Below, piece after piece: positions 1 to 64,000 of a stretch of 64,000 bases of DNA (within the stretch, counting starts at the first letter, position 1; each line of letters begins with the position of its first letter). Where the stretch lies: NCBI RefSeq assembly GCF_036323475.1, contig NZ_AP028934.1, positions 1,860,001-1,924,000 on the forward strand, written 5' to 3'. A model generated the notes under the pieces. The model was not told where the DNA came from and searched no databases. It was given only the letters and a program-made list of their open reading frames with translations. The DNA comes from Solobacterium moorei. Lineage in GTDB: Bacteria > Bacillota_I > Bacilli_A > Erysipelotrichales > Erysipelotrichaceae. The translations under genes were made by a program, and so were the position numbers.

Positions 1-415
1 CACCAACAATTACAACATCTACTGTTTCTTCAATATCCTTTGCCTTTGTCGTGCTTGTATTCTTACTTACTAAGTCTGATGGCTCAAGTCCTGCTTGTTT
101 CAAAGCTGCTGTAGCTGCTTCAATAATAGCCTTAGATGTCTGTGTAGCCCCTGATACACCATCAACATCTAAAGAGTTTGCAGACACGATCTGTTCAGGT
201 AATGCATCAGCAGCCTTTGAACCAATACCTGCTGTTTCATGAGACGCATCAACTTCTACCTTCGTGATTGTCTTGTCCTTGATTGTTAAAGTAACTTTAA
301 CTGGATTTTCCTTGTCATGTCCATATGCTTCACCAGTGTATGTCTTAGCTGTTGAGCATCCTACAAGTGACAAAGCCATTGTTGCACTAGCTAATAATGC
401 TGTTAACTTTTTCAT
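1..415 (-). CDS. FMN-binding flavoprotein lipoprotein, N-terminal part
   Basis: The gene begins at 415 (GGGAGGG ribosome site just upstream) and runs off the left edge. The N-terminus is a lipoprotein signal peptide ending in a lipobox (LVGC), so the protein is exported and lipid-anchored. An FMN_bind domain follows, with the flavinylation-type motif DGVSGATQTS around residues 90-100, where the hydroxyl residue before GAT normally receives FMN. The last visible residues (VDVVIVG) look like the start of a Rossmann FAD domain, as in fumarate/urocanate reductase-like flavoproteins. The substrate cannot be told from this fragment. Confidence 0.8.
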   Translation of the reverse strand, partial: MKKLTALLASATMALSLVGCSTAKTYTGEAYGHDKENPVKVTLTIKDKTITKVEVDASHETAGIGSKAADALPEQIVSANSLDVDGVSGATQTSKAIIEAATAALKQAGLEPSDLVSKNTSTTKAKDIEETVDVVIVG

Positions 416-555
416 TTTCCCTCCCTGTTATGAGTTATCCCTCATAAGCCATATTATCGTAACACTTTGGGTTTTATGATACAACCCATCACGATTGTCT
501 AAATACAAAGTTTTATCACTAAAAATGATAGGTTTCCTTATTATCAAAATATGTA

Positions 556-1461
556 TTATGCGTTTTTTTCAATCTCTGCACGATTTTTACCCCAGAAGAA
601 TAATGTAACTGTTCCAGGTCCTGTATGTGCACCAATAACTGGTCCGATATTGAAGATTGTAATCTTCCCTTTTGTATTTGGAAACTTCTCTTCAACTAAC
701 GCTTTTACCGCATCAGCGTCCTCTAAACAATTACTATGAGAGATAAATATTTTCCAATTATAGTCATACCCATTCTCAGCGTATTCTTCCATTTTTTCTA
801 CCATGGCACGAATCACTTTACGCTTGCCGTGAACTTTCTGGCGTACAACGAGTTTTCCTTCTGAATCCACCTGCATTAAAGGACAGATTCGCAACATACT
901 GCCAATAGTTCCTGCAGTCTTTGAGATTCTTCCACCACGGATAAAGAAAGTTAAATCGCCTGAGAAAAACCATGCATGACATTCTAACTTGTGTGCTTCA
1001 ATCCACTCATGAAGTGTATCAATATCCATGCCAGATTCCTGTAGTTCCTTCGCCCTTTCAACAAGTAGTCCAAAGCCAGAAGAAGCATTCTTAGAATCCA
1101 CAACATAAATTTTGCGTTCCGGATATTTTTCGCGCATTACTTCCGCCGCCATGCGTGCAGAGTTATAGGTACCAGAGATTCCAGAAGATAATGTAAAGTG
1201 CAATAAGTCGTTTCCTTCTTGTAAGATACTCTCAAAAAATTCTTCATAACCAATCTGTTTCATCTGTGAAGTACGTGTCATTGCACCATCTACCATTGCC
1301 TGATAAAAGTTGCTTGCGGATACAGATTCAAATAGGTCATCTGTATAGGTTGTATCTGCTAGTTCATATTCAAAACATAAATATGGAATATTTCTTTCTT
1401 CAAAATATTTTTTATTTAAATCAGCTGGTGAACAAGTTGATATAACGTATGGTTTCATCAT
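556..1461 (-). CDS. DegV family fatty-acid-binding protein
   Basis: A 301-residue DegV (EDD fold) protein. Family members bind a fatty acid and, as FakB-type subunits, can present it to the kinase FakA for acyl-phosphate formation. Visible signatures are the N-terminal strand YVISTCSPADL, the ligand-pocket segment LSSGISGTYNSA near residue 95, and a C-terminal domain ending in the GPVIGAHTGPG-like motif typical of DegV. GGAGG lies 7 nt before the first ATG. It follows nth by a short gap. A second DegV is at 13086-13925. Which fatty acid it binds is unknown. Confidence 0.88.
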   Translation of the reverse strand: MMKPYVISTCSPADLNKKYFEERNIPYLCFEYELADTTYTDDLFESVSASNFYQAMVDGAMTRTSQMKQIGYEEFFESILQEGNDLLHFTLSSGISGTYNSARMAAEVMREKYPERKIYVVDSKNASSGFGLLVERAKELQESGMDIDTLHEWIEAHKLECHAWFFSGDLTFFIRGGRISKTAGTIGSMLRICPLMQVDSEGKLVVRQKVHGKRKVIRAMVEKMEEYAENGYDYNWKIFISHSNCLEDADAVKALVEEKFPNTKGKITIFNIGPVIGAHTGPGTVTLFFWGKNRAEIEKNA

Positions 1462-1494
1462 GTATGGTCCTCCTTTTAAAATAGAAATTTAAGG

Positions 1495-2148
1495 TCATTT
1501 TGTTTTAGGTGGTATTAAATTCTTTTGTTTTTCATGACATCCATTCACGAATGGACAACGATAACATTCTGGATTACGTGCATGGCAGAGATAACGACCA
1601 AAGAATATCATCTGATGATGGGTTTTGATCCAACAATCACGTGGAATTTTCCGCATCAGTTTACGTTCAATCTTTTCAACATCATCCTTCTGATAACAAA
1701 GACCAAGCCTTCTCGAAATCCTTGCAACGTGTGTGTCCACTGCAATACTTGGAATGTTGAAACATTCAGCCATAATGACATTAGCACACTTTCTACCAAT
1801 ACCCGGTAGAGTCGTTAACTCCTCCATCGTATGTGGCACTTCGCCATGAAACTGCTCTACAACACCTTGCGCAAACCCAACAATTTGTTTTGCCTTATTA
1901 CGATATAACCCTAAGGATGCGATATACTTTTCAATATCTTTGGTTGGTGCTTTGGCTAAGTCATATGGAGATGGATAAGCCTTAAATAACGCAGGTGTCA
2001 CGCGATTGACGGATACGTCTGTTGTCTGTGCAGAAAGGATTACCGCAACAGATAATTCATAGGGATTACGATGCGTTAATTCACAATGTGCGTTTGGATG
2101 TAATTTCTGTAGATATTCCAGAATAAATGGTACTGATAAACGCTCCAT
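1495..2148 (-). CDS. nth: endonuclease III (DNA glycosylase/AP lyase)
   Basis: A 217-residue endonuclease III that removes oxidised pyrimidines and cleaves AP sites in base-excision repair. The helix-hairpin-helix motif LPGIGRKCAN holds the catalytic Lys, VDTHVARISRRLGL the catalytic Asp, and the C-terminal CHARNPECYRCPFVNGC the 4Fe-4S ligands (C-x6-C-x2-C-x5-C). I chose the ATG at 2148 because it overlaps the dnaD stop (TAATG) with GGAGAAG upstream; a longer in-frame start would intrude into dnaD. The dnaD-nth pairing is also found in Bacillus. Confidence 0.95.
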   Translation of the reverse strand: MERLSVPFILEYLQKLHPNAHCELTHRNPYELSVAVILSAQTTDVSVNRVTPALFKAYPSPYDLAKAPTKDIEKYIASLGLYRNKAKQIVGFAQGVVEQFHGEVPHTMEELTTLPGIGRKCANVIMAECFNIPSIAVDTHVARISRRLGLCYQKDDVEKIERKLMRKIPRDCWIKTHHQMIFFGRYLCHARNPECYRCPFVNGCHEKQKNLIPPKTK

Positions 2149-2684
2149 TATTTCTTCTCCAATCCTACAGAATCCGCAGTAATCTTCTTCTGTTTCCAAT
2201 CAGATAAAATCTTTTCGATATAGCCTAGGTTTAAATGTTGGTAAGCACTGGCTTCACGTAGTGCCGCAATAATCAAACGTTTATCTGTCACCTTATTCCA
2301 ATCACTAATTTTCTGCATTTCATTTTGGCTTAAAGTTCTACCGAATTCTGTCTCAAAAGTATCAATTAATGAACGATCTAGGATATTTTCAACTCTTGCG
2401 ACATCCGTTTCAAAGAGTCCTGATAAGTCAAAGACAACTGCTCTTGCAGAAGCTTTGATGCTTAAATACTTCTTCGCACAGAGTGCGGATATCACACGGT
2501 TTAATTCCTCTTCTTGTATTCCAGTTTTTTCTTTAAGCGCATCCATTGTGATTTCGATATGATTTTGATTCATAAAATCAATGAGTAAAACAATGACTAA
2601 CTCTGCACTATCCATGCCAAGCAAGCCCATTTGATCGAGTATCCAATCTCGATGATTTACATATTTTTGTTCATACCACTTCAT
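2148..2684 (-). CDS. dnaD: DnaD-domain replication initiation protein
   Basis: A 178-residue chromosomal DnaD-like protein. DnaD is a primosome component that helps load the replicative helicase at oriC or at restart sites. The first ~90 residues form a winged-helix region (MDALKEKTGIQEEELNRVISALCAKK). The C-terminal part carries the DnaD domain, with LSQNEMQKISDWNK and the YIEKILSDWKQKKI-type tail resembling the YxxxIxxxW signature. It is translationally coupled to nth. It is distinct from the prophage DnaD-type protein at 52799-53647. Confidence 0.85.
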   Translation of the reverse strand: MKWYEQKYVNHRDWILDQMGLLGMDSAELVIVLLIDFMNQNHIEITMDALKEKTGIQEEELNRVISALCAKKYLSIKASARAVVFDLSGLFETDVARVENILDRSLIDTFETEFGRTLSQNEMQKISDWNKVTDKRLIIAALREASAYQHLNLGYIEKILSDWKQKKITADSVGLEKK

Positions 2685-2696
2685 ATGTTTACTCCC

Positions 2697-3389
2697 TTAT
2701 AACTGTTTTAATAATTCTTGGAATGCAAGATGAGATGTGACTGTACACTCTGGTTTAATGTCACTATGATTTTCTTCGTTGCTAGGATGATACCAGCAGG
2801 TATGAATCCCTGCACGAATCCCACCTGCAATATCACTGGTCAAAGAATCCCCGATGATAATTACTTCATCACGGTTTTGTAGTTCAATTCGATCGAACAC
2901 ATGATTGAAGAATTCAATCTGTGGTTTTTCATATCCAATTTCATCAGAGATAAAGATATCATCAAAGAATTCTTCAATCTTTGCCTTGGAAATCTTTTTA
3001 TGTTGTAGCTGTTTTACACCGTTGGTTACGATGTATTGTTTATACTTTAGGTGTAGTTTCTTCACTGTTTCATATGCCTCAGGCATAAAGACGATTGTAT
3101 CTAATAATCCATTTAAATATGCTTGATTGAATTCTTTTGCACGGGCATTTTCAATACCAATCTTACGAAAGAATTCTACAAAACGTTCTACGAGTAGTTT
3201 CTCTTTTGTGATTTCCCCCTTTTCTAGTTTACGCCAGTAGACATCATTGATTCCTTCATACATGTGTAAAAGTTCATCTGTGATTCCACCATAGCCAAAC
3301 TTTTTAAATGTATTTTTCAATGAGTTTTCTGCGCTACTATGGAAATCTAATATCGTACCATCGATATCCCATAGAATCGTCTTAATCAT
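2697..3389 (-). CDS. HAD-family hydrolase, YjjG-like nucleotidase
   Basis: A 230-residue haloacid dehalogenase-superfamily phosphatase. All four HAD motifs are visible: DIDGTILDF (nucleophile Asp and acid/base Asp) at residues 8-16, VTNG near residue 120, the Lys of YEKPQIEFF near 155, and IGDSLTSDIAGG near 180. The four-helix cap after motif I and the overall length match YjjG-type noncanonical pyrimidine nucleotidases, which dephosphorylate nucleoside monophosphates. The substrate is inferred only from resemblance. Confidence 0.82.
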   Translation of the reverse strand: MIKTILWDIDGTILDFHSSAENSLKNTFKKFGYGGITDELLHMYEGINDVYWRKLEKGEITKEKLLVERFVEFFRKIGIENARAKEFNQAYLNGLLDTIVFMPEAYETVKKLHLKYKQYIVTNGVKQLQHKKISKAKIEEFFDDIFISDEIGYEKPQIEFFNHVFDRIELQNRDEVIIIGDSLTSDIAGGIRAGIHTCWYHPSNEENHSDIKPECTVTSHLAFQELLKQL

Positions 3390-3446
3390 ATTGGTTTACC
3401 ACCTTTCGTTTGAAAAGAAGATGTTATGAAAACATCTTCATATTTG

Positions 3447-3779
3447 TTACAGTGTTTCTTGTGGTTGGTCAGCCCATAAAGCCTCTAAGCGATATGTATT
3501 TCTAGCATCCTCTGTAAAGATATGTACAACCACTTCATTCATATCAATTAATACCCAAGTTGATTCCCTTTCACCTTCACGAAGACGTACATCAAAGCCA
3601 TTCTTCGTTACTTCTTTTTCAACAAATTCCACAAGTGAATTTGCGTGTCTAGGATTATTTGCGGTACAGATGACATAATAGTCTGTATATGCATTGACAT
3701 TGCGGATATCGATTGTAACGATATTCTCTGCCAATTTCTCCTCTAATGTATGACGTACTAAATTTAGTAATTCAGACAT
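3447..3779 (-). CDS. rsfS: ribosome silencing factor RsfS
   Basis: A 110-residue RsfS (Iojap/YqeL) protein. It binds ribosomal protein L14 on the large subunit and blocks subunit joining when nutrients are scarce. Characteristic segments are TDYYVICTANNPRHANSLVEFVE and the WVLIDMNEVVVHIF block near the C-terminus. I start at the ATG at 3779 because AAGGAGGGG precedes it and it overlaps the yqeK stop by 8 bp; a longer frame would read into yqeK. The order yqeH-yhbY-yqeK-rsfS matches the conserved Bacillota cluster. Confidence 0.92.
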   Translation of the reverse strand: MSELLNLVRHTLEEKLAENIVTIDIRNVNAYTDYYVICTANNPRHANSLVEFVEKEVTKNGFDVRLREGERESTWVLIDMNEVVVHIFTEDARNTYRLEALWADQPQETL

Positions 3780-4572
3780 GTTTCCCCTCCTTTTCAAGTA
3801 TATATCTTTTCGCATCTGTAAGGACATACTCTGCACCTTGCTTGAGATTTCTCTCTGCGATCTTTGTATGCATGGTCACATCATAGTGACGGCCTGGCTC
3901 AATCTTATCCGCAATGTACAAGATATGATCATACGCACTCTTACCATCCCCAAGGGTATGGTGTTCGATTGCTTGTAAGATTTTCTTGTTAAAACAGCAC
4001 AGATTCTGTTTTAACCAGATGACTGCCGTATAACTATGCCATATTGCAGAATCGAATTTTAATATTGCAGGTCTAAAATGTGATAGAAGTTGATATCCTT
4101 CTTCATCACTCATCTTCTTTGTAACATCATGTAATAAACCCATTTGATATGCGAGTTGTTCATCCAGATGATGAATTTTTGCAAGTTTCAATGCAGTATG
4201 CCCAACGCGAGCAGAATGCGCTGCACGGTTAGGATTACACTGTGCTTTCGTCACTTCTTCAAAGTAGTAACCATTATCTAGAAGTATCTTACGTACTCCT
4301 TTTGCACTTAAGTAAAAATATCCTTTTCGCACTTCAGCTTCTGTTTCTGGTTGAAGTGCGATACATGTATCATCCTGTTTGATGTCTACGACATGAAGAT
4401 AGCGGTATGGTTTACATGCACGCATGCATAACTTATTGCGCCTATCATAGCTTAGAATACCATCACCAACAACCGCTAGAAAAATCTGCTTCCCTGTTTG
4501 TTTATGATAGTTTTTTAACTGTTGTAATTCATCATCTGTAATTGGATCAAAGGGTGCTGTATATACGATCAT
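3772..4572 (-). CDS. yqeK: YqeK HD-domain hydrolase fused to a degenerate NadD-like domain
   Basis: A 266-residue fusion. The C-terminal ~170 residues are YqeK, an HD-domain phosphohydrolase of the diadenosine-tetraphosphatase type: AAHSARVGHTALKLA, LLHDVTKK (HD dyad), IEHHTLGD and YIADKIEPGR. The first ~95 residues resemble a shortened nicotinate-nucleotide adenylyltransferase: FDPITDDE stands where NadD has FDPIHxGH, and LSAKGVRKIL resembles the ISxTxIR motif. The (H/T)xGH nucleotidyltransferase motif is lost, so the N-terminal half is probably inactive. Bacillus has separate nadD and yqeK here. Confidence 0.85.
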   Translation of the reverse strand: MIVYTAPFDPITDDELQQLKNYHKQTGKQIFLAVVGDGILSYDRRNKLCMRACKPYRYLHVVDIKQDDTCIALQPETEAEVRKGYFYLSAKGVRKILLDNGYYFEEVTKAQCNPNRAAHSARVGHTALKLAKIHHLDEQLAYQMGLLHDVTKKMSDEEGYQLLSHFRPAILKFDSAIWHSYTAVIWLKQNLCCFNKKILQAIEHHTLGDGKSAYDHILYIADKIEPGRHYDVTMHTKIAERNLKQGAEYVLTDAKRYILEKEGKHV

Positions 4573-4859
4573 GGTAAAACGATTTTTGGGTCCTTTGCCT
4601 TCTTATAGAGGACGATTTGTCTTCCGATGACTTGTACAAGTTCAGACTTTGTATGCATGCTTAAATCGAACGCTAGTTCCTTAAGGTCTTTAGTGACTGT
4701 TTTCAATACTGAAATCTTGATTAACTCTCTTGTACGTAAGCCGTTGTTTACAGTTTCTACTAGGTTATCGCTTAAGCCGTCCTTGCCAATCTGAAAGATT
4801 GCTCGTTCTGTTTGTGCAAGTCCTCTTAAATACGCTCTTTGTTTTGTTGTTAAACTCAT
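4569..4859 (-). CDS. yhbY: YhbY-family RNA-binding protein (CRM domain)
   Basis: A 96-residue protein consisting of one CRM domain, the RNA-binding fold associated with pre-50S ribosomes. The start is TTKQRAYLRGLAQTERAIFQIGKDGLS, the body holds LIKISVLKT, and the end is VIGRQIVLYKK, all typical of YhbY. I chose the ATG at 4859, which overlaps the yqeH stop as ATGA, giving the normal family length. A frame starting at 4943 would be an unrelated extension inside yqeH. It is coupled to yqeH upstream and yqeK downstream. Confidence 0.93.
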   Translation of the reverse strand: MSLTTKQRAYLRGLAQTERAIFQIGKDGLSDNLVETVNNGLRTRELIKISVLKTVTKDLKELAFDLSMHTKSELVQVIGRQIVLYKKAKDPKIVLP

Positions 4860-5905
4860 AACATTGCCTTTCTGAATGTCACACTGACACTCTTTGGTAC
4901 ATGTACTATAATTGTACTGACCTCTCCACTCACACATGCCCATCCTAGTCCATCAATGACGACGTCTACCTTAGGCATGTCCTTGCGGATTGTATATTTC
5001 TTCATCTCTGCTTCAATGGCAGTTGGCACAAATAATGTTCCTACATGCGTGTTCCACTTTTCATCTGCGTAGTTACCATTGGTACGATGAACTTTAAGAC
5101 GATCACTCAAATACCACACACAGCTTGCATGATTACAACCAGATAAATCAAGACGTGCAAGACCTCCTACAAAGAAGCTTTGCTCGCCGCGTAATTGGAA
5201 CACCTGTGGTTTAATATTCTTGCTCGGCATGATTGTCTTTAGATCTGCTTCACTGACTTCCATTAACATACTATTCCCGATTTCAATACCTGGTGTATCG
5301 ATATATATGTGGCCATCAATTTCTAATTCGTTGAAATCGAGGGTTGTGCCAGGATATCTGGATGCAGTAAGAACCCGTGTAGACATCAAGTTATTGATTA
5401 AAGTACTCTTGCCAGAATTGGCTTTTCCCATTACAACGATTTGTCTACCATTTGTGAGTTCGTCAACGCATTTTTTGATTTCTTCGACACCCATCTTCTC
5501 CTCTTTGGACGCAAGAATGAGTCGTTCTATACGAATACCCAAATCTTTAAGTCGTCCAAAGACAAAGTGTGCAATCTTCTCTTCTCCACAAGATGCAGGT
5601 AATAAGTCTCTCTTGGTCGCAATCATTACGATATCTTTATCGGCAAGCTTGCGGTTAATACCGTTGATGATTCCTGCCTCAAAATCATAGAGATCAATTA
5701 CCCAAAGAATTAGCGCATCCATCTTTGCGATACGGTCAATGACTGTATCTGGATTGATACCTGTCTTCATAGAGATTGTTAAATCATCATAGTGAATCAA
5801 ACGGAAACATCTTTGACAATATTCTGCGTCTGCTTTTGGACTATAACCAATCGCTTTTGAATCAGTTGTTTGTAATACTGCACCGCAACCTTTACATACT
5901 GTCAT
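4856..5905 (-). CDS. yqeH: ribosome biogenesis GTPase YqeH
   Basis: A 349-residue circularly permuted GTPase required for 30S assembly in Bacillus. It opens with a treble-clef zinc finger (CKGCGAVL...EYCQRCF), then shows the permuted order of G motifs: TKRD (G4) near residue 97, the P-loop GKANSGKST (G1) near 160, and DTPGIE (G3) near 202. A C-terminal domain of ~130 residues follows. It starts 2 bp from the parC stop and overlaps yhbY, so it is probably cotranscribed with parE-parC and the ribosome cluster. Confidence 0.95.
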   Translation of the reverse strand: MTVCKGCGAVLQTTDSKAIGYSPKADAEYCQRCFRLIHYDDLTISMKTGINPDTVIDRIAKMDALILWVIDLYDFEAGIINGINRKLADKDIVMIATKRDLLPASCGEEKIAHFVFGRLKDLGIRIERLILASKEEKMGVEEIKKCVDELTNGRQIVVMGKANSGKSTLINNLMSTRVLTASRYPGTTLDFNELEIDGHIYIDTPGIEIGNSMLMEVSEADLKTIMPSKNIKPQVFQLRGEQSFFVGGLARLDLSGCNHASCVWYLSDRLKVHRTNGNYADEKWNTHVGTLFVPTAIEAEMKKYTIRKDMPKVDVVIDGLGWACVSGEVSTIIVHVPKSVSVTFRKAML

Positions 5906-5907
5906 GA

Positions 5908-8415
5908 TTAGCCTTCCTTCTCGTCAAATAGACTCAAACGTTCTACATCTTCATGTACTTCGTTATCTGCGTCTTTCGGTATATCAATAATACGACATTC
6001 ATCAATACCGCGGTATAAATCCCATCCATCCTTGAGGACGAGCGGTGATCCAAATCCACTTTCACGTGGTTTGAGTGGCACTTCAGAGGCACGTAATACT
6101 TGTCTTTCAGGATCCTTAAAGATTAGCTCTTCCCCTGCACTAACTGCCTTGGCAAGCGTTACAATGCTTGGATTTGTCTTAAGACGTTTACAGATAAGAT
6201 TGCCCTTCATCGGTCGATTACCAAAGACAATTTCTTCGGTATGGATACGCTTCATCTGTCCGACATTTGTCATATAGAGTACAGCTGGATCTTCTGCATT
6301 CATCACACAACCCCAAGCAAGTTTATCTCCCTTACCAAGGTTCATTGCCTTAACGCCCTTGGACTTTACACCTGTGGCTGGAATATCTTCAATCGCAAAG
6401 CGATAGGAATAGCCATCTTTACTTACCATCAAAATTTGTTGATTCCTATAAGCGATAAAAGCATGAATCATCTCTGCATCCTTACTCAGATTCATCGCAG
6501 TCATAACTTTATTGTTGCGCTCTACTTGCCAGTTATTGACTGGAGTCTTCTTGATTTGACCAGCAGAACTTACTGTCACAATCCATGCATACGTATCAAA
6601 GCTCTTGATGAGAATTGCATTCTTAATCTTATCTTCACCATCGATACGCACAACTTTATTTAAGTGCATTCCAACATCCTTCCATTTACCTTCATCAATT
6701 TGCCAAACTGGAATAGATGCGTAATTACCTTTGGATGTAAACAATAATAATGTATCGAGTGTATCACACTCTGTTGTGCCAATCAGTACATCGCCATCTT
6801 TGATGGATGTCTCTTGGTCACCGACTGCGTTATAGCTACGCATGGATACTCGCTTGAGATAACCATCCCGGCTGACTGTTACCACAACACGTTCATTAGC
6901 AATCATCGCTGTCTTATCATAGTTGATTTCCTCAACTTCAGCTTCAATACGTGTGCGGCGTTCTTGACCATACTCTTTCTTCACATTCCGTAATTCTTTG
7001 ATAATCACGGAATGCAATACATTTTCATTTTCAATGATTGCCTTTGTCTCTTCAATCTGATTGACAAGTTCCGCAAACTCTTCACGTAGTGTAATGATAT
7101 CTGTATTGGATAAACGATATAGACGTAAGGAAACGATTGCTTCAGACTGTGGCTCATCAAAACCAAATTCATTCATCAGGTTACGCTTCGCATCCCCTTT
7201 GTCTTGAGAAGCACGAATAATACGAATCACTTCATCTAAGATTGAAACAGCCTTCATCAAGCCTTCGATGATATGACAACGTGCTTCCATCTTATCTAAC
7301 TCATAGCGTGAACGACGTAATACTACTTCCTTACGGAATGCAATAAACGCATCCAATAATCCAAGTAAGCCAACCTGTACAGGACGCTTATCAATGATTG
7401 CGACATTATTGTAGTTATAGTAGACCTGTAGGTCTGTATTCTTGTAGAAATAATTCAGAATCATATTGGCGTCGATATCCTTACGAACATCCACAACAAT
7501 ACGTAGACCTTCACGGTCAGATTCATCACGTACATCTAAGATACCATCGATATCTTTGGATACACGAATTTCATCCATCTTCTTTACAAGTTGTCCTTTG
7601 ACAACTTCATAAGGAATTTCTGTGATAATGATTTGTTGGCAAGATTTCTCCTCGTGAATTTCACACTTAGAGCGCACAACGATTCTACCCTTACCCGTTG
7701 TAAAGGCATCACGGATACCTGCTTCACCCTGTACGATACCGCCGGTTGGAAAGTCTGGACCAGTTAAAATATCCATCACGTCTGTCAAAGCACTCTCTGG
7801 ATTTTGAATACGATAGATTGTCGCATCCACCACTTCATTTAAGTTATGTGGTGGCATGTTAGTCGCGTAACCTGCCGCAATACCTGTTGCACCATTGACT
7901 AACATTACAGGGAATGGTACTGGAAGTACCGTTGGCTCATGTTCTGTATCGTCAAAGTTTGGTGCCATTTCAACGGTGTTCTTATCCAAGTCTTCTTCCA
8001 TGACTTGCGTAACCTTTGCAAGTCTAGCTTCGGTATAACGCATCGCAGCTGCTGGGTCATCATCAATAGAACCATTATTACCGTGCATATCAATCAGTGG
8101 TAAACGCACCTTCCAGTCTTGGGACATACGTACCATCGCATCGTATACAGAAGTATCACCATGTGGATGATAGTTACCGATAACAAGGCCGACTGTCTTG
8201 GCAGACTTACGGTATGCATGGTCCCATGTATTTCCATCATGGTACATCGCATATAAAATTCTACGCTGTACTGGCTTTAAACCATCACGCGCATCTGGTA
8301 ATGCACGCTCTTGAATAATGTATTTGGCATATCTACCAAAGCCAGCTCCCATAATATCTTCGAGTAGCTCTGGTCTATATTTTGTATTGTCAACGATTGT
8401 CTTCTTCTTAACCAT
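5908..8415 (-). CDS. parC: DNA topoisomerase IV subunit A
   Basis: An 835-residue ParC, the DNA-cleaving subunit of topoisomerase IV, which decatenates daughter chromosomes. The catalytic Tyr lies in AAAMRYTEARL near residue 128. The quinolone-resistance region reads HPHGDTSVYDAM, with Ser and Asp at the positions usually mutated in resistant strains, so it looks wild type. The C-terminal beta-pinwheel follows residue ~500. The start overlaps the parE stop (TAATG), so the subunits are translationally coupled. ParC rather than GyrA is inferred from the parE-parC arrangement and C-terminal length. Confidence 0.92.
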   Translation of the reverse strand: MVKKKTIVDNTKYRPELLEDIMGAGFGRYAKYIIQERALPDARDGLKPVQRRILYAMYHDGNTWDHAYRKSAKTVGLVIGNYHPHGDTSVYDAMVRMSQDWKVRLPLIDMHGNNGSIDDDPAAAMRYTEARLAKVTQVMEEDLDKNTVEMAPNFDDTEHEPTVLPVPFPVMLVNGATGIAAGYATNMPPHNLNEVVDATIYRIQNPESALTDVMDILTGPDFPTGGIVQGEAGIRDAFTTGKGRIVVRSKCEIHEEKSCQQIIITEIPYEVVKGQLVKKMDEIRVSKDIDGILDVRDESDREGLRIVVDVRKDIDANMILNYFYKNTDLQVYYNYNNVAIIDKRPVQVGLLGLLDAFIAFRKEVVLRRSRYELDKMEARCHIIEGLMKAVSILDEVIRIIRASQDKGDAKRNLMNEFGFDEPQSEAIVSLRLYRLSNTDIITLREEFAELVNQIEETKAIIENENVLHSVIIKELRNVKKEYGQERRTRIEAEVEEINYDKTAMIANERVVVTVSRDGYLKRVSMRSYNAVGDQETSIKDGDVLIGTTECDTLDTLLLFTSKGNYASIPVWQIDEGKWKDVGMHLNKVVRIDGEDKIKNAILIKSFDTYAWIVTVSSAGQIKKTPVNNWQVERNNKVMTAMNLSKDAEMIHAFIAYRNQQILMVSKDGYSYRFAIEDIPATGVKSKGVKAMNLGKGDKLAWGCVMNAEDPAVLYMTNVGQMKRIHTEEIVFGNRPMKGNLICKRLKTNPSIVTLAKAVSAGEELIFKDPERQVLRASEVPLKPRESGFGSPLVLKDGWDLYRGIDECRIIDIPKDADNEVHEDVERLSLFDEKEG

Positions 8416-10334
8416 TAGCCCTCCAAGTTAAATGTATCTTCTAAAGTAAATGAAACGTTATCTTCAATCCACTTACGACGTAATTCTGCTTTATCTCCCA
8501 TGAGTACAGTTACACGACGTTCTGCCTTTACACCATCCCTGATACCTACTTTGATCAGTGTACGTTGGGATGGGTCCATCGTTGTCTCCCATAATTGGGT
8601 AGCGTTCATTTCACCTAAACCCTTATAGCGTTGAATTTCCACTTTACCAAGTTTACGACGTAAAGCATCAAGTTCTTGATCGCTATAAACATATTCTGTC
8701 GTCTTACCCTTCGTCACTTTATAAAGTGGAGGTAAGGCGATATATATCATTCCCTGCTCTAAAAGTGGACGCATATAACGATAGAAGAATGTTAATAACA
8801 GAATCTGAATATGAGATCCATCGTCGTCGGCATCGGTCATGATGATGACTTTGCCATAATTAGATTCCTTGTAGTCAAAATCAGGACCTACACCTGCACC
8901 TAATGTATAAATGAGTGTATTTAACTCTTCATTCTTTTCAATATCTGAAAGTGTACATTTCTCAGTATTTAATACCTTACCACGTAGTGGCAAGATTGCC
9001 TGATAATGAGAATCTCTACCTTGCTTTGCGGAACCTCCGGCAGAATCACCCTCGACCAAGAATAATTCTTTCACACGAGCATCCTTTGTCTGTGCAGGTG
9101 CTAGCTTACCAGATAGTACCTTTTCACCCTTACCAACACGCTTTCCTTTACGGATTTCATCTCTTGCCTTACGAGCAGCGATACGCGCAAGGGATGCCTT
9201 CAGCATCTTACGTACTAATGTATCAGATTGATTTCGATTCTCTTCTAACCAGAAAGACAACTTTTCAGAGACAACTGCTTCTACTGCCGTCTTGGCTTGT
9301 GGAGTTCCAAGCTTACTCTTTGTCTGTCCTTCAAACTGTAATAATCCTTCAGGGACAGATACGGAAAGAATCGTTGTAAGACCCTCACGTACGTCTCCTC
9401 CTTCAAGATTTTTATCCTTCGCCTTTAATAGACCATATTTTCTTGCATAGTCATTGATTGCCTTTGTAAAAGCACCCTTAAAACCAGCTTCGTGCGTACC
9501 ACCATCACCTGTGCGAACAAGGTTAACGAAACTGTAAGTATTCTCTTGATAATCGTCAGTGTATTGGAAAGCAGCTTCCACTTGGATACCACTAGCTTCT
9601 CCACTAAACTTCACAGGGTTCATTAAGACATTGCGATCTTCATGTAAGTATCCTAGAAAGGCTGTTAATCCATCTTCGTATAGATATGTTTCGGTTTCAT
9701 TTTTCTTATTGCGCTTATCGCTAACGACCATCGCAATTCCACTTAATAAGAAGGCTTCTTCACGTGCTCTTTCACACACAACATCATACTTGTACTCGGT
9801 TGTAGAGAAGATACGTGGATCCGGTTTAAAACGTACAGTAGAACCGGTACGATTGGTTTTGCCTAAATGTTCTAATTTACCAATCTTCTTACCACCATCC
9901 GCAAATTCCATACGGACGAGTTCACCATCATGTGCAACCTCTACGGTCAGCCATTCACTTAATGCATTTACGACAGATGCACCTACACCATGTAAACCAC
10001 CCGCTGTCTTATAACCACCTTCACTAGAGAACTTACCACCAGCGTGGAGCACAGTAAAAATAACCTGTAATGTATTCACACCGCTGGCATGTTGACCGAT
10101 AGGCATACCACGACCTTCATCCTGAACTGTGACACTACCATCTGCCTCTAAAGTGATTTGGATTTTCTTACCATAACCGTTTAACGCTTCATCGATGGAA
10201 TTATCAACGATTTCCCAAATCAGGTGGTGTAATCCTCTCGTATCAGTAGAGCCGATATACATGCCAGGACGCTTTCTGACTGCCTCTAAACCTTCTAAAA
10301 TTTGTATACTGTTATCATCATATCTATTCGCCAT
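8415..10334 (-). CDS. parE: DNA topoisomerase IV subunit B
   Basis: A 639-residue ATPase subunit of topoisomerase IV. The GHKL ATP site is visible as EIVDNSIDEALNG, DEGRGMP and the GGLHGVGASVVNALS lid. The TOPRIM domain carries EGDSAGGSAKQGRD and the metal-binding DADDDGSHI. The C-terminal RYKGLGEMNATQLWETTMDP is typical of type IIA B subunits. An AGGAG-type site precedes the ATG. It is the first gene of a leftward operon continuing into parC and yqeH. Confidence 0.94.
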   Translation of the reverse strand: MANRYDDNSIQILEGLEAVRKRPGMYIGSTDTRGLHHLIWEIVDNSIDEALNGYGKKIQITLEADGSVTVQDEGRGMPIGQHASGVNTLQVIFTVLHAGGKFSSEGGYKTAGGLHGVGASVVNALSEWLTVEVAHDGELVRMEFADGGKKIGKLEHLGKTNRTGSTVRFKPDPRIFSTTEYKYDVVCERAREEAFLLSGIAMVVSDKRNKKNETETYLYEDGLTAFLGYLHEDRNVLMNPVKFSGEASGIQVEAAFQYTDDYQENTYSFVNLVRTGDGGTHEAGFKGAFTKAINDYARKYGLLKAKDKNLEGGDVREGLTTILSVSVPEGLLQFEGQTKSKLGTPQAKTAVEAVVSEKLSFWLEENRNQSDTLVRKMLKASLARIAARKARDEIRKGKRVGKGEKVLSGKLAPAQTKDARVKELFLVEGDSAGGSAKQGRDSHYQAILPLRGKVLNTEKCTLSDIEKNEELNTLIYTLGAGVGPDFDYKESNYGKVIIMTDADDDGSHIQILLLTFFYRYMRPLLEQGMIYIALPPLYKVTKGKTTEYVYSDQELDALRRKLGKVEIQRYKGLGEMNATQLWETTMDPSQRTLIKVGIRDGVKAERRVTVLMGDKAELRRKWIEDNVSFTLEDTFNLEG

Positions 10335-10358
10335 GCAAAAACTCCTAATAACCTATGT

Positions 10359-10367
10359 ATTATATCA
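10359..10367 (-). promoter_or_regulatory. candidate parE promoter, extended -10
   Basis: On the minus strand TGATATAAT forms a perfect extended -10 (TGnTATAAT) about 25 nt upstream of the parE start. No good -35 is seen at 17 bp spacing, which fits an extended -10 promoter. The 178-bp gap to plsY is divergent, and the plsY promoter must lie on the other strand; only a weak TAATAT is visible there near 10490. Confidence 0.5.
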
Positions 10368-10512
10368 TAATTAGGCCACTTTAATATCCTTGTCTAACGA
10401 CAAACTACACGTTCATTTTACTTAATTTTGTCACAACCAAGTGGTTTTAAATCAATTTAATTTTATCTCTAAAATACTGATGTGGTAATATATCAACAGG
10501 GGGATTTATTCT

Positions 10513-11139
10513 ATGCTAAATTTCATTAGCGTTATTATATTAAGTTATTTATTTGGATCTATTCCATGGTCACTAGTCATTGGAAAAGTATTCTTCCACA
10601 AGGATATCCGTACAGAAGGTTCAGGCAACCTTGGTGGCACTAATGCAGGTCGTGTATTAGGTAAGAAAGTCGGTATCACTGTCATTATCCTAGATGCACT
10701 CAAAGCGTTCTTTTCAATGCTACTAGCTAGCTACATTGCAAAGGATGCCATGATCTATGCTGGACTTGCTTGTTGTATTGGTCATTGTTTCCCTATATTC
10801 GCACAGTTTAAGGGTGGTAAGGCAGTTGCGACTTCCTTCGGTTTCTTCCTAGGTATCGCTACATTTATCAATCACCAATACTTCTTACAATTTTTCTTAC
10901 CACTGCTCGTATTTTTGGTAAGTCTCTATCTTTGTCGTATGGTTTCCTTATCCAGCATGATTGGTTTGGGTTCTGGTATTCTCATCAGTTTTTTCATTGG
11001 AAATCCACCATCAATTACACTTTCAATCTTAGTATTATGGTTGTTTGTGGTATATCGTCACCGTGCAAATATCGAGCGTATCCAAAACGGTACAGAGAGT
11101 AAAATCAAATGGATGGGTAAATCACTATGGGAAAAATAG
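10513..11139 (+). CDS. plsY: glycerol-3-phosphate acyltransferase PlsY
   Basis: A 208-residue integral membrane acyltransferase that transfers acyl groups from acyl-phosphate to glycerol-3-phosphate, the first step of phospholipid synthesis with PlsX. Conserved motifs are GSIPWSLVIGK, the SGNLGGTNAGRVLG glycine/asparagine motif near residues 38-52 and FKGGKAVATSFG near residue 100, with about five hydrophobic segments. AGGGGG lies ahead of the ATG. The following esterase starts inside its last codons, so the two are cotranscribed. Confidence 0.94.
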   Translation: MLNFISVIILSYLFGSIPWSLVIGKVFFHKDIRTEGSGNLGGTNAGRVLGKKVGITVIILDALKAFFSMLLASYIAKDAMIYAGLACCIGHCFPIFAQFKGGKAVATSFGFFLGIATFINHQYFLQFFLPLLVFLVSLYLCRMVSLSSMIGLGSGILISFFIGNPPSITLSILVLWLFVVYRHRANIERIQNGTESKIKWMGKSLWEK

Positions 11140-11909
11140 AAAAATTCGCACTACCAATCGAACCTTTACACCAAAGTCCTCGCAAAGTCTGGGTATATCT
11201 ACCAGATAGTTACGCTACAAGTAAAAAGAAGTATCCTGTTTTATACATGTTTGATGGACATAACCTCTTCTACAATAAAACAGCTACCTATGGTAAATGT
11301 TGGGGTATCAAAAAGTACTTAGACAAACAGAAGTTAGATATCGTCGTCATCGGTCAAGATTGTAATCACATCGGTGATGAGCGCTTGGATGAATACTGCC
11401 CATTTACCGCAGAAAAGACTTTCGCAGGAATTCAAATTCAATCCTGCGGGCAGATTACTGGTAAGTGGTTTATCGAAACACTCTTACCATATTGTCAAAA
11501 ACGTTATCGAATTCATACAGATCGTAAGCACGTAGGTATCGCTGGTTCTTCCATGGGTGGAATTATGTCTGAGTTTATGATCAGTGAATATAACGATTAT
11601 TTCTCAAAAGCAGGTTGTGTATCCCCTGCCAACATCTTCAACTATCATGTGTTATGTAATCACATTCAAAAGAAGAAATTTAAAGAAACTCGTGTTTATC
11701 TAGATTTTGGATCAGATGAAGAACGCACAAAGAAAGGCCTTGTAAGAGAGTTAGATATGTTATTAAATATCAATCATCTCTTTACCCAAGGTGGTTGCGT
11801 TACTTATCCAAATCTTGTAGTAAATGGTACACATAGTGAAGAATCTTGGGAAAGTATTTTCCCTATCATGTTGGAATTCTTATTCCCAGAATTATATAAG
11901 AAGAAGTAA
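11127..11909 (+). CDS. putative esterase (alpha/beta hydrolase, esterase D type)
   Basis: A 260-residue alpha/beta hydrolase of the putative esterase family (PF00756-like). The nucleophile elbow is AGSSMGG near residue 144. An acidic residue in YLDFGSDE near 195 and the late NGTHSEESWE His can complete the triad. The N-terminal VWVYLPDSYATSKKKYPVLYMFDGHNLF is typical of this family. No signal peptide is seen, so it is cytoplasmic. It overlaps plsY by 13 bp. A terminator follows, and the IS1595 element sits at that terminator's end. Substrate unknown. Confidence 0.82.
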   Translation: MGKIEKFALPIEPLHQSPRKVWVYLPDSYATSKKKYPVLYMFDGHNLFYNKTATYGKCWGIKKYLDKQKLDIVVIGQDCNHIGDERLDEYCPFTAEKTFAGIQIQSCGQITGKWFIETLLPYCQKRYRIHTDRKHVGIAGSSMGGIMSEFMISEYNDYFSKAGCVSPANIFNYHVLCNHIQKKKFKETRVYLDFGSDEERTKKGLVRELDMLLNINHLFTQGGCVTYPNLVVNGTHSEESWESIFPIMLEFLFPELYKKK

Positions 11910-11915
11910 TAAAAT

Positions 11916-11948
11916 GCTGCAATCAGCTAAGATTACGGCTTTTCTTTT
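11916..11948 (+). terminator. intrinsic terminator after the esterase, hit by an IS
   Basis: The segments GCTGCAATC and GATTACGGC can pair (one mismatch, one G-T) around the loop AGCTAA, followed by TTTTCTTTT. The last eight bases, TTTCTTTT, are duplicated at 13079-13086 on the other side of the IS, so the IS entered the T-tract. Confidence 0.7.
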
Positions 11949-11977
11949 GGCTATATTAGCAAAACGGTGAATAAGTT

Positions 11978-12009
11978 CATTTACTGTACATATACGTGTA
12001 CAGTAAATG
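11978..12009 (+). promoter_or_regulatory. 13-bp perfect hairpin upstream of the IS transposase
   Basis: CATTTACTGTACA and its exact complement flank a 6-nt loop between the left inverted repeat and the transposase start. Other IS elements use similar subterminal hairpins to block expression from transcripts entering from outside. That role here is inference. Confidence 0.6.
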
Positions 12010-12052
12010 AGTTGTGACTCATTATCATAATAGTGAACTCAAGGAGACTATT

Positions 12053-13045
12053 ATGAAAGACTTAGAAATTATTGAACATTACAATTCCTTAGATCAATTT
12101 GCTAAAGATAAAATCGACAGAGAGCTGATTGACCTGGTAAATGCAAAGAAAGAATCCAGAAACTACTGTATTAAAGTGTGTCCTAAATGTGGCTCTGTTA
12201 ATTCTCGTTTTACAAAAGGCGGAAAGGCAAATAGTGGTAAACCAATGCTTCAATGCAGTAGCTGTCATAAACGCTTTACTATTGATTATGGCCAGCTTAC
12301 ACATTATTCACATCAGGATGAATCTAAATGGGATCTGTTAATCACAGATACATTTGCACAGGTTCCTATAGAAAAAACAGCAGCTACGCTGGATATCAGT
12401 ACATATACTGTATGGCGTATGAGAATGAAACTACTTCACATGTTTGAAGAACTTCTGAATACTACAGTAGTATCCGGAGAGATTGAGTTAGATGAAAAGT
12501 ATCTTCTCAATTCTCATAAAGGCGAAAAGATAGCAGGTGTTGAACCTAGAAAACGTGGTGGCTCAGCTTCAAAGCGTGGATTATCTAACGAACAAATATG
12601 TTTACCAACAGCAGTGCAGAGAAACGGCACTGCTGTTTTAAAAGCTACGAATACTGCTACTCCAACCAGTAGAGACATAATGAAGCTTGCAGACAATATT
12701 GGGGAGCACAGTATGGCGTGGCTTGATGGCAAAGCAGCATATAGTTGTCTTTTAGAAGAGAAGCACTGTGAAAAGAGAATCATGAAAGATCATACATGTT
12801 ATACATCCATTGATCATTTGAATAACGTAAATGCGCTTCATTCACTGATAAAAAAGTGGTACAAGAAGTATGGAGGTGTTGCCAGTAAATATCTGAACAG
12901 ATATGCAGCACTATTTGTTCTTGTTAGAGAATACAGTGGATGTGATGTTCAGGAGATCCTTCTATCCATCAAGAAAAGAATGCATCAGATAACTGACTTC
13001 TTCCGTATTGTAGATATGAAATCAGAAGATGTATTCATTTATTGA
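12053..13045 (+). CDS. IS1595-family transposase
   Basis: A 330-residue transposase. A zinc ribbon (CPKCGSVN ... CSSCHKRF) occupies residues ~40-75, a helix-turn-helix-like region (IEKTAATLDISTYTVWRMR) follows, and then the ISXO2-like catalytic domain with GEIELDEKY (first Asp) and MAWLDGKAAYS (second Asp). The third residue is probably the Asn/His region LNNVNALHSLIKKW, since IS1595 members can be DDN rather than DDE. I chose the ATG at 12053, preceded by AAGGAG. No frameshift is seen. Confidence 0.9.
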   Translation: MKDLEIIEHYNSLDQFAKDKIDRELIDLVNAKKESRNYCIKVCPKCGSVNSRFTKGGKANSGKPMLQCSSCHKRFTIDYGQLTHYSHQDESKWDLLITDTFAQVPIEKTAATLDISTYTVWRMRMKLLHMFEELLNTTVVSGEIELDEKYLLNSHKGEKIAGVEPRKRGGSASKRGLSNEQICLPTAVQRNGTAVLKATNTATPTSRDIMKLADNIGEHSMAWLDGKAAYSCLLEEKHCEKRIMKDHTCYTSIDHLNNVNALHSLIKKWYKKYGGVASKYLNRYAALFVLVREYSGCDVQEILLSIKKRMHQITDFFRIVDMKSEDVFIY

Positions 13046-13085
13046 ATTGCTACATCTCACCAATTTGCTAATATAGCCTTTCTTT

Positions 13086-13925
13086 TTAACAATCACTATC
13101 TTCAAATCCTACAATCAGACCTTGATCAGATACATAGTAGGCACACACAATGGTACATGGAATAATATCAACCTTAGCCTCTGGGAAAGATTGTAGAATT
13201 AAATTCTTAATATCATTTGCCATCGATTCATTATTGCAGTGTGCAATATGAACTTTCTTTCCGTTATAGCGGTGTGCAATCATCTCTTCTACGATTTTAC
13301 TTGTGGCCTTCTTTTCACCACGACACTTATGTAAAATTTCAAGTGTACCTTGGTCAGATGCCTTACCAACACAACGAATACCCAATAAACCAGATAACTT
13401 CGCAATTGCTGGACTCACACGACCATTACGAGCTAAATTGTCTAAGTTTGCGATATTAAACAATAAGTGTGTATGTTTCTTATACTCATTAATCGCATCA
13501 CAGATTTCACTAAAGCTTAATCCCCGTGCAATTAATTCCTTTAACTTTTCAATAATTAATAGAATTTCTGGTCCTACAGATAATGAGTCAATGACGTAGA
13601 TATTGGCTTCTGGATGTTCCTCCAAGAAGAGTGATCTACCCTGCATCGCTACCGAATAACATCCGGATAATCCGCCCGTAACTGTTACCGCAAAAATCGT
13701 ATCGGCACCATCAAATGAACTTGCCCACTCATAGGCATTTGGACATGAAGTGGATGTTTTTCCCTTCGTATGTTTGAGTACGGATAAGAAACGCTCAACA
13801 TTCGTGCGTTCATCATCAAAGAACTCTCCCTCATTCATAATAACTTTTAGAGGAACCGTTCTATAGTCAATATCTTCAATGTGAAAAACGTTTGAAGATG
13901 AATCTGATACAATTCTATACTTCAT
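13086..13925 (-). CDS. DegV family protein (second copy)
   Basis: A 279-residue DegV protein, distinct in sequence from the one at 556-1461. Visible features are YRIVSDSSSNV at the N-terminus, TSCPNAYEWASSF, the TVTGGLSGCYSVA pocket loop near residue 85, and NIANLDNLARNGRVSPAIAKLSGLLGIR mid-protein, the usual DegV linker with the RxGR motif. It probably binds a fatty acid for the Fak system. The IS1595 target duplication abuts its stop codon, so its former downstream terminator is now separated from it by the IS. Confidence 0.88.
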   Translation of the reverse strand: MKYRIVSDSSSNVFHIEDIDYRTVPLKVIMNEGEFFDDERTNVERFLSVLKHTKGKTSTSCPNAYEWASSFDGADTIFAVTVTGGLSGCYSVAMQGRSLFLEEHPEANIYVIDSLSVGPEILLIIEKLKELIARGLSFSEICDAINEYKKHTHLLFNIANLDNLARNGRVSPAIAKLSGLLGIRCVGKASDQGTLEILHKCRGEKKATSKIVEEMIAHRYNGKKVHIAHCNNESMANDIKNLILQSFPEAKVDIIPCTIVCAYYVSDQGLIVGFEDSDC

Positions 13926-14060
13926 CGCGACCTCCTGCTTTTTAAGCTACATGCATTATAAATATTCATTTCTTTCTACGCAAAGCAATTCACAAATGTT
14001 TCACGCAAACAGAAAAAAGTCGGTACAATTCACCGACTTTTGTAACAAACCACAAAGTGA

Positions 14061-16376
14061 TTATGCTTGTTTCTGCTTTGGTTTTCTTGTTGTTTTTGCC
14101 AGAATACCAACTGCCTTCAAGACTTCATCCACCTGTTCAACTGGAATAATTGTTAACTTCTCTTTCACTTCTGGTGCGATATCCTTTAAGTCATCTTCAT
14201 TCTCTTTTGGAATGTAAACCGTCTTTACACCAGCCCTAGCAGCTGCCATCAACTTTTCAGGCAAACCACCAATTGGCATCACACCACCACGTAAGGATAC
14301 TTCCCCTGTCATCGCAATTAATGGGGAAACCTTCTTCTTGGTAATCAATGAAGCTAAAGCAGTTGTTAAAGTGATACCTGCAGAAGGTCCATCTTTTTTA
14401 ACAGCACCTTGTGGAACATGGATATGAACATCATGTGTCTTTAGAATCTTATCTGCTTCTGGGAATTTCGATTTCACAAGAGATAATGCAATGCGTACAG
14501 ATTCCTTCATCACATCCCCAAGCTGTCCAGTCACAATTAACTGTCCACTGCCCTTTGTTAGTAGGGTTTCGATAAAGAGAATTTCACCACCACTTGCAGT
14601 CCATGCAAGACTAGTTACGATACCAGGATTCTTTTGAACTGTGAGTTTTTCATGGTGAAGTGGTTTCATATCTAGCAGTGTTGGTAAATCACTTGCTTGA
14701 ATCACAATCTTTTCTTGATGACCTCTTGCAAGTTTCACGGCGATAGCACGGCATACGGAATCAATTCTCTTTTTGAGTCCACGTACACCACCCTCCATCG
14801 TATAGTCCACAATAATAGAACGTACCGCATCTTCACTAAACTCTAACTGTTCACTTGGAATGCCCATTTTCTCAACTGCTTTAGGAATTAAATGTCGTTG
14901 GGCAATCTGGAACTTTTCACTTGCTGTGTAACCTTGAAAGTCAATTACTTCCATACGGTTCAGTAAAGGTTCAGGGATAGAATCCAATGTATTTGCCGTA
15001 CAGATAAAGAGTACATCAGAAAGATCATATGGAACATTCATGTAATGATCCGTAAAGGTATTGTTTTGTTCAGGATCAAGCACTTCTAAAAGTGCACTTG
15101 CAGGATCACCATTGTAAGACATACTCAACTTATCAATTTCATCGAGTACCATTACCGGATTTGATGTGCCAGCTTTCTGAATACCATCCATAATTCTTCC
15201 TGGCATTGCACCGATATAGGTACGACGATGACCACGAATATCTGCTTCATCACGTACTCCACCCAGCGCAACACGTACATATTTACGTTTGAGCGCATTT
15301 GCGATGGAGCGACCAATACTTGTCTTACCCGTACCTGGAGCACCGACAAATAAGAGAATCGAACCCAATTGACGCTTATTAAGATCCATTACCGCAATCT
15401 GTTGTAAGATACGCTCTTTCACTTTCTTTAGACCATAGTGGTCTTCATCCAAAATCTTTTCCGCAGCTTGAAAGTCAATCTTCTTTGTGCGTTCTTTCTT
15501 CCAACTGATACTTGTTAAAAAATCTAGATAGTTGTAAAGATTACCATACTCTGGAGAGTTACTGCCTTCTTGTTTTAGACGGCTTAAAACCTTATCCGCT
15601 TCACGACGTGCAGTTTCATTCATGCCAGAAGATTGGATCTTCATCTCCATCTTACGAATATCCGTAACATTCTCTGGATGCATGTCATCCAGTTCCTTTT
15701 GAAGATATTCGATTTGTTTCTTGATGGCCATCTCACGATAGGCTTTCTTATTGTCATTTTCTTGTGCAGCGGAAGCTTCGTTAGTTACATCCGTCATCTC
15801 TGTATATTCATAGATATACTGCTCAATCTTATTTAAAAGATTGGAGCGAAGATTTTCTTCTAGTAATGCATACTTTTCTTCATCCGTGATATTTAACCAT
15901 TGTGCCATGGCACTGATGATATCCTCCATTCCCTTTAATTGAGAGATGAAGTTGCGTGCACCTAATGCCCATTGATAATTCGCAGTTGCCTTCACAAGTG
16001 CACTCTTAAGTTGTTCAACCCGCTTCTTTTCATCGATTGGATCTAAATCATTTGTCATCGGTTTACGGATGATAGATAAAACTTCTAAGGTTTTATCACT
16101 ATGTACAACGATATCTTCAATATTGATACGTGATTCTGTCTTGATTACCACAAAACCACTATTACTAACTTCCGTAATAGTTCCTGATACACTTAATGGA
16201 TAAAAATTTTCAGGACGAAATTCATCTGTAGATAATGCCTTCTTTTCAATCGCAAAGATAATACGATCACCTACAGCAGGTTCCTGTCCAGTCGCATTTT
16301 TATAACTATCACTGGTCAGATAAATATTTGTGTCTGGTAATAATACCGTGTTATAGATAGGAACGATAATTGCCAT
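14061..16376 (-). CDS. lon: ATP-dependent protease Lon
   Basis: A 771-residue LonA protease degrading misfolded and regulatory proteins. It has the N-terminal LAN domain (~1-200), a coiled coil (~200-260), the AAA+ module with Walker A GAPGTGKTS near residue 345 and Walker B VMVLDEIDK, and a C-terminal Ser-Lys protease domain with catalytic Ser in KDGPSAG near residue 665 and Lys in the EKLMAAARAG region. GGAGG precedes the ATG. A CIRCE-type operator overlaps its promoter at 16410-16448, indicating HrcA heat-shock control. Confidence 0.96.
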   Translation of the reverse strand: MAIIVPIYNTVLLPDTNIYLTSDSYKNATGQEPAVGDRIIFAIEKKALSTDEFRPENFYPLSVSGTITEVSNSGFVVIKTESRINIEDIVVHSDKTLEVLSIIRKPMTNDLDPIDEKKRVEQLKSALVKATANYQWALGARNFISQLKGMEDIISAMAQWLNITDEEKYALLEENLRSNLLNKIEQYIYEYTEMTDVTNEASAAQENDNKKAYREMAIKKQIEYLQKELDDMHPENVTDIRKMEMKIQSSGMNETARREADKVLSRLKQEGSNSPEYGNLYNYLDFLTSISWKKERTKKIDFQAAEKILDEDHYGLKKVKERILQQIAVMDLNKRQLGSILLFVGAPGTGKTSIGRSIANALKRKYVRVALGGVRDEADIRGHRRTYIGAMPGRIMDGIQKAGTSNPVMVLDEIDKLSMSYNGDPASALLEVLDPEQNNTFTDHYMNVPYDLSDVLFICTANTLDSIPEPLLNRMEVIDFQGYTASEKFQIAQRHLIPKAVEKMGIPSEQLEFSEDAVRSIIVDYTMEGGVRGLKKRIDSVCRAIAVKLARGHQEKIVIQASDLPTLLDMKPLHHEKLTVQKNPGIVTSLAWTASGGEILFIETLLTKGSGQLIVTGQLGDVMKESVRIALSLVKSKFPEADKILKTHDVHIHVPQGAVKKDGPSAGITLTTALASLITKKKVSPLIAMTGEVSLRGGVMPIGGLPEKLMAAARAGVKTVYIPKENEDDLKDIAPEVKEKLTIIPVEQVDEVLKAVGILAKTTRKPKQKQA

Positions 16377-16409
16377 TGTTGTATACCTCCTTGTGAGTAT
16401 AGGAGTATT

Positions 16410-16448
16410 TTAGCACTTAATAATAAAGAGTGCTAATATTTAGCACTC
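16410..16448 (-). promoter_or_regulatory. CIRCE (HrcA) operator and promoter of lon
   Basis: TTAGCACTT-N9-GAGTGCTAA at 16410-16436 matches the CIRCE consensus TTAGCACTC-N9-GAGTGCTAA with one mismatch. An extra perfect half-site TTAGCACTC follows at 16440-16448. On the lon strand a TAAAAT -10 falls inside the CIRCE, so bound HrcA would block RNA polymerase. CIRCE at groESL and dnaK is established knowledge; its use at lon here is read from the sequence. Confidence 0.85.
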
Positions 16449-16455
16449 AGATATT

Positions 16456-16794
16456 TTATTCCATTGTTTCAAGAAAACGAACTACTTTTCCACTTGCCTT
16501 TGCGTACTCAATTTCCGACTTTGTACTAGAACCGATATAGCCATCAACATTGATAACAAAAATTTCATCAGCCATATCAATTTTACGTTTATGCATATTA
16601 TCCAACATCTCTTTTGTCTTCGTTAGAGTGCCTTCATCCATGTTCTCCCAGACTTCGTTATCACCACTATGTCCGAATAATCCAACGCTAATTACAATAT
16701 TTCCAGCAAGCGTCAAGTCTTTTTGCGCTTTCATAAATTCATCCTTAAAGCGTGTACTACCGCAAAGCGTAATCACTTTGTATTTCCCCTGCAT
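16456..16794 (-). CDS. DUF4406 / nucleoside 2-deoxyribosyltransferase-like protein
   Basis: A 112-residue protein with VITLCGSTRFKDEFMKAQKDL at the start, DMADEIFVINVDGYIGSSTKSEIEYAKASGK in the C-terminal half, and the usual small alpha/beta size of DUF4406 and nucleoside deoxyribosyltransferase-like proteins. The GSTRF and SSTxxEIxYA motifs line the nucleotide pocket in that superfamily. It overlaps the rarA stop by 1 bp and is probably cotranscribed. Catalytic activity is not established for this subfamily. Confidence 0.75.
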   Translation of the reverse strand: MQGKYKVITLCGSTRFKDEFMKAQKDLTLAGNIVISVGLFGHSGDNEVWENMDEGTLTKTKEMLDNMHKRKIDMADEIFVINVDGYIGSSTKSEIEYAKASGKVVRFLETME

Positions 16795-18134
16795 TATTTT
16801 TTCTCCTTTTGATAATCTGTCTTACCAATTGAATTAAAGTACTGTTGGAGTTTAGCTTCATAAGCTACATCAGAGAAGTGATATAGTCTTTCATTCTTGA
16901 TCGCATCTGGTAGATACTGCTGTTTCACATAGTGATTTGGATAATCATGCGCATATTGATAGCCAGCACCATTACCTAACTTCTCTGAACCTGCGTAATG
17001 AGCATCCTTAAGATAAGATGGAATCGGAAGATTACCTGTTTTTTCAACTAGATCCATTGCCATAAAAATACCATTAGATGATGCATTAGACTTTGGCGCA
17101 TTAGCAACATATGTAGCCGCATTTGCAAGTATGATGGCTCCTTCTGGCATTCCAACTCGTTCAACCGCTAACGCCGCATCGACTGCAATTTGTAACGCTC
17201 TAGGATCTGCATTACCACATTCCTCCGCAGCCGCAATCATAATTCTCCGAGAGATAAAACGAACATCCTCTCCCGCCGTCAACATGCGTGCAAGGTAGTA
17301 TAGCGTCGCATCCGGGTCAGAACCACGCATCGATTTAATAAACGCAGAAATCGTATCATAATGGTTATCACCATCCTTATCATAACGGATTGCCCTCTTT
17401 TGAATACATTCCTCCACAACTGACAAGGTAATGTGAATATAGCCATCATCACTATGGTCCGTTGTAAGATCTGCAAGTTCTAGCGCATTCAACGCGGCAC
17501 GTGCATCCCCATCACAGATTTCAGCTAAAAACTCTGCAGCTTCATCCTCTAATATGACATTGTCTTTACCAATGCCCTTGATTGCGTCTTCAGCAGCACG
17601 CTTTAAAAGAGTCACAATATTCTCTTTCGTTAATGACTTTAACTGGAATATACGAGAACGCGAAATCAACGCTTGATTAACCTCGAAGTACGGATTCTCT
17701 GTAGTCGCACCAATCAAGATAATAGTGCCATCTTCAACATATGGTAGTAGATAATCCTGTTGTCCTTTATTAAATCGATGAATCTCATCGATAAATAAAA
17801 TTGTTTTCTTCTGATACATCGACATCAAATCCATCGCATGTTTAATTACCTGTTCAAGATCTTTCTTACCCGCAATCGTTGCATTGACTTGTTGAAAATC
17901 AGCAGAGGTACTATTCGCAATCACTTGTGCGAGTGTAGTCTTACCAGTTCCTGGAGGGCCATAGAATATCAAAGAACCAAGCTTATCCGCTTTGATTGCA
18001 CGATATAACAATTTATCCTTGCCAATGATATGTTCCTGCCCAACAACTTCCTCTAACGTAGAAGGTCTCATACGTGCCGCTAAAGGCTCTTCATTTTTCT
18101 TTGTCTCTTCGCTTGCATACCCAAATAAATCCAT
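16794..18134 (-). CDS. rarA: replication-associated recombination protein A (MgsA/RarA)
   Basis: A 446-residue clamp-loader-like AAA+ ATPase that acts at stalled replication forks. The N-terminal RMRPSTLEEVVGQEHIIG, Walker A GPPGTGKTTLA near residue 60, Walker B LFIDEIHRFNKGQQD, sensor-1 IGATTENPYFEVN and SRSRIF arginine-finger region are all present. The C-terminal tetramerisation region includes GSDPDATLYYLARMLTAGED. Length is normal. It heads a leftward unit with the DUF4406 gene. Confidence 0.95.
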   Translation of the reverse strand: MDLFGYASEETKKNEEPLAARMRPSTLEEVVGQEHIIGKDKLLYRAIKADKLGSLIFYGPPGTGKTTLAQVIANSTSADFQQVNATIAGKKDLEQVIKHAMDLMSMYQKKTILFIDEIHRFNKGQQDYLLPYVEDGTIILIGATTENPYFEVNQALISRSRIFQLKSLTKENIVTLLKRAAEDAIKGIGKDNVILEDEAAEFLAEICDGDARAALNALELADLTTDHSDDGYIHITLSVVEECIQKRAIRYDKDGDNHYDTISAFIKSMRGSDPDATLYYLARMLTAGEDVRFISRRIMIAAAEECGNADPRALQIAVDAALAVERVGMPEGAIILANAATYVANAPKSNASSNGIFMAMDLVEKTGNLPIPSYLKDAHYAGSEKLGNGAGYQYAHDYPNHYVKQQYLPDAIKNERLYHFSDVAYEAKLQQYFNSIGKTDYQKEKK

Positions 18135-18180
18135 AGAAACCCCCTTTATCTACTCAATATTATACTTGTAATTACTTCAT

Positions 18181-18210
18181 TCAGAAAGAAAAAGCTCCTT
18201 GCGGAGCTTT
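18181..18210 (-). terminator. intrinsic terminator of the ABC/permease operon
   Basis: On the minus strand AAAGCTCC-gcaa-GGAGCTTT is followed by TTCTTTCT, just after the stop codon of the last permease-like gene at 18214. Confidence 0.85.
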
Positions 18211-18213
18211 CAC

Positions 18214-18762
18214 TCATGATTTTCTTCTGGTACTTTGATGATACATCCAGAAGATACAGAAAACAGTTATAAATAGAGAAATAATTAAAAGCTGTAATAT
18301 GTCAGGTATCACTACTCTTAAGCCAATGACAACCGCAGAGAATAAGATACCCAAAACCAATGATAGTTTATAATTTTCAATTTGATATAAAAATGTTTCT
18401 TCTAACACAAATAATATCAACAATGATACTAAAAGGTTTTCTAAGTCAATAGGATTAAAACGATGAAGAAAGTTAGAAAATAATGAATACAGTATATTAC
18501 TACCAAGCAATGCCAATAGGATACGCTTGATGCGTGGTAATATCTTCTCCTTAATAGAAAGTGGATAAAGTGAAATATTCTTTAAATCTAACTGCATTTG
18601 ATACAATAATCCAGCTACATATCCTGTTCCGTATGGAAATAAATCTATCAAGATACTATAACTACGCTCTGCTCCAAGAAAGTAATACAAGCACGGAACA
18701 CCAATTGCAAAACCTATCAATCCAATTAAAATATACGCCTGATAAAATGATAATTTCTTCAT
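18214..18762 (-). CDS. multi-pass membrane protein of the ABC cluster
   Basis: A 182-residue, strongly hydrophobic protein with about five membrane segments (for example AYILIGLIGFAIGVPCLYY near the start and LQLLIISLFITVFCIFWMY near the end) and a short basic tail. I do not recognise a family. It is the last gene of the leftward operon beginning with the GntR regulator at 22459 and overlaps the preceding gene by 4 bp. It is probably an accessory membrane subunit of the exporter; function unknown. Confidence 0.65.
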   Translation of the reverse strand: MKKLSFYQAYILIGLIGFAIGVPCLYYFLGAERSYSILIDLFPYGTGYVAGLLYQMQLDLKNISLYPLSIKEKILPRIKRILLALLGSNILYSLFSNFLHRFNPIDLENLLVSLLILFVLEETFLYQIENYKLSLVLGILFSAVVIGLRVVIPDILQLLIISLFITVFCIFWMYHQSTRRKS

Positions 18763-19340
18763 ATCGATTCCCCTTTTCGAATTTCATACATACATGCAAG
18801 CATAAGAATGACAATAATTCCAAAACAAATTAAATTTCCATATACGATTACAGATTTACTCAATTCAAGCTGATTTCTAATCCATACAAACAATACTGTA
18901 AATATGACGAATCCAATATATCTAATATACATATTATTTGATTTTACTACCGTCATATTTTTAAAATTACGCAAGCAGTAATATAAACAAGCTACTGGTG
19001 TAACAACAAATAATAAGAACAGTTTTGTAATCATCGTATCAAACCATATCGTACAAGCTAAATATATAAGGAATTGTATTAACATAACTCTCACGTACGC
19101 AACAAAGTAATCACTCTTTCGAACTGGTAATATTTGAAGAATTGGATTCCAATTCTCATCAATCAAAACACTGATAATTTGTACCTGGAATATGAAGAAG
19201 AATATTGTTCCAATGTATTCTCTAACAATACTACTAGGTATACGCATGAGAGAAAGATAGAAAAATATTATTACACAATTCACTGCAACATTATAGAAGT
19301 TAAATAAGCGATGTCGATACAATGCATATATACCTTGCAT
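18759..19340 (-). CDS. ABC-2 permease-like membrane protein
   Basis: A 193-residue membrane protein with about six hydrophobic segments. Its middle resembles the upstream paralogues: ILPVRKSDYFVAYVRVMLIQFLIYLACTIW aligns by eye with the LLPVKPQSRVNILFFETGIYNL block of the genes at 19977 and 20600. It is therefore a diverged fourth member of the same permease family, size-matched and adjacent in the operon. The transported substrate is unknown. Confidence 0.65.
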   Translation of the reverse strand: MQGIYALYRHRLFNFYNVAVNCVIIFFYLSLMRIPSSIVREYIGTIFFFIFQVQIISVLIDENWNPILQILPVRKSDYFVAYVRVMLIQFLIYLACTIWFDTMITKLFLLFVVTPVACLYYCLRNFKNMTVVKSNNMYIRYIGFVIFTVLFVWIRNQLELSKSVIVYGNLICFGIIVILMLACMYEIRKGESI

Positions 19341-19353
19341 AAAGACCCCCCTT

Positions 19354-19935
19354 CTACCAATCTTTATTAGTTAAGATACGAATGGATGAAATATAAGCTA
19401 GTGCATAGAGAATAGATGCATAACCCAAAAACTGAATGATAGGATGAATATTTGTTTTTGTATAAACAAGTGCAGCAACACCAATCACAACTAGCAAAAT
19501 GCCCAAATGTTGGAAATAATTCCGATGCCATATCTCGACTGGCAAAATGGCCGGAATTACAATAGCCTCATTTAACACTATAATATTTAATACAAACCAC
19601 ATATTATTTATTTCATGAAATGAAAAATAATTAATTAAAAATCCAAGTAGAATGATGAAATTAAGTATTAGAATTTCTACAAATAGTGTATTTACCCTTG
19701 TTTTTGCTCTAATTGGAAATAATTTAATGGCATTACCTTTCATTGGCTGTTCGCATCTTGCAAAAGCGTTAATGAGTTGACTTGTAAAGAAAATCATATA
19801 AAAGACATCATGTGAGAATCTAACTTTCATCATATATAACACATAAGCAATCGAAAATATTAAGTATGCAATCGGGAAAATATATTGTTTCTTTTTTATG
19901 AACATCTCAAATTCTAATATTAACAGTGCTTTCAT
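19354..19935 (-). CDS. ABC-2 permease-like membrane protein, tandem paralogue 3
   Basis: A 193-residue six-helix membrane protein. It starts MKALLILEFEMFIKKKQY and ends YISSIRILTNKDW, both shared with the two genes before it in the operon. The central FPIRAKTRVNTLFVEILILN block is the counterpart of the LLPVKPQSRVN block. It is the most diverged of the three tandem copies. It is probably a transmembrane half-subunit served by the ATPase at 21223-22065. Confidence 0.68.
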   Translation of the reverse strand: MKALLILEFEMFIKKKQYIFPIAYLIFSIAYVLYMMKVRFSHDVFYMIFFTSQLINAFARCEQPMKGNAIKLFPIRAKTRVNTLFVEILILNFIILLGFLINYFSFHEINNMWFVLNIIVLNEAIVIPAILPVEIWHRNYFQHLGILLVVIGVAALVYTKTNIHPIIQFLGYASILYALAYISSIRILTNKDW

Positions 19936-19976
19936 ACTCTTAGAAATTCCTTCCTAAAATAGATTATTCTACTTTG

Positions 19977-20561
19977 TTAAAAATTATTTTTGGTTTTTAA
20001 TATTCGAATCGAAGAAAAATATGTCAATACAATCAATAAACTCGCAAAGAATAGAAAGCAAATTCCTTTATCTAATGTTGTTTGAGTAATAATACCCCAA
20101 TAGAAACACACAAGAATTACTACCATTCCAATATGTTCAAAATAACTTTGTTTCAATTTTTGCTTTGGTAATATAGCAGGTGTTACGATACTTTCAAGTA
20201 CGAGAATAATTCCAATTGGGACTAGACTTGGAGTAATTATTCTCCCTAAGATTACACAATATATAACCCAACCTAGAACCAGCACAAGATTATAAATCCC
20301 TGTTTCAAAAAACAGAATATTTACACGTGATTGTGGCTTAACAGGCAGTAAGCGCATAATATCTGCATTTACTAAGTTTCCATCAACAAAGTCTTGCGCA
20401 AAAAATGTAAAATAGAGGAAACTAGGAAATGTTTGAATATATACGGCGTCTGTCCGAGCCCTAAGAGCGCCCATAATGCATAACACCAAATATAGGATAG
20501 GCGTTAAATATTTCTTTCTTTTAATAAACCTTTCATACTCAGCTATTAATAGTGCTTTCAT
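19977..20561 (-). CDS. ABC-2 permease-like membrane protein, tandem paralogue 2
   Basis: A 194-residue membrane protein starting MKALLIAEYERFIKRKKY and ending YFSSIRILKTKNNF. It is clearly similar along its whole length to the gene at 20600-21187, including RLLPVKPQSRVNILFFETG and the VTPAILPKQKLKQSYFEHIGMV loop. Around six membrane segments are visible. The close pair suggests a local duplication. By context it is a permease subunit of the GntR-regulated ABC system. Confidence 0.7.
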   Translation of the reverse strand: MKALLIAEYERFIKRKKYLTPILYLVLCIMGALRARTDAVYIQTFPSFLYFTFFAQDFVDGNLVNADIMRLLPVKPQSRVNILFFETGIYNLVLVLGWVIYCVILGRIITPSLVPIGIILVLESIVTPAILPKQKLKQSYFEHIGMVVILVCFYWGIITQTTLDKGICFLFFASLLIVLTYFSSIRILKTKNNF

Positions 20562-20599
20562 ATTCTTAACATCCCTTTACAATTGATGAGTTCACTTCG

Positions 20600-21187
20600 T
20601 TAAAAATCATCTTTTTCTTTGAGAATACGAATGGAAGAAAAGTATGTCATTACAAATAAGATAGCAATAAAGAACAGAAAACCGATATTCTTATCCAGTG
20701 TTGTTTGAGTTAGGATAACTCCATAATAAAAGCACGTAAGAAGTCCTACCATTAACGTATGCTCAAAATAAGGTTGGGTCATCTTTTTCTTCGGTAATAC
20801 GGCCGGAATGAACAAACTTTCTAAAAAGATTAAAAAACCAGTCTCTATCAAATCTGGAAAAATTAATCTTCCAAGAACTGTGCAATAGATAAACCAACCT
20901 AGAATAATAATAAGATTATATATTCCTACTTCCAGGAATAAAAGTCTCACATAGGATTGTGGTTTAACTGGTAATAATCTAATATTCTGTGAATTGATCA
21001 AATTTCCTTTTCCAAAATCAGAAATAAACAAAAATATGCATATCAAATATGGGAATTTATCCTGAGGATTCAAACTTTTACTCGCGTAAACCCCATTAAT
21101 AACACAAAGTAATAGATATATGATATATGCTATGTATCTCTTATTTTTAACAAGTCTTTCATACTCAGCTATCAACAGTGCTTTCAT
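20600..21187 (-). CDS. ABC-2 permease-like membrane protein, tandem paralogue 1
   Basis: A 195-residue membrane protein, first of three tandem paralogues after the ATPase gene. It starts MKALLIAEYERLVKNKRY, carries RLLPVKPQSYVRLLFLEVG mid-protein and FIPAVLPKKKMTQPYFEHTLMV, and ends YFSSIRILKEKDDF. Six hydrophobic segments are visible. The small size, without the usual ~380-residue architecture, fits YtrC/D-like permeases found with YtrA regulators. Confidence 0.7.
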   Translation of the reverse strand: MKALLIAEYERLVKNKRYIAYIIYLLLCVINGVYASKSLNPQDKFPYLICIFLFISDFGKGNLINSQNIRLLPVKPQSYVRLLFLEVGIYNLIIILGWFIYCTVLGRLIFPDLIETGFLIFLESLFIPAVLPKKKMTQPYFEHTLMVGLLTCFYYGVILTQTTLDKNIGFLFFIAILFVMTYFSSIRILKEKDDF

Positions 21188-21222
21188 ATGCTTAGAAATT
21201 CCTTTCTAATATTATATGATTT

Positions 21223-22065
21223 TTAAATAATACCTTTTACGATACCAACGAAAATTTCTTCTAACGTAGCTGGCTGTAGACCTTCTAGATTTGAAGCGTG
21301 TTTACGATCAATTAGAATCTTTACCTGGTATGGTGTTTCTTTCTTTGCGACAATTGCGCCTTCAGGAATAGTTGTAATTTCTTCTGGTGCCAAGTTCAAT
21401 ATTCCGTAGCTAGATAGGATGTTATCTTTTTCATCATTAATTATTAGTTCACCTGCATGCATGAATCCAATGTAATCACACATCTTTTCAAGATCTGTAA
21501 CGATGTGGGAAGAAATAAGAATTGTATGATCTTCTTGACGTGTATATTCAATGAGAAGGTCTACGACTTCTGCACGAATCGCAGGATCTAATGCATTCAT
21601 TGGTTCATCTAATACTAAGAGTTTTGCGTTGTGACTTAACGCAATCGCAATTGCGATCCGCATTTTGTTACCTAACGATAGTGTTTCGTACTTTTCATCT
21701 ATATCAATTTCAAACTGTTTCAATAGTTTTACAAATTGTTCATGATTCCAATGTTTATAGATTTTACTAAAGACTTCTTCAATTTTATCTACTGTTAGGA
21801 TATTAGGAATACCCATATCATTGATTACAAAACCTAGCTGATCTTTGAGTTCTACTTCATTGATAAAATTATTACTACCTAATACTTCAACATCTCCATA
21901 GTTTGGTTGTACAAGTCCTAGGATACAGTTGATAAGTGTTGTTTTACCTGCACCATTTTCACCAATCAAACCATAGATCGATCCTTCTGGAATCTGTAAA
22001 GATACATGATTCAAGCGAAAGTTATCATACTTTTTCGTAATATCTTTTACTTCAATTGCATTCAT
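21223..22065 (-). CDS. ABC transporter ATP-binding protein
   Basis: A 280-residue ABC ATPase: Walker A GENGAGKTT near residue 37, Q-loop region DQLGFVINDMG, signature LSLGNKMRIAIA near 130, Walker B LLVLDEPMNALDP near 155 and switch His in ISSHIV. The C-terminal ~70 residues are a regulatory extension typical of YtrB/BcrA-type exporters. I chose the ATG at 22065, preceded by GGGGG, rather than an earlier ATG in the gntR tail. It energises the small permeases downstream. Confidence 0.9.
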   Translation of the reverse strand: MNAIEVKDITKKYDNFRLNHVSLQIPEGSIYGLIGENGAGKTTLINCILGLVQPNYGDVEVLGSNNFINEVELKDQLGFVINDMGIPNILTVDKIEEVFSKIYKHWNHEQFVKLLKQFEIDIDEKYETLSLGNKMRIAIAIALSHNAKLLVLDEPMNALDPAIRAEVVDLLIEYTRQEDHTILISSHIVTDLEKMCDYIGFMHAGELIINDEKDNILSSYGILNLAPEEITTIPEGAIVAKKETPYQVKILIDRKHASNLEGLQPATLEEIFVGIVKGII

Positions 22066-22081
22066 AAAAATTTTCCCCCAA

Positions 22082-22459
22082 TTATTCATTTTCATCCCAA
22101 ATGACTTTCATCATTTTGGTTACTTCCTCTTGTGTTAGATTACAAGAAGTGGATAGCTTTTTAATTTCTGCTAGATGTTCTTCAATGATGCGAAGATTTT
22201 GTTCTTGAATGAGTTGGACATTCTTTCCTGCCACAAAACTTCCTTTGCCTGGAATCGTATAGATATAACCTTCTCGCTCCAGTTCTTCATATGAACGTTT
22301 TGTGGTAATGACACTGATACGTAGATCTTTAGCAAGTGTGCGAATAGATGGTAAACTTTCATCTTCTGCTAAGGTACCATTAATGATTTGATCTCGTAAT
22401 TGATTATAAATCTGGTCGTAAATCGGTTGTCCACTCCTGTTGTCAATAATTAGTTTCAT
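22082..22459 (-). CDS. GntR-family regulator, YtrA subfamily
   Basis: A 125-residue regulator with an N-terminal winged helix (PIYDQIYNQLRDQIINGTLAEDESLPSIRTLAKDLRISVITTKRSYEELEREGYI) and only a ~50-residue C-terminal helical tail, the hallmark of YtrA-type GntR proteins. Such repressors control adjacent ABC transporters, often induced by cell-wall antibiotics. GGAGG precedes the ATG at 22459. A perfect 22-bp palindrome overlapping its own promoter at 22477-22498 indicates autoregulation of the whole operon. Confidence 0.9.
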   Translation of the reverse strand: MKLIIDNRSGQPIYDQIYNQLRDQIINGTLAEDESLPSIRTLAKDLRISVITTKRSYEELEREGYIYTIPGKGSFVAGKNVQLIQEQNLRIIEEHLAEIKKLSTSCNLTQEEVTKMMKVIWDENE

Positions 22460-22476
22460 AATTATCAACCTCCAAC

Positions 22477-22512
22477 CTAACTGTATATATACAGTTAGTG
22501 TATTTTCGTCAA
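22477..22512 (-). promoter_or_regulatory. gntR-ABC operon promoter with palindromic operator
   Basis: A perfect 22-bp palindrome (CTAACTGTATA and its mirror) lies at 22477-22498. On the minus strand a -35 TTGACG at 22507-22512 and a -10 TATATA at 22484-22489 are 17 bp apart, so the -10 is inside the palindrome. This is the layout of a repressor-controlled promoter, and the neighbouring YtrA-type regulator is the obvious ligand. Confidence 0.82.
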
Positions 22513-22520
22513 TAGGTGCA

Positions 22521-22552
22521 AAAAGAAAAACCCAACCAATTTTGGCTGAGTT
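22521..22552 (-). terminator. intrinsic terminator after the YczE-like gene
   Basis: On the minus strand AACTCAGCCAA and TTGGTTGGGTT pair over 11 bp with two G-U pairs, followed by TTTTTCTTTTT. It insulates the membrane-protein gene from the gntR promoter. Confidence 0.7.
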
Positions 22553-23213
22553 AGTTCGTTGTTTGATATACCCATTTATGAATACGTGGCTGGAGTTTCT
22601 TTGTAAAGTATCCTAGTAACGGTCCAAATGTAAATGCTAGGATGATTGTTCCTTCTCGTATTGGAAATAATGCATGGAAGAAAAACCAACAAATAAATAA
22701 CAATATGATAAAGACTACATCCGCTAGCTGTCTTACTTTGCCGAACTCCATTTGAAATTTCTTTGCGAAAAGTACACATGTACTTTCAACTGCAAGTCCT
22801 ATCATCCCACTTGCAGTCATCATCGCATCTCCAAAAGTACAGATGACGATAAATACCATTAATAAAACTAAGCGCACAATATAGAAATCTGAATTCATTC
22901 CTGCAAATACGATGTAATAGAAATAGTTAATTGTACCCCCCATTAGTAACGATACTGGAATCTGTAACAGAAACATCAGACGATATTTCTTTCGTAACAT
23001 TAGTATTTGTATAGCAATACAGATGCAGTTACCAATTAATCCAACTGTCCCTACTTCAATAGCGGTGATTGAACTGATACTAAGTGCTAAAGCATCATAA
23101 GCACCTGTCCCTAATGCGACCTTCATAATTCCAGCAGCACCTATCGCTACAAGAATCAACCCTACAACTTCAATCAGAAGATGTTTTGCAAACTGTTGTT
23201 TTGTTATTTCCAT
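22551..23213 (-). CDS. YczE/YitT-like membrane protein
   Basis: A 220-residue membrane protein with about five to six helices. The first part, LIEVVGLILVAIGAAGIMKVALGTGAYDALALSIS, matches the YczE-type start, where a short loop with GxxPWD/GAYD follows helix one. Family members are of unknown function, and one is encoded near surfactin genes in Bacillus. It overlaps the end of the GNAT gene by 10 bp and is probably cotranscribed with it. Confidence 0.7.
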   Translation of the reverse strand: MEITKQQFAKHLLIEVVGLILVAIGAAGIMKVALGTGAYDALALSISSITAIEVGTVGLIGNCICIAIQILMLRKKYRLMFLLQIPVSLLMGGTINYFYYIVFAGMNSDFYIVRLVLLMVFIVICTFGDAMMTASGMIGLAVESTCVLFAKKFQMEFGKVRQLADVVFIILLFICWFFFHALFPIREGTIILAFTFGPLLGYFTKKLQPRIHKWVYQTTN

Positions 23214-23971
23214 AGGATTCTTGTTTCATAGAACTGTTGTTCAAAACCAACATCTTGAATGATTTCGTTTTTATCTATTTTTTCTGTAACACGAGTGACG
23301 ATGAAATAAGAACGATGGTCATCTTTATGGTAGATAATACCACTTACAACTCCCTTGAATGTATCTAAAGGCTCTTTTGGGCCAATGACATAAGCATCTT
23401 GGAACTCTCCGCTCTTTTGGAATAGTTCTTCAACATAGCCTGTATTTACTGGATATGTTAAATCAGCGATATGTGGATGGAAGCTTCCGTATGTGTGATC
23501 GATAATAACTGTTACAGTTTTACCCAACCATTCTCTACCCACAAGATATTCCATCGGCGTGTAGTTCATTCCACCGGCTTCTGTAGATGTTCCAGCATCC
23601 TCAAATCCATAGTGATGATAGAAGTCTGCTGCTGAATCCACAACGTTAGCGGTAATTTTTGAAAGACGATTCTTATCTGCCTCTTCTTTCAAATGATTTA
23701 GCAGTGCAGTTGCATATCCCTTCTTACGCGAGTCCTGTTTTGTTAGTAACAGAATGATATGCATCTTTTCTGGATCATAAGCCAGGATGCTTTCTAATCT
23801 TTCTTCGTATAAGCCATAAACTGTGAATTGTTTCAGGCGCTCTGCCATAAATTCACTAATACTCTTCGCAGCTTCTTTACTCCATGAAACATCTGTCTCA
23901 GAAAGAATCACTTCTTTCGCAAGACTTATCGCTTCATCGAGTTCTGCTGCTGTTAATATTTTAATATCCAT
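23204..23971 (-). CDS. GNAT acetyltransferase fused to a pyrophosphatase-like domain
   Basis: A 255-residue two-domain protein. Residues ~1-145 are a GNAT N-acetyltransferase, with the acetyl-CoA pyrophosphate loop QDSRKKGYATALL and the YHHYGFEDAG C-terminal strand. Residues ~150-255 (WLGKTVTVIIDHTYGS ... YPVNTGYVEELF ... DAYVIGPKEPLDTFKGVVSGIIYHKDD) resemble small proteins annotated as class I inorganic pyrophosphatase-like. The typical DxDPxD metal cluster is not obvious, so hydrolase activity is doubtful. Its stop overlaps the SseB start region. Confidence 0.78.
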   Translation of the reverse strand: MDIKILTAAELDEAISLAKEVILSETDVSWSKEAAKSISEFMAERLKQFTVYGLYEERLESILAYDPEKMHIILLLTKQDSRKKGYATALLNHLKEEADKNRLSKITANVVDSAADFYHHYGFEDAGTSTEAGGMNYTPMEYLVGREWLGKTVTVIIDHTYGSFHPHIADLTYPVNTGYVEELFQKSGEFQDAYVIGPKEPLDTFKGVVSGIIYHKDDHRSYFIVTRVTEKIDKNEIIQDVGFEQQFYETRILWK

Positions 23972-24783
23972 TAGAAACTGATGTTACGATCATACATCGC
24001 AACCGCCTCTTTGATAACATTCTTACGTAGTTCATCGTTGATGAATACAACTTCTACCGGTAAATCCTTTGCATGTGGCACAGCCGCATCATGAATCTTT
24101 GTTAAGATATCCTGTTCTGGCTTTTCAGCTTCCACAACCAAGAAGAATGCCATCGCTGGACCATAGAGTTTTGCCTTTAACCAAACTCTGCTAATCGCAT
24201 TATTTGTTTCACAATAGTCATATACAGCATTTACCAAACGTGTTGGATAAACATTTGGTTCAGAATATGTCACATTCATCGGTGCTGTTGGCTGTACAGG
24301 CTTTGGTCTTTCTCTACCTGCAAGGATTGCAATAAGTGGCTTAGGAATAACGATATTATCTGTTCCTGGGTTGATGATAACACCTTGAATCTTTGTGTTT
24401 GGATCGGATAATAACGCATCGTATTCTTGAATTGTTCTTACGATATTCTTTGGTGTATCATCCTTCTCACCAGCCACCTTAAATTTTGTGGATTCTTCAA
24501 CATCCGTAAATGCAGGGAAGAAAGCTTTCCCATCATTTGTATTAATGAGGAAGAACTTAATCTGTGAAGGATTTACAGTTGGTAAAACACCATTATGATC
24601 TGGCTTTAGTTCTACATCAAAATTACAAGGTGCTAGTAATCTCGCTTTCTTTAATGCATTTGATAATGCTTCTTGTCTTTCAGGGGTACTTCCGAGTTTT
24701 AAATCATTGATTGCTTTCTTTACTTCTGGATTCGTAACAGGGGCAATCGTTCCCTGCTGGATTTTTGCTTTCTTATCTGACAT
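23971..24783 (-). CDS. SseB family protein
   Basis: A 270-residue protein with an SseB N-terminal domain (NALKKARLLAPCNF ... KFFLINTNDGKAFFPAFTDVEE ... GVIINPGTDNIVIPKPLI) and a C-terminal SseB_C-like domain (RLVNAVYDYCETNNAISRVWLKAKL ... AFFLVVEAEK). SseB was named for a serine-sensitivity phenotype in E. coli; its biochemical role is unclear. I start at the ATG at 24783, preceded by AAGGAG. It heads the leftward SseB-GNAT-YczE unit. Confidence 0.85.
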   Translation of the reverse strand: MSDKKAKIQQGTIAPVTNPEVKKAINDLKLGSTPERQEALSNALKKARLLAPCNFDVELKPDHNGVLPTVNPSQIKFFLINTNDGKAFFPAFTDVEESTKFKVAGEKDDTPKNIVRTIQEYDALLSDPNTKIQGVIINPGTDNIVIPKPLIAILAGRERPKPVQPTAPMNVTYSEPNVYPTRLVNAVYDYCETNNAISRVWLKAKLYGPAMAFFLVVEAEKPEQDILTKIHDAAVPHAKDLPVEVVFINDELRKNVIKEAVAMYDRNISF

Positions 24784-24958
24784 GATGTACTCCTTTACAT
24801 TCTTAGTAATTATACCCTTTTTTTCGCTATCATTCACTAGATTACATCATATTCAAAGAAAGAATGATGCGCAGTGAGATTTGACAAACAGAAAATCAAA
24901 TATTTAAATATTATACATATCCATTGCAGTAAATCAGAAGTGATAGAGGAATTGAACT

Positions 24959-25759
24959 ATGATCTTTCATGAATTTGGTGATAAATGTTTACCACATATT
25001 ATATTAATACACGGTGGTGGTAATTCATGGTGGAATTATCTTCGACAAGCACAAGTGTTATCTGAAAAATATCACGTTATTTTACCAACGCTTGATGGAC
25101 ATGGTGAAGAATACCAAAAAGAATATATTTCAACTGAAGCTTCCGCACAAAAGATTTTAGAGTACATAAAAAGTAATTGTGGCGGAAAGGTATTTGCACT
25201 AGGTGGCGTATCTTTGGGTGGTCAAATCGTTATCGAATTATTATCACTAGATCGTAATATTGCCCAAAAAGCGATTATCGATGGAAGTATCTGTATTCCT
25301 CAACCTAAATTAGCTAAAATTTGTGTAGGAGTTATAAAAGTATTTGGCAAACTCATGCTTAACAAATCCATATGCAAGATGCAGTTAAGCTTGATGAAAA
25401 AAATATATCCTAACATGGCATTTCCAGAAGTACTTGATAACTATTATATGGAAGATATGCCAAGGCTCCCTATTAAAACACTGGTAACTATCTACCAAAC
25501 ATATATGGGAGAATATACACTAAAACGCTCTATCTCCAAAAGCAATGCCGAGGTTTTATATATTTATGGTGAAAAAGAAATGCGTTGTGTGAAGGAATCC
25601 GCAAAGCACTTTAAACAGATGCATCCAAATTGCACTCTGTATGAAGCAAAGGGTTGTAATCATGGATATCTTTCTATCTATTTACCTTTAGAGTGGATAA
25701 GACTAGTAAATCCATTTTTGGAAAACTATCATTTATCTCAAGATGAAATCAAACTATAA
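24959..25759 (+). CDS. alpha/beta hydrolase
   Basis: A 266-residue single-domain alpha/beta hydrolase. The oxyanion-hole motif HGGGNSWW lies near residue 19, the nucleophile elbow GGVSLGG near residue 82, and the late His in KGCNHGYLS near residue 245. Its size and lack of signal peptide fit a cytoplasmic esterase/peptidase-like enzyme. It is transcribed away from the SseB operon. The substrate cannot be assigned. Confidence 0.82.
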   Translation: MIFHEFGDKCLPHIILIHGGGNSWWNYLRQAQVLSEKYHVILPTLDGHGEEYQKEYISTEASAQKILEYIKSNCGGKVFALGGVSLGGQIVIELLSLDRNIAQKAIIDGSICIPQPKLAKICVGVIKVFGKLMLNKSICKMQLSLMKKIYPNMAFPEVLDNYYMEDMPRLPIKTLVTIYQTYMGEYTLKRSISKSNAEVLYIYGEKEMRCVKESAKHFKQMHPNCTLYEAKGCNHGYLSIYLPLEWIRLVNPFLENYHLSQDEIKL

Positions 25760-25794
25760 CGTATTATAATAGAGAAGATTTTAAGGAGTCATAT

Positions 25795-26352
25795 ATGAAA
25801 AAAATAACTTGGAATTCACCCGTCATCTTATCGTTTGCCCTAATTAGCTTAATCGCATTAGGACTCAACACTATAACAAACGGTACTACAAACTATCTCA
25901 TATTCTCTGTATATGGAGGCTCATTACTCAATCCCCTATTCTATCTACGTTTATTCACACACGTATTAGGACACGCTGACCTATCACACTACATGAATAA
26001 CATGTTGTTATTCTTACTGGTCGGTCCAATGCTAGAAGAGAAATATGGTAGCAACCGTTTACTTGTTATCATCTTGGTGGTCGCTCTTGTAACAGGCATC
26101 GCACATATCATCATCGCTCCAAACACAATGTTATTGGGCGCTAGTGGCGTTGTATTTGCCTTCATTCTATTATCAGCAGTAACAGGTTCTAAAGAAGGTA
26201 TCCCACTTACATTCATTATCGTTGCTGTACTATATATCGGAACCCAGATTTACGAAGGTGTATTCAATATCGATAACGTATCACAGTTAACTCACATTAT
26301 CGGTGGCATTATTGGTGGTGTCTTTGGTATGACACTGCGTAAGAGTCGATAA
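25795..26352 (+). CDS. rhomboid family intramembrane serine protease
   Basis: A 185-residue six-helix rhomboid. The family hallmarks are HADLSHYMNNMLLF in the second helix, the catalytic Ser in LLGASGVVFAF near residue 115 and the catalytic His in LTHIIGGIIGG near residue 167. It cleaves membrane proteins within the bilayer; the substrate is unknown. AAGGAG precedes the ATG, 35 bp after the hydrolase gene. Confidence 0.92.
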   Translation: MKKITWNSPVILSFALISLIALGLNTITNGTTNYLIFSVYGGSLLNPLFYLRLFTHVLGHADLSHYMNNMLLFLLVGPMLEEKYGSNRLLVIILVVALVTGIAHIIIAPNTMLLGASGVVFAFILLSAVTGSKEGIPLTFIIVAVLYIGTQIYEGVFNIDNVSQLTHIIGGIIGGVFGMTLRKSR

Positions 26353-26502
26353 TTAAATTCTAAAATTGCTAGAATTCTACGGAATCTATCCTTTTTATTT
26401 GTATATATTCTATGAAATTGCACATGAAATTCGATTATCATTCACACTCTCTTCACATTTGTGCTCTAAGATAATAGACGTAGTAACAAGGAGGATTGAA
26501 AT

Positions 26503-27888
26503 ATGTCAGATAACTTAAATGAAACAAACAACGAAATTAATGAATCAAATCAATCTGAAACAGTTGAAAACAAAACAGAAACTGTTGAAGAACAACATAC
26601 AGAAGCCACTCAACAAGCAGCTAATGTAGATGCTAAAGAATCTAGCGAACAAGCAAAAGTAGAAACAGTTAACCATACTGTTATAACAACACCAACCAAA
26701 AAGCAGAATATATTCGGTTCAAAAGTCATTGCGACTGTCGGTAAAGGTGCACTCGCAGTACTGTGTGGATTTGGTGGTGCTTGGCTATATTCAGCACAAA
26801 TTGGAAATACTGGTAAAACAGTGGTTTATCAAACAACAGAATCCGGTAGCAGTAAAACAACTTCCGTTTCTAACGAAAAAGATGGCTCCGGTTTAACAGT
26901 TGCAGAAGCTGCCGCAAAAGCAGCCCCTTCTACAGTAGAAATTCAAACAGAAATCACACAACAATCATACGGCATGTTCGGTGGAACATACACAACAAAC
27001 GCTGCTGGTTCTGGTGTCATCATCAGTAAAGATGGTTATATCGTTACAAACAACCACGTAATTGACGGTGCCCAAAAGATTACAGTCAAGACTAGTGATG
27101 GAACAGAGTATGACGCAAAACTTGTTGGTACAGATGCGAAGAGTGATATTGCAGTATTAAAGGTTGACGCAAATGACCTAACACCTGCTACACTTGGTGA
27201 TTCATCCAAGATTTCTGTAGGTGATACGGCCATCGCAATTGGTAACCCATTAGGTACACTTGGTGGAACTGTTACAGATGGTATCATTTCCGCAACATCT
27301 CGTGAACTTGTTGTTAACAACGAATCTATGAAGCTTATCCAAACAAATGCTACAATCAACTCTGGTAACTCAGGTGGTGGATTATTTGATGGTAACGGTA
27401 ATTTGATTGGTATCGTACAATCTAAAGACTCTGGTAAATCTTCATCTGGTGCAACAATCGAAGGTATCGGCTTTGCAATCCCAGTAAATGACGCAATGGA
27501 GGTTGCAGAACAGTTAATTAAGAATGGTAAAGTTACAGACCGTGCAACATTGGGTGTTTACTTACAGACTCTTACAACTCAACAAGGTAACTACACTCCA
27601 GGTGTATATGTTACAAATGTTATCGATGGTAGTGGTGCACAAGCTGCTGGCTTAAAGGCTTATGATAAGATTGTAGGTGCAGATGGCAAGGAAGTTTCAA
27701 GCTATCCAGATTTATCCACAATTCTAAAGACAAAGAAACCTGGTGATACAATTGATTTAACAATTGATAGAGGTGGTAACCAGATTCAAGTGACAGTTAC
27801 TCTTACAGGCACATTAGATACAGCACAATCCCAAAATAACAACCAACAAACTCTCCCTAACCAAGGCGAGCAAAACAACAATAAATAA
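26503..27888 (+). CDS. htrA: HtrA/DegP-like membrane-anchored serine protease
   Basis: A 461-residue surface quality-control protease. It has a Gln/Glu/Thr-rich cytoplasmic N-terminus (~1-70), a membrane anchor (~80-100), a trypsin-like domain with His in VTNNHVID, Asp in KSDIAVLKV and Ser in SGNSGGGLF, and a PDZ domain (YVTNVIDGSGAQAAGLKAYDKIVGADG) around 365-440, then an Asn/Gln-rich tail. GGAGG precedes the ATG. A GATAAT -10 lies about 30 bp upstream, but I see no clear stress operator. It is the last host gene before the prophage. Confidence 0.94.
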   Translation: MSDNLNETNNEINESNQSETVENKTETVEEQHTEATQQAANVDAKESSEQAKVETVNHTVITTPTKKQNIFGSKVIATVGKGALAVLCGFGGAWLYSAQIGNTGKTVVYQTTESGSSKTTSVSNEKDGSGLTVAEAAAKAAPSTVEIQTEITQQSYGMFGGTYTTNAAGSGVIISKDGYIVTNNHVIDGAQKITVKTSDGTEYDAKLVGTDAKSDIAVLKVDANDLTPATLGDSSKISVGDTAIAIGNPLGTLGGTVTDGIISATSRELVVNNESMKLIQTNATINSGNSGGGLFDGNGNLIGIVQSKDSGKSSSGATIEGIGFAIPVNDAMEVAEQLIKNGKVTDRATLGVYLQTLTTQQGNYTPGVYVTNVIDGSGAQAAGLKAYDKIVGADGKEVSSYPDLSTILKTKKPGDTIDLTIDRGGNQIQVTVTLTGTLDTAQSQNNNQQTLPNQGEQNNNK

Positions 27889-27895
27889 CAAATTT

Positions 27896-27928
27896 AAATA
27901 CAGAGTATTCCCTACTCTGTATTTATTC
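27896..27928 (+). terminator. intrinsic terminator of htrA
   Basis: AAATACAGAGTA and TACTCTGTATTT pair perfectly over 12 bp around TTCCC, followed by ATTCTATTT. It closes the host side of the prophage junction. Confidence 0.85.
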
Positions 27929-27938
27929 TATTTCAATA

Positions 27939-27993
27939 GTTGACCAATTATTGACCACTACATAATAAAACCCGCTATTTAAGCGAGTTTTTT
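27939..27993 (+). other. vestigial integrase-arm and terminator outside attL
   Basis: Host-side sequence just before attL carries GTTGACCA (27939-27946) and ATTGACCA (27950-27957), 11 bp apart, then a hairpin with AAAACCCGCTATTTA followed by a T-tract. The same order, spacing and sequence occur at 60247-60302 between the integrase stop and attR. This looks like the attP arm of an earlier related element left in the chromosome. The 27889-28196 stretch holds no gene, only terminators, these sites and attL. Confidence 0.65.
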
Positions 27994-28000
27994 AAAATAT

Positions 28001-28020
28001 CTATGGCGCAGGAACAGGGA
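28001..28020. repeat. attL core
   Basis: The 20-bp core ctatggcgcaggaacaggga is identical to attR at 60304-60323. Its last 17 bases equal the 3' end of tRNA-Ser including CCA, but the rest of the tRNA is absent here. Confidence 0.93.
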
Positions 28021-28114
28021 AAAGATTGAGGATGTTTTTTGATGCGACAGGCTATGTTAATACTGCTATTTTACTGCATATTCGTGCATCGACATACCAC
28101 GTTTTTTTAAAAAA

Positions 28115-28134
28115 GTTGACCAAAAAGTTGACCA
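28115..28134 (+). promoter_or_regulatory. integrase arm-type sites, left prophage arm
   Basis: Two direct copies of GTTGACCA spaced 12 bp lie about 95 bp inside attL. Matching pairs occur beside attR (60247-60265) and outside attL (27939-27957). Paired direct repeats flanking the core are the usual binding sites for the N-terminal domain of lambda-type integrases; binding here is inference. Confidence 0.65.
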
Positions 28135-28154
28135 CAAAATTACGCATGCAAGCA

Positions 28155-28190
28155 TATAAAAATAGCCTACCCTCGCAATGAGAGTAGGCT
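28155..28190 (-). terminator. terminator of the prophage late operon
   Basis: On the minus strand AGCCTACTCTC-attgc-GAGGGTAGGCT is followed by ATTTTTAT, directly after the holin stop codon. The stem is 11 bp with one mismatched or wobble position. Confidence 0.85.
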
Positions 28191-28196
28191 TTCAAA

Positions 28197-28430
28197 TTAC
28201 TTCAAATCTTCTTCAGTAGCATCGTTAGGTTCTACTTCTGGTAGACCAGCTAGAGAAGTACCAATTGATAAAATTGCAGCTAGCGCAGATGTAGAACATA
28301 CTAGTTTCCAATCAACCGCTCCGATTGTTGCTGTTGTTCCAATCGTTGCGACAAATGTCTGTGCTGCTGTTTTCAGAGCACGTCTGCATGCTGCCTTTCC
28401 CCATTTTACCCAATATTGTTTGTCTTTCAT
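28197..28430 (-). CDS. phage holin, r1t-like
   Basis: A 77-residue protein with a basic N-terminus (WVKWGKAACRRALKTAAQTFVATIG), two predicted membrane segments and an acidic C-terminus. The TAAQTFVATIG ... DWKLV ... SIGTSLAGLPE pattern is typical of r1t-type phage holins, which open the membrane at the end of the lytic cycle to let endolysin reach the wall. It overlaps the preceding membrane protein gene and is last in the late operon. Confidence 0.87.
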   Translation of the reverse strand: MKDKQYWVKWGKAACRRALKTAAQTFVATIGTTATIGAVDWKLVCSTSALAAILSIGTSLAGLPEVEPNDATEEDLK

Positions 28431-28729
28431 TTATTATCCCTTCTTTCTTCAATTTGTCTAATTCTATCGCTTAGAAATGTTACCGATGTTTCTGTCTGTG
28501 CTAAACGATTTTCCAGAGACATGACACGATTGCTCACGTCTCTGGTAGTTGCTTTTAAATCTGTTATCCCCTCTTTCACAAAGGCAATGTTTGCATTCAT
28601 TTTTCCAAGCTCGGCTGCCTGATCTTTACTACCTTTATGGATTGATGCGTTTACGCTCCATATTGTTGCTACGAGCCCAACGAGCGAAATCAGAAGACTA
28701 ATGTATACAGGATTGATTCCTTCTTGCAT
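28427..28729 (-). CDS. membrane-anchored coiled-coil protein of the lysis cassette
   Basis: A 100-residue protein with one N-terminal membrane segment (INPVYISLLISLVGLVATIWSV) and a long heptad-like coiled coil (AELGKMNANIAFVKEGITDLKATTRDVSNRVMSLENRLAQTETSV). Position between endolysin and holin, with a 4-bp overlap into the holin gene, resembles haemolysin XhlA-like or phage spike/antiholin accessory proteins. The precise role is not established. Confidence 0.65.
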   Translation of the reverse strand: MQEGINPVYISLLISLVGLVATIWSVNASIHKGSKDQAAELGKMNANIAFVKEGITDLKATTRDVSNRVMSLENRLAQTETSVTFLSDRIRQIEERRDNK

Positions 28730-28740
28730 GAAGCCACCGC

Positions 28741-29709
28741 CTATCTGACACGAATTGTGTTGCCAGGATAAATCAGATTAGGTTCACTAATACCATTCAC
28801 CTCCGCTAACCACTGCCACGTTGTACCGTATCTCGCCGCAATTGATGATAGATTGTCGCCTGGTTGGATCGTGTAATACTCTTCACCACCGCCGAAATTA
28901 CTTGCATTAGCAGAACCTCTAATTACAATCTGTTGTCCTGGGAAAATCATATTAGGATCATTTAAACGATTGATTGCCGCAAGTTCCTGCCAAGTCGTAC
29001 CGTATCTCGCCGCAATTCCGGACAGTGTATCACCAGATTGTACGATATATACGTCCGGTGCTTCAGGAGCAATAACAGATGGTGCCGGAGCATAGTTATC
29101 CGGTCTATCTGCTGTTGCACCAGTACGATAGATTGATGGATCAACGAAGATAACATTTTCGTCTAGTGTTCCATAATTAGAAGTGTACTGTTGGATTGTT
29201 CCGTATGCGGAAGTGTCTACCGTATGACTTCCATCATTGTTTCCCCAAGCCGCTACCCACTTATCATATGGATCACATTCAGGTGCAAGGTATCCAAGCC
29301 AAGATAGCGATGTATAAATTCCGGTGTAGTATCCAGCAGAAGCAATTACGTCGCAGAATGCACGTGACATTGGAGCAATATTGTCATGCGTGATAGCAAC
29401 CCCGCTATTTACTTTGTAATAGTCAGCATCTTCCATGTCTAGCCATACACCAAGCCCAATATCAACGCCATCAATGATGGATAAGAAGCGCTGTGCTTCT
29501 TCGATTGCCTGTGCTGTATTTAATGCATAGGAATAGAAGTACACGCCGATTGTAATTCCTAATCTTTGACACTCCGCGACGTGTCTGCGGAATGAATAGT
29601 CTTCTCGACTTGCCACGCCAGCGCGCAGAATTGCATATCCGCCGGCATATGGTGTGAAGTCAAAATTTGGTTGATGTTCGCTAACATCAGGTACGTTATA
29701 AATTCTCAT
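28741..29709 (-). CDS. endolysin: GH25 muramidase with two LysM repeats
   Basis: A 322-residue cell-wall hydrolase. Residues ~1-195 form a glycoside hydrolase 25 (Chalaropsis-type lysozyme) domain with VPDVSEHQPNFDF at the start and the catalytic-acid region GVWLDMEDADYY near residue 90. Two LysM wall-binding repeats follow (~222-266 and ~278-322), each with SGDTLSxIAARYGTTW or PGDNLSSIAARYGTTW. No signal peptide is seen, so release depends on the holin. It is preceded by a terminator at 29737-29767, so it may have its own promoter. Confidence 0.93.
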   Translation of the reverse strand: MRIYNVPDVSEHQPNFDFTPYAGGYAILRAGVASREDYSFRRHVAECQRLGITIGVYFYSYALNTAQAIEEAQRFLSIIDGVDIGLGVWLDMEDADYYKVNSGVAITHDNIAPMSRAFCDVIASAGYYTGIYTSLSWLGYLAPECDPYDKWVAAWGNNDGSHTVDTSAYGTIQQYTSNYGTLDENVIFVDPSIYRTGATADRPDNYAPAPSVIAPEAPDVYIVQSGDTLSGIAARYGTTWQELAAINRLNDPNMIFPGQQIVIRGSANASNFGGGEEYYTIQPGDNLSSIAARYGTTWQWLAEVNGISEPNLIYPGNTIRVR

Positions 29710-29736
29710 TTTTCTTTGTACTCTTTCTTTCTATCT

Positions 29737-29767
29737 AAAAAGCGAACACTGTTTCCGGCATTCGCTT
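29737..29767 (-). terminator. terminator between the tail module and endolysin
   Basis: On the minus strand AAGCGAA and TTCGCTT pair perfectly around a 15-nt loop and are followed by TTTAGATAG. It would lower read-through from tail genes into the lysis cassette. Confidence 0.65.
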
Positions 29768-29778
29768 AATAGCAACAT

Positions 29779-30420
29779 TTATTTTTCTTTGTAATAATCC
29801 CAAGTTGAGCCAAAGCCTGGCTCATTGCCCTTGTTATTATTGATGTTGGATATAAATACAATTCCACGCGCGATAACTAAGTCACCTTTTGAATAGGTTG
29901 TTTTCTCATTCCAAGGCTTTATTTCTTGCTTTTTCTTCAGCATGTTTTCGTACAGTTTTTCTGATACATCAGGCGTTTTCGCTTCCTCTGCTGTAACGTC
30001 TAATATAACGCTATACGGCACGTTTTTATAAGATACCCTTTGCCCTTTTTTGTACCGTGTTCCAGCTGCCCAAACATTCAGAAATGATATGTACTTCTTT
30101 ACAACTTCAACGCTTGCCGTCTGTAAGCAATCATTGACTAATGGCTTCACATCATTAAAGTTTTTAGCATCAATGTCTTTTTGTGGTACATCAGATAAGA
30201 TGAATGAGATTGTATATCCATCATCGCTTTTAGAAAACGTCATAGGCTCTGTGTACATTTTATGTGTGATGTTTTCATCGTCAAAACTTATTTCATGTAT
30301 AACACCAACTTCAAAACTATCAATTAGTGGCTTTAGGTTTTCAAACACCTTACGTTGAAATGTAACAACGCTTTTATTGCCACTTGGGATTTCAGTAAAT
30401 TTTAAACCATCTATAAGCAT
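29779..30420 (-). CDS. phage tail-associated protein with CBM5/12-like repeats
   Basis: A 213-residue protein. The C-terminal half holds two short aromatic modules (YKKGQRVSYKNVPYSVILD and WNEKTTYSKGDLVIARGIVFISNINNNKGNEPG) resembling carbohydrate-binding module 5/12, seen in phage baseplate proteins that touch wall sugars. The N-terminal ~110 residues are unassigned. It lies between the large DUF859-like protein and the endolysin, so a host-contact role is plausible but unproven. Confidence 0.6.
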   Translation of the reverse strand: MLIDGLKFTEIPSGNKSVVTFQRKVFENLKPLIDSFEVGVIHEISFDDENITHKMYTEPMTFSKSDDGYTISFILSDVPQKDIDAKNFNDVKPLVNDCLQTASVEVVKKYISFLNVWAAGTRYKKGQRVSYKNVPYSVILDVTAEEAKTPDVSEKLYENMLKKKQEIKPWNEKTTYSKGDLVIARGIVFISNINNNKGNEPGFGSTWDYYKEK

Positions 30421-30431
30421 TATTTCCCTTT

Positions 30432-32159
30432 CTATGCAGACTTAACAAACAGTCCGCTAACAACAACTTTACTTTTTGGTGTTATATCGTTTGGCGTAGA
30501 CCAGTTATATACGTGTGTCATAATTGCATTAGCACTTACATTCTTTATTGTTGTTATACACCATGTAATAGTGTGTGCGTCATAGAAACAAAGCAATTTA
30601 TATCCAGCGGGAATAGTGTAAGGAACACTTATATATGCAGCCTGTTGCCCTTTTATTGCTTGAACGTCAGCCGTAAATTCTTTCACGATAAACGTATCAT
30701 CACCGCCAATTGCAAGTCCGCCTTTTGCGTATGTTCTACCTAGCGTTGATAAATCACCTTCGTTGTAAATACCACATGGTACATTAGGAGTTTTTTTAAT
30801 GTGAATCATTCTAAAAAGAGATGTAAACTTCCCAAATAAAGCTGTCCATTGGCTTCCTGGTAAAATGTATTCTCTTATTACAGATTGTCCATAGTAATCT
30901 GTAATAGTTAATTTGAATGTAAATTTATTTTGATAATTTAGATCATTAAACTCTTTATTGATGTTGAAATCATTTGAGTTTACAACCACATCAGTATTCA
31001 GTCTTTCATTTGGCAAATGTTCTGTTATTGCAATTAATTTATTTGACTGCCCATTGTACCATTTACCTTTTGCAACCATATATCCATGATTAGATGTTGG
31101 ATTATCTCTAGTTGTAACCAAATCCGTTATTGTCGGATAGAAATACGGAACATACGTTCCGTGCCATTCTTGCGTTGTTTTAAAGCCTCTACTGTCCTCT
31201 ATTACAAACTGTACATCACCATCAACCATACCTTCTAAATCAACACTATATGTATCATTGTTAAGCGCCATAGGGTATTGCTGTTTATTATGCATCACAT
31301 ACACATTTTTCGCAGTCGAAAAACCTCTTACTTCTGCTTGCATGGTAAGCTTCTTTTTTGATAAGTACCTAAATACTTTGTCTTCATGAATCTTTGTGTT
31401 CCCAGTTTCCTTTACAACTGCCGAACTAATTACAGGACCGTACTTCTCTTCAGGAAGGTCTATGAAAAAACTGATATTCATTGAACCAATCATCTTTGCA
31501 TTTTGATCACCACTGGCATATGTTCCGACCCCTAAATATCCATAAATATATTTTCCGTCAGTCGAATATTTCAGCATTTCTTCAGTTGGTTTAAAAGTAT
31601 ATTCCGTATCAATATCGTTGGTATTCAACCATTTATATCCACTGTTCCCAATCACCCATACGAGCGAATGTCGATATGCAGGAACCTTCTTGTCAAGAAC
31701 TAACGTAATCGTATCCGTTCCATCCATCTTGACACGGTTCTTTCCATTTTTCCAAGAAGGAACACTCGCTCGGGGAATATTAGGAAGTTCAATAGAACCA
31801 TCTAAGTATGCATCTGCAGAAGAAAAGTAAAAACTTAAATTAGCATTAATACTTGTTGAGTAGTTACCATTGTTATCATGATAACTCCAAAATCCACCGC
31901 TTATCAGTGTTCCGCTACCACTCAGCGTACCACCACCTGTAACTGTATCGCATCCAGTAGCACTAAATGTCCAAGAACCAGAGTAGATATAACCAGAATT
32001 CATGGTGTAACTAACTTGGATTTCTACATAGTCCCTATTTAATTCAATACTATGATATTGCGGATTAATACGTGCAAATAATTGATAAGTTACATTTGCT
32101 GCACCAGGTGTACGTGTGGCTTCAGAAACAACTTTCCAGTTTTCACTTAATAACACCAT
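30432..32159 (-). CDS. large tail/baseplate protein, DUF859-like
   Basis: A 575-residue beta-rich protein without signal peptide. The N-terminal ENWKVVSEATRTPGAANVTYQLFARI and a Gly/Ser/Thr-rich region are followed by Ig-like and jelly-roll-like segments and a C-terminal end like phage receptor-binding or minor structural proteins (DUF859 family). Its ATG overlaps the stop of the Tal gene (TAATG), placing it in the baseplate. It probably participates in host recognition. Confidence 0.65.
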   Translation of the reverse strand: MVLLSENWKVVSEATRTPGAANVTYQLFARINPQYHSIELNRDYVEIQVSYTMNSGYIYSGSWTFSATGCDTVTGGGTLSGSGTLISGGFWSYHDNNGNYSTSINANLSFYFSSADAYLDGSIELPNIPRASVPSWKNGKNRVKMDGTDTITLVLDKKVPAYRHSLVWVIGNSGYKWLNTNDIDTEYTFKPTEEMLKYSTDGKYIYGYLGVGTYASGDQNAKMIGSMNISFFIDLPEEKYGPVISSAVVKETGNTKIHEDKVFRYLSKKKLTMQAEVRGFSTAKNVYVMHNKQQYPMALNNDTYSVDLEGMVDGDVQFVIEDSRGFKTTQEWHGTYVPYFYPTITDLVTTRDNPTSNHGYMVAKGKWYNGQSNKLIAITEHLPNERLNTDVVVNSNDFNINKEFNDLNYQNKFTFKLTITDYYGQSVIREYILPGSQWTALFGKFTSLFRMIHIKKTPNVPCGIYNEGDLSTLGRTYAKGGLAIGGDDTFIVKEFTADVQAIKGQQAAYISVPYTIPAGYKLLCFYDAHTITWCITTIKNVSANAIMTHVYNWSTPNDITPKSKVVVSGLFVKSA

Positions 32160-33988
32160 TAATCAACATCTCCAATCCAGTACATATACGTACAATCAAC
32201 TTGTCCGGTTTTAATATTACCGTTTGCAAATTCTGTGATTTCAATTTCATCAAGTTTCGCTTCTAATCGATGAGATCCAACACTCAGAAATTCTCTAACT
32301 GCCAAGTATGCAAGAATATTGTTCAGCTTATCGAACTGCGCAAGCACCTTTCCATTAGTGTCTACTACTTTTACACCACGTCCATTAATACTTGTTTGTG
32401 TTTCTTCGCCTTCTCCACCAACATGCAGACCATTTTCGTCAAGCATTGCTCGCATGAACGCCTTATAGCCTTCGTACTCTTGGCGGGTAACACTAAGAAC
32501 GATGTTATCCGTGTTCTGCTCGATACGTGATGCCAATTCTCGCATGCGTCCATCTGCTGCTGTATGACGGTCTGCCAATTCTGTCAGCGTTTCAGTCAGC
32601 ACTTTATTGCCAACATTAACAGTATTAGCATTGATTGTTCCTGCAGTAATCATTGCTCCGTTGATATGTCCATCCGCAGTTATCGCAGTGGTATATGGTC
32701 CTGCATATCCGTTAGAGCTAAAGCCTAGCCCACCTTGTGACCAACGCCATACATTTCTTGCTTGTTGATAGTCTGCGTTATCAGAGATAACCAACTCTGA
32801 CCAATTGCCGTTTGCATCAGTTACTTTTGTGACATACCCACTAAATCCACTAATGTTAGCAGTAGCGTTACTAACTGCGATATTGACCATTGATTTCACA
32901 AGTGGTTGAATCGTTGATTTGGTAGCTTCTCTGATTGCTTCTCCAAATGAACGTCTTACTTCACCAAGTGTAATCTTTATATAGCGCTCATTTAAAACGT
33001 CGAATTCTGTTTTAATCACTTTCGCAACAGCATTTACACCTAGTTTGTCAAATATAACATGGACGGTATCGCATAGACTTACTCTTTCAAGTGAGACTAT
33101 GTTTTTGTATTCCTCTGTTTGCCATAACTGGATAAACGATACATCAATTGATACCTTCGGAACTCCAATATTGTTCGCCTTAATATATTGCTTTGCACGT
33201 GTATTTAGTTGCTGCTTATCAGGCTTCTTTTCGAAGTCTGCAGAGCAATCTAAAACGTGGATATTTTCCTTTGGATAGTCAGCATGATTTTCTAGGTATT
33301 GAATCTCACCAACAATTACATCTTGTGTATTGTTTTCTTCTTTGTACCAGTAAGCAATCACGCCAGTTCTTACATTCTCAATTGATTCTTGTTGCTTTAA
33401 ATCTGTCAAATTCTTCCCATATCGAATCGTAACCCCATTATCTCTTCCTCGGTTTTGATGAACTTTAACAGTTAATCTATCAAACTCAAGTTCTGCACCT
33501 TTCCCAAAGGAATCAAGAATAGAACCATCAGTTCCTGCTAAACGACTTCTAAATGAAGCAGGACTATTTTGCCTATATTTCCCACTTCCGGAAATATCTG
33601 TCCATACTTCAAAAGGATTAGCAATCATCGAATTAGATTTCAGTCCATTCAAAGCAGATGGACAATCATTTGCACTAAATGGAGCTACAGGGATTCCAGA
33701 TAAATCATAGCTTAGATGCACAGCATAAATTTTTACAACTCCGCCAATTGGGCGAGTGATTTTAAAAATTCTAAAAGGCTGTGTTTTTTGGCCATCACTT
33801 GGCATCGCTAAAATAATTCGATTGTTTCTAATTTCATCATAATGAACGCCACCAAGAGGATACTCCATCTCTAGTTCATAGGAACCATTTCTTTCTTCGA
33901 CAACAGTACAAGAAATGGCATCAGCAAGTGTGCCAATGCCATTTGTCGTAAATTGTTTTTCTGAAGACTCATACAAAATCGGTTTCAT
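32159..33988 (-). CDS. tail-associated lysin/fibre protein Tal (prophage tail endopeptidase family)
   Basis: A 609-residue baseplate protein. The first ~380 residues (MKPILYESSEKQFTTNGIGTLADAISCTVVEERNGSYELEMEYP) match the Gp44-like hub of Siphoviridae Tal proteins, the prophage endopeptidase tail family. The C-terminal part is a fibre-like region (GFSSNGYAGPYTTAITADGHINGAMITAGTINANTVNVGN). I chose the ATG at 33988: it overlaps the Dit stop as ATGA with AAGGTGG upstream; an in-frame GTG at 34000 lies inside that ribosome site. No peptidase active site is obvious. Confidence 0.82.
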   Translation of the reverse strand: MKPILYESSEKQFTTNGIGTLADAISCTVVEERNGSYELEMEYPLGGVHYDEIRNNRIILAMPSDGQKTQPFRIFKITRPIGGVVKIYAVHLSYDLSGIPVAPFSANDCPSALNGLKSNSMIANPFEVWTDISGSGKYRQNSPASFRSRLAGTDGSILDSFGKGAELEFDRLTVKVHQNRGRDNGVTIRYGKNLTDLKQQESIENVRTGVIAYWYKEENNTQDVIVGEIQYLENHADYPKENIHVLDCSADFEKKPDKQQLNTRAKQYIKANNIGVPKVSIDVSFIQLWQTEEYKNIVSLERVSLCDTVHVIFDKLGVNAVAKVIKTEFDVLNERYIKITLGEVRRSFGEAIREATKSTIQPLVKSMVNIAVSNATANISGFSGYVTKVTDANGNWSELVISDNADYQQARNVWRWSQGGLGFSSNGYAGPYTTAITADGHINGAMITAGTINANTVNVGNKVLTETLTELADRHTAADGRMRELASRIEQNTDNIVLSVTRQEYEGYKAFMRAMLDENGLHVGGEGEETQTSINGRGVKVVDTNGKVLAQFDKLNNILAYLAVREFLSVGSHRLEAKLDEIEITEFANGNIKTGQVDCTYMYWIGDVD

Positions 33989-34692
33989 ATTGTGTACCAC
34001 CTTGGTTTGATTTCGACCTTAGTAATCCCATTACCAAGCGTTATTCCGTTTGTTGTATTTGGTAAAAGAGCAGGCTCTCCTATCAATTCAACATTACTGT
34101 TTCGATTGTCCGAACCCTCATATGCGTTTAATAAGTCACAATCAAATTCAATAAATGCATTCCCTGGTTTAACAATCTTAATAGCAGCAGAACCAATTTT
34201 AACAACACCTGTACCATATATTTTGATAATCGGTTTAGCGATGTAATTGGTTGGATTTGTAATTGATCCTGAAGTCTTTAATGTTGTAATTTGTTCACCA
34301 CTCTTGAGAAATTTTTGTGGCATACAATCAAAAACTACATTGAATGCTGCAGTTAGTTTATCTTTCGACATCACTTCGAAAGAACCGTTATATCTAGCTA
34401 ATCTAAAATACTCTGGATGAAATGTATCTTCTAGCCTTTGATAACCAGCATGACTATTAAGCCATCCAACCAAATCATTTAGTTTAGTTCGCATTTCGTT
34501 CTTCAAATAGCAAAGATATGTTATTTGGACGTTTTCAAACGAATTACTGTTGATCGGTGTTAACGTGCCATTTCTTCCTGGTACATTAATCGCATCTATT
34601 CTTCTTGCTGCAGAATTCCACCCATCACTATCAGCTACATAGGTAGAAAAAGCAGACGACTTTCGCCCACCAAATAAAAATGTATCAGCCAT
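33985..34692 (-). CDS. distal tail protein Dit
   Basis: A 235-residue Dit, the hexameric hub connecting tail tube and baseplate in siphophages. Its start ADTFLFGGRKSSAFSTYVADSDGWNSAARRIDAINVPGRNGTL and the FDCMPQKFLKSGE belt are typical of the siphovirus tail-component family. I chose the ATG at 34692, preceded by AAAGGAG and overlapping the tape-measure stop by 8 bp, instead of an upstream in-frame codon. Confidence 0.88.
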   Translation of the reverse strand: MADTFLFGGRKSSAFSTYVADSDGWNSAARRIDAINVPGRNGTLTPINSNSFENVQITYLCYLKNEMRTKLNDLVGWLNSHAGYQRLEDTFHPEYFRLARYNGSFEVMSKDKLTAAFNVVFDCMPQKFLKSGEQITTLKTSGSITNPTNYIAKPIIKIYGTGVVKIGSAAIKIVKPGNAFIEFDCDLLNAYEGSDNRNSNVELIGEPALLPNTTNGITLGNGITKVEIKPRWYTI

Positions 34693-36706
34693 TGAAAGCC
34701 ATCTCCTTTCTACGTTCTTCATTTAGAAGTTCATCTTTAATTCGTTCTGCCAATTCCTTTTCATCTCTGTTATAGCCATTAATATTGATCGTTACACCAC
34801 CAAGTTGAGCACCCATGTTATTCTGACTAGCAATAGCACCCAATTGATTTCCATTAACTCTTGCATTCATTAAAAAATCTGACTGAATACTATTTCCTAA
34901 TGAACCATTCATCATTTCAGAAATACTTCCACCCATATCGCTAACTGTTGATTTAACATCTTTAAAAGACGTTTTCAATCCACTGTTAAGTCCTTGCATA
35001 ATTGCGTTACCTGCAGGTATCAACAATCTTCTATCATAGCTAAGCGGTCCTTTATGGTTAGCAATCCATGATGCAATTCCGCCAACAAAGTTCTTCACAC
35101 CTTCAAAGGCAGACTTCAAACCACCTAAGAAACCATTAATAATTGCAGAACCAGCAGACCATAAATCAATACCACTTACAGAATCCCATATACTTGAAAC
35201 TAATGAAGCCATTGCAGATAAAACATTTGGTAGTGCTTCAAGAAAACCTTTTGCTAACTTCCCTATTAACTCAAAACCTAGCGCTAATAATTGTGGAAGA
35301 TTCTCTACAATCGCTTTTATCAAATGCCCAATAATAGAACCAATCGCTCCTAATATAGTAGGTAGATTTTTCAAAATACCGTTTGCTAATTTCAAGATGA
35401 TTTCAACACCCTTTTCCAAGAACTTAGGTAAGTTATCTTTTAAAAACATTACAGTTGAGTCAATTAATGTATTAAATCCTTCCACTAATTGTGGAAGATT
35501 ATCGACAAGCCCCTGTAAGATGTTCAGAAGAATATCTGCACCACCTTCTAACATGATTGGCAGATAGTCAGTAATGATTGCAAAGATATCAATCAGAATG
35601 TAGTTAAAATCATTTAATAAATCTGGAATCTTTTGAATAATTCCATTCGCAAAGTTAGAAATTAATGCAACGCCATTTTCAATAAGTGCTGGAAAGTTCG
35701 ATTCTATAACTGGAGGTATATTTTCTAAAAGTTCTGCAAAGCCAGCAATAAACTCAGGATATCCAGTCGTTATTCCTTCGATTAAATTAGTAACTAACTT
35801 TGCTCCGTTCTCAATGAAAATCGGTCCTGCCGTCTTCAAGAAAGTTACAATCATTGATGGCAATCCAGTAAGGACATTAGTTAACATCGGTATAAAATTA
35901 CCAAACAAGAAAGTAGCAACAGTTGATGCAAGTCCTTCTAAAGCTGGTGTAATATCCTGCCCTAGCGATAGACCACCAATAACATTAAGTGCTGCAGCCT
36001 TCATCGCAGCAAATGATCCAGTAAATGTTGTACTTGCTTCTTTAGCAGTAGTTCCTGTAATGTCCAGTTCACTTTGAATAACGTGAATTGCAGAATATAC
36101 ATCTGCTAGGTTGTTGATGTCATACTTAACCCCAGTTATTTTCTGAGCATCTTTTAATAGACGCTCCATCTCAGTCTTTGTACCACCATATCCAAGTTTC
36201 AGGTTATCCAACATGGTGTAGTTTTGTTTCGCAAATCCTTGATAAGCCATCTGGATAGATTCCATCGATGTACCCATTTTATTAGAGTTATCAGCCATAT
36301 CAATCATTGCTGTATTAGCAGCTTCAGCAGCTGCTTCTGTATCGCCCTTTAATGACGATAGTAAACTGGCACTAAAGCCAGTCACATTTTCCATATATGC
36401 ATTTGCGCTTAATCCAGTAGTTACGAAAGCATCGTTCGCATATTGCTTCATCCTATCGGCAGAACCTTTATAAAGAGTTTCAATTCCACCTAAAGATTGT
36501 TGAAGAGCAGCGCCTTCATTGATAGATGCCATCAAGGCTTTACCAATTCCAGCCGCAACAATAACCCCTTTAATTGTATCGACTAGTCTCGATCCAGTAG
36601 CCTTACCAGCGCTATCTGCTTCAGCACCTAGCACATTTGCAATCGAACCCGTAATACCTTCCGCAGAAGGTACAATCTGCACAAACGCAGAGCCTAAATT
36701 ACTCAT
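34685..36706 (-). CDS. tape measure protein
   Basis: A 673-residue tail length determinant. The N-terminal part has MSNLGSAFVQIVPSAEGITGSI and KDAQKITGVKYDINNLADVYSAIHVIQSELDITGTTAKEA, a common tape-measure motif. Residues ~270-500 are a run of hydrophobic helical repeats of ~35-40 residues (for example LIENGVALISNFANGI). The C-terminal GPLSYDRRLLIPAGNAIMQGLNSG is typical. It is short for a tape measure, implying a short non-contractile tail. It overlaps the tail chaperone and dit genes. Confidence 0.92.
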   Translation of the reverse strand: MSNLGSAFVQIVPSAEGITGSIANVLGAEADSAGKATGSRLVDTIKGVIVAAGIGKALMASINEGAALQQSLGGIETLYKGSADRMKQYANDAFVTTGLSANAYMENVTGFSASLLSSLKGDTEAAAEAANTAMIDMADNSNKMGTSMESIQMAYQGFAKQNYTMLDNLKLGYGGTKTEMERLLKDAQKITGVKYDINNLADVYSAIHVIQSELDITGTTAKEASTTFTGSFAAMKAAALNVIGGLSLGQDITPALEGLASTVATFLFGNFIPMLTNVLTGLPSMIVTFLKTAGPIFIENGAKLVTNLIEGITTGYPEFIAGFAELLENIPPVIESNFPALIENGVALISNFANGIIQKIPDLLNDFNYILIDIFAIITDYLPIMLEGGADILLNILQGLVDNLPQLVEGFNTLIDSTVMFLKDNLPKFLEKGVEIILKLANGILKNLPTILGAIGSIIGHLIKAIVENLPQLLALGFELIGKLAKGFLEALPNVLSAMASLVSSIWDSVSGIDLWSAGSAIINGFLGGLKSAFEGVKNFVGGIASWIANHKGPLSYDRRLLIPAGNAIMQGLNSGLKTSFKDVKSTVSDMGGSISEMMNGSLGNSIQSDFLMNARVNGNQLGAIASQNNMGAQLGGVTININGYNRDEKELAERIKDELLNEERRKEMAFNG

Positions 36707-37067
36707 TCGTTTCTCCTCCTGCTATTCTGTTCCATTCAGATTTGAATTCTTCGATAGACGAGAATCTATTAACTTCATCATTCTTAGTCCCCATCAATTT
36801 ATCTACTAGCATGCTTGGTGGATTGACACCTTTTGAACCATCTTTGGTTTTGGCCCACCATAGTAACGACAATCTATCTATCATCATTGCCATCATTAAC
36901 TTATCCACTTGTACATTCGAATCCGAAAGCAACATCTTGATGCGTGAATCCTCCCTTAAACCAAAAGAAAGGGTTGCCAATGTTAAAATCGACAACCCTG
37001 TTATATCTAAAATATGATATGTTTCTGCTAAATCACAGAGCCACGCATCACGGTCTGTTTTGATCAT
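36699..37067 (-). CDS. tail assembly chaperone, T part (DUF5361-like), made by -1 frameshift
   Basis: A 122-residue frame that continues upstream without stop to the A-AAA-AAA slippery heptamer at the end of the preceding gene. A -1 slip there joins the two frames through the linker IIALAR just before its Met. This matches the conserved G/GT arrangement of tail assembly chaperones between major tail and tape-measure genes. The body DAWLCDLAETYHI resembles DUF5361 phage proteins. It may also be translated alone, but no strong ribosome site is seen. Confidence 0.82.
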   Translation of the reverse strand: MIKTDRDAWLCDLAETYHILDITGLSILTLATLSFGLREDSRIKMLLSDSNVQVDKLMMAMMIDRLSLLWWAKTKDGSKGVNPPSMLVDKLMGTKNDEVNRFSSIEEFKSEWNRIAGGETNE

Positions 37068-37081
37068 CCTGGCAAGGGCAA

Positions 37082-37390
37082 TTATTTTTTTACTTCTTTA
37101 CATGTTTTAAAAATGTCTTCGATTTCTGCAATCACTTTATCTGCTGGAACCTTACCATTTTTATTACGGCAATGTTCATATAAAGATGCTTTTTGCTCCT
37201 TACCTAAAAGCATACCTGCAGCCTTTAGGATGTAGTGTTCTTCTCCATCATCAACCTTCATTAGAACTTCTAATAATTCTGCGTCATTGAAGTTTTCTTT
37301 TGGAATCGCAAAGTTAAAACCAGTTCTTGTTACACCTTTAAAAGTTTCATCATTTTGAATAGCAATTGTTTTCTTAATTGTCTTTGCCAT
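37082..37390 (-). CDS. tail assembly chaperone, G part
   Basis: A 102-residue protein preceding the tape measure, in the position of gpG of lambda-like tails. It binds the tape measure and recruits tail tube subunits. It ends KEVKK with an A-rich codon run followed by a stop. I chose the ATG at 37390, with AAGGAG upstream, rather than an in-frame TTG at 37396. Its last codons form the slippery site for production of the longer fusion. Confidence 0.82.
   Translation of the reverse strand: MAKTIKKTIAIQNDETFKGVTRTGFNFAIPKENFNDAELLEVLMKVDDGEEHYILKAAGMLLGKEQKASLYEHCRNKNGKVPADKVIAEIEDIFKTCKEVKK
37085..37091 (-). promoter_or_regulatory. programmed -1 frameshift slippery site
   Basis: In the mRNA GTA AAA AAA TAA, the heptamer A-AAA-AAA sits directly before the stop. 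A -1 slip continues as ATA ATT GCC CTT GCC AGG ATG, in frame with the next gene. The X-XXY-YYZ rule and the gene position agree with known tail-chaperone frameshifts. Confidence 0.85.
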
Positions 37391-37401
37391 AATCAATCTC
37401 C

Positions 37402-37959
37402 TTAAGCAGCAGTTTCCTTAATATATTCGTAATGAGTATTACCGTTATCATCTGGTAATGCTGTAACTGTAATTTCATATGCAATTAACTCATCATCTTT
37501 ATATGTAATTTCTCCAACTTCTGAGATTTTACCTTCTGGAATGACAATACGTTTTGCAACGCCATTGCGTAGGATGATTTCAATTACATATTCAGCACTG
37601 TCTAGTTCTTTTGCATTTGCAGAAACCGTAATTCCTGTAGCTAGCGTTCCTGAAACATTTCCTGAACCATACACAGTAGCAAGTACATCCGTATTTAATG
37701 CTTCAATTAACTTAAACTTGAATGTATCCTTTTTTTCTTTTTGTGTTGTCGCAACAACAGCACCACCCCATGATTTAATATTGTCAGAATCAGCAGAGTT
37801 ATTGTTTGTAACTCCATCTTCACCAACATAACCAAGTTCTTTAAACGCTACGTTCAATGCGGTAGTTGCATCTGCTGGTAATGCTGTTTTTAGTGGTGCT
37901 CTGTAAATTGCACCAGTGATTTTCGGCTTAGCAACCGAAACATTTTTTGTTTTTGGCAT
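37402..37959 (-). CDS. major tail protein
   Basis: A 185-residue tail tube subunit. The N-terminal KITGAIYRAPLKTALPADATTALNVAFKELGYVGEDGVT is a common start in siphophage major tail proteins, and the beta-rich body with ITYKDDELIAYEITVTALPDDNGNTHYEYIKE matches the tube fold. It is followed by the tail chaperones and preceded by the tail terminator, the standard order. GGAG is present upstream. Confidence 0.88.
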   Translation of the reverse strand: MPKTKNVSVAKPKITGAIYRAPLKTALPADATTALNVAFKELGYVGEDGVTNNNSADSDNIKSWGGAVVATTQKEKKDTFKFKLIEALNTDVLATVYGSGNVSGTLATGITVSANAKELDSAEYVIEIILRNGVAKRIVIPEGKISEVGEITYKDDELIAYEITVTALPDDNGNTHYEYIKETAA

Positions 37960-37974
37960 TTATTATTCTCCTAA

Positions 37975-38310
37975 CTATTGGTAATAAACCAAATTAAAAA
38001 CCGCTTGATAGCGGAATCGTTTTGTTTCTGTATCTGTAAAGTTGTAATCGCTATTTAACTTGCATTTGGCAATTTCATTAAGTTCAACAATCTCTCTCAT
38101 TGCATCCTTTAACTCTTCATTCAATTTGCAAGCTTCTAATAGCGTTCCACCATATGACTTGATTGCAATTGTAGCTTCACGAACTTCTCTATCATCACCA
38201 TCAGTTCGCTCAATCAGCACATATTTTTCAGGTGGTGTTTTCGGTTCGGACATGTAGGCAGGAACAGATAATTTCTTGCTTAAAAATTTATAGATTACTG
38301 TTTCTATCAT
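37975..38310 (-). CDS. tail terminator / tail completion protein
   Basis: A 111-residue protein, TVIYKFLSKKLSVPAYMSEPKTPPEKYVLIERTDGD, with the alpha/beta pattern and size of SPP1 gp17-like tail completion proteins that cap the tail tube. Assignment rests largely on position between the HK97 gp10-like gene and the major tail gene. It overlaps the preceding gene by 4 bp. Confidence 0.7.
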   Translation of the reverse strand: MIETVIYKFLSKKLSVPAYMSEPKTPPEKYVLIERTDGDDREVREATIAIKSYGGTLLEACKLNEELKDAMREIVELNEIAKCKLNSDYNFTDTETKRFRYQAVFNLVYYQ

Positions 38311-38546
38311 TTTCTTCTAGATCCTCCCAATGCTTTAAGCAGTTTATTTTCTTTCATCGCCTGTTTATCACCCTTTTGGCTTTTGGACCCAACAACAGCA
38401 CGCGTTCCTGCAATATACGTTTCAAATTCTTCACCCATCTGTCCTTGAACACGACTTGCATGCTCTTGTAGAACCTTTTGCATCTCAGTTGATTTAAGTA
38501 GTTCGCCTACACCTTTTCTATCTAACTTAAAGCGAGCCTTACTCAT
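38307..38546 (-). CDS. HK97 gp10-like neck protein
   Basis: A 79-residue basic protein (LDRKGVGELLKSTEMQKVLQEHASRVQGQMGEEFETYIAGTRAVVGSKSQKGDKQAM). The pattern of a helical start followed by a basic, Lys/Ser-rich segment resembles HK97 gp10-family head-tail proteins, though it is shorter than usual. Position between head closure and tail terminator fits. It overlaps both neighbours. Confidence 0.65.
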   Translation of the reverse strand: MSKARFKLDRKGVGELLKSTEMQKVLQEHASRVQGQMGEEFETYIAGTRAVVGSKSQKGDKQAMKENKLLKALGGSRRK

Positions 38547-38871
38547 AGCGCTCGACCATTACCTTCTTATTCCAGCATAGTGGAATTAGCGATTGGATTC
38601 CCTCTTGTGGAATCCCAATTGTACGCCAGTCTTTTCCGAAAAAGCGAACCTTCTTGTTTTCCCAATTATGAGTATCAGTCTTAGGTATTGCAAGTGTGTA
38701 TACAGCGCGTCTGCCAGTTAGATTAACTGTATTTGTAACATCTTCTGTAGATGTTGGTGCAACCAAAACATTGCTAATTTCAATTGGTGTATTTTCGACA
38801 ATAGGTTCGCCAAATTCGTCCTTCCCTTTTTCTATATCATCATAGAGAATGATTGTTTTTCCTACCATCAT
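38539..38871 (-). CDS. head closure / head-tail joining protein
   Basis: A 110-residue beta-rich protein (KTIILYDDIEKGKDEFGEPIVENTPIEISNVLVAPTSTEDVTN ... HNWENKKVRFFGKDWRTIG). It resembles head completion (SPP1 gp16-like) proteins that close the portal channel after packaging. The start overlaps the previous stop as ATGA. Function is inferred from order: connector, closure, gp10-like, terminator, tube. Confidence 0.7.
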   Translation of the reverse strand: MMVGKTIILYDDIEKGKDEFGEPIVENTPIEISNVLVAPTSTEDVTNTVNLTGRRAVYTLAIPKTDTHNWENKKVRFFGKDWRTIGIPQEGIQSLIPLCWNKKVMVERYE

Positions 38872-39236
38872 AGTAAACTCTCCAAAGGACTATGAGAACC
38901 AAGTTTATTTCCAATACCTAGTAACTGCTTTTCTGTTTTAGCTAGGTAAAGTTCTCCAACAGAGCCATTATTCAATGTCCACGATTGAGTATATCCCAAA
39001 GCTCCAATGCTACCTTGAGTTGCTCCCATCGGAAACGTTTGCGTTTCTTGGCCATCCCCAATAGCTCTTCTGACCATTCGACATGTAACAACTTTCTTTA
39101 CATCTTTTGAAGCATGAGGAGCATACGCATCGATAATGACACCTGCTTCATCAATCAGTGCTGTTGCCTTCTTTTTTTCATTTTCTTCAAATGTGCGAAA
39201 GCCTTTTTCTACATCAACTATCTCTGCGTATGCCAT
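38868..39236 (-). CDS. head-tail connector, Gp19/Gp15/Gp42-like
   Basis: A 122-residue helical protein (AEIVDVEKGFRTFEENEKKKATALIDEAGVIIDAYAP ... VVTCRMVRRAI ... GALGYTQSWTLNNGSVGELYLAKTEKQLLG). This is the characteristic pattern of the Gp19/Gp15/Gp42-like connector family, which docks on the portal. It follows the capsid gene and a small acidic protein. Confidence 0.8.
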   Translation of the reverse strand: MAYAEIVDVEKGFRTFEENEKKKATALIDEAGVIIDAYAPHASKDVKKVVTCRMVRRAIGDGQETQTFPMGATQGSIGALGYTQSWTLNNGSVGELYLAKTEKQLLGIGNKLGSHSPLESLL

Positions 39237-39238
39237 CC

Positions 39239-39445
39239 TTACGCTCCTTTCTTTCCTGACTTCTTATCAATCTTCTTTGAATCTTCCTCTGTTTCGTCTG
39301 TATCCGTATTCTTTTCTACCTCAGAAACAGTTTCATCTTCATTTGTATCTGAGGCAGGTTCATAACCCGCCTCAATGTATTCATCTACTCTAGAATCATC
39401 AACATACATTAATGTTCCAGTGATTTTATTAATAAATGCTTTCAT
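39239..39445 (-). CDS. small acidic head-region protein
   Basis: A 68-residue protein. The first ~30 residues (MKAFINKITGTLMYVDDSRVDEYIEAGYEP) are followed by an acidic Thr/Asp/Glu stretch and a basic tail KKIDKKSGKKGA. Similar small proteins follow capsid genes in many siphophages, but I cannot name a function. Its start overlaps the capsid stop. Confidence 0.55.
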   Translation of the reverse strand: MKAFINKITGTLMYVDDSRVDEYIEAGYEPASDTNEDETVSEVEKNTDTDETEEDSKKIDKKSGKKGA

Positions 39446-40302
39446 TACGCACTCTTTGTCAACTTATTGAATACGGACTTGTCGCAACGGAAACCAATTT
39501 CGATTTCTGCACGTACAGCAAACATATTCTGCTGCCATAGATTGATTGTTGTACTACCATCTGTCAATGTTGCTTGATCAGAGATGCTAATCTGAACACC
39601 CTCTACTGTTCCATATACAGCTTGCGTCCAGTCTCCAGCAAAGCCTAATGTCTTTGGAGTACCATCTACAAATGCACCTTTAGATGAAACTGTTGGAACA
39701 CTCAATAACATTGGTACAGCACCATCAGCAGCAGAGTTAACAAATAATGGACGCTTATTAGCATCTACAGCGAGTAATAATTCACTCTTCATTTGTGGAG
39801 ATACTACAAATCCGTTTGTAATTCCACCGTGGATAGCAATATCAGCATCTGCAGCAACTAAGCCCTTATATACATCTGTCTTTAAATCTTGTGCTGTTGC
39901 AGTTGCTAATGTGTCAAAGTTTTCACCAGGCGCAGCAACACCGCCAAAAACTGTGTAATCAAACTTCTGTGCTAACGCTAATGGTAAACGGTCTACTAAC
40001 GCTTCATATAAGGCCTCAGCATTGCGCTTAAATTGATTTGAGAATGGTACAATTACAGCTAATGTATATGCACTCATTAACTTTGTTCCTAATCCAGGCT
40101 TTGATACTTTCTTCTTATCTGTTTCTGCTACCCATGCAGCTTCTGGATCACCAGTAATTACAGGAATAGTTACGCCATTCCCTGGCAAGTCAATTTTGCG
40201 TGCTAAACGCATTACTGCTGAATTTTCTTGTAGTTTTTGAATAATATCAGATGAAACTGAAGATGGTAATTTGATTGTTGTTGTGTTGATTCCTTCTGCC
40301 AT
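39445..40302 (-). CDS. major capsid protein, HK97 fold
   Basis: A 285-residue coat protein. The N-terminal INTTTIKLPSSVSSDIIQKLQENSAVMRLARKIDLPGNGVTIPVI, the P-domain region VAETDKKKVSKPGLGTKLMSAYTLAVIVPFSNQF and the C-terminal strand RAEIEIGFRCDKSVFNKL are typical of HK97-like major capsid proteins. It has no N-terminal delta domain; a separate scaffold is encoded upstream. AAGGAG precedes the ATG. Confidence 0.92.
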   Translation of the reverse strand: MAEGINTTTIKLPSSVSSDIIQKLQENSAVMRLARKIDLPGNGVTIPVITGDPEAAWVAETDKKKVSKPGLGTKLMSAYTLAVIVPFSNQFKRNAEALYEALVDRLPLALAQKFDYTVFGGVAAPGENFDTLATATAQDLKTDVYKGLVAADADIAIHGGITNGFVVSPQMKSELLLAVDANKRPLFVNSAADGAVPMLLSVPTVSSKGAFVDGTPKTLGFAGDWTQAVYGTVEGVQISISDQATLTDGSTTINLWQQNMFAVRAEIEIGFRCDKSVFNKLTKSA

Positions 40303-40316
40303 AACTTTTTCTCCTT

Positions 40317-40820
40317 TTATTTATTTATTGTTTCGTTAAACCAATTTGCAAACTGTTGTTTAGTGGATCCCGCTGGAATATTCTGCAATTCACCAGAGTC
40401 CTTTACCCTTGGATAACCATTTGTCTTTGCGAATGCAAGAATTGCTTGTGCTTGTTCTAGGCAAGCTTCTTCAGTTGATCCTGTTAATAAGTTTGCTGGC
40501 ACCTTAGTATCAGATGCCACTTTTTCGCGAATTTCTCTGACTTCGTTCGCTTTTGTAATAGCCTCTAACTGTGCCTGCAGTGCATCAGTCTTTTCTGCCT
40601 TTTCTTTATAGACATCAATATCTGTTACTTTAGCTTTTAAATCTTCGTAATCCGCAAATTTTGCACGTTCTTTATTTAATCGTTTTAAAACGATATCATC
40701 TACTTCTTGTTGAGTAAAAGTACGTGCTGTTTTGTCCTGTGTATTTTCAATGCCCACAGTAGCATTGTTTTCCTGTGCTTCATCCACAGTGACGTTTCCC
40801 TGTTCTACAGTTTCGTTCAT
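40317..40820 (-). CDS. phage scaffolding protein (DUF4355-like)
   Basis: A 167-residue acidic, coiled-coil-rich protein (RTFTQQEVDDIVLKRLNKERAKFADYEDLKAKVTD), the typical scaffold or DUF4355 pattern, preceding the capsid gene. The C-terminal end binds capsid in this family. I chose the ATG at 40820, where GGAGG lies 5 nt upstream, rather than the in-frame ATG 12 nt earlier. The IS1202-like element lies upstream in the same direction, so its expression may depend on transcription through the IS. Confidence 0.82.
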   Translation of the reverse strand: MNETVEQGNVTVDEAQENNATVGIENTQDKTARTFTQQEVDDIVLKRLNKERAKFADYEDLKAKVTDIDVYKEKAEKTDALQAQLEAITKANEVREIREKVASDTKVPANLLTGSTEEACLEQAQAILAFAKTNGYPRVKDSGELQNIPAGSTKQQFANWFNETINK

Positions 40821-40842
40821 TTTTTCCTCCATCCTCGTTTAA

Positions 40843-40876
40843 GGCACGAGTTGCCAACAAAAAAACAGCTCGTGCC
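40843..40876. promoter_or_regulatory. hairpin upstream of the scaffold gene, split by an IS
   Basis: GGCACGAG (40843-40850) and CTCGTGCC (40869-40876) pair perfectly around an A-rich loop. The right arm is the start of the 27-bp sequence duplicated by the IS, so the IS entered at this hairpin. Before insertion it lay between the minor head and scaffold genes. Confidence 0.65.
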
Positions 40877-40895
40877 GTTTTATTGCTCTATCTGT
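40869..40895. repeat. 27-bp target-site duplication, left copy
   Basis: Begins ctcgtgccgttttattgc and is identical over 27 bp to 42425-42451. It bounds the IS at 40896-42424. Confidence 0.92.
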
Positions 40896-42424
40896 GTCAA
40901 CCAAAAATGAAAATGTCTTAAAAATTAACGAACATTAGCGGAGCTATAATAGTTCTGCTTTTTTGTAAATAATTGATATGAATACTTCCTCCAAGGGTGA
41001 GATATCGGCGGAATATATACTTTCTTTTTCTCAGGAGTTTCAATGATATTATCGAACTCACCCGAATTTTCTTCAAACACTTGTACTTCTTCTAAGATGT
41101 ATAGTGTATCCATCGCATTGACAAAGATCTTTTGATCAAATGATTCAATAACCAATACCTCCATCTTAGGTCTTAGTGGAATTCTATTGTGTTCCTTGTC
41201 ATAGGCCATCCAATACTTGTTTTTGAACTTGATACAGTTGCCTTGATCGACTATTCTCGATGAAATGATTGCCAATGTTTGATTGATTGTTTCTATATCT
41301 GGTTGTACTTCAAATACAGAATTGGTACTATTCAAGTGTAGGGCGAACCTTGCATTGAATTCCTTTAGGTAGGATTTTAGGAACTTATTCGCGTCCGCCA
41401 TACAAGTAATACGAGCACGTCTAAGTTCAACTGGCAAACGTGATTGGAAAGTCTGGTTGAGACGTTCGATGCGTCCTTTGGCTTGTGCGATGCTCGTTGT
41501 TTTGATTTCGACACCAAGGTTATGGCAGGCGTAGGAGAACTGTGTGAAGGTATCCTCGTCGTCGAAGGCCTTGGTTTTCTTTCTGTATTCAAATACGGTT
41601 CGTTTATCCGTATAGAATAGAGCGGGTATGCCATAGTCGACTAGTATCTGATGGAAAACGTTGTAATAGCCACGTAGGGTCTCCTGTATATCAAAGTGGG
41701 CTCCCACAGCAGTACCGGTCGCATCATCTACAGCTAGGTGTAGATGCCATATCTCGCCAGGAATCCATTCGTAGCTTGAAGCGTCCATTTGAATCATCTC
41801 TCCCATATATTTGGATCTAGATCTTCGTGAATGAGGCGTATCATCTTCAATTGATTCGATTTGTTCATTGATTGCGTTTCTGGCCTTTGTAGATGTTGTT
41901 TGGTCTAATCGTTTTGTCAAACGTTCCTTTAATTGTTTCTTGGTTTTTCGATGGGCCTTTGGGGACAAGACATCGTGTTCTGATAACCAGTTTCTAATAG
42001 TGGTGTCACTGATGGAGATGCCGAGGTCCATCTGGACGATTTCACTGAAATGAGTGATGTTGGCATCAAGATACTCGTTAAGATAGAGTTCAATGATTTT
42101 GTTTTTTGTTTCCAGTGAGAATGTGTTTGATGGTAATCGTCCACGATTACCATGTGAAAATGAGGATTTGCCTTCAGACTTATAACGTGTAATCAGGCGG
42201 TTGATAGTACGAATAGAACAATTTAGTTTTAATGCCGCACGGCGTTTATTGCCAGAATGATCAACCAGTTCTTTAATAATGTTGTATTTGTTTTCTTCCA
42301 TAGGGGTTAATATAATCTTTTTCATATTCAATCCAATCTAATGGAATGAATCATAACAATTCCTTTCTATAAATGGGGCATTTTCCCTTTCGGTTCATTA
42401 AGACAATATCAACTTCGATTCAGA
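40896..42424 (-). mobile_element. IS1202-like insertion sequence (ISNCY group), 1529 bp
   Basis: The element is flanked by an exact 27-bp direct repeat, the unusually long duplication known for IS1202-type elements. Both ends contain the imperfect inverted motif TGAxAxTGTCTTAA. One full-length transposase fills the element. It is inserted in the prophage late operon between the MuF-type gene and the scaffold gene, oriented with late transcription. There is no gene loss at the site. Confidence 0.88.
40925..42325 (-). CDS. IS1202-like transposase
   Basis: A 466-residue transposase. An N-terminal helix-turn-helix (HSGNKRRAALKLNCSIRTINRLITRYKSEGKSSFSHGNRGR) is followed by a second HTH (ISISDTTIRNWLSEHDVLSPKAHRKTKKQ) and an rve-type DDE core: QMDASSYEW (first Asp), FYTDKRTVFEY (second Asp), and IAQAKGRIERLNQTFQ (Glu). 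The C-terminal region handles strand transfer. The gene is complete. The start is uncertain, an in-frame TTG lying two codons earlier. Confidence 0.88.
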   Translation of the reverse strand: MKKIILTPMEENKYNIIKELVDHSGNKRRAALKLNCSIRTINRLITRYKSEGKSSFSHGNRGRLPSNTFSLETKNKIIELYLNEYLDANITHFSEIVQMDLGISISDTTIRNWLSEHDVLSPKAHRKTKKQLKERLTKRLDQTTSTKARNAINEQIESIEDDTPHSRRSRSKYMGEMIQMDASSYEWIPGEIWHLHLAVDDATGTAVGAHFDIQETLRGYYNVFHQILVDYGIPALFYTDKRTVFEYRKKTKAFDDEDTFTQFSYACHNLGVEIKTTSIAQAKGRIERLNQTFQSRLPVELRRARITCMADANKFLKSYLKEFNARFALHLNSTNSVFEVQPDIETINQTLAIISSRIVDQGNCIKFKNKYWMAYDKEHNRIPLRPKMEVLVIESFDQKIFVNAMDTLYILEEVQVFEENSGEFDNIIETPEKKKVYIPPISHPWRKYSYQLFTKKQNYYSSANVR

Positions 42425-42451
42425 CTCGTGCCGTTTTATTGCTCTATCTGT
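42425..42451. repeat. 27-bp target-site duplication, right copy
   Basis: Identical to 40869-40895. The bases beyond it join the 3' flank of the MuF-type gene, so removing the IS and one copy reconstructs a 135-bp gap between minor head and scaffold genes. Confidence 0.92.
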
Positions 42452-42525
42452 TGATTTATTCAGGACTCAATGATATATTATATGTAAAGACATGGCCTGT
42501 ACCCATTGGCGCGGGGTGTCTTTTT

Positions 42526-43707
42526 TTATTTATATCTTAGTATTCTAACAATTTCATCATCCTTAATTAGAATGATATCGGCCGGAACATCAATGCTTCC
42601 TTTTCGTGTCATTCTTTTTTCTATAATCTTAATTGCATCATCCAAATTAATATCATTTGATTCAAATTTTAAAATAATTCCACCAGGATTATCACTAATT
42701 TGTTTTAATCCATGCCGAATTGCGTGATCACACGCTTTTTCCGTAGTAACATTCTTTAAATCCCAATAATTCTCGAGCCATACGTAATCAGGATTAGCTA
42801 TATGGGGTGTATTTTTCTCATTTATCAGGATAATATTCCCTCCAAATTTTCTATGCAAGAATTCTGCTGCACTAACTTCACTGGCATGCTCGACTAAATT
42901 GTATCCTTTATCATAAGTAATTGTCCCCCGAAACGGATCTGCAGTTGTTAAATATTCTTTTAATACATCTTTATATTTATAATTTAAATCAGAATGCTTA
43001 CTTGCATATATCTCTCTTCTTCTTGCATTTCGTTCTTCTTTTATTTGAGGATACATCTGTCTTCTAATTGCATTCAACTTATCTAGAGATGTTTTACCAT
43101 CTGCACTATCATAGATTAATTTAAATTTATATGGATCATACCCTTCCACATTACTTTTGCCATCAAAACGTATTGCAAACTCACAATCACAGTTGGCATG
43201 AATATGTTCAGCATGCTCACCTCTTAGAATTGCTTTACTAGCAGGCATCCACCCCAAAGATGATAAATGCATACAAAAAGCGCAAGTATCACCATGTGAA
43301 ACCCACGCCCACTCTGCGTTATCACGTTTCGCATTTTTTAGCATCGTATCAGAAGCTGCCGTTTTAACAAGTCTCTCTATTGCCGGAATCATGTTCAGCG
43401 TCCCTTGTGTTTTCAAAAGTGCGCCAGCAACTTCATGACGATTAGCAATTGCTGCAGGCTCAGCAGGATTAACATATGCCCCTTGTGCCTCAGCTAACGC
43501 ATCATACATTTGACATGCTAATTCAGAACCAGCTTCACCATATTTCATAACGAGAGCATGTGCATATGTTATAACCGACTCAATATCATTTAATCCATGT
43601 TTATCAATGTATGCTTGCAATAATTCTCCAGCTTTTGTATTGATTGCAGACAGCTTACTAACGTATTTCTGCCAATCATTCGCTGATATCTGCATTGAAT
43701 TCTTCAC
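42526..43707 (-). CDS. MuF-type minor head protein with a C-terminal CdiA_C-like nuclease toxin
   Basis: A 393-residue fusion. The N-terminal ~190 residues are a phage minor head (MuF/VG15-like) domain with the Cys/His cluster HGDTCAFCMHLSSLGW ... HAEHIHANCDCEF. Residues ~260-393 match the CdiA C-terminal tRNA-nuclease type: EHASEVSAAEFLHRKFGGNIILI, then NPDYVWLENYWDLK, giving an E...D...xLK (PD-(D/E)xK-like) set, then ADIILIKDDEIVRIL. MuF proteins carrying polymorphic toxins are known in temperate phages. No immunity gene follows directly. It overlaps the portal gene. Confidence 0.8.
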   Translation of the reverse strand: MKNSMQISANDWQKYVSKLSAINTKAGELLQAYIDKHGLNDIESVITYAHALVMKYGEAGSELACQMYDALAEAQGAYVNPAEPAAIANRHEVAGALLKTQGTLNMIPAIERLVKTAASDTMLKNAKRDNAEWAWVSHGDTCAFCMHLSSLGWMPASKAILRGEHAEHIHANCDCEFAIRFDGKSNVEGYDPYKFKLIYDSADGKTSLDKLNAIRRQMYPQIKEERNARRREIYASKHSDLNYKYKDVLKEYLTTADPFRGTITYDKGYNLVEHASEVSAAEFLHRKFGGNIILINEKNTPHIANPDYVWLENYWDLKNVTTEKACDHAIRHGLKQISDNPGGIILKFESNDINLDDAIKIIEKRMTRKGSIDVPADIILIKDDEIVRILRYK

Positions 43708-45085
43708 TCAATACTTGAGTGCCTCTAGAGCGCTGCTCCTGTGCATTAATTCTGCGGATATCTGCCTGATCAAAGCCAACCATTTCTAGGAATGTATCTG
43801 TTTGACTAAAGTTTGGACGAACACTTGCAATTTTAACAGCTGCATCTGCTGTAACAGATACAGATGGCATTGCTGGATTTTTAAAATGCGGAACAATGCT
43901 TTCTTCTTCATCTGTCAGCTTATCTAGTTCTACCCCACGCACTATAGCTTGCGCCATTCTAGCAATAACCTTTAGGGCATCACTGTTAGTCGTATTTAAT
44001 TGTTCCGCAAGTAAAACAAGAGTTTGAGATTGTGCAAGAATCGCATCACTAGATGTAGGATTAGCATCATTTACAACGCCTGTATCAGTGACTGTCAATC
44101 CAGTCGCAGCACTAAATTGTGTTGCCAGCATGCGTAACATTTGAACGTGCGGTTCTAATGTTCCTTGTGAAAGTTGCCCAAATTCAGGAGTTTGACCAGT
44201 ATCAGGATTTGTTGTTCCAGCAATGATTGAACCAACATATGTTTTGAACTTCTCATTTATCAATGCATCATATTGTTCATCTGTAATTCCTAATAGATAC
44301 TTTTGTGGAGTAGTAGAAAATTCTAATGCAATTGATGCATTTGCAACCGTTCTAACATATCCTTCAATCAATCGTCTAACTGGTTCTTTAATTCTTGATC
44401 TACCAAATGGTTTATCACTTGTAGCATTCCAAACAAGTGGCTCCATCAATGGTCTTCCCATTATATGTGGGAATTTCTCTGCCTCCCATTCATTAGAGTC
44501 TGAAATTTTAGTAAGTTCCCAAATATCAGTATCGGTATATAAATTTACATGTGAAGGTTTATACATTTGGTCTTTGTTATCAATTTTTGTATCGATAATA
44601 GCAAGTCCACAATCAATTCTTCCCTTTTCTCCATTCCAAATTGCAGAAGCAGTCAATGGTGAGTGAAAGCGAATTTTGCAACCAATATCCTCATCTGCTG
44701 ATAATGTAGCGAATGTACATCCATACTTGAGCTGGTCTTTACATGCCTTCATGTATTCGGATATCAAACGATTATCACTCATTATCTTCTGTAATAAGTC
44801 ATTGTTTTTTCCATTGGAACTAACAAAGCCGTCAAACATGGAACGTGCAGCTAACACATCAACTGTCTTTGCTCCCCATTCACATCCAATTTCAAGACTA
44901 TTTAAACCATTTGGAAGTGCAATTCCCAAATTGACATCAGACAATCTAACATGACCACCATAATATCGATTCTTCTTATCATTGCTACTTTTATGATTAT
45001 CCCAAAGTTTAATTAATTTTCTTAGCTTTACCTCTTCAACAGATGGCAGGCCATGTATTTTTCCAATTCCTAACGTGAAATTCAT
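43676..45085 (-). CDS. phage portal protein, SPP1 gp6-like
   Basis: A 469-residue portal that forms the DNA entry ring and packaging motor platform. The core LRKLIKLWDNHKSSNDKKNRYYGGHVRLSDVNLGIALPN and the helical crown FGQLSQGTLEPHVQMLRMLATQFSAATGLTVTDTGVVNDANPTSSDAI are typical of the SPP1 gp6 group. It follows the large terminase by 8 bp. Length is normal. Confidence 0.9.
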   Translation of the reverse strand: MNFTLGIGKIHGLPSVEEVKLRKLIKLWDNHKSSNDKKNRYYGGHVRLSDVNLGIALPNGLNSLEIGCEWGAKTVDVLAARSMFDGFVSSNGKNNDLLQKIMSDNRLISEYMKACKDQLKYGCTFATLSADEDIGCKIRFHSPLTASAIWNGEKGRIDCGLAIIDTKIDNKDQMYKPSHVNLYTDTDIWELTKISDSNEWEAEKFPHIMGRPLMEPLVWNATSDKPFGRSRIKEPVRRLIEGYVRTVANASIALEFSTTPQKYLLGITDEQYDALINEKFKTYVGSIIAGTTNPDTGQTPEFGQLSQGTLEPHVQMLRMLATQFSAATGLTVTDTGVVNDANPTSSDAILAQSQTLVLLAEQLNTTNSDALKVIARMAQAIVRGVELDKLTDEEESIVPHFKNPAMPSVSVTADAAVKIASVRPNFSQTDTFLEMVGFDQADIRRINAQEQRSRGTQVLSEEFNADISE

Positions 45086-45093
45086 TTTACCTC

Positions 45094-46491
45094 CTAACCA
45101 ATTCGCATTTTGCGTTTTGGATCTCGCTTACTTGTTTTTGCTCCCCATAACGCTAATGCACATGCCTCAATAGGGATTGAATTACTACCACCAAAGCCAT
45201 ATCCACCACCAATAGAACGCTTGGTTGAATTTATGGCGCTATCATTTAAATCTTCTTGGTATCGATACCACGTAAGACTATTTTCGTTAACACTATCAAT
45301 TAATAGAGTTGCTGCCGAAATCATATCCTTTGCATTTGGCCTGATTATTGACGACTTTAATCTCCACGTTTCAGAGATTCTATCAATCAATAAATCAACA
45401 CCATTTCGGCCATCAATCACTACACAAGAAGCATCGTGATAACGTTCGTTCAACCAATCACTCAACCACCTTGTGCTTTGTGATGTGGACTTTCTTTCAA
45501 TCTGCGATATTCTTGCAGGACCATTTTCCGGAATCACAGCACCGCATAAACACACCTCGGTTCCATCAATCGAGAATTTAATTCCATATGCTGTTTTTCC
45601 TTCCGGCTTACTTTCGTCCGAAATACATTTATTCCATGCATCTTTATCGATTGCATATTCTTCTTTATTTTCTAAAATTGGAGACCACCACCCTAATCGT
45701 TCACGTGCAAACGTATCAGCATCCATCTGTTCACATTCAGAAGCAATTGTGCTTTCTAAGATTCTTCTACCAAGTGCCGGATTCGTTCTGTACCATCTGC
45801 TTCTATCGTTCACATCTCCTATTTCTTTTTCAGAGAACTCAGACCAGGATGTGTTGTCGCTCTTTCCGCTAATTGCTTTATCTCGAATCTTTCTAAAAAC
45901 AGTTCCTTCGCAATGTTCATCCGGTGGAGTTCCAATATAAATCGTTTGTGGATTTTTACTTGCTGCAAGTGCAGGAAGAAATGAAGCTTGTTGTTCTGTC
46001 GTCAATTCCTGTGCTTCATCGAAAATTAAAAGGTCGCCATGAAGACCACGACCACCATTTCTTGTTCTAGCAACAAAAACAATCCTTCCACCATTTTTTA
46101 AAATAATCTGTTCTCTGCCTAAAGCATTTCTAATCTCTCTAACATACTTGCTTAATTTCGGACTTTCAAAGAGTCCTCGTAATTCCAAAAATGTCTCAGT
46201 TGCAGTTTTTTGTAAATGAGCAGTGTAGACTACCCATTCACCGAATAGAATCATGCCCGCTGCACTTCTCCCAGAAACATTTAGTGTTTTTCCATTTTGT
46301 CTAGGAACAGATAATCCACATGTAGAAGAAGACCACAGTTCTTCTTCGTTACGCCCCATCCAATCTAGCATTGCATTCTCTTGCCACGGATCAGGGCGAA
46401 GCTTACCAATCTTTAAAATCTTAACAGCATCATCACCATCTGAGTATTCGTAATCTGGAACGATTCTAACGGACGGCTCCTGACTTCCCAT
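45094..46491 (-). CDS. terminase large subunit
   Basis: A 465-residue packaging motor. The ATPase has Walker A-like VPRQNGKT near residue 60 and Walker B LLIFDEAQE near 155. The nuclease has acidic residues in IKFSIDGTEVCLCG, VVIDGRNGVDLL and the C-terminal half. I chose the ATG at 46491; starts up to 46533 would lie deeper in the small-terminase gene without better ribosome sites. It is followed by portal, as in cos-type siphophages. Confidence 0.92.
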   Translation of the reverse strand: MGSQEPSVRIVPDYEYSDGDDAVKILKIGKLRPDPWQENAMLDWMGRNEEELWSSSTCGLSVPRQNGKTLNVSGRSAAGMILFGEWVVYTAHLQKTATETFLELRGLFESPKLSKYVREIRNALGREQIILKNGGRIVFVARTRNGGRGLHGDLLIFDEAQELTTEQQASFLPALAASKNPQTIYIGTPPDEHCEGTVFRKIRDKAISGKSDNTSWSEFSEKEIGDVNDRSRWYRTNPALGRRILESTIASECEQMDADTFARERLGWWSPILENKEEYAIDKDAWNKCISDESKPEGKTAYGIKFSIDGTEVCLCGAVIPENGPARISQIERKSTSQSTRWLSDWLNERYHDASCVVIDGRNGVDLLIDRISETWRLKSSIIRPNAKDMISAATLLIDSVNENSLTWYRYQEDLNDSAINSTKRSIGGGYGFGGSNSIPIEACALALWGAKTSKRDPKRKMRIG

Positions 46492-46711
46492 CAGCTTCTC
46501 TCGTTGACAAGATTTCACTGATTTCATCATCACTATCAGTCATCCCTTCTATCTGTTCTATCTCGTTGATTGTTTCTCGATACTGTTTTGCAATTGGTCC
46601 TAAATCTTTAGGCGGCAAGCCAGAATCAATCTGATCAGCAAGAACCAAAGCAAGTGCTTTGAGCATTTCCAATCGTGATTTTTTCTTTGTTATTCCTTTT
46701 AGTTTTGCCAC
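46466..46711 (-). CDS. putative small terminase subunit
   Basis: An 81-residue helical protein (KKKSRLEMLKALALVLADQIDSGLPPKDLGPIAKQYRETINEIEQIE) directly before and overlapping the large terminase. Its composition and position match small DNA-recognition subunits of this phage group. The sequence is short and weakly diagnostic. Confidence 0.7.
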   Translation of the reverse strand: MAKLKGITKKKSRLEMLKALALVLADQIDSGLPPKDLGPIAKQYRETINEIEQIEGMTDSDDEISEILSTREADGKSGAVR

Positions 46712-46747
46712 CTAATTACCCCTTTCAAAATTTCCCTGTGTGTAAAT

Positions 46748-46800
46748 CGGCGCTCACGGCCCTGAGTCGCCTCGCCTTACGGGAGGGGTACTACCCCACC
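46748..46800. other. GC-rich block with dyad, candidate cos region
   Basis: A GC-rich stretch in an otherwise AT-rich phage lies between the HNH and small-terminase genes. It contains the perfect inverted repeat GGGGTA-c-TACCCC at 46785-46797. HNH-plus-terminase phages usually place cos here. The cleavage site is not identified. Confidence 0.45.
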
Positions 46801-46812
46801 TATTGTGGAAAA

Positions 46813-47157
46813 CTACCAATCCCCATCTTTTATAGTAGGTTTCTTTTGTGCTAAATTCGTTGTATTTATGCCGATTTTGTCGCTTTTTAGCTGATTGCAG
46901 ATATAATGTGCTGCTTGTAGATTATTCCAATCCTCTGCCGCTTCTCTTGCGCTAGTGTAACCGAACTGTTTCCACTTCGATACAGGCTTTATTTCATCAA
47001 CTACAAACGACAGTGGAAACATATGGTTGGATGGTTCATCATAATGAATCGGTCCAAGTCTACCTTTGCATATTCCGCACTGGCATCCCATTGCTTTTAA
47101 TCGTGCCCTGTTTTTACGTCTTAAATTGCCGTTAGCATATCTTGGATTTGTTTTCAT
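46813..47157 (-). CDS. HNH endonuclease
   Basis: A 114-residue HNH nuclease (NPRYANGNLRRKNRARLKAMGCQCGICKGRLGPIHY ... VVDEIKPVSKW ... NNLQAAHYICNQLKS). The zinc Cys pairs and the D-E-I ... N-L-Q-A-A-H motif are visible. HNH proteins beside terminase stimulate cos cleavage in related phages. I chose the ATG at 47157; a longer frame to 47247 would start inside a terminator hairpin. Confidence 0.85.
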   Translation of the reverse strand: MKTNPRYANGNLRRKNRARLKAMGCQCGICKGRLGPIHYDEPSNHMFPLSFVVDEIKPVSKWKQFGYTSAREAAEDWNNLQAAHYICNQLKSDKIGINTTNLAQKKPTIKDGDW

Positions 47158-47226
47158 ATTTAAATTAGGGCAGTTGTCTACATAAGAGTGAATAAATGAA
47201 AGAGTCTCACACCATGCCACATATAG

Positions 47227-47262
47227 AAAAAGAACAGCCCTGCCCATGCAACTGTTCTTTTT
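47227..47262 (-). terminator. hairpin in the late-operon leader
   Basis: AAAAAGAACAG and CTGTTCTTTTT pair perfectly over 11 bp around a 13-nt loop, with a T-tract in both directions. It lies between the DUF1492 gene and HNH, just downstream of the candidate late promoter on the minus strand, so it may need antitermination. Confidence 0.8.
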
Positions 47263-47289
47263 CTACATTAGCATATTAACACATACAAA

Positions 47290-47318
47290 GCGGACATTGG
47301 CGGACACTAGCGGACACT
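47290..47318 (-). promoter_or_regulatory. three 10-bp TGTCCGC repeats, candidate late activator sites
   Basis: On the minus strand TGTCCGC occurs three times at exact 10-bp spacing (TGTCCGCTAG TGTCCGCCAA TGTCCGC). It overlaps the stop codon of the DUF1492 gene and precedes a TAATAT-like -10. One-helical-turn spacing on one DNA face suggests a protein array. Activator or terminase binding is inference. Confidence 0.55.
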
Positions 47319-47705
47319 TTCTAAAAATCTATAAAATTTTTTCCTACAACTATCCGAATCAGATGTTGAATAAATCTTTCTTGCAGTATCTTTCCACGAT
47401 AATCCATTCATAAAATGCCATCTAACTATTATTTGAATCTCTGGATTATCAATGGTATCTACCCAATCTAATATTCTCTTCATTTGGACCGCAATTTCTT
47501 CAACCTTTTCTTGTAGTTCTTGGTTTAATTTTTCTATCCTGTAGAATGCCTGTCTTGTTGGGTCTCCTGGTATGTTCGACTTTGTTCCAATCTGCCCAAT
47601 TGGTGGAGAAGATATTGGAAAATACATCTGTCTAATCTGTTCTTGAATTGCCTGTGCTTGCATTTGTAGATAGCGATAATTCTTTAACTCTTCAATTGTA
47701 ATCAT
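47307..47705 (-). CDS. DUF1492 protein, candidate late transcription regulator
   Basis: A 132-residue protein. The N-terminal part is helical (LKNYRYLQMQAQAIQEQIRQMY) and the C-terminal region resembles a sigma-70 region 4 HTH (IQIIVRWHFMNGLSWKDTARKIYSTSDSDSCRKKFYRFL). DUF1492/ArpU-like proteins sit at the end of the early region, before the terminase, in Gram-positive phages and are proposed late regulators. GAAGGGTGAAGC precedes the ATG. Confidence 0.78.
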   Translation of the reverse strand: MITIEELKNYRYLQMQAQAIQEQIRQMYFPISSPPIGQIGTKSNIPGDPTRQAFYRIEKLNQELQEKVEEIAVQMKRILDWVDTIDNPEIQIIVRWHFMNGLSWKDTARKIYSTSDSDSCRKKFYRFLESVR

Positions 47706-47898
47706 GCTTCACCCTTCTAGCTATCTTTTTTTCTACCCAACGCAAACGATCTTCCAGAACAAAGAGTTGAAATGTATTAACTTCCGCAAACTCATGTCTG
47801 CGATGCGCTTCCTTAACTCTTGCGATTTCCTTTTCTAGCTCATTTCTTTTTCTTCTAAGTAGCACGAGTTCGATTTCCTCTTTCTTAGTCATTATCAT
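47692..47898 (-). CDS. small coiled-coil phage protein
   Basis: A 68-residue charged helical protein (EEIELVLLRRKRNELEKEIARVKEAHRRHEFAEVNTFQLFVLEDRLRWVEKKIARRVKHDYN), probably a coiled coil. It overlaps the DUF1492 gene by 14 bp and the DUF3789-like gene on its other side. No family function is known to me. Confidence 0.65.
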   Translation of the reverse strand: MIMTKKEEIELVLLRRKRNELEKEIARVKEAHRRHEFAEVNTFQLFVLEDRLRWVEKKIARRVKHDYN

Positions 47899-47983
47899 CT
47901 ACACCTGCAATTCTCGTCGCTACCATAATGAATACTCCGAAGAACACTCCACATGTGAAGGATATAATAGCAACCATCATCAT
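47885..47983 (-). CDS. DUF3789-like 32-residue membrane peptide
   Basis: A 32-residue ORF, MMMVAIISFTCGVFFGVFIMV followed by ATRIAGVDDND, with a single hydrophobic helix and a short acidic tail. The layout matches DUF3789-type small phage proteins. It starts as ATGA overlapping the previous stop, with GGAGG upstream, and its stop overlaps the next start, so coupling is strong evidence that it is real. Confidence 0.78.
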   Translation of the reverse strand: MMMVAIISFTCGVFFGVFIMVATRIAGVDDND

Positions 47984-48225
47984 TTATCCTCCGGCATACA
48001 TAACATAACTGTATCTCCCCAAAAGCTATTGCTGATTAAATCGTCCATAACCTCTTGTGCTACCGCTTTGTCTGAATATCTTCCCAACAAGCGATCATCA
48101 TTGTCTATTGTTGCACGTACTTCATATTGAAGCTTATTGTCTATTTTTTTATCGATAACATAAAGCTTCTTAATGTTTGGATTGTAATAAATTGTGTCTT
48201 TATTTTGTGTTTGAATTGAATACAT
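47980..48225 (-). CDS. hypothetical phage protein
   Basis: An 81-residue protein (YSIQTQNKDTIYYNPNIKKLYVIDKKIDNKLQYEVRATIDNDDRLLGRYSDKAVAQEVMDDLISNSF) with predicted beta strands then a helix. No family recognised. AAGGAG precedes the ATG, and it is coupled to the DUF3789-like gene. Confidence 0.65.
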   Translation of the reverse strand: MYSIQTQNKDTIYYNPNIKKLYVIDKKIDNKLQYEVRATIDNDDRLLGRYSDKAVAQEVMDDLISNSFWGDTVMLCMPEDK

Positions 48226-48250
48226 TTTTATCTCCTTTTTCTATTCGTCT

Positions 48251-48381
48251 GTGAGTGTAACAGAATCAGAACTATGTTACGCTCATTTCGAAGTCTGATT
48301 TTCTTAATATCGCTTATCAGTATTGACTTATCTTGATTTCTTATCTTTTTGACAGTTACATAAATCGAATGTTACACTCAC
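48251..48381. repeat. repeated TGTTAC(A/G)CTCAC boxes beside the second recombinase
   Basis: GTGAGTGTAACA at 48251-48262 is the exact reverse complement of TGTTACACTCAC at 48370-48381; TGTTACGCTCAT at 48275-48286 differs at two positions. They lie in a 200-bp gap without a gene, just 3' of the tyrosine recombinase. They may be recombinase or regulator binding sites. Confidence 0.6.
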
Positions 48382-48425
48382 GCATATTTTTTAATTATTT
48401 TTGATACATGCAAGAATGTTGTTAT

Positions 48426-49097
48426 CTATCCCCATTTTTCTGTGTGGTTGATAGACTCTCTAACATCCTGTATGTCGGATGGTTCTAACATGATATACAA
48501 CATTGTTTCAGCTGCACTCTCATGCATTAGTAGTTTTTGTGTAGTCAGTAAGTCGTGCGTTTCATCCCAGTACCATCTACCATATGACTTTCTTAAACTA
48601 TGGCAGGCAACAGGATATTCAATCCCTGCTTCTTTGGCTAATTGTTTAATCACTCTCCAAGCTTGCTGGCGCGTGATTGGGTAGCCTTTTAAGCCCTGTC
48701 TAGACTCGAATATATATTCATTCATCTGAATGTTATATCGCTCTATATACTCTCTAACAGTGGCATATACGTCAGGATTCATTGTGAACTGTTGTACCTT
48801 ACCTGTTTTCATCTCTTTACATGTATACTGTCCACCAGCAATATCCCTAGGAGTTAGTTCTATTAACGTCTCAATGCGATTCCCTGTGTTAACACCAAGA
48901 ATTAATAGAATATAATTGCGATACCACACGCGAAACTTCCAACTGTTTGGATCGTGCTTATCCCTATGGTTCAAACAACATCGGACCATTTCATCAAAAT
49001 CGCTTTTAATAAATGGCTTCACAATTTCCCTGCCATGTTTATCTGAAGTCTTACGTAGATATCCTTTAGTGCGTTGCAACCTTCTAAGCTGTCTCAT
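48426..49097 (-). CDS. second tyrosine recombinase/phage integrase-like protein
   Basis: A 223-residue tyrosine recombinase without the usual long arm-binding domain. The catalytic set is complete: Arg in NTGNRIETLIEL, Lys in CKEMKTGKVQQF, His-x-x-Arg in CHSLRKSYGRW, His in LLMHESAAETMLY and Tyr in MLYIML. It lies in the early operon far from the att sites, so it is not the prophage integrase. I start at the ATG at 49097, with GGAG 12 nt upstream. Role unknown; dimer resolution or a regulatory inversion are possible. Confidence 0.82.
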   Translation of the reverse strand: MRQLRRLQRTKGYLRKTSDKHGREIVKPFIKSDFDEMVRCCLNHRDKHDPNSWKFRVWYRNYILLILGVNTGNRIETLIELTPRDIAGGQYTCKEMKTGKVQQFTMNPDVYATVREYIERYNIQMNEYIFESRQGLKGYPITRQQAWRVIKQLAKEAGIEYPVACHSLRKSYGRWYWDETHDLLTTQKLLMHESAAETMLYIMLEPSDIQDVRESINHTEKWG

Positions 49098-49350
49098 CAA
49101 CGTACTCGACTCCAAGTTGTTTTAACTCTTCTATATATCCATTCATTTCAGAGTTAAATTCATCTAAAATCACATTGCGTACTTTTATAGATAAATTTCC
49201 ATCGATTTCAAAATTGATGTAGTTAATTCTTACGCTTGCATCATCTATTCCTTCTTCTTTTGAACGATTAAGAGTTGCAGTTTCTTTTTTTAAACATGCT
49301 ATTTTTGTTAATATCGTTTCTACCTTTTCGATATCACTTGATTTCATCAT
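49084..49350 (-). CDS. hypothetical helical phage protein
   Basis: An 88-residue protein with a heptad-like start (IEKVETILTKIACLKKETATL) and a mixed C-terminal half. No family recognised. It overlaps the recombinase start and follows another small gene by 3 bp, so it belongs to the early operon. Confidence 0.6.
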   Translation of the reverse strand: MMKSSDIEKVETILTKIACLKKETATLNRSKEEGIDDASVRINYINFEIDGNLSIKVRNVILDEFNSEMNGYIEELKQLGVEYVDETA

Positions 49351-49353
49351 TCT

Positions 49354-49611
49354 TCACTCCAATCTATCAGCATCTTCTTTGTGCTTATAAAATCTTTTTG
49401 GACTAAACATTATATATTCACCATATTTTGCATTTTTGGGATATACACGTACAACCTTTTGTATTTTTTCAGAAGTTTCTTGATTAAATAAGTTGGGTTG
49501 ACATGTTTTTTCGTACTCACGTTTATCAATGCACTTGAAATAAATCTTGTCTATTTCATCCCAATACCATTCGTCAATTTGAATTTCTTCAAACGTCAAT
49601 GAACTAATCAT
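49354..49611 (-). CDS. hypothetical phage protein
   Basis: An 85-residue protein, LTFEEIQIDEWYWDEIDKIYFKCIDKREYEKTC ... RVYPKNAKYGEYIMFSPKRFYKHKEDA, rich in Trp and Tyr. No family recognised. It overlaps the zinc-ribbon gene by 8 bp. Confidence 0.6.
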   Translation of the reverse strand: MISSLTFEEIQIDEWYWDEIDKIYFKCIDKREYEKTCQPNLFNQETSEKIQKVVRVYPKNAKYGEYIMFSPKRFYKHKEDADRLE

Positions 49612-49900
49612 TTGTACTCCAATCTATTGCTTGCCCGCAACTCGCACAAAAATTAACACGTTCAGTGTATAATCTGTTGCAAACTGGACAATTGAATTCA
49701 ACTGCACCATTTAGCCGTCTTTCTGCTTTCCAGTTTTTTGGCTTCTTCGGCGTTGCCTTATCAACAAGTTCCTCTAACGCTTTTCTTGCAATCTCTCTTT
49801 TGGCGTCTAACTCATCCCTATATGTTTTATCGTCAACTGTTTCATCAAACACTTGTAACGATACAGCCAAGTATTCTAACGCTTCTTGATATCTATTCAC
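49604..49900 (-). CDS. zinc-ribbon phage protein
   Basis: A 98-residue protein with a helical N-terminal half and a C-terminal zinc ribbon (FNCPVCNRLYTERVNFCASCGQAIDW). I chose GTG at 49900: GGGAGG lies 9 nt upstream and it overlaps the stop of the small membrane protein gene (GTGA). A longer in-frame start at 49963 would be entirely inside that gene. Function unknown, perhaps DNA binding. Confidence 0.7.
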   Translation of the reverse strand: MNRYQEALEYLAVSLQVFDETVDDKTYRDELDAKREIARKALEELVDKATPKKPKNWKAERRLNGAVEFNCPVCNRLYTERVNFCASCGQAIDWSTND

Positions 49901-50061
49901 TTGAAAAATCCTCCCATATAAAGGCAGAACATGATTATTCCAAAAGCGAGCAAACTCGCCCAAAAATTATATTTACCTGTTCTTTGCTGCCCATGTTTCG
50001 CTAAATCCATGCCTAAACTAAGCGTATATAAAACAACAACTACTATTGACCATATATTCAT
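49897..50061 (-). CDS. small phage membrane protein, 54 residues
   Basis: A 54-residue ORF with two hydrophobic segments (IWSIVVVVLYTLSLGMDLA and FWASLLAFGIIMFCLYMGG) around a short polar loop. AGGAGAG precedes the ATG and its stop overlaps the following GTG start. The coupling and ribosome site support translation. No family recognised. Confidence 0.72.
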   Translation of the reverse strand: MNIWSIVVVVLYTLSLGMDLAKHGQQRTGKYNFWASLLAFGIIMFCLYMGGFFK

Positions 50062-50381
50062 TTTTCACACTCTCCTATATCCATATCAAAACACTTCTTA
50101 CATAAGGCTCTTTCTTCTTCCCAAGCCTTTTTATACTCTTCTGTTTCTTTTGCTTTATCTGTTATTCTCCACCCATGATATGGAAAGTACCCATCTTCTT
50201 CATCACCTAACAATTCACAACAAGACTCAACTAAGCCCGACTGTTTAAGTTTTCTCAATCTATAACGTGCTTGATTTGTTGTTAAATTTAAGTGTTCAGC
50301 GATTAAACGCGCAGGAAATGGATGCCAACCATCCATGATTGAAACGTTATGTCCGCACAATTGATAAAGGACATCATTCAT
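50058..50381 (-). CDS. winged-helix phage protein
   Basis: A 107-residue protein with a winged-helix-like segment (FPARLIAEHLNLTTNQARYRLRKLKQSGLVESC) followed by a Trp-rich region and a Cys-containing tail (LCKKCFDMDIGEC). It may be a DNA-binding regulator. I chose the ATG at 50381, overlapping the upstream stop as ATGA; an earlier in-frame codon at 50408 lacks support. Confidence 0.68.
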   Translation of the reverse strand: MNDVLYQLCGHNVSIMDGWHPFPARLIAEHLNLTTNQARYRLRKLKQSGLVESCCELLGDEEDGYFPYHGWRITDKAKETEEYKKAWEEERALCKKCFDMDIGECEK

Positions 50382-50641
50382 TCTTCCACACCTTTCAACT
50401 TGCACCATTTAGGCTTTTTAATGTTTTCTTTACATTTTGCACGTATGACTTTTGTATATTTTCCGTTTTCCGAAAAATCAATATTACAAACGTAACCATA
50501 CGTATCTGGTTTGTTTTCTTTTTTATCGATTAGATCAATACGTGATCTATTTGCATAAAAAGGATGATAATAATGTAAATGTCCAAACGGGCAATCATCG
50601 CAATATTTCGGAATTTCCATCGGTACTATGTATTTGCTCAT
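50378..50641 (-). CDS. Cys-rich hypothetical phage protein
   Basis: An 87-residue protein with Cys pairs (YCDDCPFGHLHYYHPFY ... YVCNIDF ... AKCKENIKKPKWCKL) that could bind zinc. Similar small proteins occur in early regions of Gram-positive phages, but I cannot assign a function. Both ends overlap neighbouring genes. Confidence 0.62.
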   Translation of the reverse strand: MSKYIVPMEIPKYCDDCPFGHLHYYHPFYANRSRIDLIDKKENKPDTYGYVCNIDFSENGKYTKVIRAKCKENIKKPKWCKLKGVEE

Positions 50642-51051
50642 AACCCAAGTTCCTTTAAGGTGTATTCCCTATTTACTTCCATTTCTTTGTACATTGTTCC
50701 TTTTGCAAAGAGTGGAAATGTAAAGCATTCGTTTCCAAATTCAACATATATAAACTCTTTTTCATCGTTCACACAACACACTTTTCCAACGAATATCGTT
50801 CTTTCCCTGAATGGCTTTATCACCGCTGATAAATAAGCCTTTTCTTTATCTGTAAGAATTTCAGGTTTATATTCTTCTTCTAACCATCCAATCATCCCTT
50901 CCATCGCGTCACACGCAAACACTCCGCATGGATAGATTTGCTGATGAATTGTTTTTCCTCTGATCTTTAATTCAAAGAATAGTATCTTTCCATCTTTTGT
51001 TTTTGTAGAAATATCAATTTGTTGCAAATTATATTTTTCTTTATTAAGCAT
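50638..51051 (-). CDS. hypothetical phage protein
   Basis: A 137-residue mixed alpha/beta protein (FFELKIRGKTIHQQIYPCGVFACDAMEGMIGWLEEEYKPEILTDKEKAYLSAVIKPFRERTIFVGKV). No family recognised. It overlaps the end of the PcfJ-like gene by 8 bp and is cotranscribed with it. Confidence 0.62.
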   Translation of the reverse strand: MLNKEKYNLQQIDISTKTKDGKILFFELKIRGKTIHQQIYPCGVFACDAMEGMIGWLEEEYKPEILTDKEKAYLSAVIKPFRERTIFVGKVCCVNDEKEFIYVEFGNECFTFPLFAKGTMYKEMEVNREYTLKELGL

Positions 51052-52396
51052 TCTTTCTTCCTCTTGTTACTACTTTCTTTTTCCAAATTTCTGCCACTTC
51101 AAATACTTCATTTGGTGGCTTTTTATTATACTTTGCGCGAATCTGAACAATGTCTTTTTTTCTGAATTCCATCGTATATAAAGGTCTGTCTATCTTATCA
51201 GAATTTCTAATAAATACGATCGTTGTTTCCCCAGATGCATGTTCTTCAACATAAGTACCTACGCAATGATGTAATATAGAACCTTCTTTAACTAAATCAC
51301 TTGCTTTTTTCGGTAAGATAAATTTAAGACCGTTTATTTCCATTTCCATGTATTTTCTTTTCTCAATAAGTTCATTAAATTTATCTTGAAGTTCTTTATC
51401 ACGCTTACGTCTAGCTTCTTCTTTTCGTTCTCGTTCAAGAGAATTAAATAATTTAACCATATCTTGGTGCGCTTTTTGTAAATCCTTAGGGCATGCATTT
51501 GTATCGTTAATTGGAACACCACACAGTTTCATCAGCTTTAGATAATCGATGTAGTATCTGAAATCTATATGATTTTTAATTGCCCAATTTTGAAAGTGGA
51601 TAATGCCAACGCAATCCGGAATCTTATCGAAATTAACATGCGTTAGATACTGTTCTATACCAGGAACAATCTTTCCGTTTCTCTCTCTAATCTTCTCTTC
51701 CAAGATTATTTTTTCGAAACATATATCTGAATTTTTAATCTTATGTTTATGACTTCTCAACCATTTTTCGTTGATTATTCTCATATCACACTGGCCAGAA
51801 CCATACATAACTTCTTTTGCTAATTGTTTTGCATTTATTTTTTGAAGAAACTCTATCTCTTTCCTGTATTGATAGAATCTTCTAATGTTCCATACATCAA
51901 TCGGAGACTCCCAATTTATGTACTTGAGTTCCGACTTATCCCTAATAGTTTTTTCAAAGCCATTATCATAGAACATAACATTCGTATATGGTCCTGACAT
52001 AGAACTCTGTCGTCTTAATCCAAACTGAAATCTATCAGGATAAAAATAGTTCTGACCGCATTGAATGTTTTTATCGTTTTCGAACAGTTCATAATTGATC
52101 AAATAGCATGATAAGTGCTGGATCCCTTCAATGTATCTAGATTCAAAAACATACGACTGAATTTCAATTTTCTTAGATGTGCATAGAATAATAGCAAAGC
52201 ACTTGTAACATTCCCAGAATGTCAATTTTGTTTTCTTAGTCAACTTCTTATTGATAATCTTGCAACCATCTCTATCTGATGTAATTGTTGTGTTCTTGTT
52301 TGAAAAAATTATCGTTGGAAATTGACTATTTCCCCACTCAAAGAATGACTTTGGAACTTTTAAGCGTTTCTTTACATAGTAATCTGCGCTTCTCAT
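51044..52396 (-). CDS. PcfJ-like protein
   Basis: A 450-residue protein. The C-terminal domain carries the PcfJ signature: GSILHHCVGTYVEEHASGETTIVFIRN ... RPLYTMEFRKKDIVQIRAKYNKKPP. A charged coiled coil (SLERERKEEARRKRDKELQDKFNELIEKRKYMEME) precedes it. PcfJ was named from the enterococcal plasmid pCF10 and occurs in many phages with PcfK. Its function is not known. It overlaps the PcfK-like gene as ATGA. Confidence 0.82.
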   Translation of the reverse strand: MRSADYYVKKRLKVPKSFFEWGNSQFPTIIFSNKNTTITSDRDGCKIINKKLTKKTKLTFWECYKCFAIILCTSKKIEIQSYVFESRYIEGIQHLSCYLINYELFENDKNIQCGQNYFYPDRFQFGLRRQSSMSGPYTNVMFYDNGFEKTIRDKSELKYINWESPIDVWNIRRFYQYRKEIEFLQKINAKQLAKEVMYGSGQCDMRIINEKWLRSHKHKIKNSDICFEKIILEEKIRERNGKIVPGIEQYLTHVNFDKIPDCVGIIHFQNWAIKNHIDFRYYIDYLKLMKLCGVPINDTNACPKDLQKAHQDMVKLFNSLERERKEEARRKRDKELQDKFNELIEKRKYMEMEINGLKFILPKKASDLVKEGSILHHCVGTYVEEHASGETTIVFIRNSDKIDRPLYTMEFRKKDIVQIRAKYNKKPPNEVFEVAEIWKKKVVTRGRKNA

Positions 52397-52812
52397 AGTT
52401 CAAATAAGCTTATTCTTTCGAAGTCAGCCTTCTCCTTTTCTTTCTGGCTCGTTTTAACGTTGTTTTTAGGTGTTTCTTTCTTTTCGGCGTGTTTCTTATC
52501 ATTAGTACCTTTAGAACTGTATAAATACGTTTCTTTTACCTCTTGTAATGAAGATTTGAAATAATCAACAACCCAGCCGAATACAATATCATCAGAAACC
52601 ATTGCACAATCTTCATCACGATATTCAGATGATTTATTGCGGCAGTACTGATATGCATCAGCAATTGTTTTCCCTTCCTGGCATATCTTCTCGAAAAGAT
52701 CATCATCTTCTTGTTCGCAAAGCCAGTTGTGAATAGAATCTATTGAACGTGAATGTTTCTGACTCATCTCTGCATTCATTTTTTCCAATGCTCGTTGTTT
52801 AATTTCCGACAT
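52393..52812 (-). CDS. PcfK-like protein (family that includes AcrIIA9)
   Basis: A 139-residue acidic/charged protein (SEIKQRALEKMNAEMSQKHSRSIDSIHNWLCEQEDDDLFEKICQEGKTIADAYQYCRNKS ... VSDDIVFGWVVDYF). The segment IADAYQYC plus DDxVFGWVVDYF is characteristic of PcfK-like proteins. The Cas9 inhibitor AcrIIA9 has been assigned to this family, so an anti-CRISPR role is possible, but many members are uncharacterised. I chose the ATG at 52812 with GGAAGGA upstream. Confidence 0.8.
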   Translation of the reverse strand: MSEIKQRALEKMNAEMSQKHSRSIDSIHNWLCEQEDDDLFEKICQEGKTIADAYQYCRNKSSEYRDEDCAMVSDDIVFGWVVDYFKSSLQEVKETYLYSSKGTNDKKHAEKKETPKNNVKTSQKEKEKADFERISLFEL

Positions 52813-53647
52813 CTTCAATTCCTTCCTTCTGCAGTTTCTGCAGTCTTTCTACTAACTCTTTTGAAGCTGGCGTACCTTCTGGAAGAGTTCCTGCTTCTTG
52901 TTGTCGGATGTACTCCGGCATTGATATTTTTGTTGATGATTGTGAAGCATTAATCGTCTCTCGTTCAGAGCGTGCAATCCAAGCATTGATGAACCTCATA
53001 ATTCCATTCTTGGTCTTTCGCTTTGTCGGATTAGTTTTAAGCCATTGGCTCATTTTTAAAATTTGATCACGTACATCCACATCTGGATAAGCATCAACGA
53101 ATTCTTTTAAATGCGTCTGGGATATATGGAATCTCGAGCCGTCTTTTAATATCAAAGCTGGCAATCCAGTATCCGGTTCGGATGCGAACGAAGTTTGCTC
53201 CGGACAGGTATTTATATATTCTTTTTCTTCTTTATTTCTTATTATTCTTATATTGTCCGCACTTTGTTCCGCAGTTTGATACGCACCTTGTTCCGCACTT
53301 TGTTGCGCATTTAGTTCCGCAAGGGTTTCGCCAACATCTTGAAATTTGTCGTAATTTACTATGCTTATGTGCGTATATTTGTTTGTAGATTTTAATGTAA
53401 TCATCTTTTCATTTTCAAATATTTTTAGCCACTTGCGGATTGTGTTATCTGATTTAATGCCGGTTACGAGCATCAGATTATTGATTGATGTGATCAATTC
53501 ACCTCTCTTTACTTTTCGCCCTTTAAAGTAACCATCGGTCCAATTTGCTAAAAGCAATACATGCATCCATATCGTGAATGCATAGTAGCAATCGTGATAG
53601 CGCCATTCCAATATCTGGCGGTCTATCTTAATAAAACCTTGTTTCAT
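52799..53647 (-). CDS. phage DnaD-type replication initiation protein
   Basis: A 282-residue phage replisome organiser. The N-terminal KIDRQILEWRYHDCYYAFTIWMHVLLLANW and the winged helix GELITSINNLMLVTGIKSDNTIRKWLKIFENEKMITLKSTNKYTHISIVNYDKFQ are standard for phage replication proteins of this class. A Gln/Ala-rich linker and a basic C-terminal domain follow. It probably binds the phage origin and recruits host helicase. I chose the ATG at 53647 with AAAGGA upstream. Confidence 0.8.
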   Translation of the reverse strand: MKQGFIKIDRQILEWRYHDCYYAFTIWMHVLLLANWTDGYFKGRKVKRGELITSINNLMLVTGIKSDNTIRKWLKIFENEKMITLKSTNKYTHISIVNYDKFQDVGETLAELNAQQSAEQGAYQTAEQSADNIRIIRNKEEKEYINTCPEQTSFASEPDTGLPALILKDGSRFHISQTHLKEFVDAYPDVDVRDQILKMSQWLKTNPTKRKTKNGIMRFINAWIARSERETINASQSSTKISMPEYIRQQEAGTLPEGTPASKELVERLQKLQKEGIEDVGN

Positions 53648-53694
53648 ATATGTCCTTTGCCACACTTACAATTAGTTTGTATTTTCTGTGACAT
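53644..53694 (-). CDS. 16-residue peptide coupled to the replication gene
   Basis: The ORF MSQKIQTNCKCGKGHI ends in TGA that overlaps the replication protein's ATG (ATGA). It has AAAGGA upstream, though only 2 nt from the ATG. Its position after the RNA hairpin suggests a leader peptide that could control replication-protein translation. Short length makes this tentative. Confidence 0.45.
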   Translation of the reverse strand: MSQKIQTNCKCGKGHI

Positions 53695-53711
53695 ATCCTT
53701 TCTTTTAAAGC

Positions 53712-53785
53712 GGTCTAATGCAACCAATGCGTAAGCGTTAGACCAGTTATCGCCTTTCTATTTATTTAGTTTTGCATTGGTTGCA
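53712..53785 (-). promoter_or_regulatory. mutually exclusive RNA pairings before the replication gene
   Basis: In the leftward transcript, GGTCTAACGC and GCATTAGACC form a 10-bp hairpin (53712-53742, one wobble). Its loop and right arm contain GCATTGGTTGCA, the exact complement of TGCAACCAATGC in the last codons of the preceding 60-residue gene (53774-53785). Only one structure can form at a time, and a ribosome finishing that gene would cover the upstream segment. This is attenuator-like; function is inference. Confidence 0.5.
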
Positions 53786-53940
53786 GCTAGTGTTCTCGCC
53801 CCTGCAAGCGAACGTAATACTTCCCGATATGTAAGCTCTCTTTTCTCTAATATTTTGTATATCTGGGATGCGGTGCGCTCGACAATGGCATCTCTTGCAG
53901 ATTGATTTTCATATTCTTCTAGTGTCTGTTGTTTCTTCAT
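53758..53940 (-). CDS. small helical phage protein
   Basis: A 60-residue protein (QQTLEEYENQSARDAIVERTASQIYKILEKRELTYREVLRSLAGARTLAATNAKLNK), mostly helical and basic at the end. GGAGAAAAAGAAT precedes the ATG. It may be a small regulator; no family recognised. Its final codons contain one strand of the alternative RNA structure. Confidence 0.65.
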   Translation of the reverse strand: MKKQQTLEEYENQSARDAIVERTASQIYKILEKRELTYREVLRSLAGARTLAATNAKLNK

Positions 53941-54130
53941 ATTCTTTTTCTCCTATCAACAGTTTCAACTGTTCTAATTGTTTTTTTGTTTGATAAAACT
54001 TGCATTGTAAGCATTCATTCTTAACTTCAAATACCCTGTACCCTGCTTTAATTGGTGGGCAACATTGTGTTTCTTCATTCCATCTAGTGCATTGCTGGCA
54101 ATCAAAGCGTTGCTTAATCACATTGATCAC
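53909..54130 (-). CDS. Cys-rich phage protein
   Basis: A 73-residue protein with paired cysteines (FDCQQCTRWNEETQCCPPIKAGYRVFEVKNECLQCKFYQ), probably zinc binding, then a Lys/Glu-rich helix. It starts with GTG at 54130 inside the end of the preceding small gene. No family recognised. Confidence 0.62.
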   Translation of the reverse strand: MINVIKQRFDCQQCTRWNEETQCCPPIKAGYRVFEVKNECLQCKFYQTKKQLEQLKLLIGEKEYEETTDTRRI

Positions 54131-54293
54131 TCATCTCTTTTATTTTTCTTTGAAATGCATCCAGTTTAGATAATTCAAATTGCAAAGCTGCTTCAGCTTG
54201 ATCATCATTTAGAATTACACCGTCGTTATCGATAATTTCTTCTACAGGTTCACCCTTTAGCCTACGTAACTTATTAACAATTAGTGAATTCAT
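54114..54293 (-). CDS. 59-residue acidic phage protein
   Basis: A 59-residue ORF (MNSLIVNKLRRLKGEPVEEI then a helical acidic body ending KEMSDQCD). It starts inside the stop of the preceding membrane peptide (CTATGA) and its own end overlaps the GTG of the Cys-rich gene. It was found by reading the gap. Family unknown. Confidence 0.68.
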   Translation of the reverse strand: MNSLIVNKLRRLKGEPVEEIIDNDGVILNDDQAEAALQFELSKLDAFQRKIKEMSDQCD

Positions 54294-54409
54294 AGGTCGA
54301 TACCTACCAAGAATAAAAACACTCTTGCATATATCAACATAAAGATCAGAATCAATGCTATTTCTTCGAGTGTTTCTAATTTTCTTTTATACTTCGCTTT
54401 TAATTTCAT
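54290..54409 (-). CDS. 39-residue phage membrane peptide
   Basis: A 39-residue ORF with a basic start (MKLKAKYKRKLETLEEIA) and one hydrophobic helix (LILIFMLIYARVFLFLVGIDL). AAAGGAGAG precedes the ATG at good spacing and the stop overlaps the next ATG. Coupling makes it likely real. Function unknown. Confidence 0.72.
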   Translation of the reverse strand: MKLKAKYKRKLETLEEIALILIFMLIYARVFLFLVGIDL

Positions 54410-54464
54410 ATTCAACTCTCCTTTAATTTTTGATATAATGAGAGTGGCAATAATAAGCCACTTA

Positions 54465-54740
54465 TCAAGCGCTCTTACTTTTGACGGACGGAGCGTTTTT
54501 CTTTTGTTCCGGGTACATATTCAATAATTCTTTCAGCGTGTATCCAATTAATTTTGCAACGGTTTTCGTTCTTACTTTGTAAGAAAAAATGTAATTGATG
54601 CCTAATTCTTGTTTGTCAATTTCCTGTGCCTTATTAAACAATGTATCTAAGTCTTTTCTCGTATAACCGGACAATCTTCCGACATCCGTTTTCTTTAGAT
54701 AAGGCATTCTGACAAGTTTTGAGTTATCATAAACTTTCAT
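54465..54740 (-). CDS. putative DNA-binding phage protein
   Basis: A 91-residue basic protein with two similar halves: LKKTDVGRLSGYTRKDLDTLFNKAQ and RTKTVAKLIGYTLKELLNMYPEQ. Each resembles a short helix-turn-helix start (VGRLSGYT, VAKLIGYT), so it may be a small DNA-binding protein. AAAGGAAATT precedes the ATG. It heads the main run of leftward early genes. Confidence 0.6.
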   Translation of the reverse strand: MKVYDNSKLVRMPYLKKTDVGRLSGYTRKDLDTLFNKAQEIDKQELGINYIFSYKVRTKTVAKLIGYTLKELLNMYPEQKKNAPSVKSKSA

Positions 54741-54783
54741 CTGATAATTTCCTTTCTACCTCCTATAATTGAATTGAAAGGAG

Positions 54784-55005
54784 GTGAATAATATCGCTAG
54801 GGCTAATGTAAAAGTTGTTAGTCAATCTTCAACTGGGTTGAATACAAAAGTATCTGTAAATGGTCGTATAATGACCAATAATCAAGCCTATAACCAAGCA
54901 AAGCAAGGCAAGATTAACGGATACAACGGTTCTATTTCATCAAATGGAAACAAGTACATCCGTTCAAATCCAGACAAGTCAACTAATAACAATTTAGAAA
55001 AGTAA
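54784..55005 (+). CDS. DUF3892-like protein, possible non-AUG start
   Basis: A protein of 70-73 residues on the strand opposite its neighbours. NGRIMTNNQAYNQAKQGKINGYNGSISSNGNKYIRSNPDKSTNNNLEK matches the DUF3892 pattern ending in RSxPDxSxxNNL. A perfect AAAGGAGGTGA ribosome site at 54777-54787 would overlap the first in-frame GTG (54784), whereas ATC at 54793 is 8 nt downstream, ideal spacing. No in-frame ATG or TTG fits. The start is unresolved. Confidence 0.65.
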   Translation: MNNIARANVKVVSQSSTGLNTKVSVNGRIMTNNQAYNQAKQGKINGYNGSISSNGNKYIRSNPDKSTNNNLEK

Positions 55006-55019
55006 TTTTCTATAGAGAC

Positions 55020-55304
55020 TCATTCATTGATGGATGAGTTTTCTATTCCAAGTAATTTTCCATTCACAAATACTTTGTAACCATCTTGTGTGATACCAAC
55101 AGAATCCTTCCCATCTGTATCTATACTTGTAATTAATTCATCATCTATATTTGCTACTTGTAATGTGATAGTTGAATTGTTTTTAATTACCTTTTTTCTT
55201 CTTGAAAAACAAAAGCACCATTTAAAGAAATTGAACTGTAGCCACGCTTCTACAATGTCATCGTTATTTTCATCGGTATATCTTGTGATGTAATGATGTA
55301 ACAT
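55020..55304 (-). CDS. hypothetical phage protein
   Basis: A 94-residue protein (HYITRYTDENNDDIVEAWLQFNFFKWCFCFSRRKKVI, then a beta-rich half with DGKDSVGITQDGYKVFVNGKLLG). It is convergent with the DUF3892-like gene, with only 14 bp between stops. No family recognised. Confidence 0.58.
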   Translation of the reverse strand: MLHHYITRYTDENNDDIVEAWLQFNFFKWCFCFSRRKKVIKNNSTITLQVANIDDELITSIDTDGKDSVGITQDGYKVFVNGKLLGIENSSINE

Positions 55305-55323
55305 ATCGACCCTCCTTTCCTTG

Positions 55324-55352
55324 TTGTGGATATTCTCTTTAGTTGATATATA
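55324..55352 (+). promoter_or_regulatory. promoter for the rightward gene at 55376
   Basis: TTGTGG and TATATA are 17 bp apart, followed within 25 bp by AGAGGTGA and an ATG. A TATAAT two bases further is an alternative -10. Confidence 0.55.
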
Positions 55353-55375
55353 ATTAAACCGAAGAGGTGATTAAC

Positions 55376-55708
55376 ATGATAGATATCAAAGAAATTGTTT
55401 TGAATAAGGACGAATGGCGCTCTTTATTTACCTTTCACTTCAAGAAAAATCAGCATCGAGATGAAATTAAATGTTTTCATCGCTTGTATTGCGATTACGG
55501 TTTTTTGACCGAAAACTTATTAGATAAAGCTGATGAATTCGGCATTACCATAGGTACTGATACCTATCATCTTTCTGAACAATACGAGCGCTATTGCATC
55601 GTTCAGAGATGGAAAATATTCAATTCACTTCCAAATTGGATTGCAATTTTGATTTCCTTGATATCTCTTATCCTTAATATCCTGCTATGGCTTGAAACAA
55701 GACAGTAG
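55376..55708 (+). CDS. hypothetical protein with a C-terminal membrane anchor
   Basis: A 110-residue protein. The body (KEIVLNKDEWRSLFTFHFKKNQHRDEIKCFHRLYCDYGFLTENLLDKADEFGIT) is followed by a C-terminal hydrophobic helix (WIAILISLISLILNILLWLE), so it is tail-anchored. It has its own promoter and runs against the early operon; its 3' end overlaps the 56-residue gene on the other strand by 35 bp. A role in superinfection immunity is conceivable but unsupported. Confidence 0.65.
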   Translation: MIDIKEIVLNKDEWRSLFTFHFKKNQHRDEIKCFHRLYCDYGFLTENLLDKADEFGITIGTDTYHLSEQYERYCIVQRWKIFNSLPNWIAILISLISLILNILLWLETRQ

Positions 55709-55844
55709 CAATAATTCCTATAAAAATTCCAATTAGAAATCCTTTCTTCATTGCAGCTTTTTCTCTTTTATAGATTAGTGAGAAAAGCTGCCTTTCTTCT
55801 TTAGTGAATATTCTTTCCTCTATGGGCTTTTCATCTTTATTCAT
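55674..55844 (-). CDS. 56-residue phage membrane protein
   Basis: A 56-residue ORF with a charged helical start (MNKDEKPIEERIFTKEERQL) and one C-terminal membrane segment (FLIGIFIGIIATVLFQAIAGY). AAGGAAGG precedes the ATG. It is convergent and overlapping with the gene at 55376-55708, which is also tail-anchored. Family unknown. Confidence 0.68.
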   Translation of the reverse strand: MNKDEKPIEERIFTKEERQLFSLIYKREKAAMKKGFLIGIFIGIIATVLFQAIAGY

Positions 55845-55871
55845 ACGGCCTTCCTTTCCTTGCTATGATTC

Positions 55872-56075
55872 TTAATGCAACTTGGTTGCGAACAACTCAT
55901 CAAGTCCAAGATTTGTATTTAAGTACTCTTTAATCGCATTACACTCTGATAATGTAAAATCCCTTTTACCATTCAACTTTAAAGAAAGAGTTGTTTCAGC
56001 AATCCCAATTTCTTTAGATAAAATCCGTCTAGTTATATTGCGTTCCTTCAATTCACGTTCTAAGATATAAAACAT
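55872..56075 (-). CDS. Cro-like repressor
   Basis: A 67-residue helix-turn-helix protein (LERELKERNITRRILSKEIGIAETTLSLKLNGKRDFTLSECNAIKEYLN), the size and pattern of phage Cro or small Cro/C1 proteins. It is the first gene of the leftward early operon and diverges from CI across the operator region at 56094-56213. It probably shuts off CI expression during lytic growth. Confidence 0.83.
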   Translation of the reverse strand: MFYILERELKERNITRRILSKEIGIAETTLSLKLNGKRDFTLSECNAIKEYLNTNLGLDELFATKLH

Positions 56076-56093
56076 ACGATTCCTTTCTATAAT

Positions 56094-56213
56094 TTACTGC
56101 AAACGGTAAATCTATAATCAATTTATACCGCAAAAGGTATATTGTCAACCGTATACGGTAAATTTATTTACTTTTTTTAATAAAATTATTGAAAATATTA
56201 CCTTATACAGTTA
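56094..56213. promoter_or_regulatory. CI/Cro operator array and early promoter
   Basis: Four 16-bp sites fit TTACCGNNNNCGGTAA: TTACTGCAAACGGTAA (56094-56109), ATACCGCAAAAGGTAT (56125-56140), CAACCGTATACGGTAA (56146-56161) and TTACCTTATACAGTTA (56198-56213). On the minus strand TTGACA (56143-56148) and TAAATT (56120-56125) are 17 bp apart, so the early promoter is covered by the two middle sites. The fourth lies just upstream of CI's ribosome site. Confidence 0.85.
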
Positions 56214-56234
56214 TATTTTGCTTGAGGTGATATT

Positions 56235-56960
56235 ATGAAAAATATAGAAAATATCCTTAAAGCTTTAATTGTTGATAAATTTAAAAACTTACGACAATTC
56301 TCCATCGAAGCAGATTTGCCGTATACAACTCTTATAGGAATACTCGAACGCGGAATAAATAAAGCAAGTATTCAAAATATCATTAAAATCTGTAAAGCCT
56401 TAAATATAGATACAGATGCCTTGGCGAATGGTGAAATTAAAGAAAGAAATGTAGAAGCACAAAAACTTACGTTTTCTGAATCTAGTATCATAAAAAAATA
56501 CCGTAGCTTAGATGGCTACGGTAAAAAGGCTATTAATAATCTATTAGAGGTTGAATACGAGCGTTGTAACACGGTTATTGAAGAAGATATGCCACTGTAT
56601 ATAACAAAGCCTTATTACACTGTAGGAGCGTCTGCCGGCAATGGCGAATATTTATTCGATGATCTCGATAAAACATCAATCACGCTTCCGGATACACCTT
56701 TAAACAATAAAGCAGATCTTGTCATTGCTGTTAGAGGGCATTCGATGGAGCCGACATATAATGATGGTGATAAATTGTTAGTGAAAAAGCAATCCGAATT
56801 AAATGTTGGTGATATCGGTGTATTCATCATCAATGGCGAGAGTTTCGTCAAGGAACTCGGAAAAGATCGGTTGATATCTCACAACAAGCAATATCAGGAT
56901 ATACATTGCAACGACTATGACAAAATGGTTACGGTCGGAAAGGTAATAGGAGTAATATAA
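56235..56960 (+). CDS. CI/LexA-like phage repressor (HTH plus S24 peptidase)
   Basis: A 241-residue prophage repressor. An N-terminal HTH (FKNLRQFSIEADLPYTTLIGILERGINKASIQNIIKICKALNIDTDALA) binds the operators. The C-terminal S24 domain has an Ala-Gly cleavage site in VGASAGNGEY, catalytic Ser in VRGHSMEPTYNDGD and Lys in ESFVKELG, so it should self-cleave on RecA activation during SOS. GAGGTGA precedes the ATG. It is the first gene of the rightward lysogeny module. Confidence 0.92.
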   Translation: MKNIENILKALIVDKFKNLRQFSIEADLPYTTLIGILERGINKASIQNIIKICKALNIDTDALANGEIKERNVEAQKLTFSESSIIKKYRSLDGYGKKAINNLLEVEYERCNTVIEEDMPLYITKPYYTVGASAGNGEYLFDDLDKTSITLPDTPLNNKADLVIAVRGHSMEPTYNDGDKLLVKKQSELNVGDIGVFIINGESFVKELGKDRLISHNKQYQDIHCNDYDKMVTVGKVIGVI

Positions 56961-57068
56961 ATTCTCGAGAAAATCCCGAGAAAAGAAATTTAAATATCCC
57001 TAATAAATAAAGGGTTTTTATCAATTCAGTATATATTTTCAAAAAGAAATCTCGAGAAAAGGTGTATT

Positions 57069-57143
57069 ATGGAAAAACAAATTGTTGAAGACTATCCTGC
57101 TCAAAATGAATATTATGAAAAAGAAGAAAAGCAAAAGGAATAA
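57069..57143 (+). CDS. 24-residue acidic peptide
   Basis: The ORF starts MEKQIVEDYPAQNEYYEKEE and ends KQKE, with AAAAGGTG at good spacing, 5 bp before the S24-like gene. TCTCGAGAAAA just upstream also occurs after the CI stop (56963). Highly charged; no known family. It may be translationally coupled to the next gene. Confidence 0.5.
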   Translation: MEKQIVEDYPAQNEYYEKEEKQKE

Positions 57144-57148
57144 TTCAG

Positions 57149-57496
57149 ATGGATAAAGAGAGTTATTTAAACAATCCTCAGAAAATCATTATGGTTTCCC
57201 CAGAATTATTTGACAGCGATAAATCTGATTTTATTGCTTACGCTTCTGGAAATGGAATGATTCGATCAGGTATATCCGATGGAGATACTTTGATTTTCAA
57301 AAACACTTCCAAATTAAAAGATGGTGAGATTGGAGCGTTTATTATGAAAGGTAAAGAAACCGCCGTAAAGAGATATTTCAAAAGAAACGATACTGTAATT
57401 CTTGAATTTGATGACGGAATACAACCACCAATGATTTTTAACGAAAAAGATGTAGAAATAGTTGGAAAACTAACTTATATAATCAAGAAAATATAA
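57149..57496 (+). CDS. stand-alone S24-like domain lacking the catalytic Ser
   Basis: A 115-residue protein equivalent to CI's C-terminal half, without an HTH. Alignment by eye: SDFIAYASGNGMIRSGISDGDTLIF corresponds to ADLVIAVRGHSMEPTYNDGDKLLV, so the catalytic Ser is replaced by Gly (GNGM). The Lys position is kept (KETAVKRYF). No Ala-Gly cleavage site is present. It is probably catalytically dead and might bind CI or RecA. Function is inference; family membership is clear from the pattern. Confidence 0.78.
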   Translation: MDKESYLNNPQKIIMVSPELFDSDKSDFIAYASGNGMIRSGISDGDTLIFKNTSKLKDGEIGAFIMKGKETAVKRYFKRNDTVILEFDDGIQPPMIFNEKDVEIVGKLTYIIKKI

Positions 57497-57548
57497 AAAG
57501 ACAGAAAAAATAACTGAATTAAGAAGAAAGTTCTAAAGGAGAAAAATC

Positions 57549-57929
57549 ATGGAAAATAAATTTAGAGTAATTGAAATTGTGAATAAGAAAAAACTCATAG
57601 TAAATATGGGAACCGAACACGGATTGAAAGAAAATGATTACATTGTAGTATATTCAAACGGCAGGAAAATTGTCGATAATTTAACGCATCAAACATTAGG
57701 CACATGGGATATTATCAAAGCAAAATTGAAAGTAATACAATCGTTTCAATTATTTTCAATTTGTTCTGAAGTTATCACTTTCAAAAATGCCTTTTCCGAT
57801 ATTTTGCATCCATCTGTCGAATACGAAGACTTTACTGATTTAGATATTGACGAAGCTGAAGCCAGCAACCAAGATGTTGCCGAAGAAAGAATAATTCATG
57901 TCGGCGACTTAATTAAAAAGATTGATTAA
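57549..57929 (+). CDS. hypothetical protein with a FlgT_C-like beta domain
   Basis: A 126-residue protein. FRVIEIVNKKKLIVNMGTEHGLKENDYIVVYSNGRKIVDNLTHQTLGTWDIIKAKLKVIQSFQLFSICSE has the pattern of a small beta domain (VNxG...GLKxxD) seen in FlgT C-terminal-like proteins of mobile elements. The C-terminus is acidic. AAAGGAG precedes the ATG. It sits between the S24-like gene and the abiF leader. Function unknown. Confidence 0.65.
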   Translation: MENKFRVIEIVNKKKLIVNMGTEHGLKENDYIVVYSNGRKIVDNLTHQTLGTWDIIKAKLKVIQSFQLFSICSEVITFKNAFSDILHPSVEYEDFTDLDIDEAEASNQDVAEERIIHVGDLIKKID

Positions 57930-57959
57930 ATTTAACACACTTTCAAAAAAATATGCTAT

Positions 57960-58030
57960 TATATTGAAGATAACTCTGTCCTGCATTATAGGACCAGAAA
58001 AAGGCATCTTCAATATTGAGGATGCCTTTT
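57960..58030 (+). ncRNA. structured RNA upstream of abiF, candidate abiF RNA
   Basis: A compact element ends 16 nt before the abiF ATG. ATTGAAGAT (57963-57971) pairs with ATCTTCAAT (58006-58014); GTCCT and AGGAC (57978-57994) form an inner hairpin; AAAAGGCATCTTCAAT and ATTGAGGATGCCTTTT (57999-58030) form a 16-bp terminator-like hairpin with one wobble, exclusive of the first pairing. TATTAT nearby could be a -10. A conserved RNA upstream of abiF genes is established; membership here needs a covariance search. Confidence 0.72.
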
Positions 58031-58046
58031 GCATTTAGGAGAGAAA

Positions 58047-59075
58047 ATGAATGAACACAGAAAACCACATTTATCATTTCACGAACAATTAGTTCATTTA
58101 AAAGAACATCACAAATTGGATTTAAACCCCAATTCATACATAGCTGAAGAAATTTTAAAATCTATGTCATATTATGATTTGATTAATGGGTACAAAGAAC
58201 ATTTTATGGTAAATGACATATATGGTGACAGTAACATCATAGATTTATTTGATTATTCATTTACCGACAGAACATTTCAAGGAATAATTTTTAAATATAG
58301 CTTACTTGTGGAAACTCGTTTTCGGTATGTCATGTCTAATGTTGTTGCAGAAGATTTTGGCGAACGCGAATCGGACTATCTTAATTTAAGTAAATATAAA
58401 ATTCCACGAAAGCCTAAAAGACGAGATAAGCTTAATGAAACATTATCCGACATCAGAGGTATTTATAAGCCAAGAACCCCTAATAAAATAATACCAAATC
58501 CAACAAAACATTATATTTTAAAGTATGGATATATCCCACCATGGATTTTATTTAAAAATGTAACATTCAGCAGCTTAACTGACTTATATTCATTTATGCC
58601 TATTTCAACAAAAGTAAAAATTGCAAATGAAATGGTCCCAATAGCCACTATGGATGACTTCAAAAAAACTGAATTTCTAAAAAATGGATTAACATTAATC
58701 AGGAAATACAGAAATAATATCGCTCACGACTTGAAATTTATCAATGTTTGTAATTCTAAATATGGATTAAATAAAGAAATCTTTAATTATCCAGGATTAT
58801 CTGAATTAGTAACCAAGAGCGAGCTAAAGGATGGTAAATGCAAAAATGATCACTTTGCGCTAATTGTATCAATTACGGTATTATTAAATAATATTTTTTT
58901 GCAAAATAAGTTGAAGAATGAACTACTTGATTTTTCTCATAATATTAATATTTTGGGGCTAAAAAACTCTGCCGCAAAATATCTCATTAATATGAAAATA
59001 CCAAACGACTTCCCATCTAGAATACAAAATTATATTAGTATTGCTTATAAAGATATATTTATACAACACAATTAA
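58047..59075 (+). CDS. abiF: AbiF/AbiD-like abortive infection protein (Abi_2, HEPN)
   Basis: A 342-residue Abi_2-family protein. The N-terminal HLSFHEQLVHLKEHHKLDL ... ILKSMSYYDLINGYKEHFM is the family start. The C-terminal HEPN ribonuclease motif is RKYRNNIAHD near residue 230 (R-x4-H), and the GYIPPWILFKNVTFSSLTDLYSFM segment is characteristic. AbiF/AbiD proteins stop phage growth, and AbiF has been described as a toxin held by an RNA antitoxin and related to the ancestor of Cas13. AGGAGAG precedes the ATG at 58047; an upstream in-frame TTG lies in the terminator. Confidence 0.85.
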   Translation: MNEHRKPHLSFHEQLVHLKEHHKLDLNPNSYIAEEILKSMSYYDLINGYKEHFMVNDIYGDSNIIDLFDYSFTDRTFQGIIFKYSLLVETRFRYVMSNVVAEDFGERESDYLNLSKYKIPRKPKRRDKLNETLSDIRGIYKPRTPNKIIPNPTKHYILKYGYIPPWILFKNVTFSSLTDLYSFMPISTKVKIANEMVPIATMDDFKKTEFLKNGLTLIRKYRNNIAHDLKFINVCNSKYGLNKEIFNYPGLSELVTKSELKDGKCKNDHFALIVSITVLLNNIFLQNKLKNELLDFSHNINILGLKNSAAKYLINMKIPNDFPSRIQNYISIAYKDIFIQHN

Positions 59076-59207
59076 TTTAAATTATTTTTTTCAGTTTTAT
59101 AATAAAAATCCCCACCACGGCTATAGCATAGCAATCCACCCTATCAACAAGTTTTTATTATGCAAAATTTTAGAATAAATGCACAAAAAGAAAGGAGATA
59201 TTTGATT

Positions 59208-60251
59208 ATGTCCGTCGCAAAAGATAAACCTACTGGGCTTTGGTATTACGTTTTTAAAGTAAAAAATCCAATTACGGGAAAAATATCATGGAAAAAGAAA
59301 CGTGGCTTTGAAACGAAAAGAGATGCCTTAAATGCTGAAGCAGATGCGCAACGACTAACACAAGATACATCCGGTGAGTTAACGTTCAAAGACATTTCAC
59401 ACCAGTGGGAAGACTACAGACAATCGAGCAAGGCAAGCCGTAGACAGCACACAGAGCACTTCACAAAGCGATTCTCAAAGTTTTATGAACTTCCTATCAA
59501 GAAAATCAAAAGAGCGACTCTAGCAGACTGGTATAGCGCCCTATCGAAAGATACTGCATACTCTACACAAACCAAGAACGTAACAATCTCTTACGTAAAG
59601 TCTGTATATAAATATGCAAACGAAGTCTATGACGTTCCGAACATATCTACCCTTTTAAGAAGATTAAAGAAAACGGATTCTGAGATTATTAACGAAGAAA
59701 TGAGCGTTTGGACTGTAGATGAATTTAATCAGTTTATTTCAAGCGTTGATACTGAACTATATAAGCTGTTTTTCTCATTCTTGTTTTGGACCGGATGTCG
59801 CCGCGGTGAAGCCATAGCTCTACAGAAGAGTGATATCGAAGAGGATTGGATCACAATTAAATACAGTCAGAGAAGTGCATTAGAAGGTCTAAAACCAACA
59901 AAGACTAAGAACACAAGAAAAATACAGATGGACAGCAAACTGTTCTCATCGTTACACCCTTTACTAGATGCTCCAGGTAACTACCTTTTCGGTGGAGAAC
60001 ACCCACTATCTCCGACAGAAATATCTCGCCAATTTAACAAAGGAATAGCTAAAAGTGGTGTAAGTAAGATAAGAATTCATGACTTGAGACACAGTCACGC
60101 TACCTTTTTAATCAATAGCGGTGTGAATATTGTTGCTGTTTCTAAAAGATTAGGACATACCAATATTGAGCAAACCCTGAAAACTTATACACACCTACTA
60201 GATCAGACAAACGAGGCACTAATAAATACGATAAATATTGCAAAAAGTTGA
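59208..60251 (+). CDS. int: prophage tyrosine integrase
   Basis: A 347-residue integrase. It has an N-terminal arm-binding domain (GLWYYVFKVKNPITGKISWKKKRGFETKRDA), a core-binding domain (~60-160), and a catalytic domain with Arg in WTGCRRGEAIAL, Lys in KPTKTKNTRK, His-x-x-Arg in HDLRHSHATF, His in RLGHTNIEQT and Tyr in LKTYTHL. AAAGGAG precedes the ATG at 59208. It lies 52 bp from attR with arm-type GTTGACCA repeats after its stop, the normal attP side. Confidence 0.94.
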   Translation: MSVAKDKPTGLWYYVFKVKNPITGKISWKKKRGFETKRDALNAEADAQRLTQDTSGELTFKDISHQWEDYRQSSKASRRQHTEHFTKRFSKFYELPIKKIKRATLADWYSALSKDTAYSTQTKNVTISYVKSVYKYANEVYDVPNISTLLRRLKKTDSEIINEEMSVWTVDEFNQFISSVDTELYKLFFSFLFWTGCRRGEAIALQKSDIEEDWITIKYSQRSALEGLKPTKTKNTRKIQMDSKLFSSLHPLLDAPGNYLFGGEHPLSPTEISRQFNKGIAKSGVSKIRIHDLRHSHATFLINSGVNIVAVSKRLGHTNIEQTLKTYTHLLDQTNEALINTINIAKS

Positions 60252-60265
60252 CCAAAAGTTGACCA
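60247..60265 (+). promoter_or_regulatory. integrase arm-type sites, right prophage arm
   Basis: Two GTTGACCA repeats spaced 11 bp overlap the integrase stop codon. In a circular phage they would flank the core opposite the pair at 28115-28134, giving a standard attP with two arms. Confidence 0.65.
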
Positions 60266-60275
60266 CTTCATAAGA

Positions 60276-60302
60276 AAACCCGCTATTTATGCGGGTTTTT
60301 TA
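60276..60302 (+). terminator. terminator of the integrase gene
   Basis: AACCCGC-tatttat-GCGGGTT followed by TTTTT lies 25 bp after the integrase stop. It prevents transcription into the tRNA. Confidence 0.88.
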
Positions 60303-60303
60303 A

Positions 60304-60323
60304 CTATGGCGCAGGAACAGGGA
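60304..60323. repeat. attR core
   Basis: The 20-bp core ctatggcgcaggaacaggga is identical to attL. It covers the 3' end of tRNA-Ser, including CCA, so the prophage supplies the restored tRNA end. Confidence 0.93.
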
Positions 60324-60397
60324 TTTGAACCCTGGCACCGTGTTACCGATCTACAAGCTTTCCAAGCCTGCCCCTTCAACCGCTTGGGTATTCCTGC
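60307..60397 (-). tRNA. tRNA-Ser (GGA)
   Basis: A 91-nt tRNA with CCA encoded. Acceptor GCAGGAA pairs with TTCCTGC; the anticodon loop TTGGAAA holds GGA between CAGGC and GCTTG; a long variable arm marks a serine tRNA; the T arm holds GGTTCAAAT. Its 3' end is the prophage attachment site. The intact copy is at attR. Confidence 0.94.
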
Positions 60398-60470
60398 AAA
60401 GTTTTCATAGGACATGAACTATAATACCAATTATTATTCAAAAAATAAAGTATTAATGTAGAAATAATTT

Positions 60471-60998
60471 TCTAACAGTAAACAAAAATGGCCTATGGAA
60501 ATGCGATGAAATCAAGTATTTCTCTTATATGTTCCGTTGAATAATATCAAATGTCGTAAAATTCTATCCATCTTTGGCCACAGTTCTACTGCACCTTTTA
60601 CTCTAAACAGATATACAAACCAATTTAAATAGGATTGTAGATTAGTCATTCTCATCCCAATGAAGCGATAGATATACCTTTTTAGCCATGAACACATATT
60701 GTTTATCAATGCCATGTTCTCTAGATATTCTTTGTCATGTGTATTGGCTTTATAGAATTCTTCTTTCAAGTCTAATTCTTTTATCAGCTTGTCATGTGCT
60801 CTTTCGCCATCATGTACTAGTGTTGATCCGGAAGCGATATGATTCTTTAGCGCTTCAAAGATACGTGAAGCAGATGGCTTTCCATGACCACAAATAGCAA
60901 CGTATGTATTTTTGTGACAATCGATTGCCACAACGATACAGAGTTGGCTCTTAGATAATCCTCTCTTCTTGTCTAGGCCATTTTTGTTTACTGTTAGA
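60471..60998 (-). mobile_element. internally deleted IS1595-type element, 528 bp
   Basis: Perfect 25-bp inverted repeats, beginning TCTAACAGTAAACAAAAATG, lie at 60471-60495 and 60974-60998. An 8-bp direct repeat AATAATTT flanks them (60463-60470 and 60999-61006). Inside is only the C-terminal half of an ISXO2-type transposase. Intact ends with a deleted interior and preserved target duplication make it a non-autonomous, MITE-like element. Its ends differ from those of the element at 11949. Confidence 0.88.
60512..60973 (-). pseudogene. C-terminal half of an IS1595-family transposase
   Basis: The remnant begins around DKKRGLSKSQLCIVVAIDCHKNTYVAICGHGKPSASRIF, the middle of the ISXO2-like catalytic domain, and continues to the normal C-terminus (NLQSYLNWFVYLFRVKGAVELW). 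The zinc ribbon, HTH and first catalytic Asp are missing. The open frame continues through the inverted repeat into the neighbouring promoter region, but that part is not transposase. It cannot be an active transposase. Confidence 0.85.
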
Positions 60999-61046
60999 AA
61001 TAATTTAACTTTCCACGTAAAATAAACATACTGGAGGTTATACAAA

Positions 61047-61610
61047 ATGAGCGATTTGACAAAGAAAGCATTAGGCGCTTCTCTAAAGAAGATTTTATTA
61101 CAGAAGCCTCTCGAAAAGATTACGATTACTGACCTTACAAATGACTGCGGTGTAAACCGTCAAACATTTTATTATCACTTCCATGATATCTATGATTTAA
61201 TCGATTGGATTTATCTTGCGGAGGGTGAAGAAGCCATCGGAACCCAACGTAGTTATGACAGTTGGCAAGAAGGACTTCTATCTGCCTTCAAGATTATTGA
61301 GAAAGAAAAACACTTTATCTTAAATACAATCCACTCTCGTTCACAATCTCACATCATGCGTATGCTAGAAGATGCGGCGGAGTACTTACTATTAAATGTT
61401 ATTCGTGAACTTGCGAAAAATTATAAAGTTTCTAATGAAACAATTCATTTTATGGCATCCTTCTATCGATTCAGTTTTGCCGGTGTAATATTTGACTGGA
61501 TTGAAAAAGGTATGCATGATAATCCACAAAAGATTGTTGATCAAGTTGTGATTCTAATGCAAGGCACTTTCCCTTCTGCACTAGAACGTTTCGAGAAAGC
61601 CAAGATGTAA
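61047..61610 (+). CDS. TetR-family regulator, DhaS-like
   Basis: A 187-residue regulator. The N-terminal HTH (KITITDLTNDCGVNRQTFYYHFHDIYDLIDWIY) is typical of TetR proteins, and the C-terminal half (TetR_C_8-like) resembles DhaS/YcfQ-type regulators. GGAGG precedes the ATG. The deleted IS ends 48 bp upstream, so it may have displaced or supplied promoter elements. The target is unknown; the neighbouring PfkB kinase is convergent, not obviously regulated. Confidence 0.85.
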   Translation: MSDLTKKALGASLKKILLQKPLEKITITDLTNDCGVNRQTFYYHFHDIYDLIDWIYLAEGEEAIGTQRSYDSWQEGLLSAFKIIEKEKHFILNTIHSRSQSHIMRMLEDAAEYLLLNVIRELAKNYKVSNETIHFMASFYRFSFAGVIFDWIEKGMHDNPQKIVDQVVILMQGTFPSALERFEKAKM

Positions 61611-61633
61611 AAAAAGACCATAGGGTCTTTTTT
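61609..61633. terminator. bidirectional terminator between tetR and pfkB-type kinase
   Basis: AAAAAAGACC-atag-GGTCTTTTTT forms a 10-bp hairpin with T-tracts on both strands. It overlaps the last bases of the convergent kinase gene. Confidence 0.85.
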
Positions 61634-62531
61634 AAAAATATCGATGATAAATCTCTAATGCAGATGCAGATTCTAAGCCTGCTCCTTTTTTTGATACAAC
61701 TGCCCCTGCTATATCATTTGCGAACCCTAGGATATCCTTCATATCCGCATGCATGCATAATCCTGCAATCACAGCCCCCACATGAGAATCTCCTGCACCA
61801 ATTGTATCTGCTACAGTTACTTTCTTTGATGGTGCATGCACAAAATTTAAACCATCATAACTTGTAGAACCATTTTCACCTAAGGTAACAATCACAATAT
61901 TCCCTGTTCGTGTATAGAGTTCCTGTAACCCTTCGTTGATATCGTTCTTTCCACTCAAACCGAGCAATTCTATTTCATTGACATGTAGGATTGGTTTGAG
62001 TGCATAGATACGTTCCATGATTTCTTTAGAGATATGTGCATATCTTGGCCCTGGTGCGAATACGAATTGTCCATTACATGCGGCTAGGCAATCTACGATA
62101 CGTGGACCATCCTTATCTTCAATTTCAATTCCACAAGCATAGATATATCCATAAGAAGAAAGATCTAATGAATCTGTCCATTCCTTTTGGAATGTATACT
62201 CGGCACCATGGTAAGAAAGGAATGTTCTTTCCCCACTATCTTCAACCAAGCAATAACAACAACCATTTTCTTGTTCAGTACGAATTGTGGTAGTAATACC
62301 TGCTTTTTGTAATTCTGATTCTACAAACTTTCCATATACACCTGTACCTACTGGTGAAAGAAATGTATATGGCAAAGAGAGCTGATGTAATATCGATACG
62401 ACATTAAATGCACAACCACCAATCTGTAATGTTTGACCATAAATGTTCGCATCCTGTGCGGATGCAGGTATCGCTGGTAAGTTAATAATCACATCACAAA
62501 CGGTTGAACCAATGATTAAACAGGGGTTCAT
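61632..62531 (-). CDS. PfkB-family carbohydrate/nucleoside kinase
   Basis: A 299-residue PfkB kinase. The first glycine motif appears as QIGGCAFNVVSILHQL near residue 37, and the C-terminal signature ADTIGAGDSHVGAVIAGL near 240-260 holds the catalytic Asp and the anion hole. The substrate (sugar, nucleoside or other) is not evident. It starts the leftward unit that precedes the rhodanese and histidine phosphatase genes. Confidence 0.88.
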   Translation of the reverse strand: MNPCLIIGSTVCDVIINLPAIPASAQDANIYGQTLQIGGCAFNVVSILHQLSLPYTFLSPVGTGVYGKFVESELQKAGITTTIRTEQENGCCYCLVEDSGERTFLSYHGAEYTFQKEWTDSLDLSSYGYIYACGIEIEDKDGPRIVDCLAACNGQFVFAPGPRYAHISKEIMERIYALKPILHVNEIELLGLSGKNDINEGLQELYTRTGNIVIVTLGENGSTSYDGLNFVHAPSKKVTVADTIGAGDSHVGAVIAGLCMHADMKDILGFANDIAGAVVSKKGAGLESASALEIYHRYF

Positions 62532-62542
62532 GTTTCTATCCT

Positions 62543-62854
62543 CTATGCTTTCTTATAATGAATAATACCACCAATGTTCTTGGCATTTGTATAGCCTAAT
62601 TCTCTTAACCGTAAGACAGCCGCGCCAGATCTTCTACCACTATGGCAATACACAAATAGTGGAGTGTCTTTTTCATAATGCATGTTTTCAATTTGATCAA
62701 ACTCAGAGAGCGGAATATTTACACTATCAGGAATATGTTCTTCTTCATATTCATCTTCTTCGCGGACATCCAGCAATACTGCGCCAGGAATCGTCTTCAT
62801 GTTTTTCAGTTCTTCATTGATGTCCGTTGGACGAAAGATATCAAATAATCCCAT
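62543..62854 (-). CDS. rhodanese-domain protein
   Basis: A 103-residue single rhodanese domain. It has LLDVREEDEYEEEHIPDSVNIPLSEF and the active-site loop VYCHSGRRSG with catalytic Cys near residue 70. Such small proteins carry persulfide sulfur. It lies 3 bp from the histidine phosphatase stop and 11 bp from the kinase. Confidence 0.92.
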   Translation of the reverse strand: MGLFDIFRPTDINEELKNMKTIPGAVLLDVREEDEYEEEHIPDSVNIPLSEFDQIENMHYEKDTPLFVYCHSGRRSGAAVLRLRELGYTNAKNIGGIIHYKKA

Positions 62855-62857
62855 TTA

Positions 62858-64000
62858 CTATTTCACCTCCATGAATTCTTCTGGTGTTATCATGAGTTGG
62901 TCTAAGTGATATGTGCCATGACTAAACGTGAACTTTGCAATCCCACCATTTGGCATGATGTGTTTTCCTTCTGCCTTCTTTTGTTCAGTTAAATCTGCAC
63001 GATAAATGTTAAATAAATGTTTGAGTAATGTCATATAAAGTGAGCCATGTGCTACAAGTAATACATTCTCACCATCTTTTGCTCGTGATACTACAAGTTT
63101 TAAAATTCGATCAATACGTTCAACGACCTGTTCTTCGCTTTCCCCACCCACATCACTAAAATCAACACGTGGATTAAAGCGTTCATACAATTCATCCATG
63201 ATAGCGTCTCGTACTCTCGCTTCATAGGTTCCAAAGTTAATTTCTCTTAAATCTCGATTTGGTATCGCTGTGATATCATGTGACTCTAAGATATACGCTG
63301 CAGTATCACGCGCTCTTTCTGCAGTTGAACAATACGCAAACGCAAAATCCACATGACGCAATGCTTTACCAGATAACTTCACTTGTTCAATTCCCTGTGC
63401 AGTAAGTGGACTATCACTTCTTCCCTGCATACGGTTATAGTGATTAAACAGTGTTTCTCCATGTCTTACATAGTAAAGGTTTACTGTCTTCTCTTCCATC
63501 TTGTATACGAAGTTCTTTGGCTCTACTGGAACCTGTTGAATTTGATATTCACCATCTTCGTATGTAAATACCATGATTCCACCATTTGGAATCATGGTGT
63601 GACCTGCCGTAATACACTCTTGATGTAGTACATCAATATCAACACCTAATAGGTACTTCATGGTACAGATTTGATACATTCCATGACCTACAAGTAGAAT
63701 ACGATCACCATCTTCAGCCTCATCAATAATTGTTTGTAACGTCTTGCGAATACGCGTTTCCATCATTGCTGGGGATTCACCACCAGCCCCACTATAATCT
63801 AAGCTTTCTCGACATTGACGGATTTCTTCAGCATGTGCTGTATGTCTAGCTCCTTCTAACCTACCAAAACTCATTTCATGTAATCCTGAAAGTAGAATTG
63901 GCTGAACCTCTCTACCTTTCGCTATGATATCCGCGGTATTCCAAGCACGTTCACTTGGGGAAGAATAAATATGATCAAACCAAACATCCTTGAGTCGGTT
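62858..64000 (-). CDS. tandem histidine phosphatase (phosphoglycerate-mutase superfamily), 5' part missing
   Basis: The open frame enters from the right edge. At least 380 residues are visible, in two histidine phosphatase domains. The first lacks its RHGE motif, which lies beyond the edge, but shows FDHIYSSPSERAWNTADII and LVGHGMYQ. The second has YYVRHGETLFNHYNRMQGRSDSPLT, FAYCSTAERARDTAAYI and LVAHGSLYM. Both end with IMPNGGIxxFT-type segments, indicating internal duplication. The substrate is unknown. Confidence 0.88.
   Translation of the reverse strand, partial: NRLKDVWFDHIYSSPSERAWNTADIIAKGREVQPILLSGLHEMSFGRLEGARHTAHAEEIRQCRESLDYSGAGGESPAMMETRIRKTLQTIIDEAEDGDRILLVGHGMYQICTMKYLLGVDIDVLHQECITAGHTMIPNGGIMVFTYEDGEYQIQQVPVEPKNFVYKMEEKTVNLYYVRHGETLFNHYNRMQGRSDSPLTAQGIEQVKLSGKALRHVDFAFAYCSTAERARDTAAYILESHDITAIPNRDLREINFGTYEARVRDAIMDELYERFNPRVDFSDVGGESEEQVVERIDRILKLVVSRAKDGENVLLVAHGSLYMTLLKHLFNIYRADLTEQKKAEGKHIMPNGGIAKFTFSHGTYHLDQLMITPEEFMEVK

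Follow-up and report, generated by a model that had tools for sequence, protein, structure and literature searches.

In a prophage of Solobacterium moorei, the transcribed -10/+1 region of a predicted promoter just upstream of abiF is complementary to the 5' arm of the terminator-like hairpin that separates this promoter from the gene, and the same complementarity, in differing sequences, is found at related loci. The locus lies in a stretch of 64,000 nucleotides (contig NZ_AP028934.1, positions 1,860,001 to 1,924,000), hereafter called the window, in which all positions are given unless stated otherwise. The explanation that fits these data best, to which we assign a probability of roughly 0.55, is an AbiF toxin module that comprises an antitoxin RNA, a partner protein with a FlgT-C-like fold and an antiterminator derived from the promoter and present in read-through RNA.

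The gene abiF (58047-59075, + strand) encodes a 342-residue protein that the sequence-only reading had described as an Abi_2/AbiF protein with the HEPN motif RNNIAH (residues 222-227; 58710-58727, + strand). Pfam (PF07751, Abi_2; 94 bits at a cut-off of 25.6), phrog_2158 ('abortive infection resistance protein', 2.4e-41), PADLOC, which assigns the protein to AbiD (1.6e-26), and an alignment of 56 sequences bear out this description, and the identity of the protein is firm. Within the 56 aligned sequences R222, N223 and H227 are invariant and A226 is at least 90% conserved. Relatives of more than about 40% identity were not found. Translation more likely begins at ATG 58047, behind the ribosome binding site AGGAG (58037-58041, + strand), than at TTG 58029, which was set aside as a start.

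A structural model predicted from the 56-sequence alignment (pLDDT 94.2, pTM 0.91) had a single convincing match in the PDB, PbAbiF with its ncRNA (8VZ6; Foldseek 2.9e-5, TM-score 0.74 by target, 18% identity in the structural alignment). PbAbiF was also found by a profile search with the window protein, over nearly its full length (1.6e-29). As AbiF is named as the proposed Cas13 ancestor in the part of PMC12737573 covered here, this kinship by profile and fold relates the window protein to that proposed ancestor, and the suggested link to Cas13 ancestry holds to this extent. With one conserved RxxxxH in 342 residues and the AbiF fold, the protein is no Cas13, which would have two HEPN domains and a CRISPR guide. 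AbiF of the window would be expected to be toxic, to bind its RNA and to act in phage defence, and superinfection exclusion is a plausible role for the prophage-borne protein.

Gene annotation places abiF in the lysogeny module just before a phage integrase of the tyrosine recombinase type (59208-60251, + strand), as had been proposed, and an Abi gene occupies this position also in phages MissC, Javan374, phi575 and others. Upstream of abiF lie a CI-like repressor with an S24 peptidase domain (56235-56960, + strand), the proposed source of read-through transcription, an S24-only UmuD-like protein (57149-57496, + strand) and, 52 nt further on, the partner gene (57549-57929, + strand). The UmuD-like protein is a stand-alone domain without an HTH, situated between repressor and partner. 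No convincing forward terminator was found between the repressor and UmuD-like genes and the partner. The prophage appears to lie between two copies of a 20-bp att-like direct repeat (28001-28020 and 60304-60323), the right copy being at a tRNA 3' end, and it encodes terminase, portal, protease, capsid, tape-measure, tail and lysin proteins. An att-like repeat, terminase, portal, capsid, tape-measure and lysin genes agree with its earlier description as intact-looking, but a transposase ORF (40925-42331) separates the head protease gene from that for the major head protein (capsid), so that the intactness of the prophage is unproven. Just beyond the right end, a minus-strand ORF (60512-61045) was recognized as transposase-like from its translation only.

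The leader between the partner gene and abiF (57930-58046) has a predicted folding energy of -32.9 kcal/mol, compared to -17.7 ± 3.3 for shuffled sequences (z = -4.6, 0 of 200 shuffles). Its predicted internal promoter (57932-57962, + strand) consists of TTAACA (57932-57937), which follows the partner's stop codon by 2 nt, a 19-nt spacer and the extended -10 TGC-TATTAT (57954-57962), with a start near 57969. With this -35 and spacer the prediction is weak, and it is absent from a stricter promoter scan. Around the predicted start lies segment P (ATATTGAAGAT; 57961-57971, + strand, -8 to +2), followed by the 9-bp core hairpin of the putative antitoxin RNA, with a bulged C (57975-57998, + strand), and by a terminator-like hairpin of 14 bp with a 4-nt loop and a U-run of only 4 (57999-58030, + strand). 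Of the layout expected for a short RNA, hairpin, terminator and extended -10 are present, the promoter being weak. Segment P pairs over 11 bp with 58006-58016 (ATCTTCAATAT), a stretch inside the terminator-like hairpin. This outer pairing and the terminator claim the same 5' arm and rival each other. Inner hairpin, outer pairing and competition with the terminator-like hairpin had all been recognized in the sequence-only reading, and folding recovers each of them; the lengths differ, as the outer pairing measures 11 bp and not 9 bp, and the terminator stem 14 bp and not 16 bp.

The earlier assignment of this leader to the abiF-associated RNA arrangement stands as regards a structured leader in an RCd22/AbiF_Cd-like layout on a prophage, but not as regards the RNA family. 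Rfam RF03085 (abiF RNA) matched neither in the window nor in the whole 2.6-Mb genome, permissive thresholds included. This is one of the outcomes that the sequence-only reading had named as speaking against its proposal. In the positive control, RF03085 was detected upstream of abiF in phage phiC2 at 37.6 bits, just above the cut-off. Weaker matches, well short of the gathering score, directly precede Abi_2 genes in two related genomes, G169 (L026/L032) and G172 (L029/L035), so that the Rfam cut-off misses likely real cases. From these three detections it follows that the search works and that the window RNA is different; it is a positional analogue of the abiF RNA, and membership of RF03085 was rejected. 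A second model, R1, describes a GAAAUGG-hairpin-GCGA element upstream of phage Abi_2 genes and was built from 21 loci other than the window's. The core hairpin covaries in these 21 loci, with 95% of cells paired, both-side changes in 5 of 6 pairs and controls well below. The held-out locus L101 matches R1 at 2.6e-5. The window leader, which has its core hairpin at the same position, gave no match to R1 even with filters off, and its membership of this family was not supported. The 50-b transcript of AbiD1 on pIL105 (L330, ~7290-7350) resembles by eye the RF03085-type RNA of L026 and L029 (CACGCCTCTG ... ATGCGCA); Rfam did not call RF03085 for this short RNA.

For comparison, Abi_2 loci were drawn from the host family, annotated phages and plasmids, phiC2 and IMG/VR, giving a set of 157 representatives at 70% protein identity. 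A layout in which a sigma-70-like promoter is followed by short hairpin RNA, terminator, RBS and abi recurs in this set, and 87 of the 157 loci pass automatic thresholds for both promoter and terminator. In L009 and L020 the short RNA and its terminator stand twice in tandem before abi, as two similar copies, and the AbiF homologue of L024 (Limosilactobacillus equigenerosi) is divided between two overlapping frames and may be broken. The window's own genome encodes a second AbiF, whose leader has its own promoter, hairpin and terminator and strong promoter-terminator complementarity. It lies about 4 kb from a ToxN gene (G000:C1:598192-598797, L001; G000:C1:594015-594488, L319), and the two perhaps form a small island of systems with RNA antitoxins.

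Across the 87 loci, the promoter segment from about -20 to +3 complements the loop-proximal 5' arm of its own terminator. Scoring of the region -25 to +5 against the 5' arm and loop of the own terminator gave a mean of 17.6, compared to 11.3 for mismatched loci (z = 23), where the null pairs each promoter with the terminators of mismatched loci and the z-scores treat loci as independent. Control windows gave z = 3.3 (-60 to -30) and z = -1.3 (-95 to -65), and a region inside the RNA showed no complementarity to the terminator (z = -1.4). With the -10 masked z amounted to 13.8, with the spacer alone to 9.2 and with -6 to +5 alone to 9.0. An origin of the complementarity in AT-rich -10 sequences was rejected on the grounds of the mismatched-pair nulls and the -10 masking. 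When the whole upstream region was searched, a score of 18 was reached by 54 of the 87 loci as against 10% of mismatched pairs; about 38% of the loci stay below this strong score. The strong P segments are mostly centred between -30 and 0, none starts after +2, and the 54 loci carry 54 different P sequences. P covers the loop-proximal half of the terminator 5' arm, i.e., the half in which the hairpin nucleates. The window pair, with a score of 24, ranks first of 87, and the window's nearer relatives (L119, L120, L122 and L257) likewise show complementarity.

The promoter-terminator complementarity is real and conserved. Because the sequences vary between loci while the complementarity stays constant, the comparison argues for selection acting on the pairing of P with the terminator arm. 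The outer pairing, which had been placed within the RNA element, is likewise real and above chance, but it lies mostly outside the RNA that would start at the predicted promoter. For the family, an outer pairing in the mature antitoxin RNA was rejected, since P is mostly upstream of the start and no strong P begins after +2. In phiC2, if transcription is taken to start 168 nt before the ATG, as PMC12373285 gives for the homologous RCd22, P falls exactly on -10 to -1; this case is only suggestive, since 3 of the 87 foreign terminators do equally well with the same segment. Promoter-terminator pairing was not seen at loci with RF03085-type RNA. Type III toxin-antitoxin systems of the ToxIN kind also combine an RNA antitoxin, a terminator and a toxin in one operon, but differ from AbiF in their tandem-repeat RNA and unrelated RNase fold. 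Unlike the Abi_2 loci, they gave a complementarity of z = 0.55, a weak control in which 7 of 23 loci passed the filters and could be tested.

With most of P preceding the start site, a transcript begun at the internal promoter would lack the greater part of it, and only read-through RNA would contain P whole. The 36 loci in which a co-directional gene stops no more than 30 nt from the -35 had a mean complementarity of 20.7, above the 15.0 of the 38 loci whose upstream neighbour is opposite or at a distance of 80 nt or more (p = 5e-6). Folding was restricted to the RNA that has emerged when the polymerase is at the U-run, assuming a 12-nt emergence lag. At the strong loci, read-through RNA is predicted to form 11.1 pairs between P and the terminator arm and 1.1 terminator pairs, compared to 0.6 and 5.2 when the RNA begins at the own start and to 2.8 and 4.3 when P is replaced by a foreign one. 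For the window the corresponding values are 10.8 and 0.0 in read-through RNA and 0.4 and 4.3 in RNA from the own start. The full-length window leader at equilibrium favours the terminator over the outer pairing, so the proposed switch must be kinetic. Classical attenuation is a kinetic switch of this type.

These data point toward the following scenario. The HEPN RNase AbiF would be held in check by a cis-encoded RNA, most likely its antitoxin, which the internal promoter at the partner's stop codon would produce as a short hairpin RNA ending at the terminator before abiF; normally, this promoter would supply the antitoxin RNA only. Transcripts from the operon of repressor, UmuD-like protein and partner would cross the promoter and carry its -10/+1 sequence as RNA. 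Once emerged, P in such a read-through RNA could pair with the loop-proximal 5' arm of the terminator and block its nucleation, allowing the polymerase to enter abiF, so that the promoter DNA would double as an antiterminator in read-through RNA only. AbiF synthesis would then track upstream (lysogeny) transcription, with the antitoxin RNA being supplied separately. Whenever antitoxin supply lags, e.g., when a phage takes over the cell or the prophage is lost, unbound AbiF would cleave RNA and arrest growth. Antitermination is the best fit to the position of P and to the link with upstream genes, and we hold it at about even odds.

The partner gene encodes 126 residues with a FlgT-C-like fold, and its family is found directly upstream of many phage Abi_2 loci, in total of 38 of the 157 representatives. 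The family proteins are mostly about 120-145 residues long, and their genes stop at or near the -35. A match to PF16538 (FlgT C-terminal) stayed below the cut-off (E = 0.089), FlgT (3w1e) was among the best PDB matches and a profile search links the partner to TsaP. In contrast to FlgT and TsaP, to which this weak profile and fold match relates it, the partner is a lone protein of about 125-140 residues in phage lysogeny modules, outside any flagellar or pilus context. Among annotated phages and plasmids, tblastn with four queries of the family found phi575, Javan374, Javan321, iA2 (two accessions, one phage) and the plasmid NZ_CP094948, with an Abi_2 match directly downstream in all five. Three confident matches in 273 host-family genomes all adjoin Abi_2, and one weak match does not. 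Two scans with single proteins, of limited sensitivity, returned one locus each, 99-100% identical to the query. The records of phages and plasmids, in which 5 of 5 partner genes are accompanied by Abi_2, do not support the view of the partner as a general lysogeny gene; distant relatives without Abi, in G218 and G595, are exceptions.

Loci with the partner show higher complementarity than those without (21.5 versus 15.7, p = 2e-6), but as complementarity persists in partner-less loci (z = 13.2), the two are linked yet separable. In part, this link is shared ancestry. The association suggests that the partner gene has a role in the AbiF module. Whether partner, antitoxin RNA and HEPN toxin make up one three-part module, in which the transcribed -10/+1 of the antitoxin promoter serves as the antiterminator that turns the toxin on, is a tentative proposal that we place just short of an even chance.

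Several other explanations have to be weighed against promoter-derived antitermination. The locus might be an ordinary RCd22-like unit of AbiF and RNA antitoxin, with one promoter, a leaky terminator and chance read-through, the complementarity being without regulatory role. RCd22/AbiF_Cd and AbiD1 behave so as far as the published parts covered describe them (PMC12373285, PMC2661086), strong complementarity is missing in about 38% of relatives, and the terminator wins at equilibrium. On this account, however, one would not expect 54 loci to keep complementarity with differing sequences, nor complementarity to follow the adjacency of an upstream gene, with the window among the best scorers, and we consider it unlikely. 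If, on the other hand, the window promoter were inactive, the hairpins would constitute an attenuated leader of abiF within the lysogeny operon, P would always be part of the RNA and a separate antitoxin RNA would not exist. Although the weak -35, the 19-nt spacer and the negative result of the stricter scan would agree with this, the extended -10 (TGC-TATTAT) occupies a conserved place, near-consensus promoters of relatives lie exactly there and the mapped start sites of RCd22 and AbiD1 correspond to it, which leaves an inactive promoter distinctly unlikely.

The complementarity might also act at the level of DNA, either as an inverted repeat to which a regulator binds or as a mutational by-product, e.g., of template switching between promoter and terminator. 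P, the 5' arm and the 3' arm are indeed three related copies, and P lies in part ahead of the start site. Yet complementarity is kept while sequences differ across prophages with different repressors and chromosomal loci, and P fits the nucleation half of the hairpin and prefers loci with an adjacent upstream gene, so that this reading is improbable. Finally, the terminator arm might guide an AbiF-RNA complex to the bubble of its own promoter or to read-through RNA, in a Cas13-like autoregulation. This idea draws on the complementarity of the RNA 3' part to the coding strand of the promoter and on the standing of AbiF as proposed Cas13 ancestor (PMC12737573, in the part covered). However, the arm is sequestered in a stable hairpin, P in many cases takes in part of the spacer, which is duplex and precedes the melted region, and AbiF is described as a non-guided toxin. 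AbiF is not known to have guide activity, and we give this possibility a very slim chance.

The combination of RNA, terminator and AbiF is already known, since RCd22 and AbiD1 are precedents. As described in the covered part of PMC12373285, RCd22 neutralizes AbiF_Cd by direct binding, in cis and in trans, its terminator restricts abiF transcription, and the layout of promoter, RNA, terminator, RBS and abiF was shown experimentally. Like the window, RCd22/AbiF_Cd of C. difficile (phi027, phiC2) has a prophage-borne AbiF of the Abi_2 family, whose HEPN motif has conserved R and H, preceded in the same order by promoter, RNA (~100 nt for RCd22), Rho-independent terminator and RBS; these form one transcription unit in RCd22, and in the window the promoter is predicted. 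RCd22 differs in having two abiF motifs and in its place in the lysis module after the holin, whereas the window has no RF03085 motif, lies in the lysogeny module and has the partner upstream. The same part of PMC12373285 does not describe promoter-terminator complementarity, and its authors raise a riboswitch-like trigger as speculation only.

In L. lactis, the 50-b RNA of AbiD1 ends at a terminator ahead of the gene, whose mRNA was proposed to arise by read-through (PMC2661086). A short terminated transcript before abi and toxin mRNA made by read-through, both of them predicted for the window, are the points of likeness. AbiD1 is in contrast plasmid-borne (pIL105), has two genes downstream and is under translational control by phage Orf1, its read-through not being raised by phage infection (PMC2661086). 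PbAbiF has an RF03085-type RNA, unlike the window, and the part of PMC12737573 covered describes no partner protein for it. A terminator complement embedded in the promoter and the partner gene are not described in the open-access literature to the extent covered here.

The findings bear on how the ratio of AbiF toxin to antitoxin is set, for which the conserved, covarying pairing of promoter and terminator is a concrete candidate switch, and they bring in a new candidate component of AbiF modules, the conserved partner gene. If the proposed antitermination is true, the cell would read the origin of a transcript, and hence the activity of the lysogeny operon, directly in RNA. One stretch of DNA would then be a promoter as DNA and an antiterminator as RNA, making up a compact sensor of incoming transcription, and such a promoter-antiterminator device could be sought in other attenuated operons.
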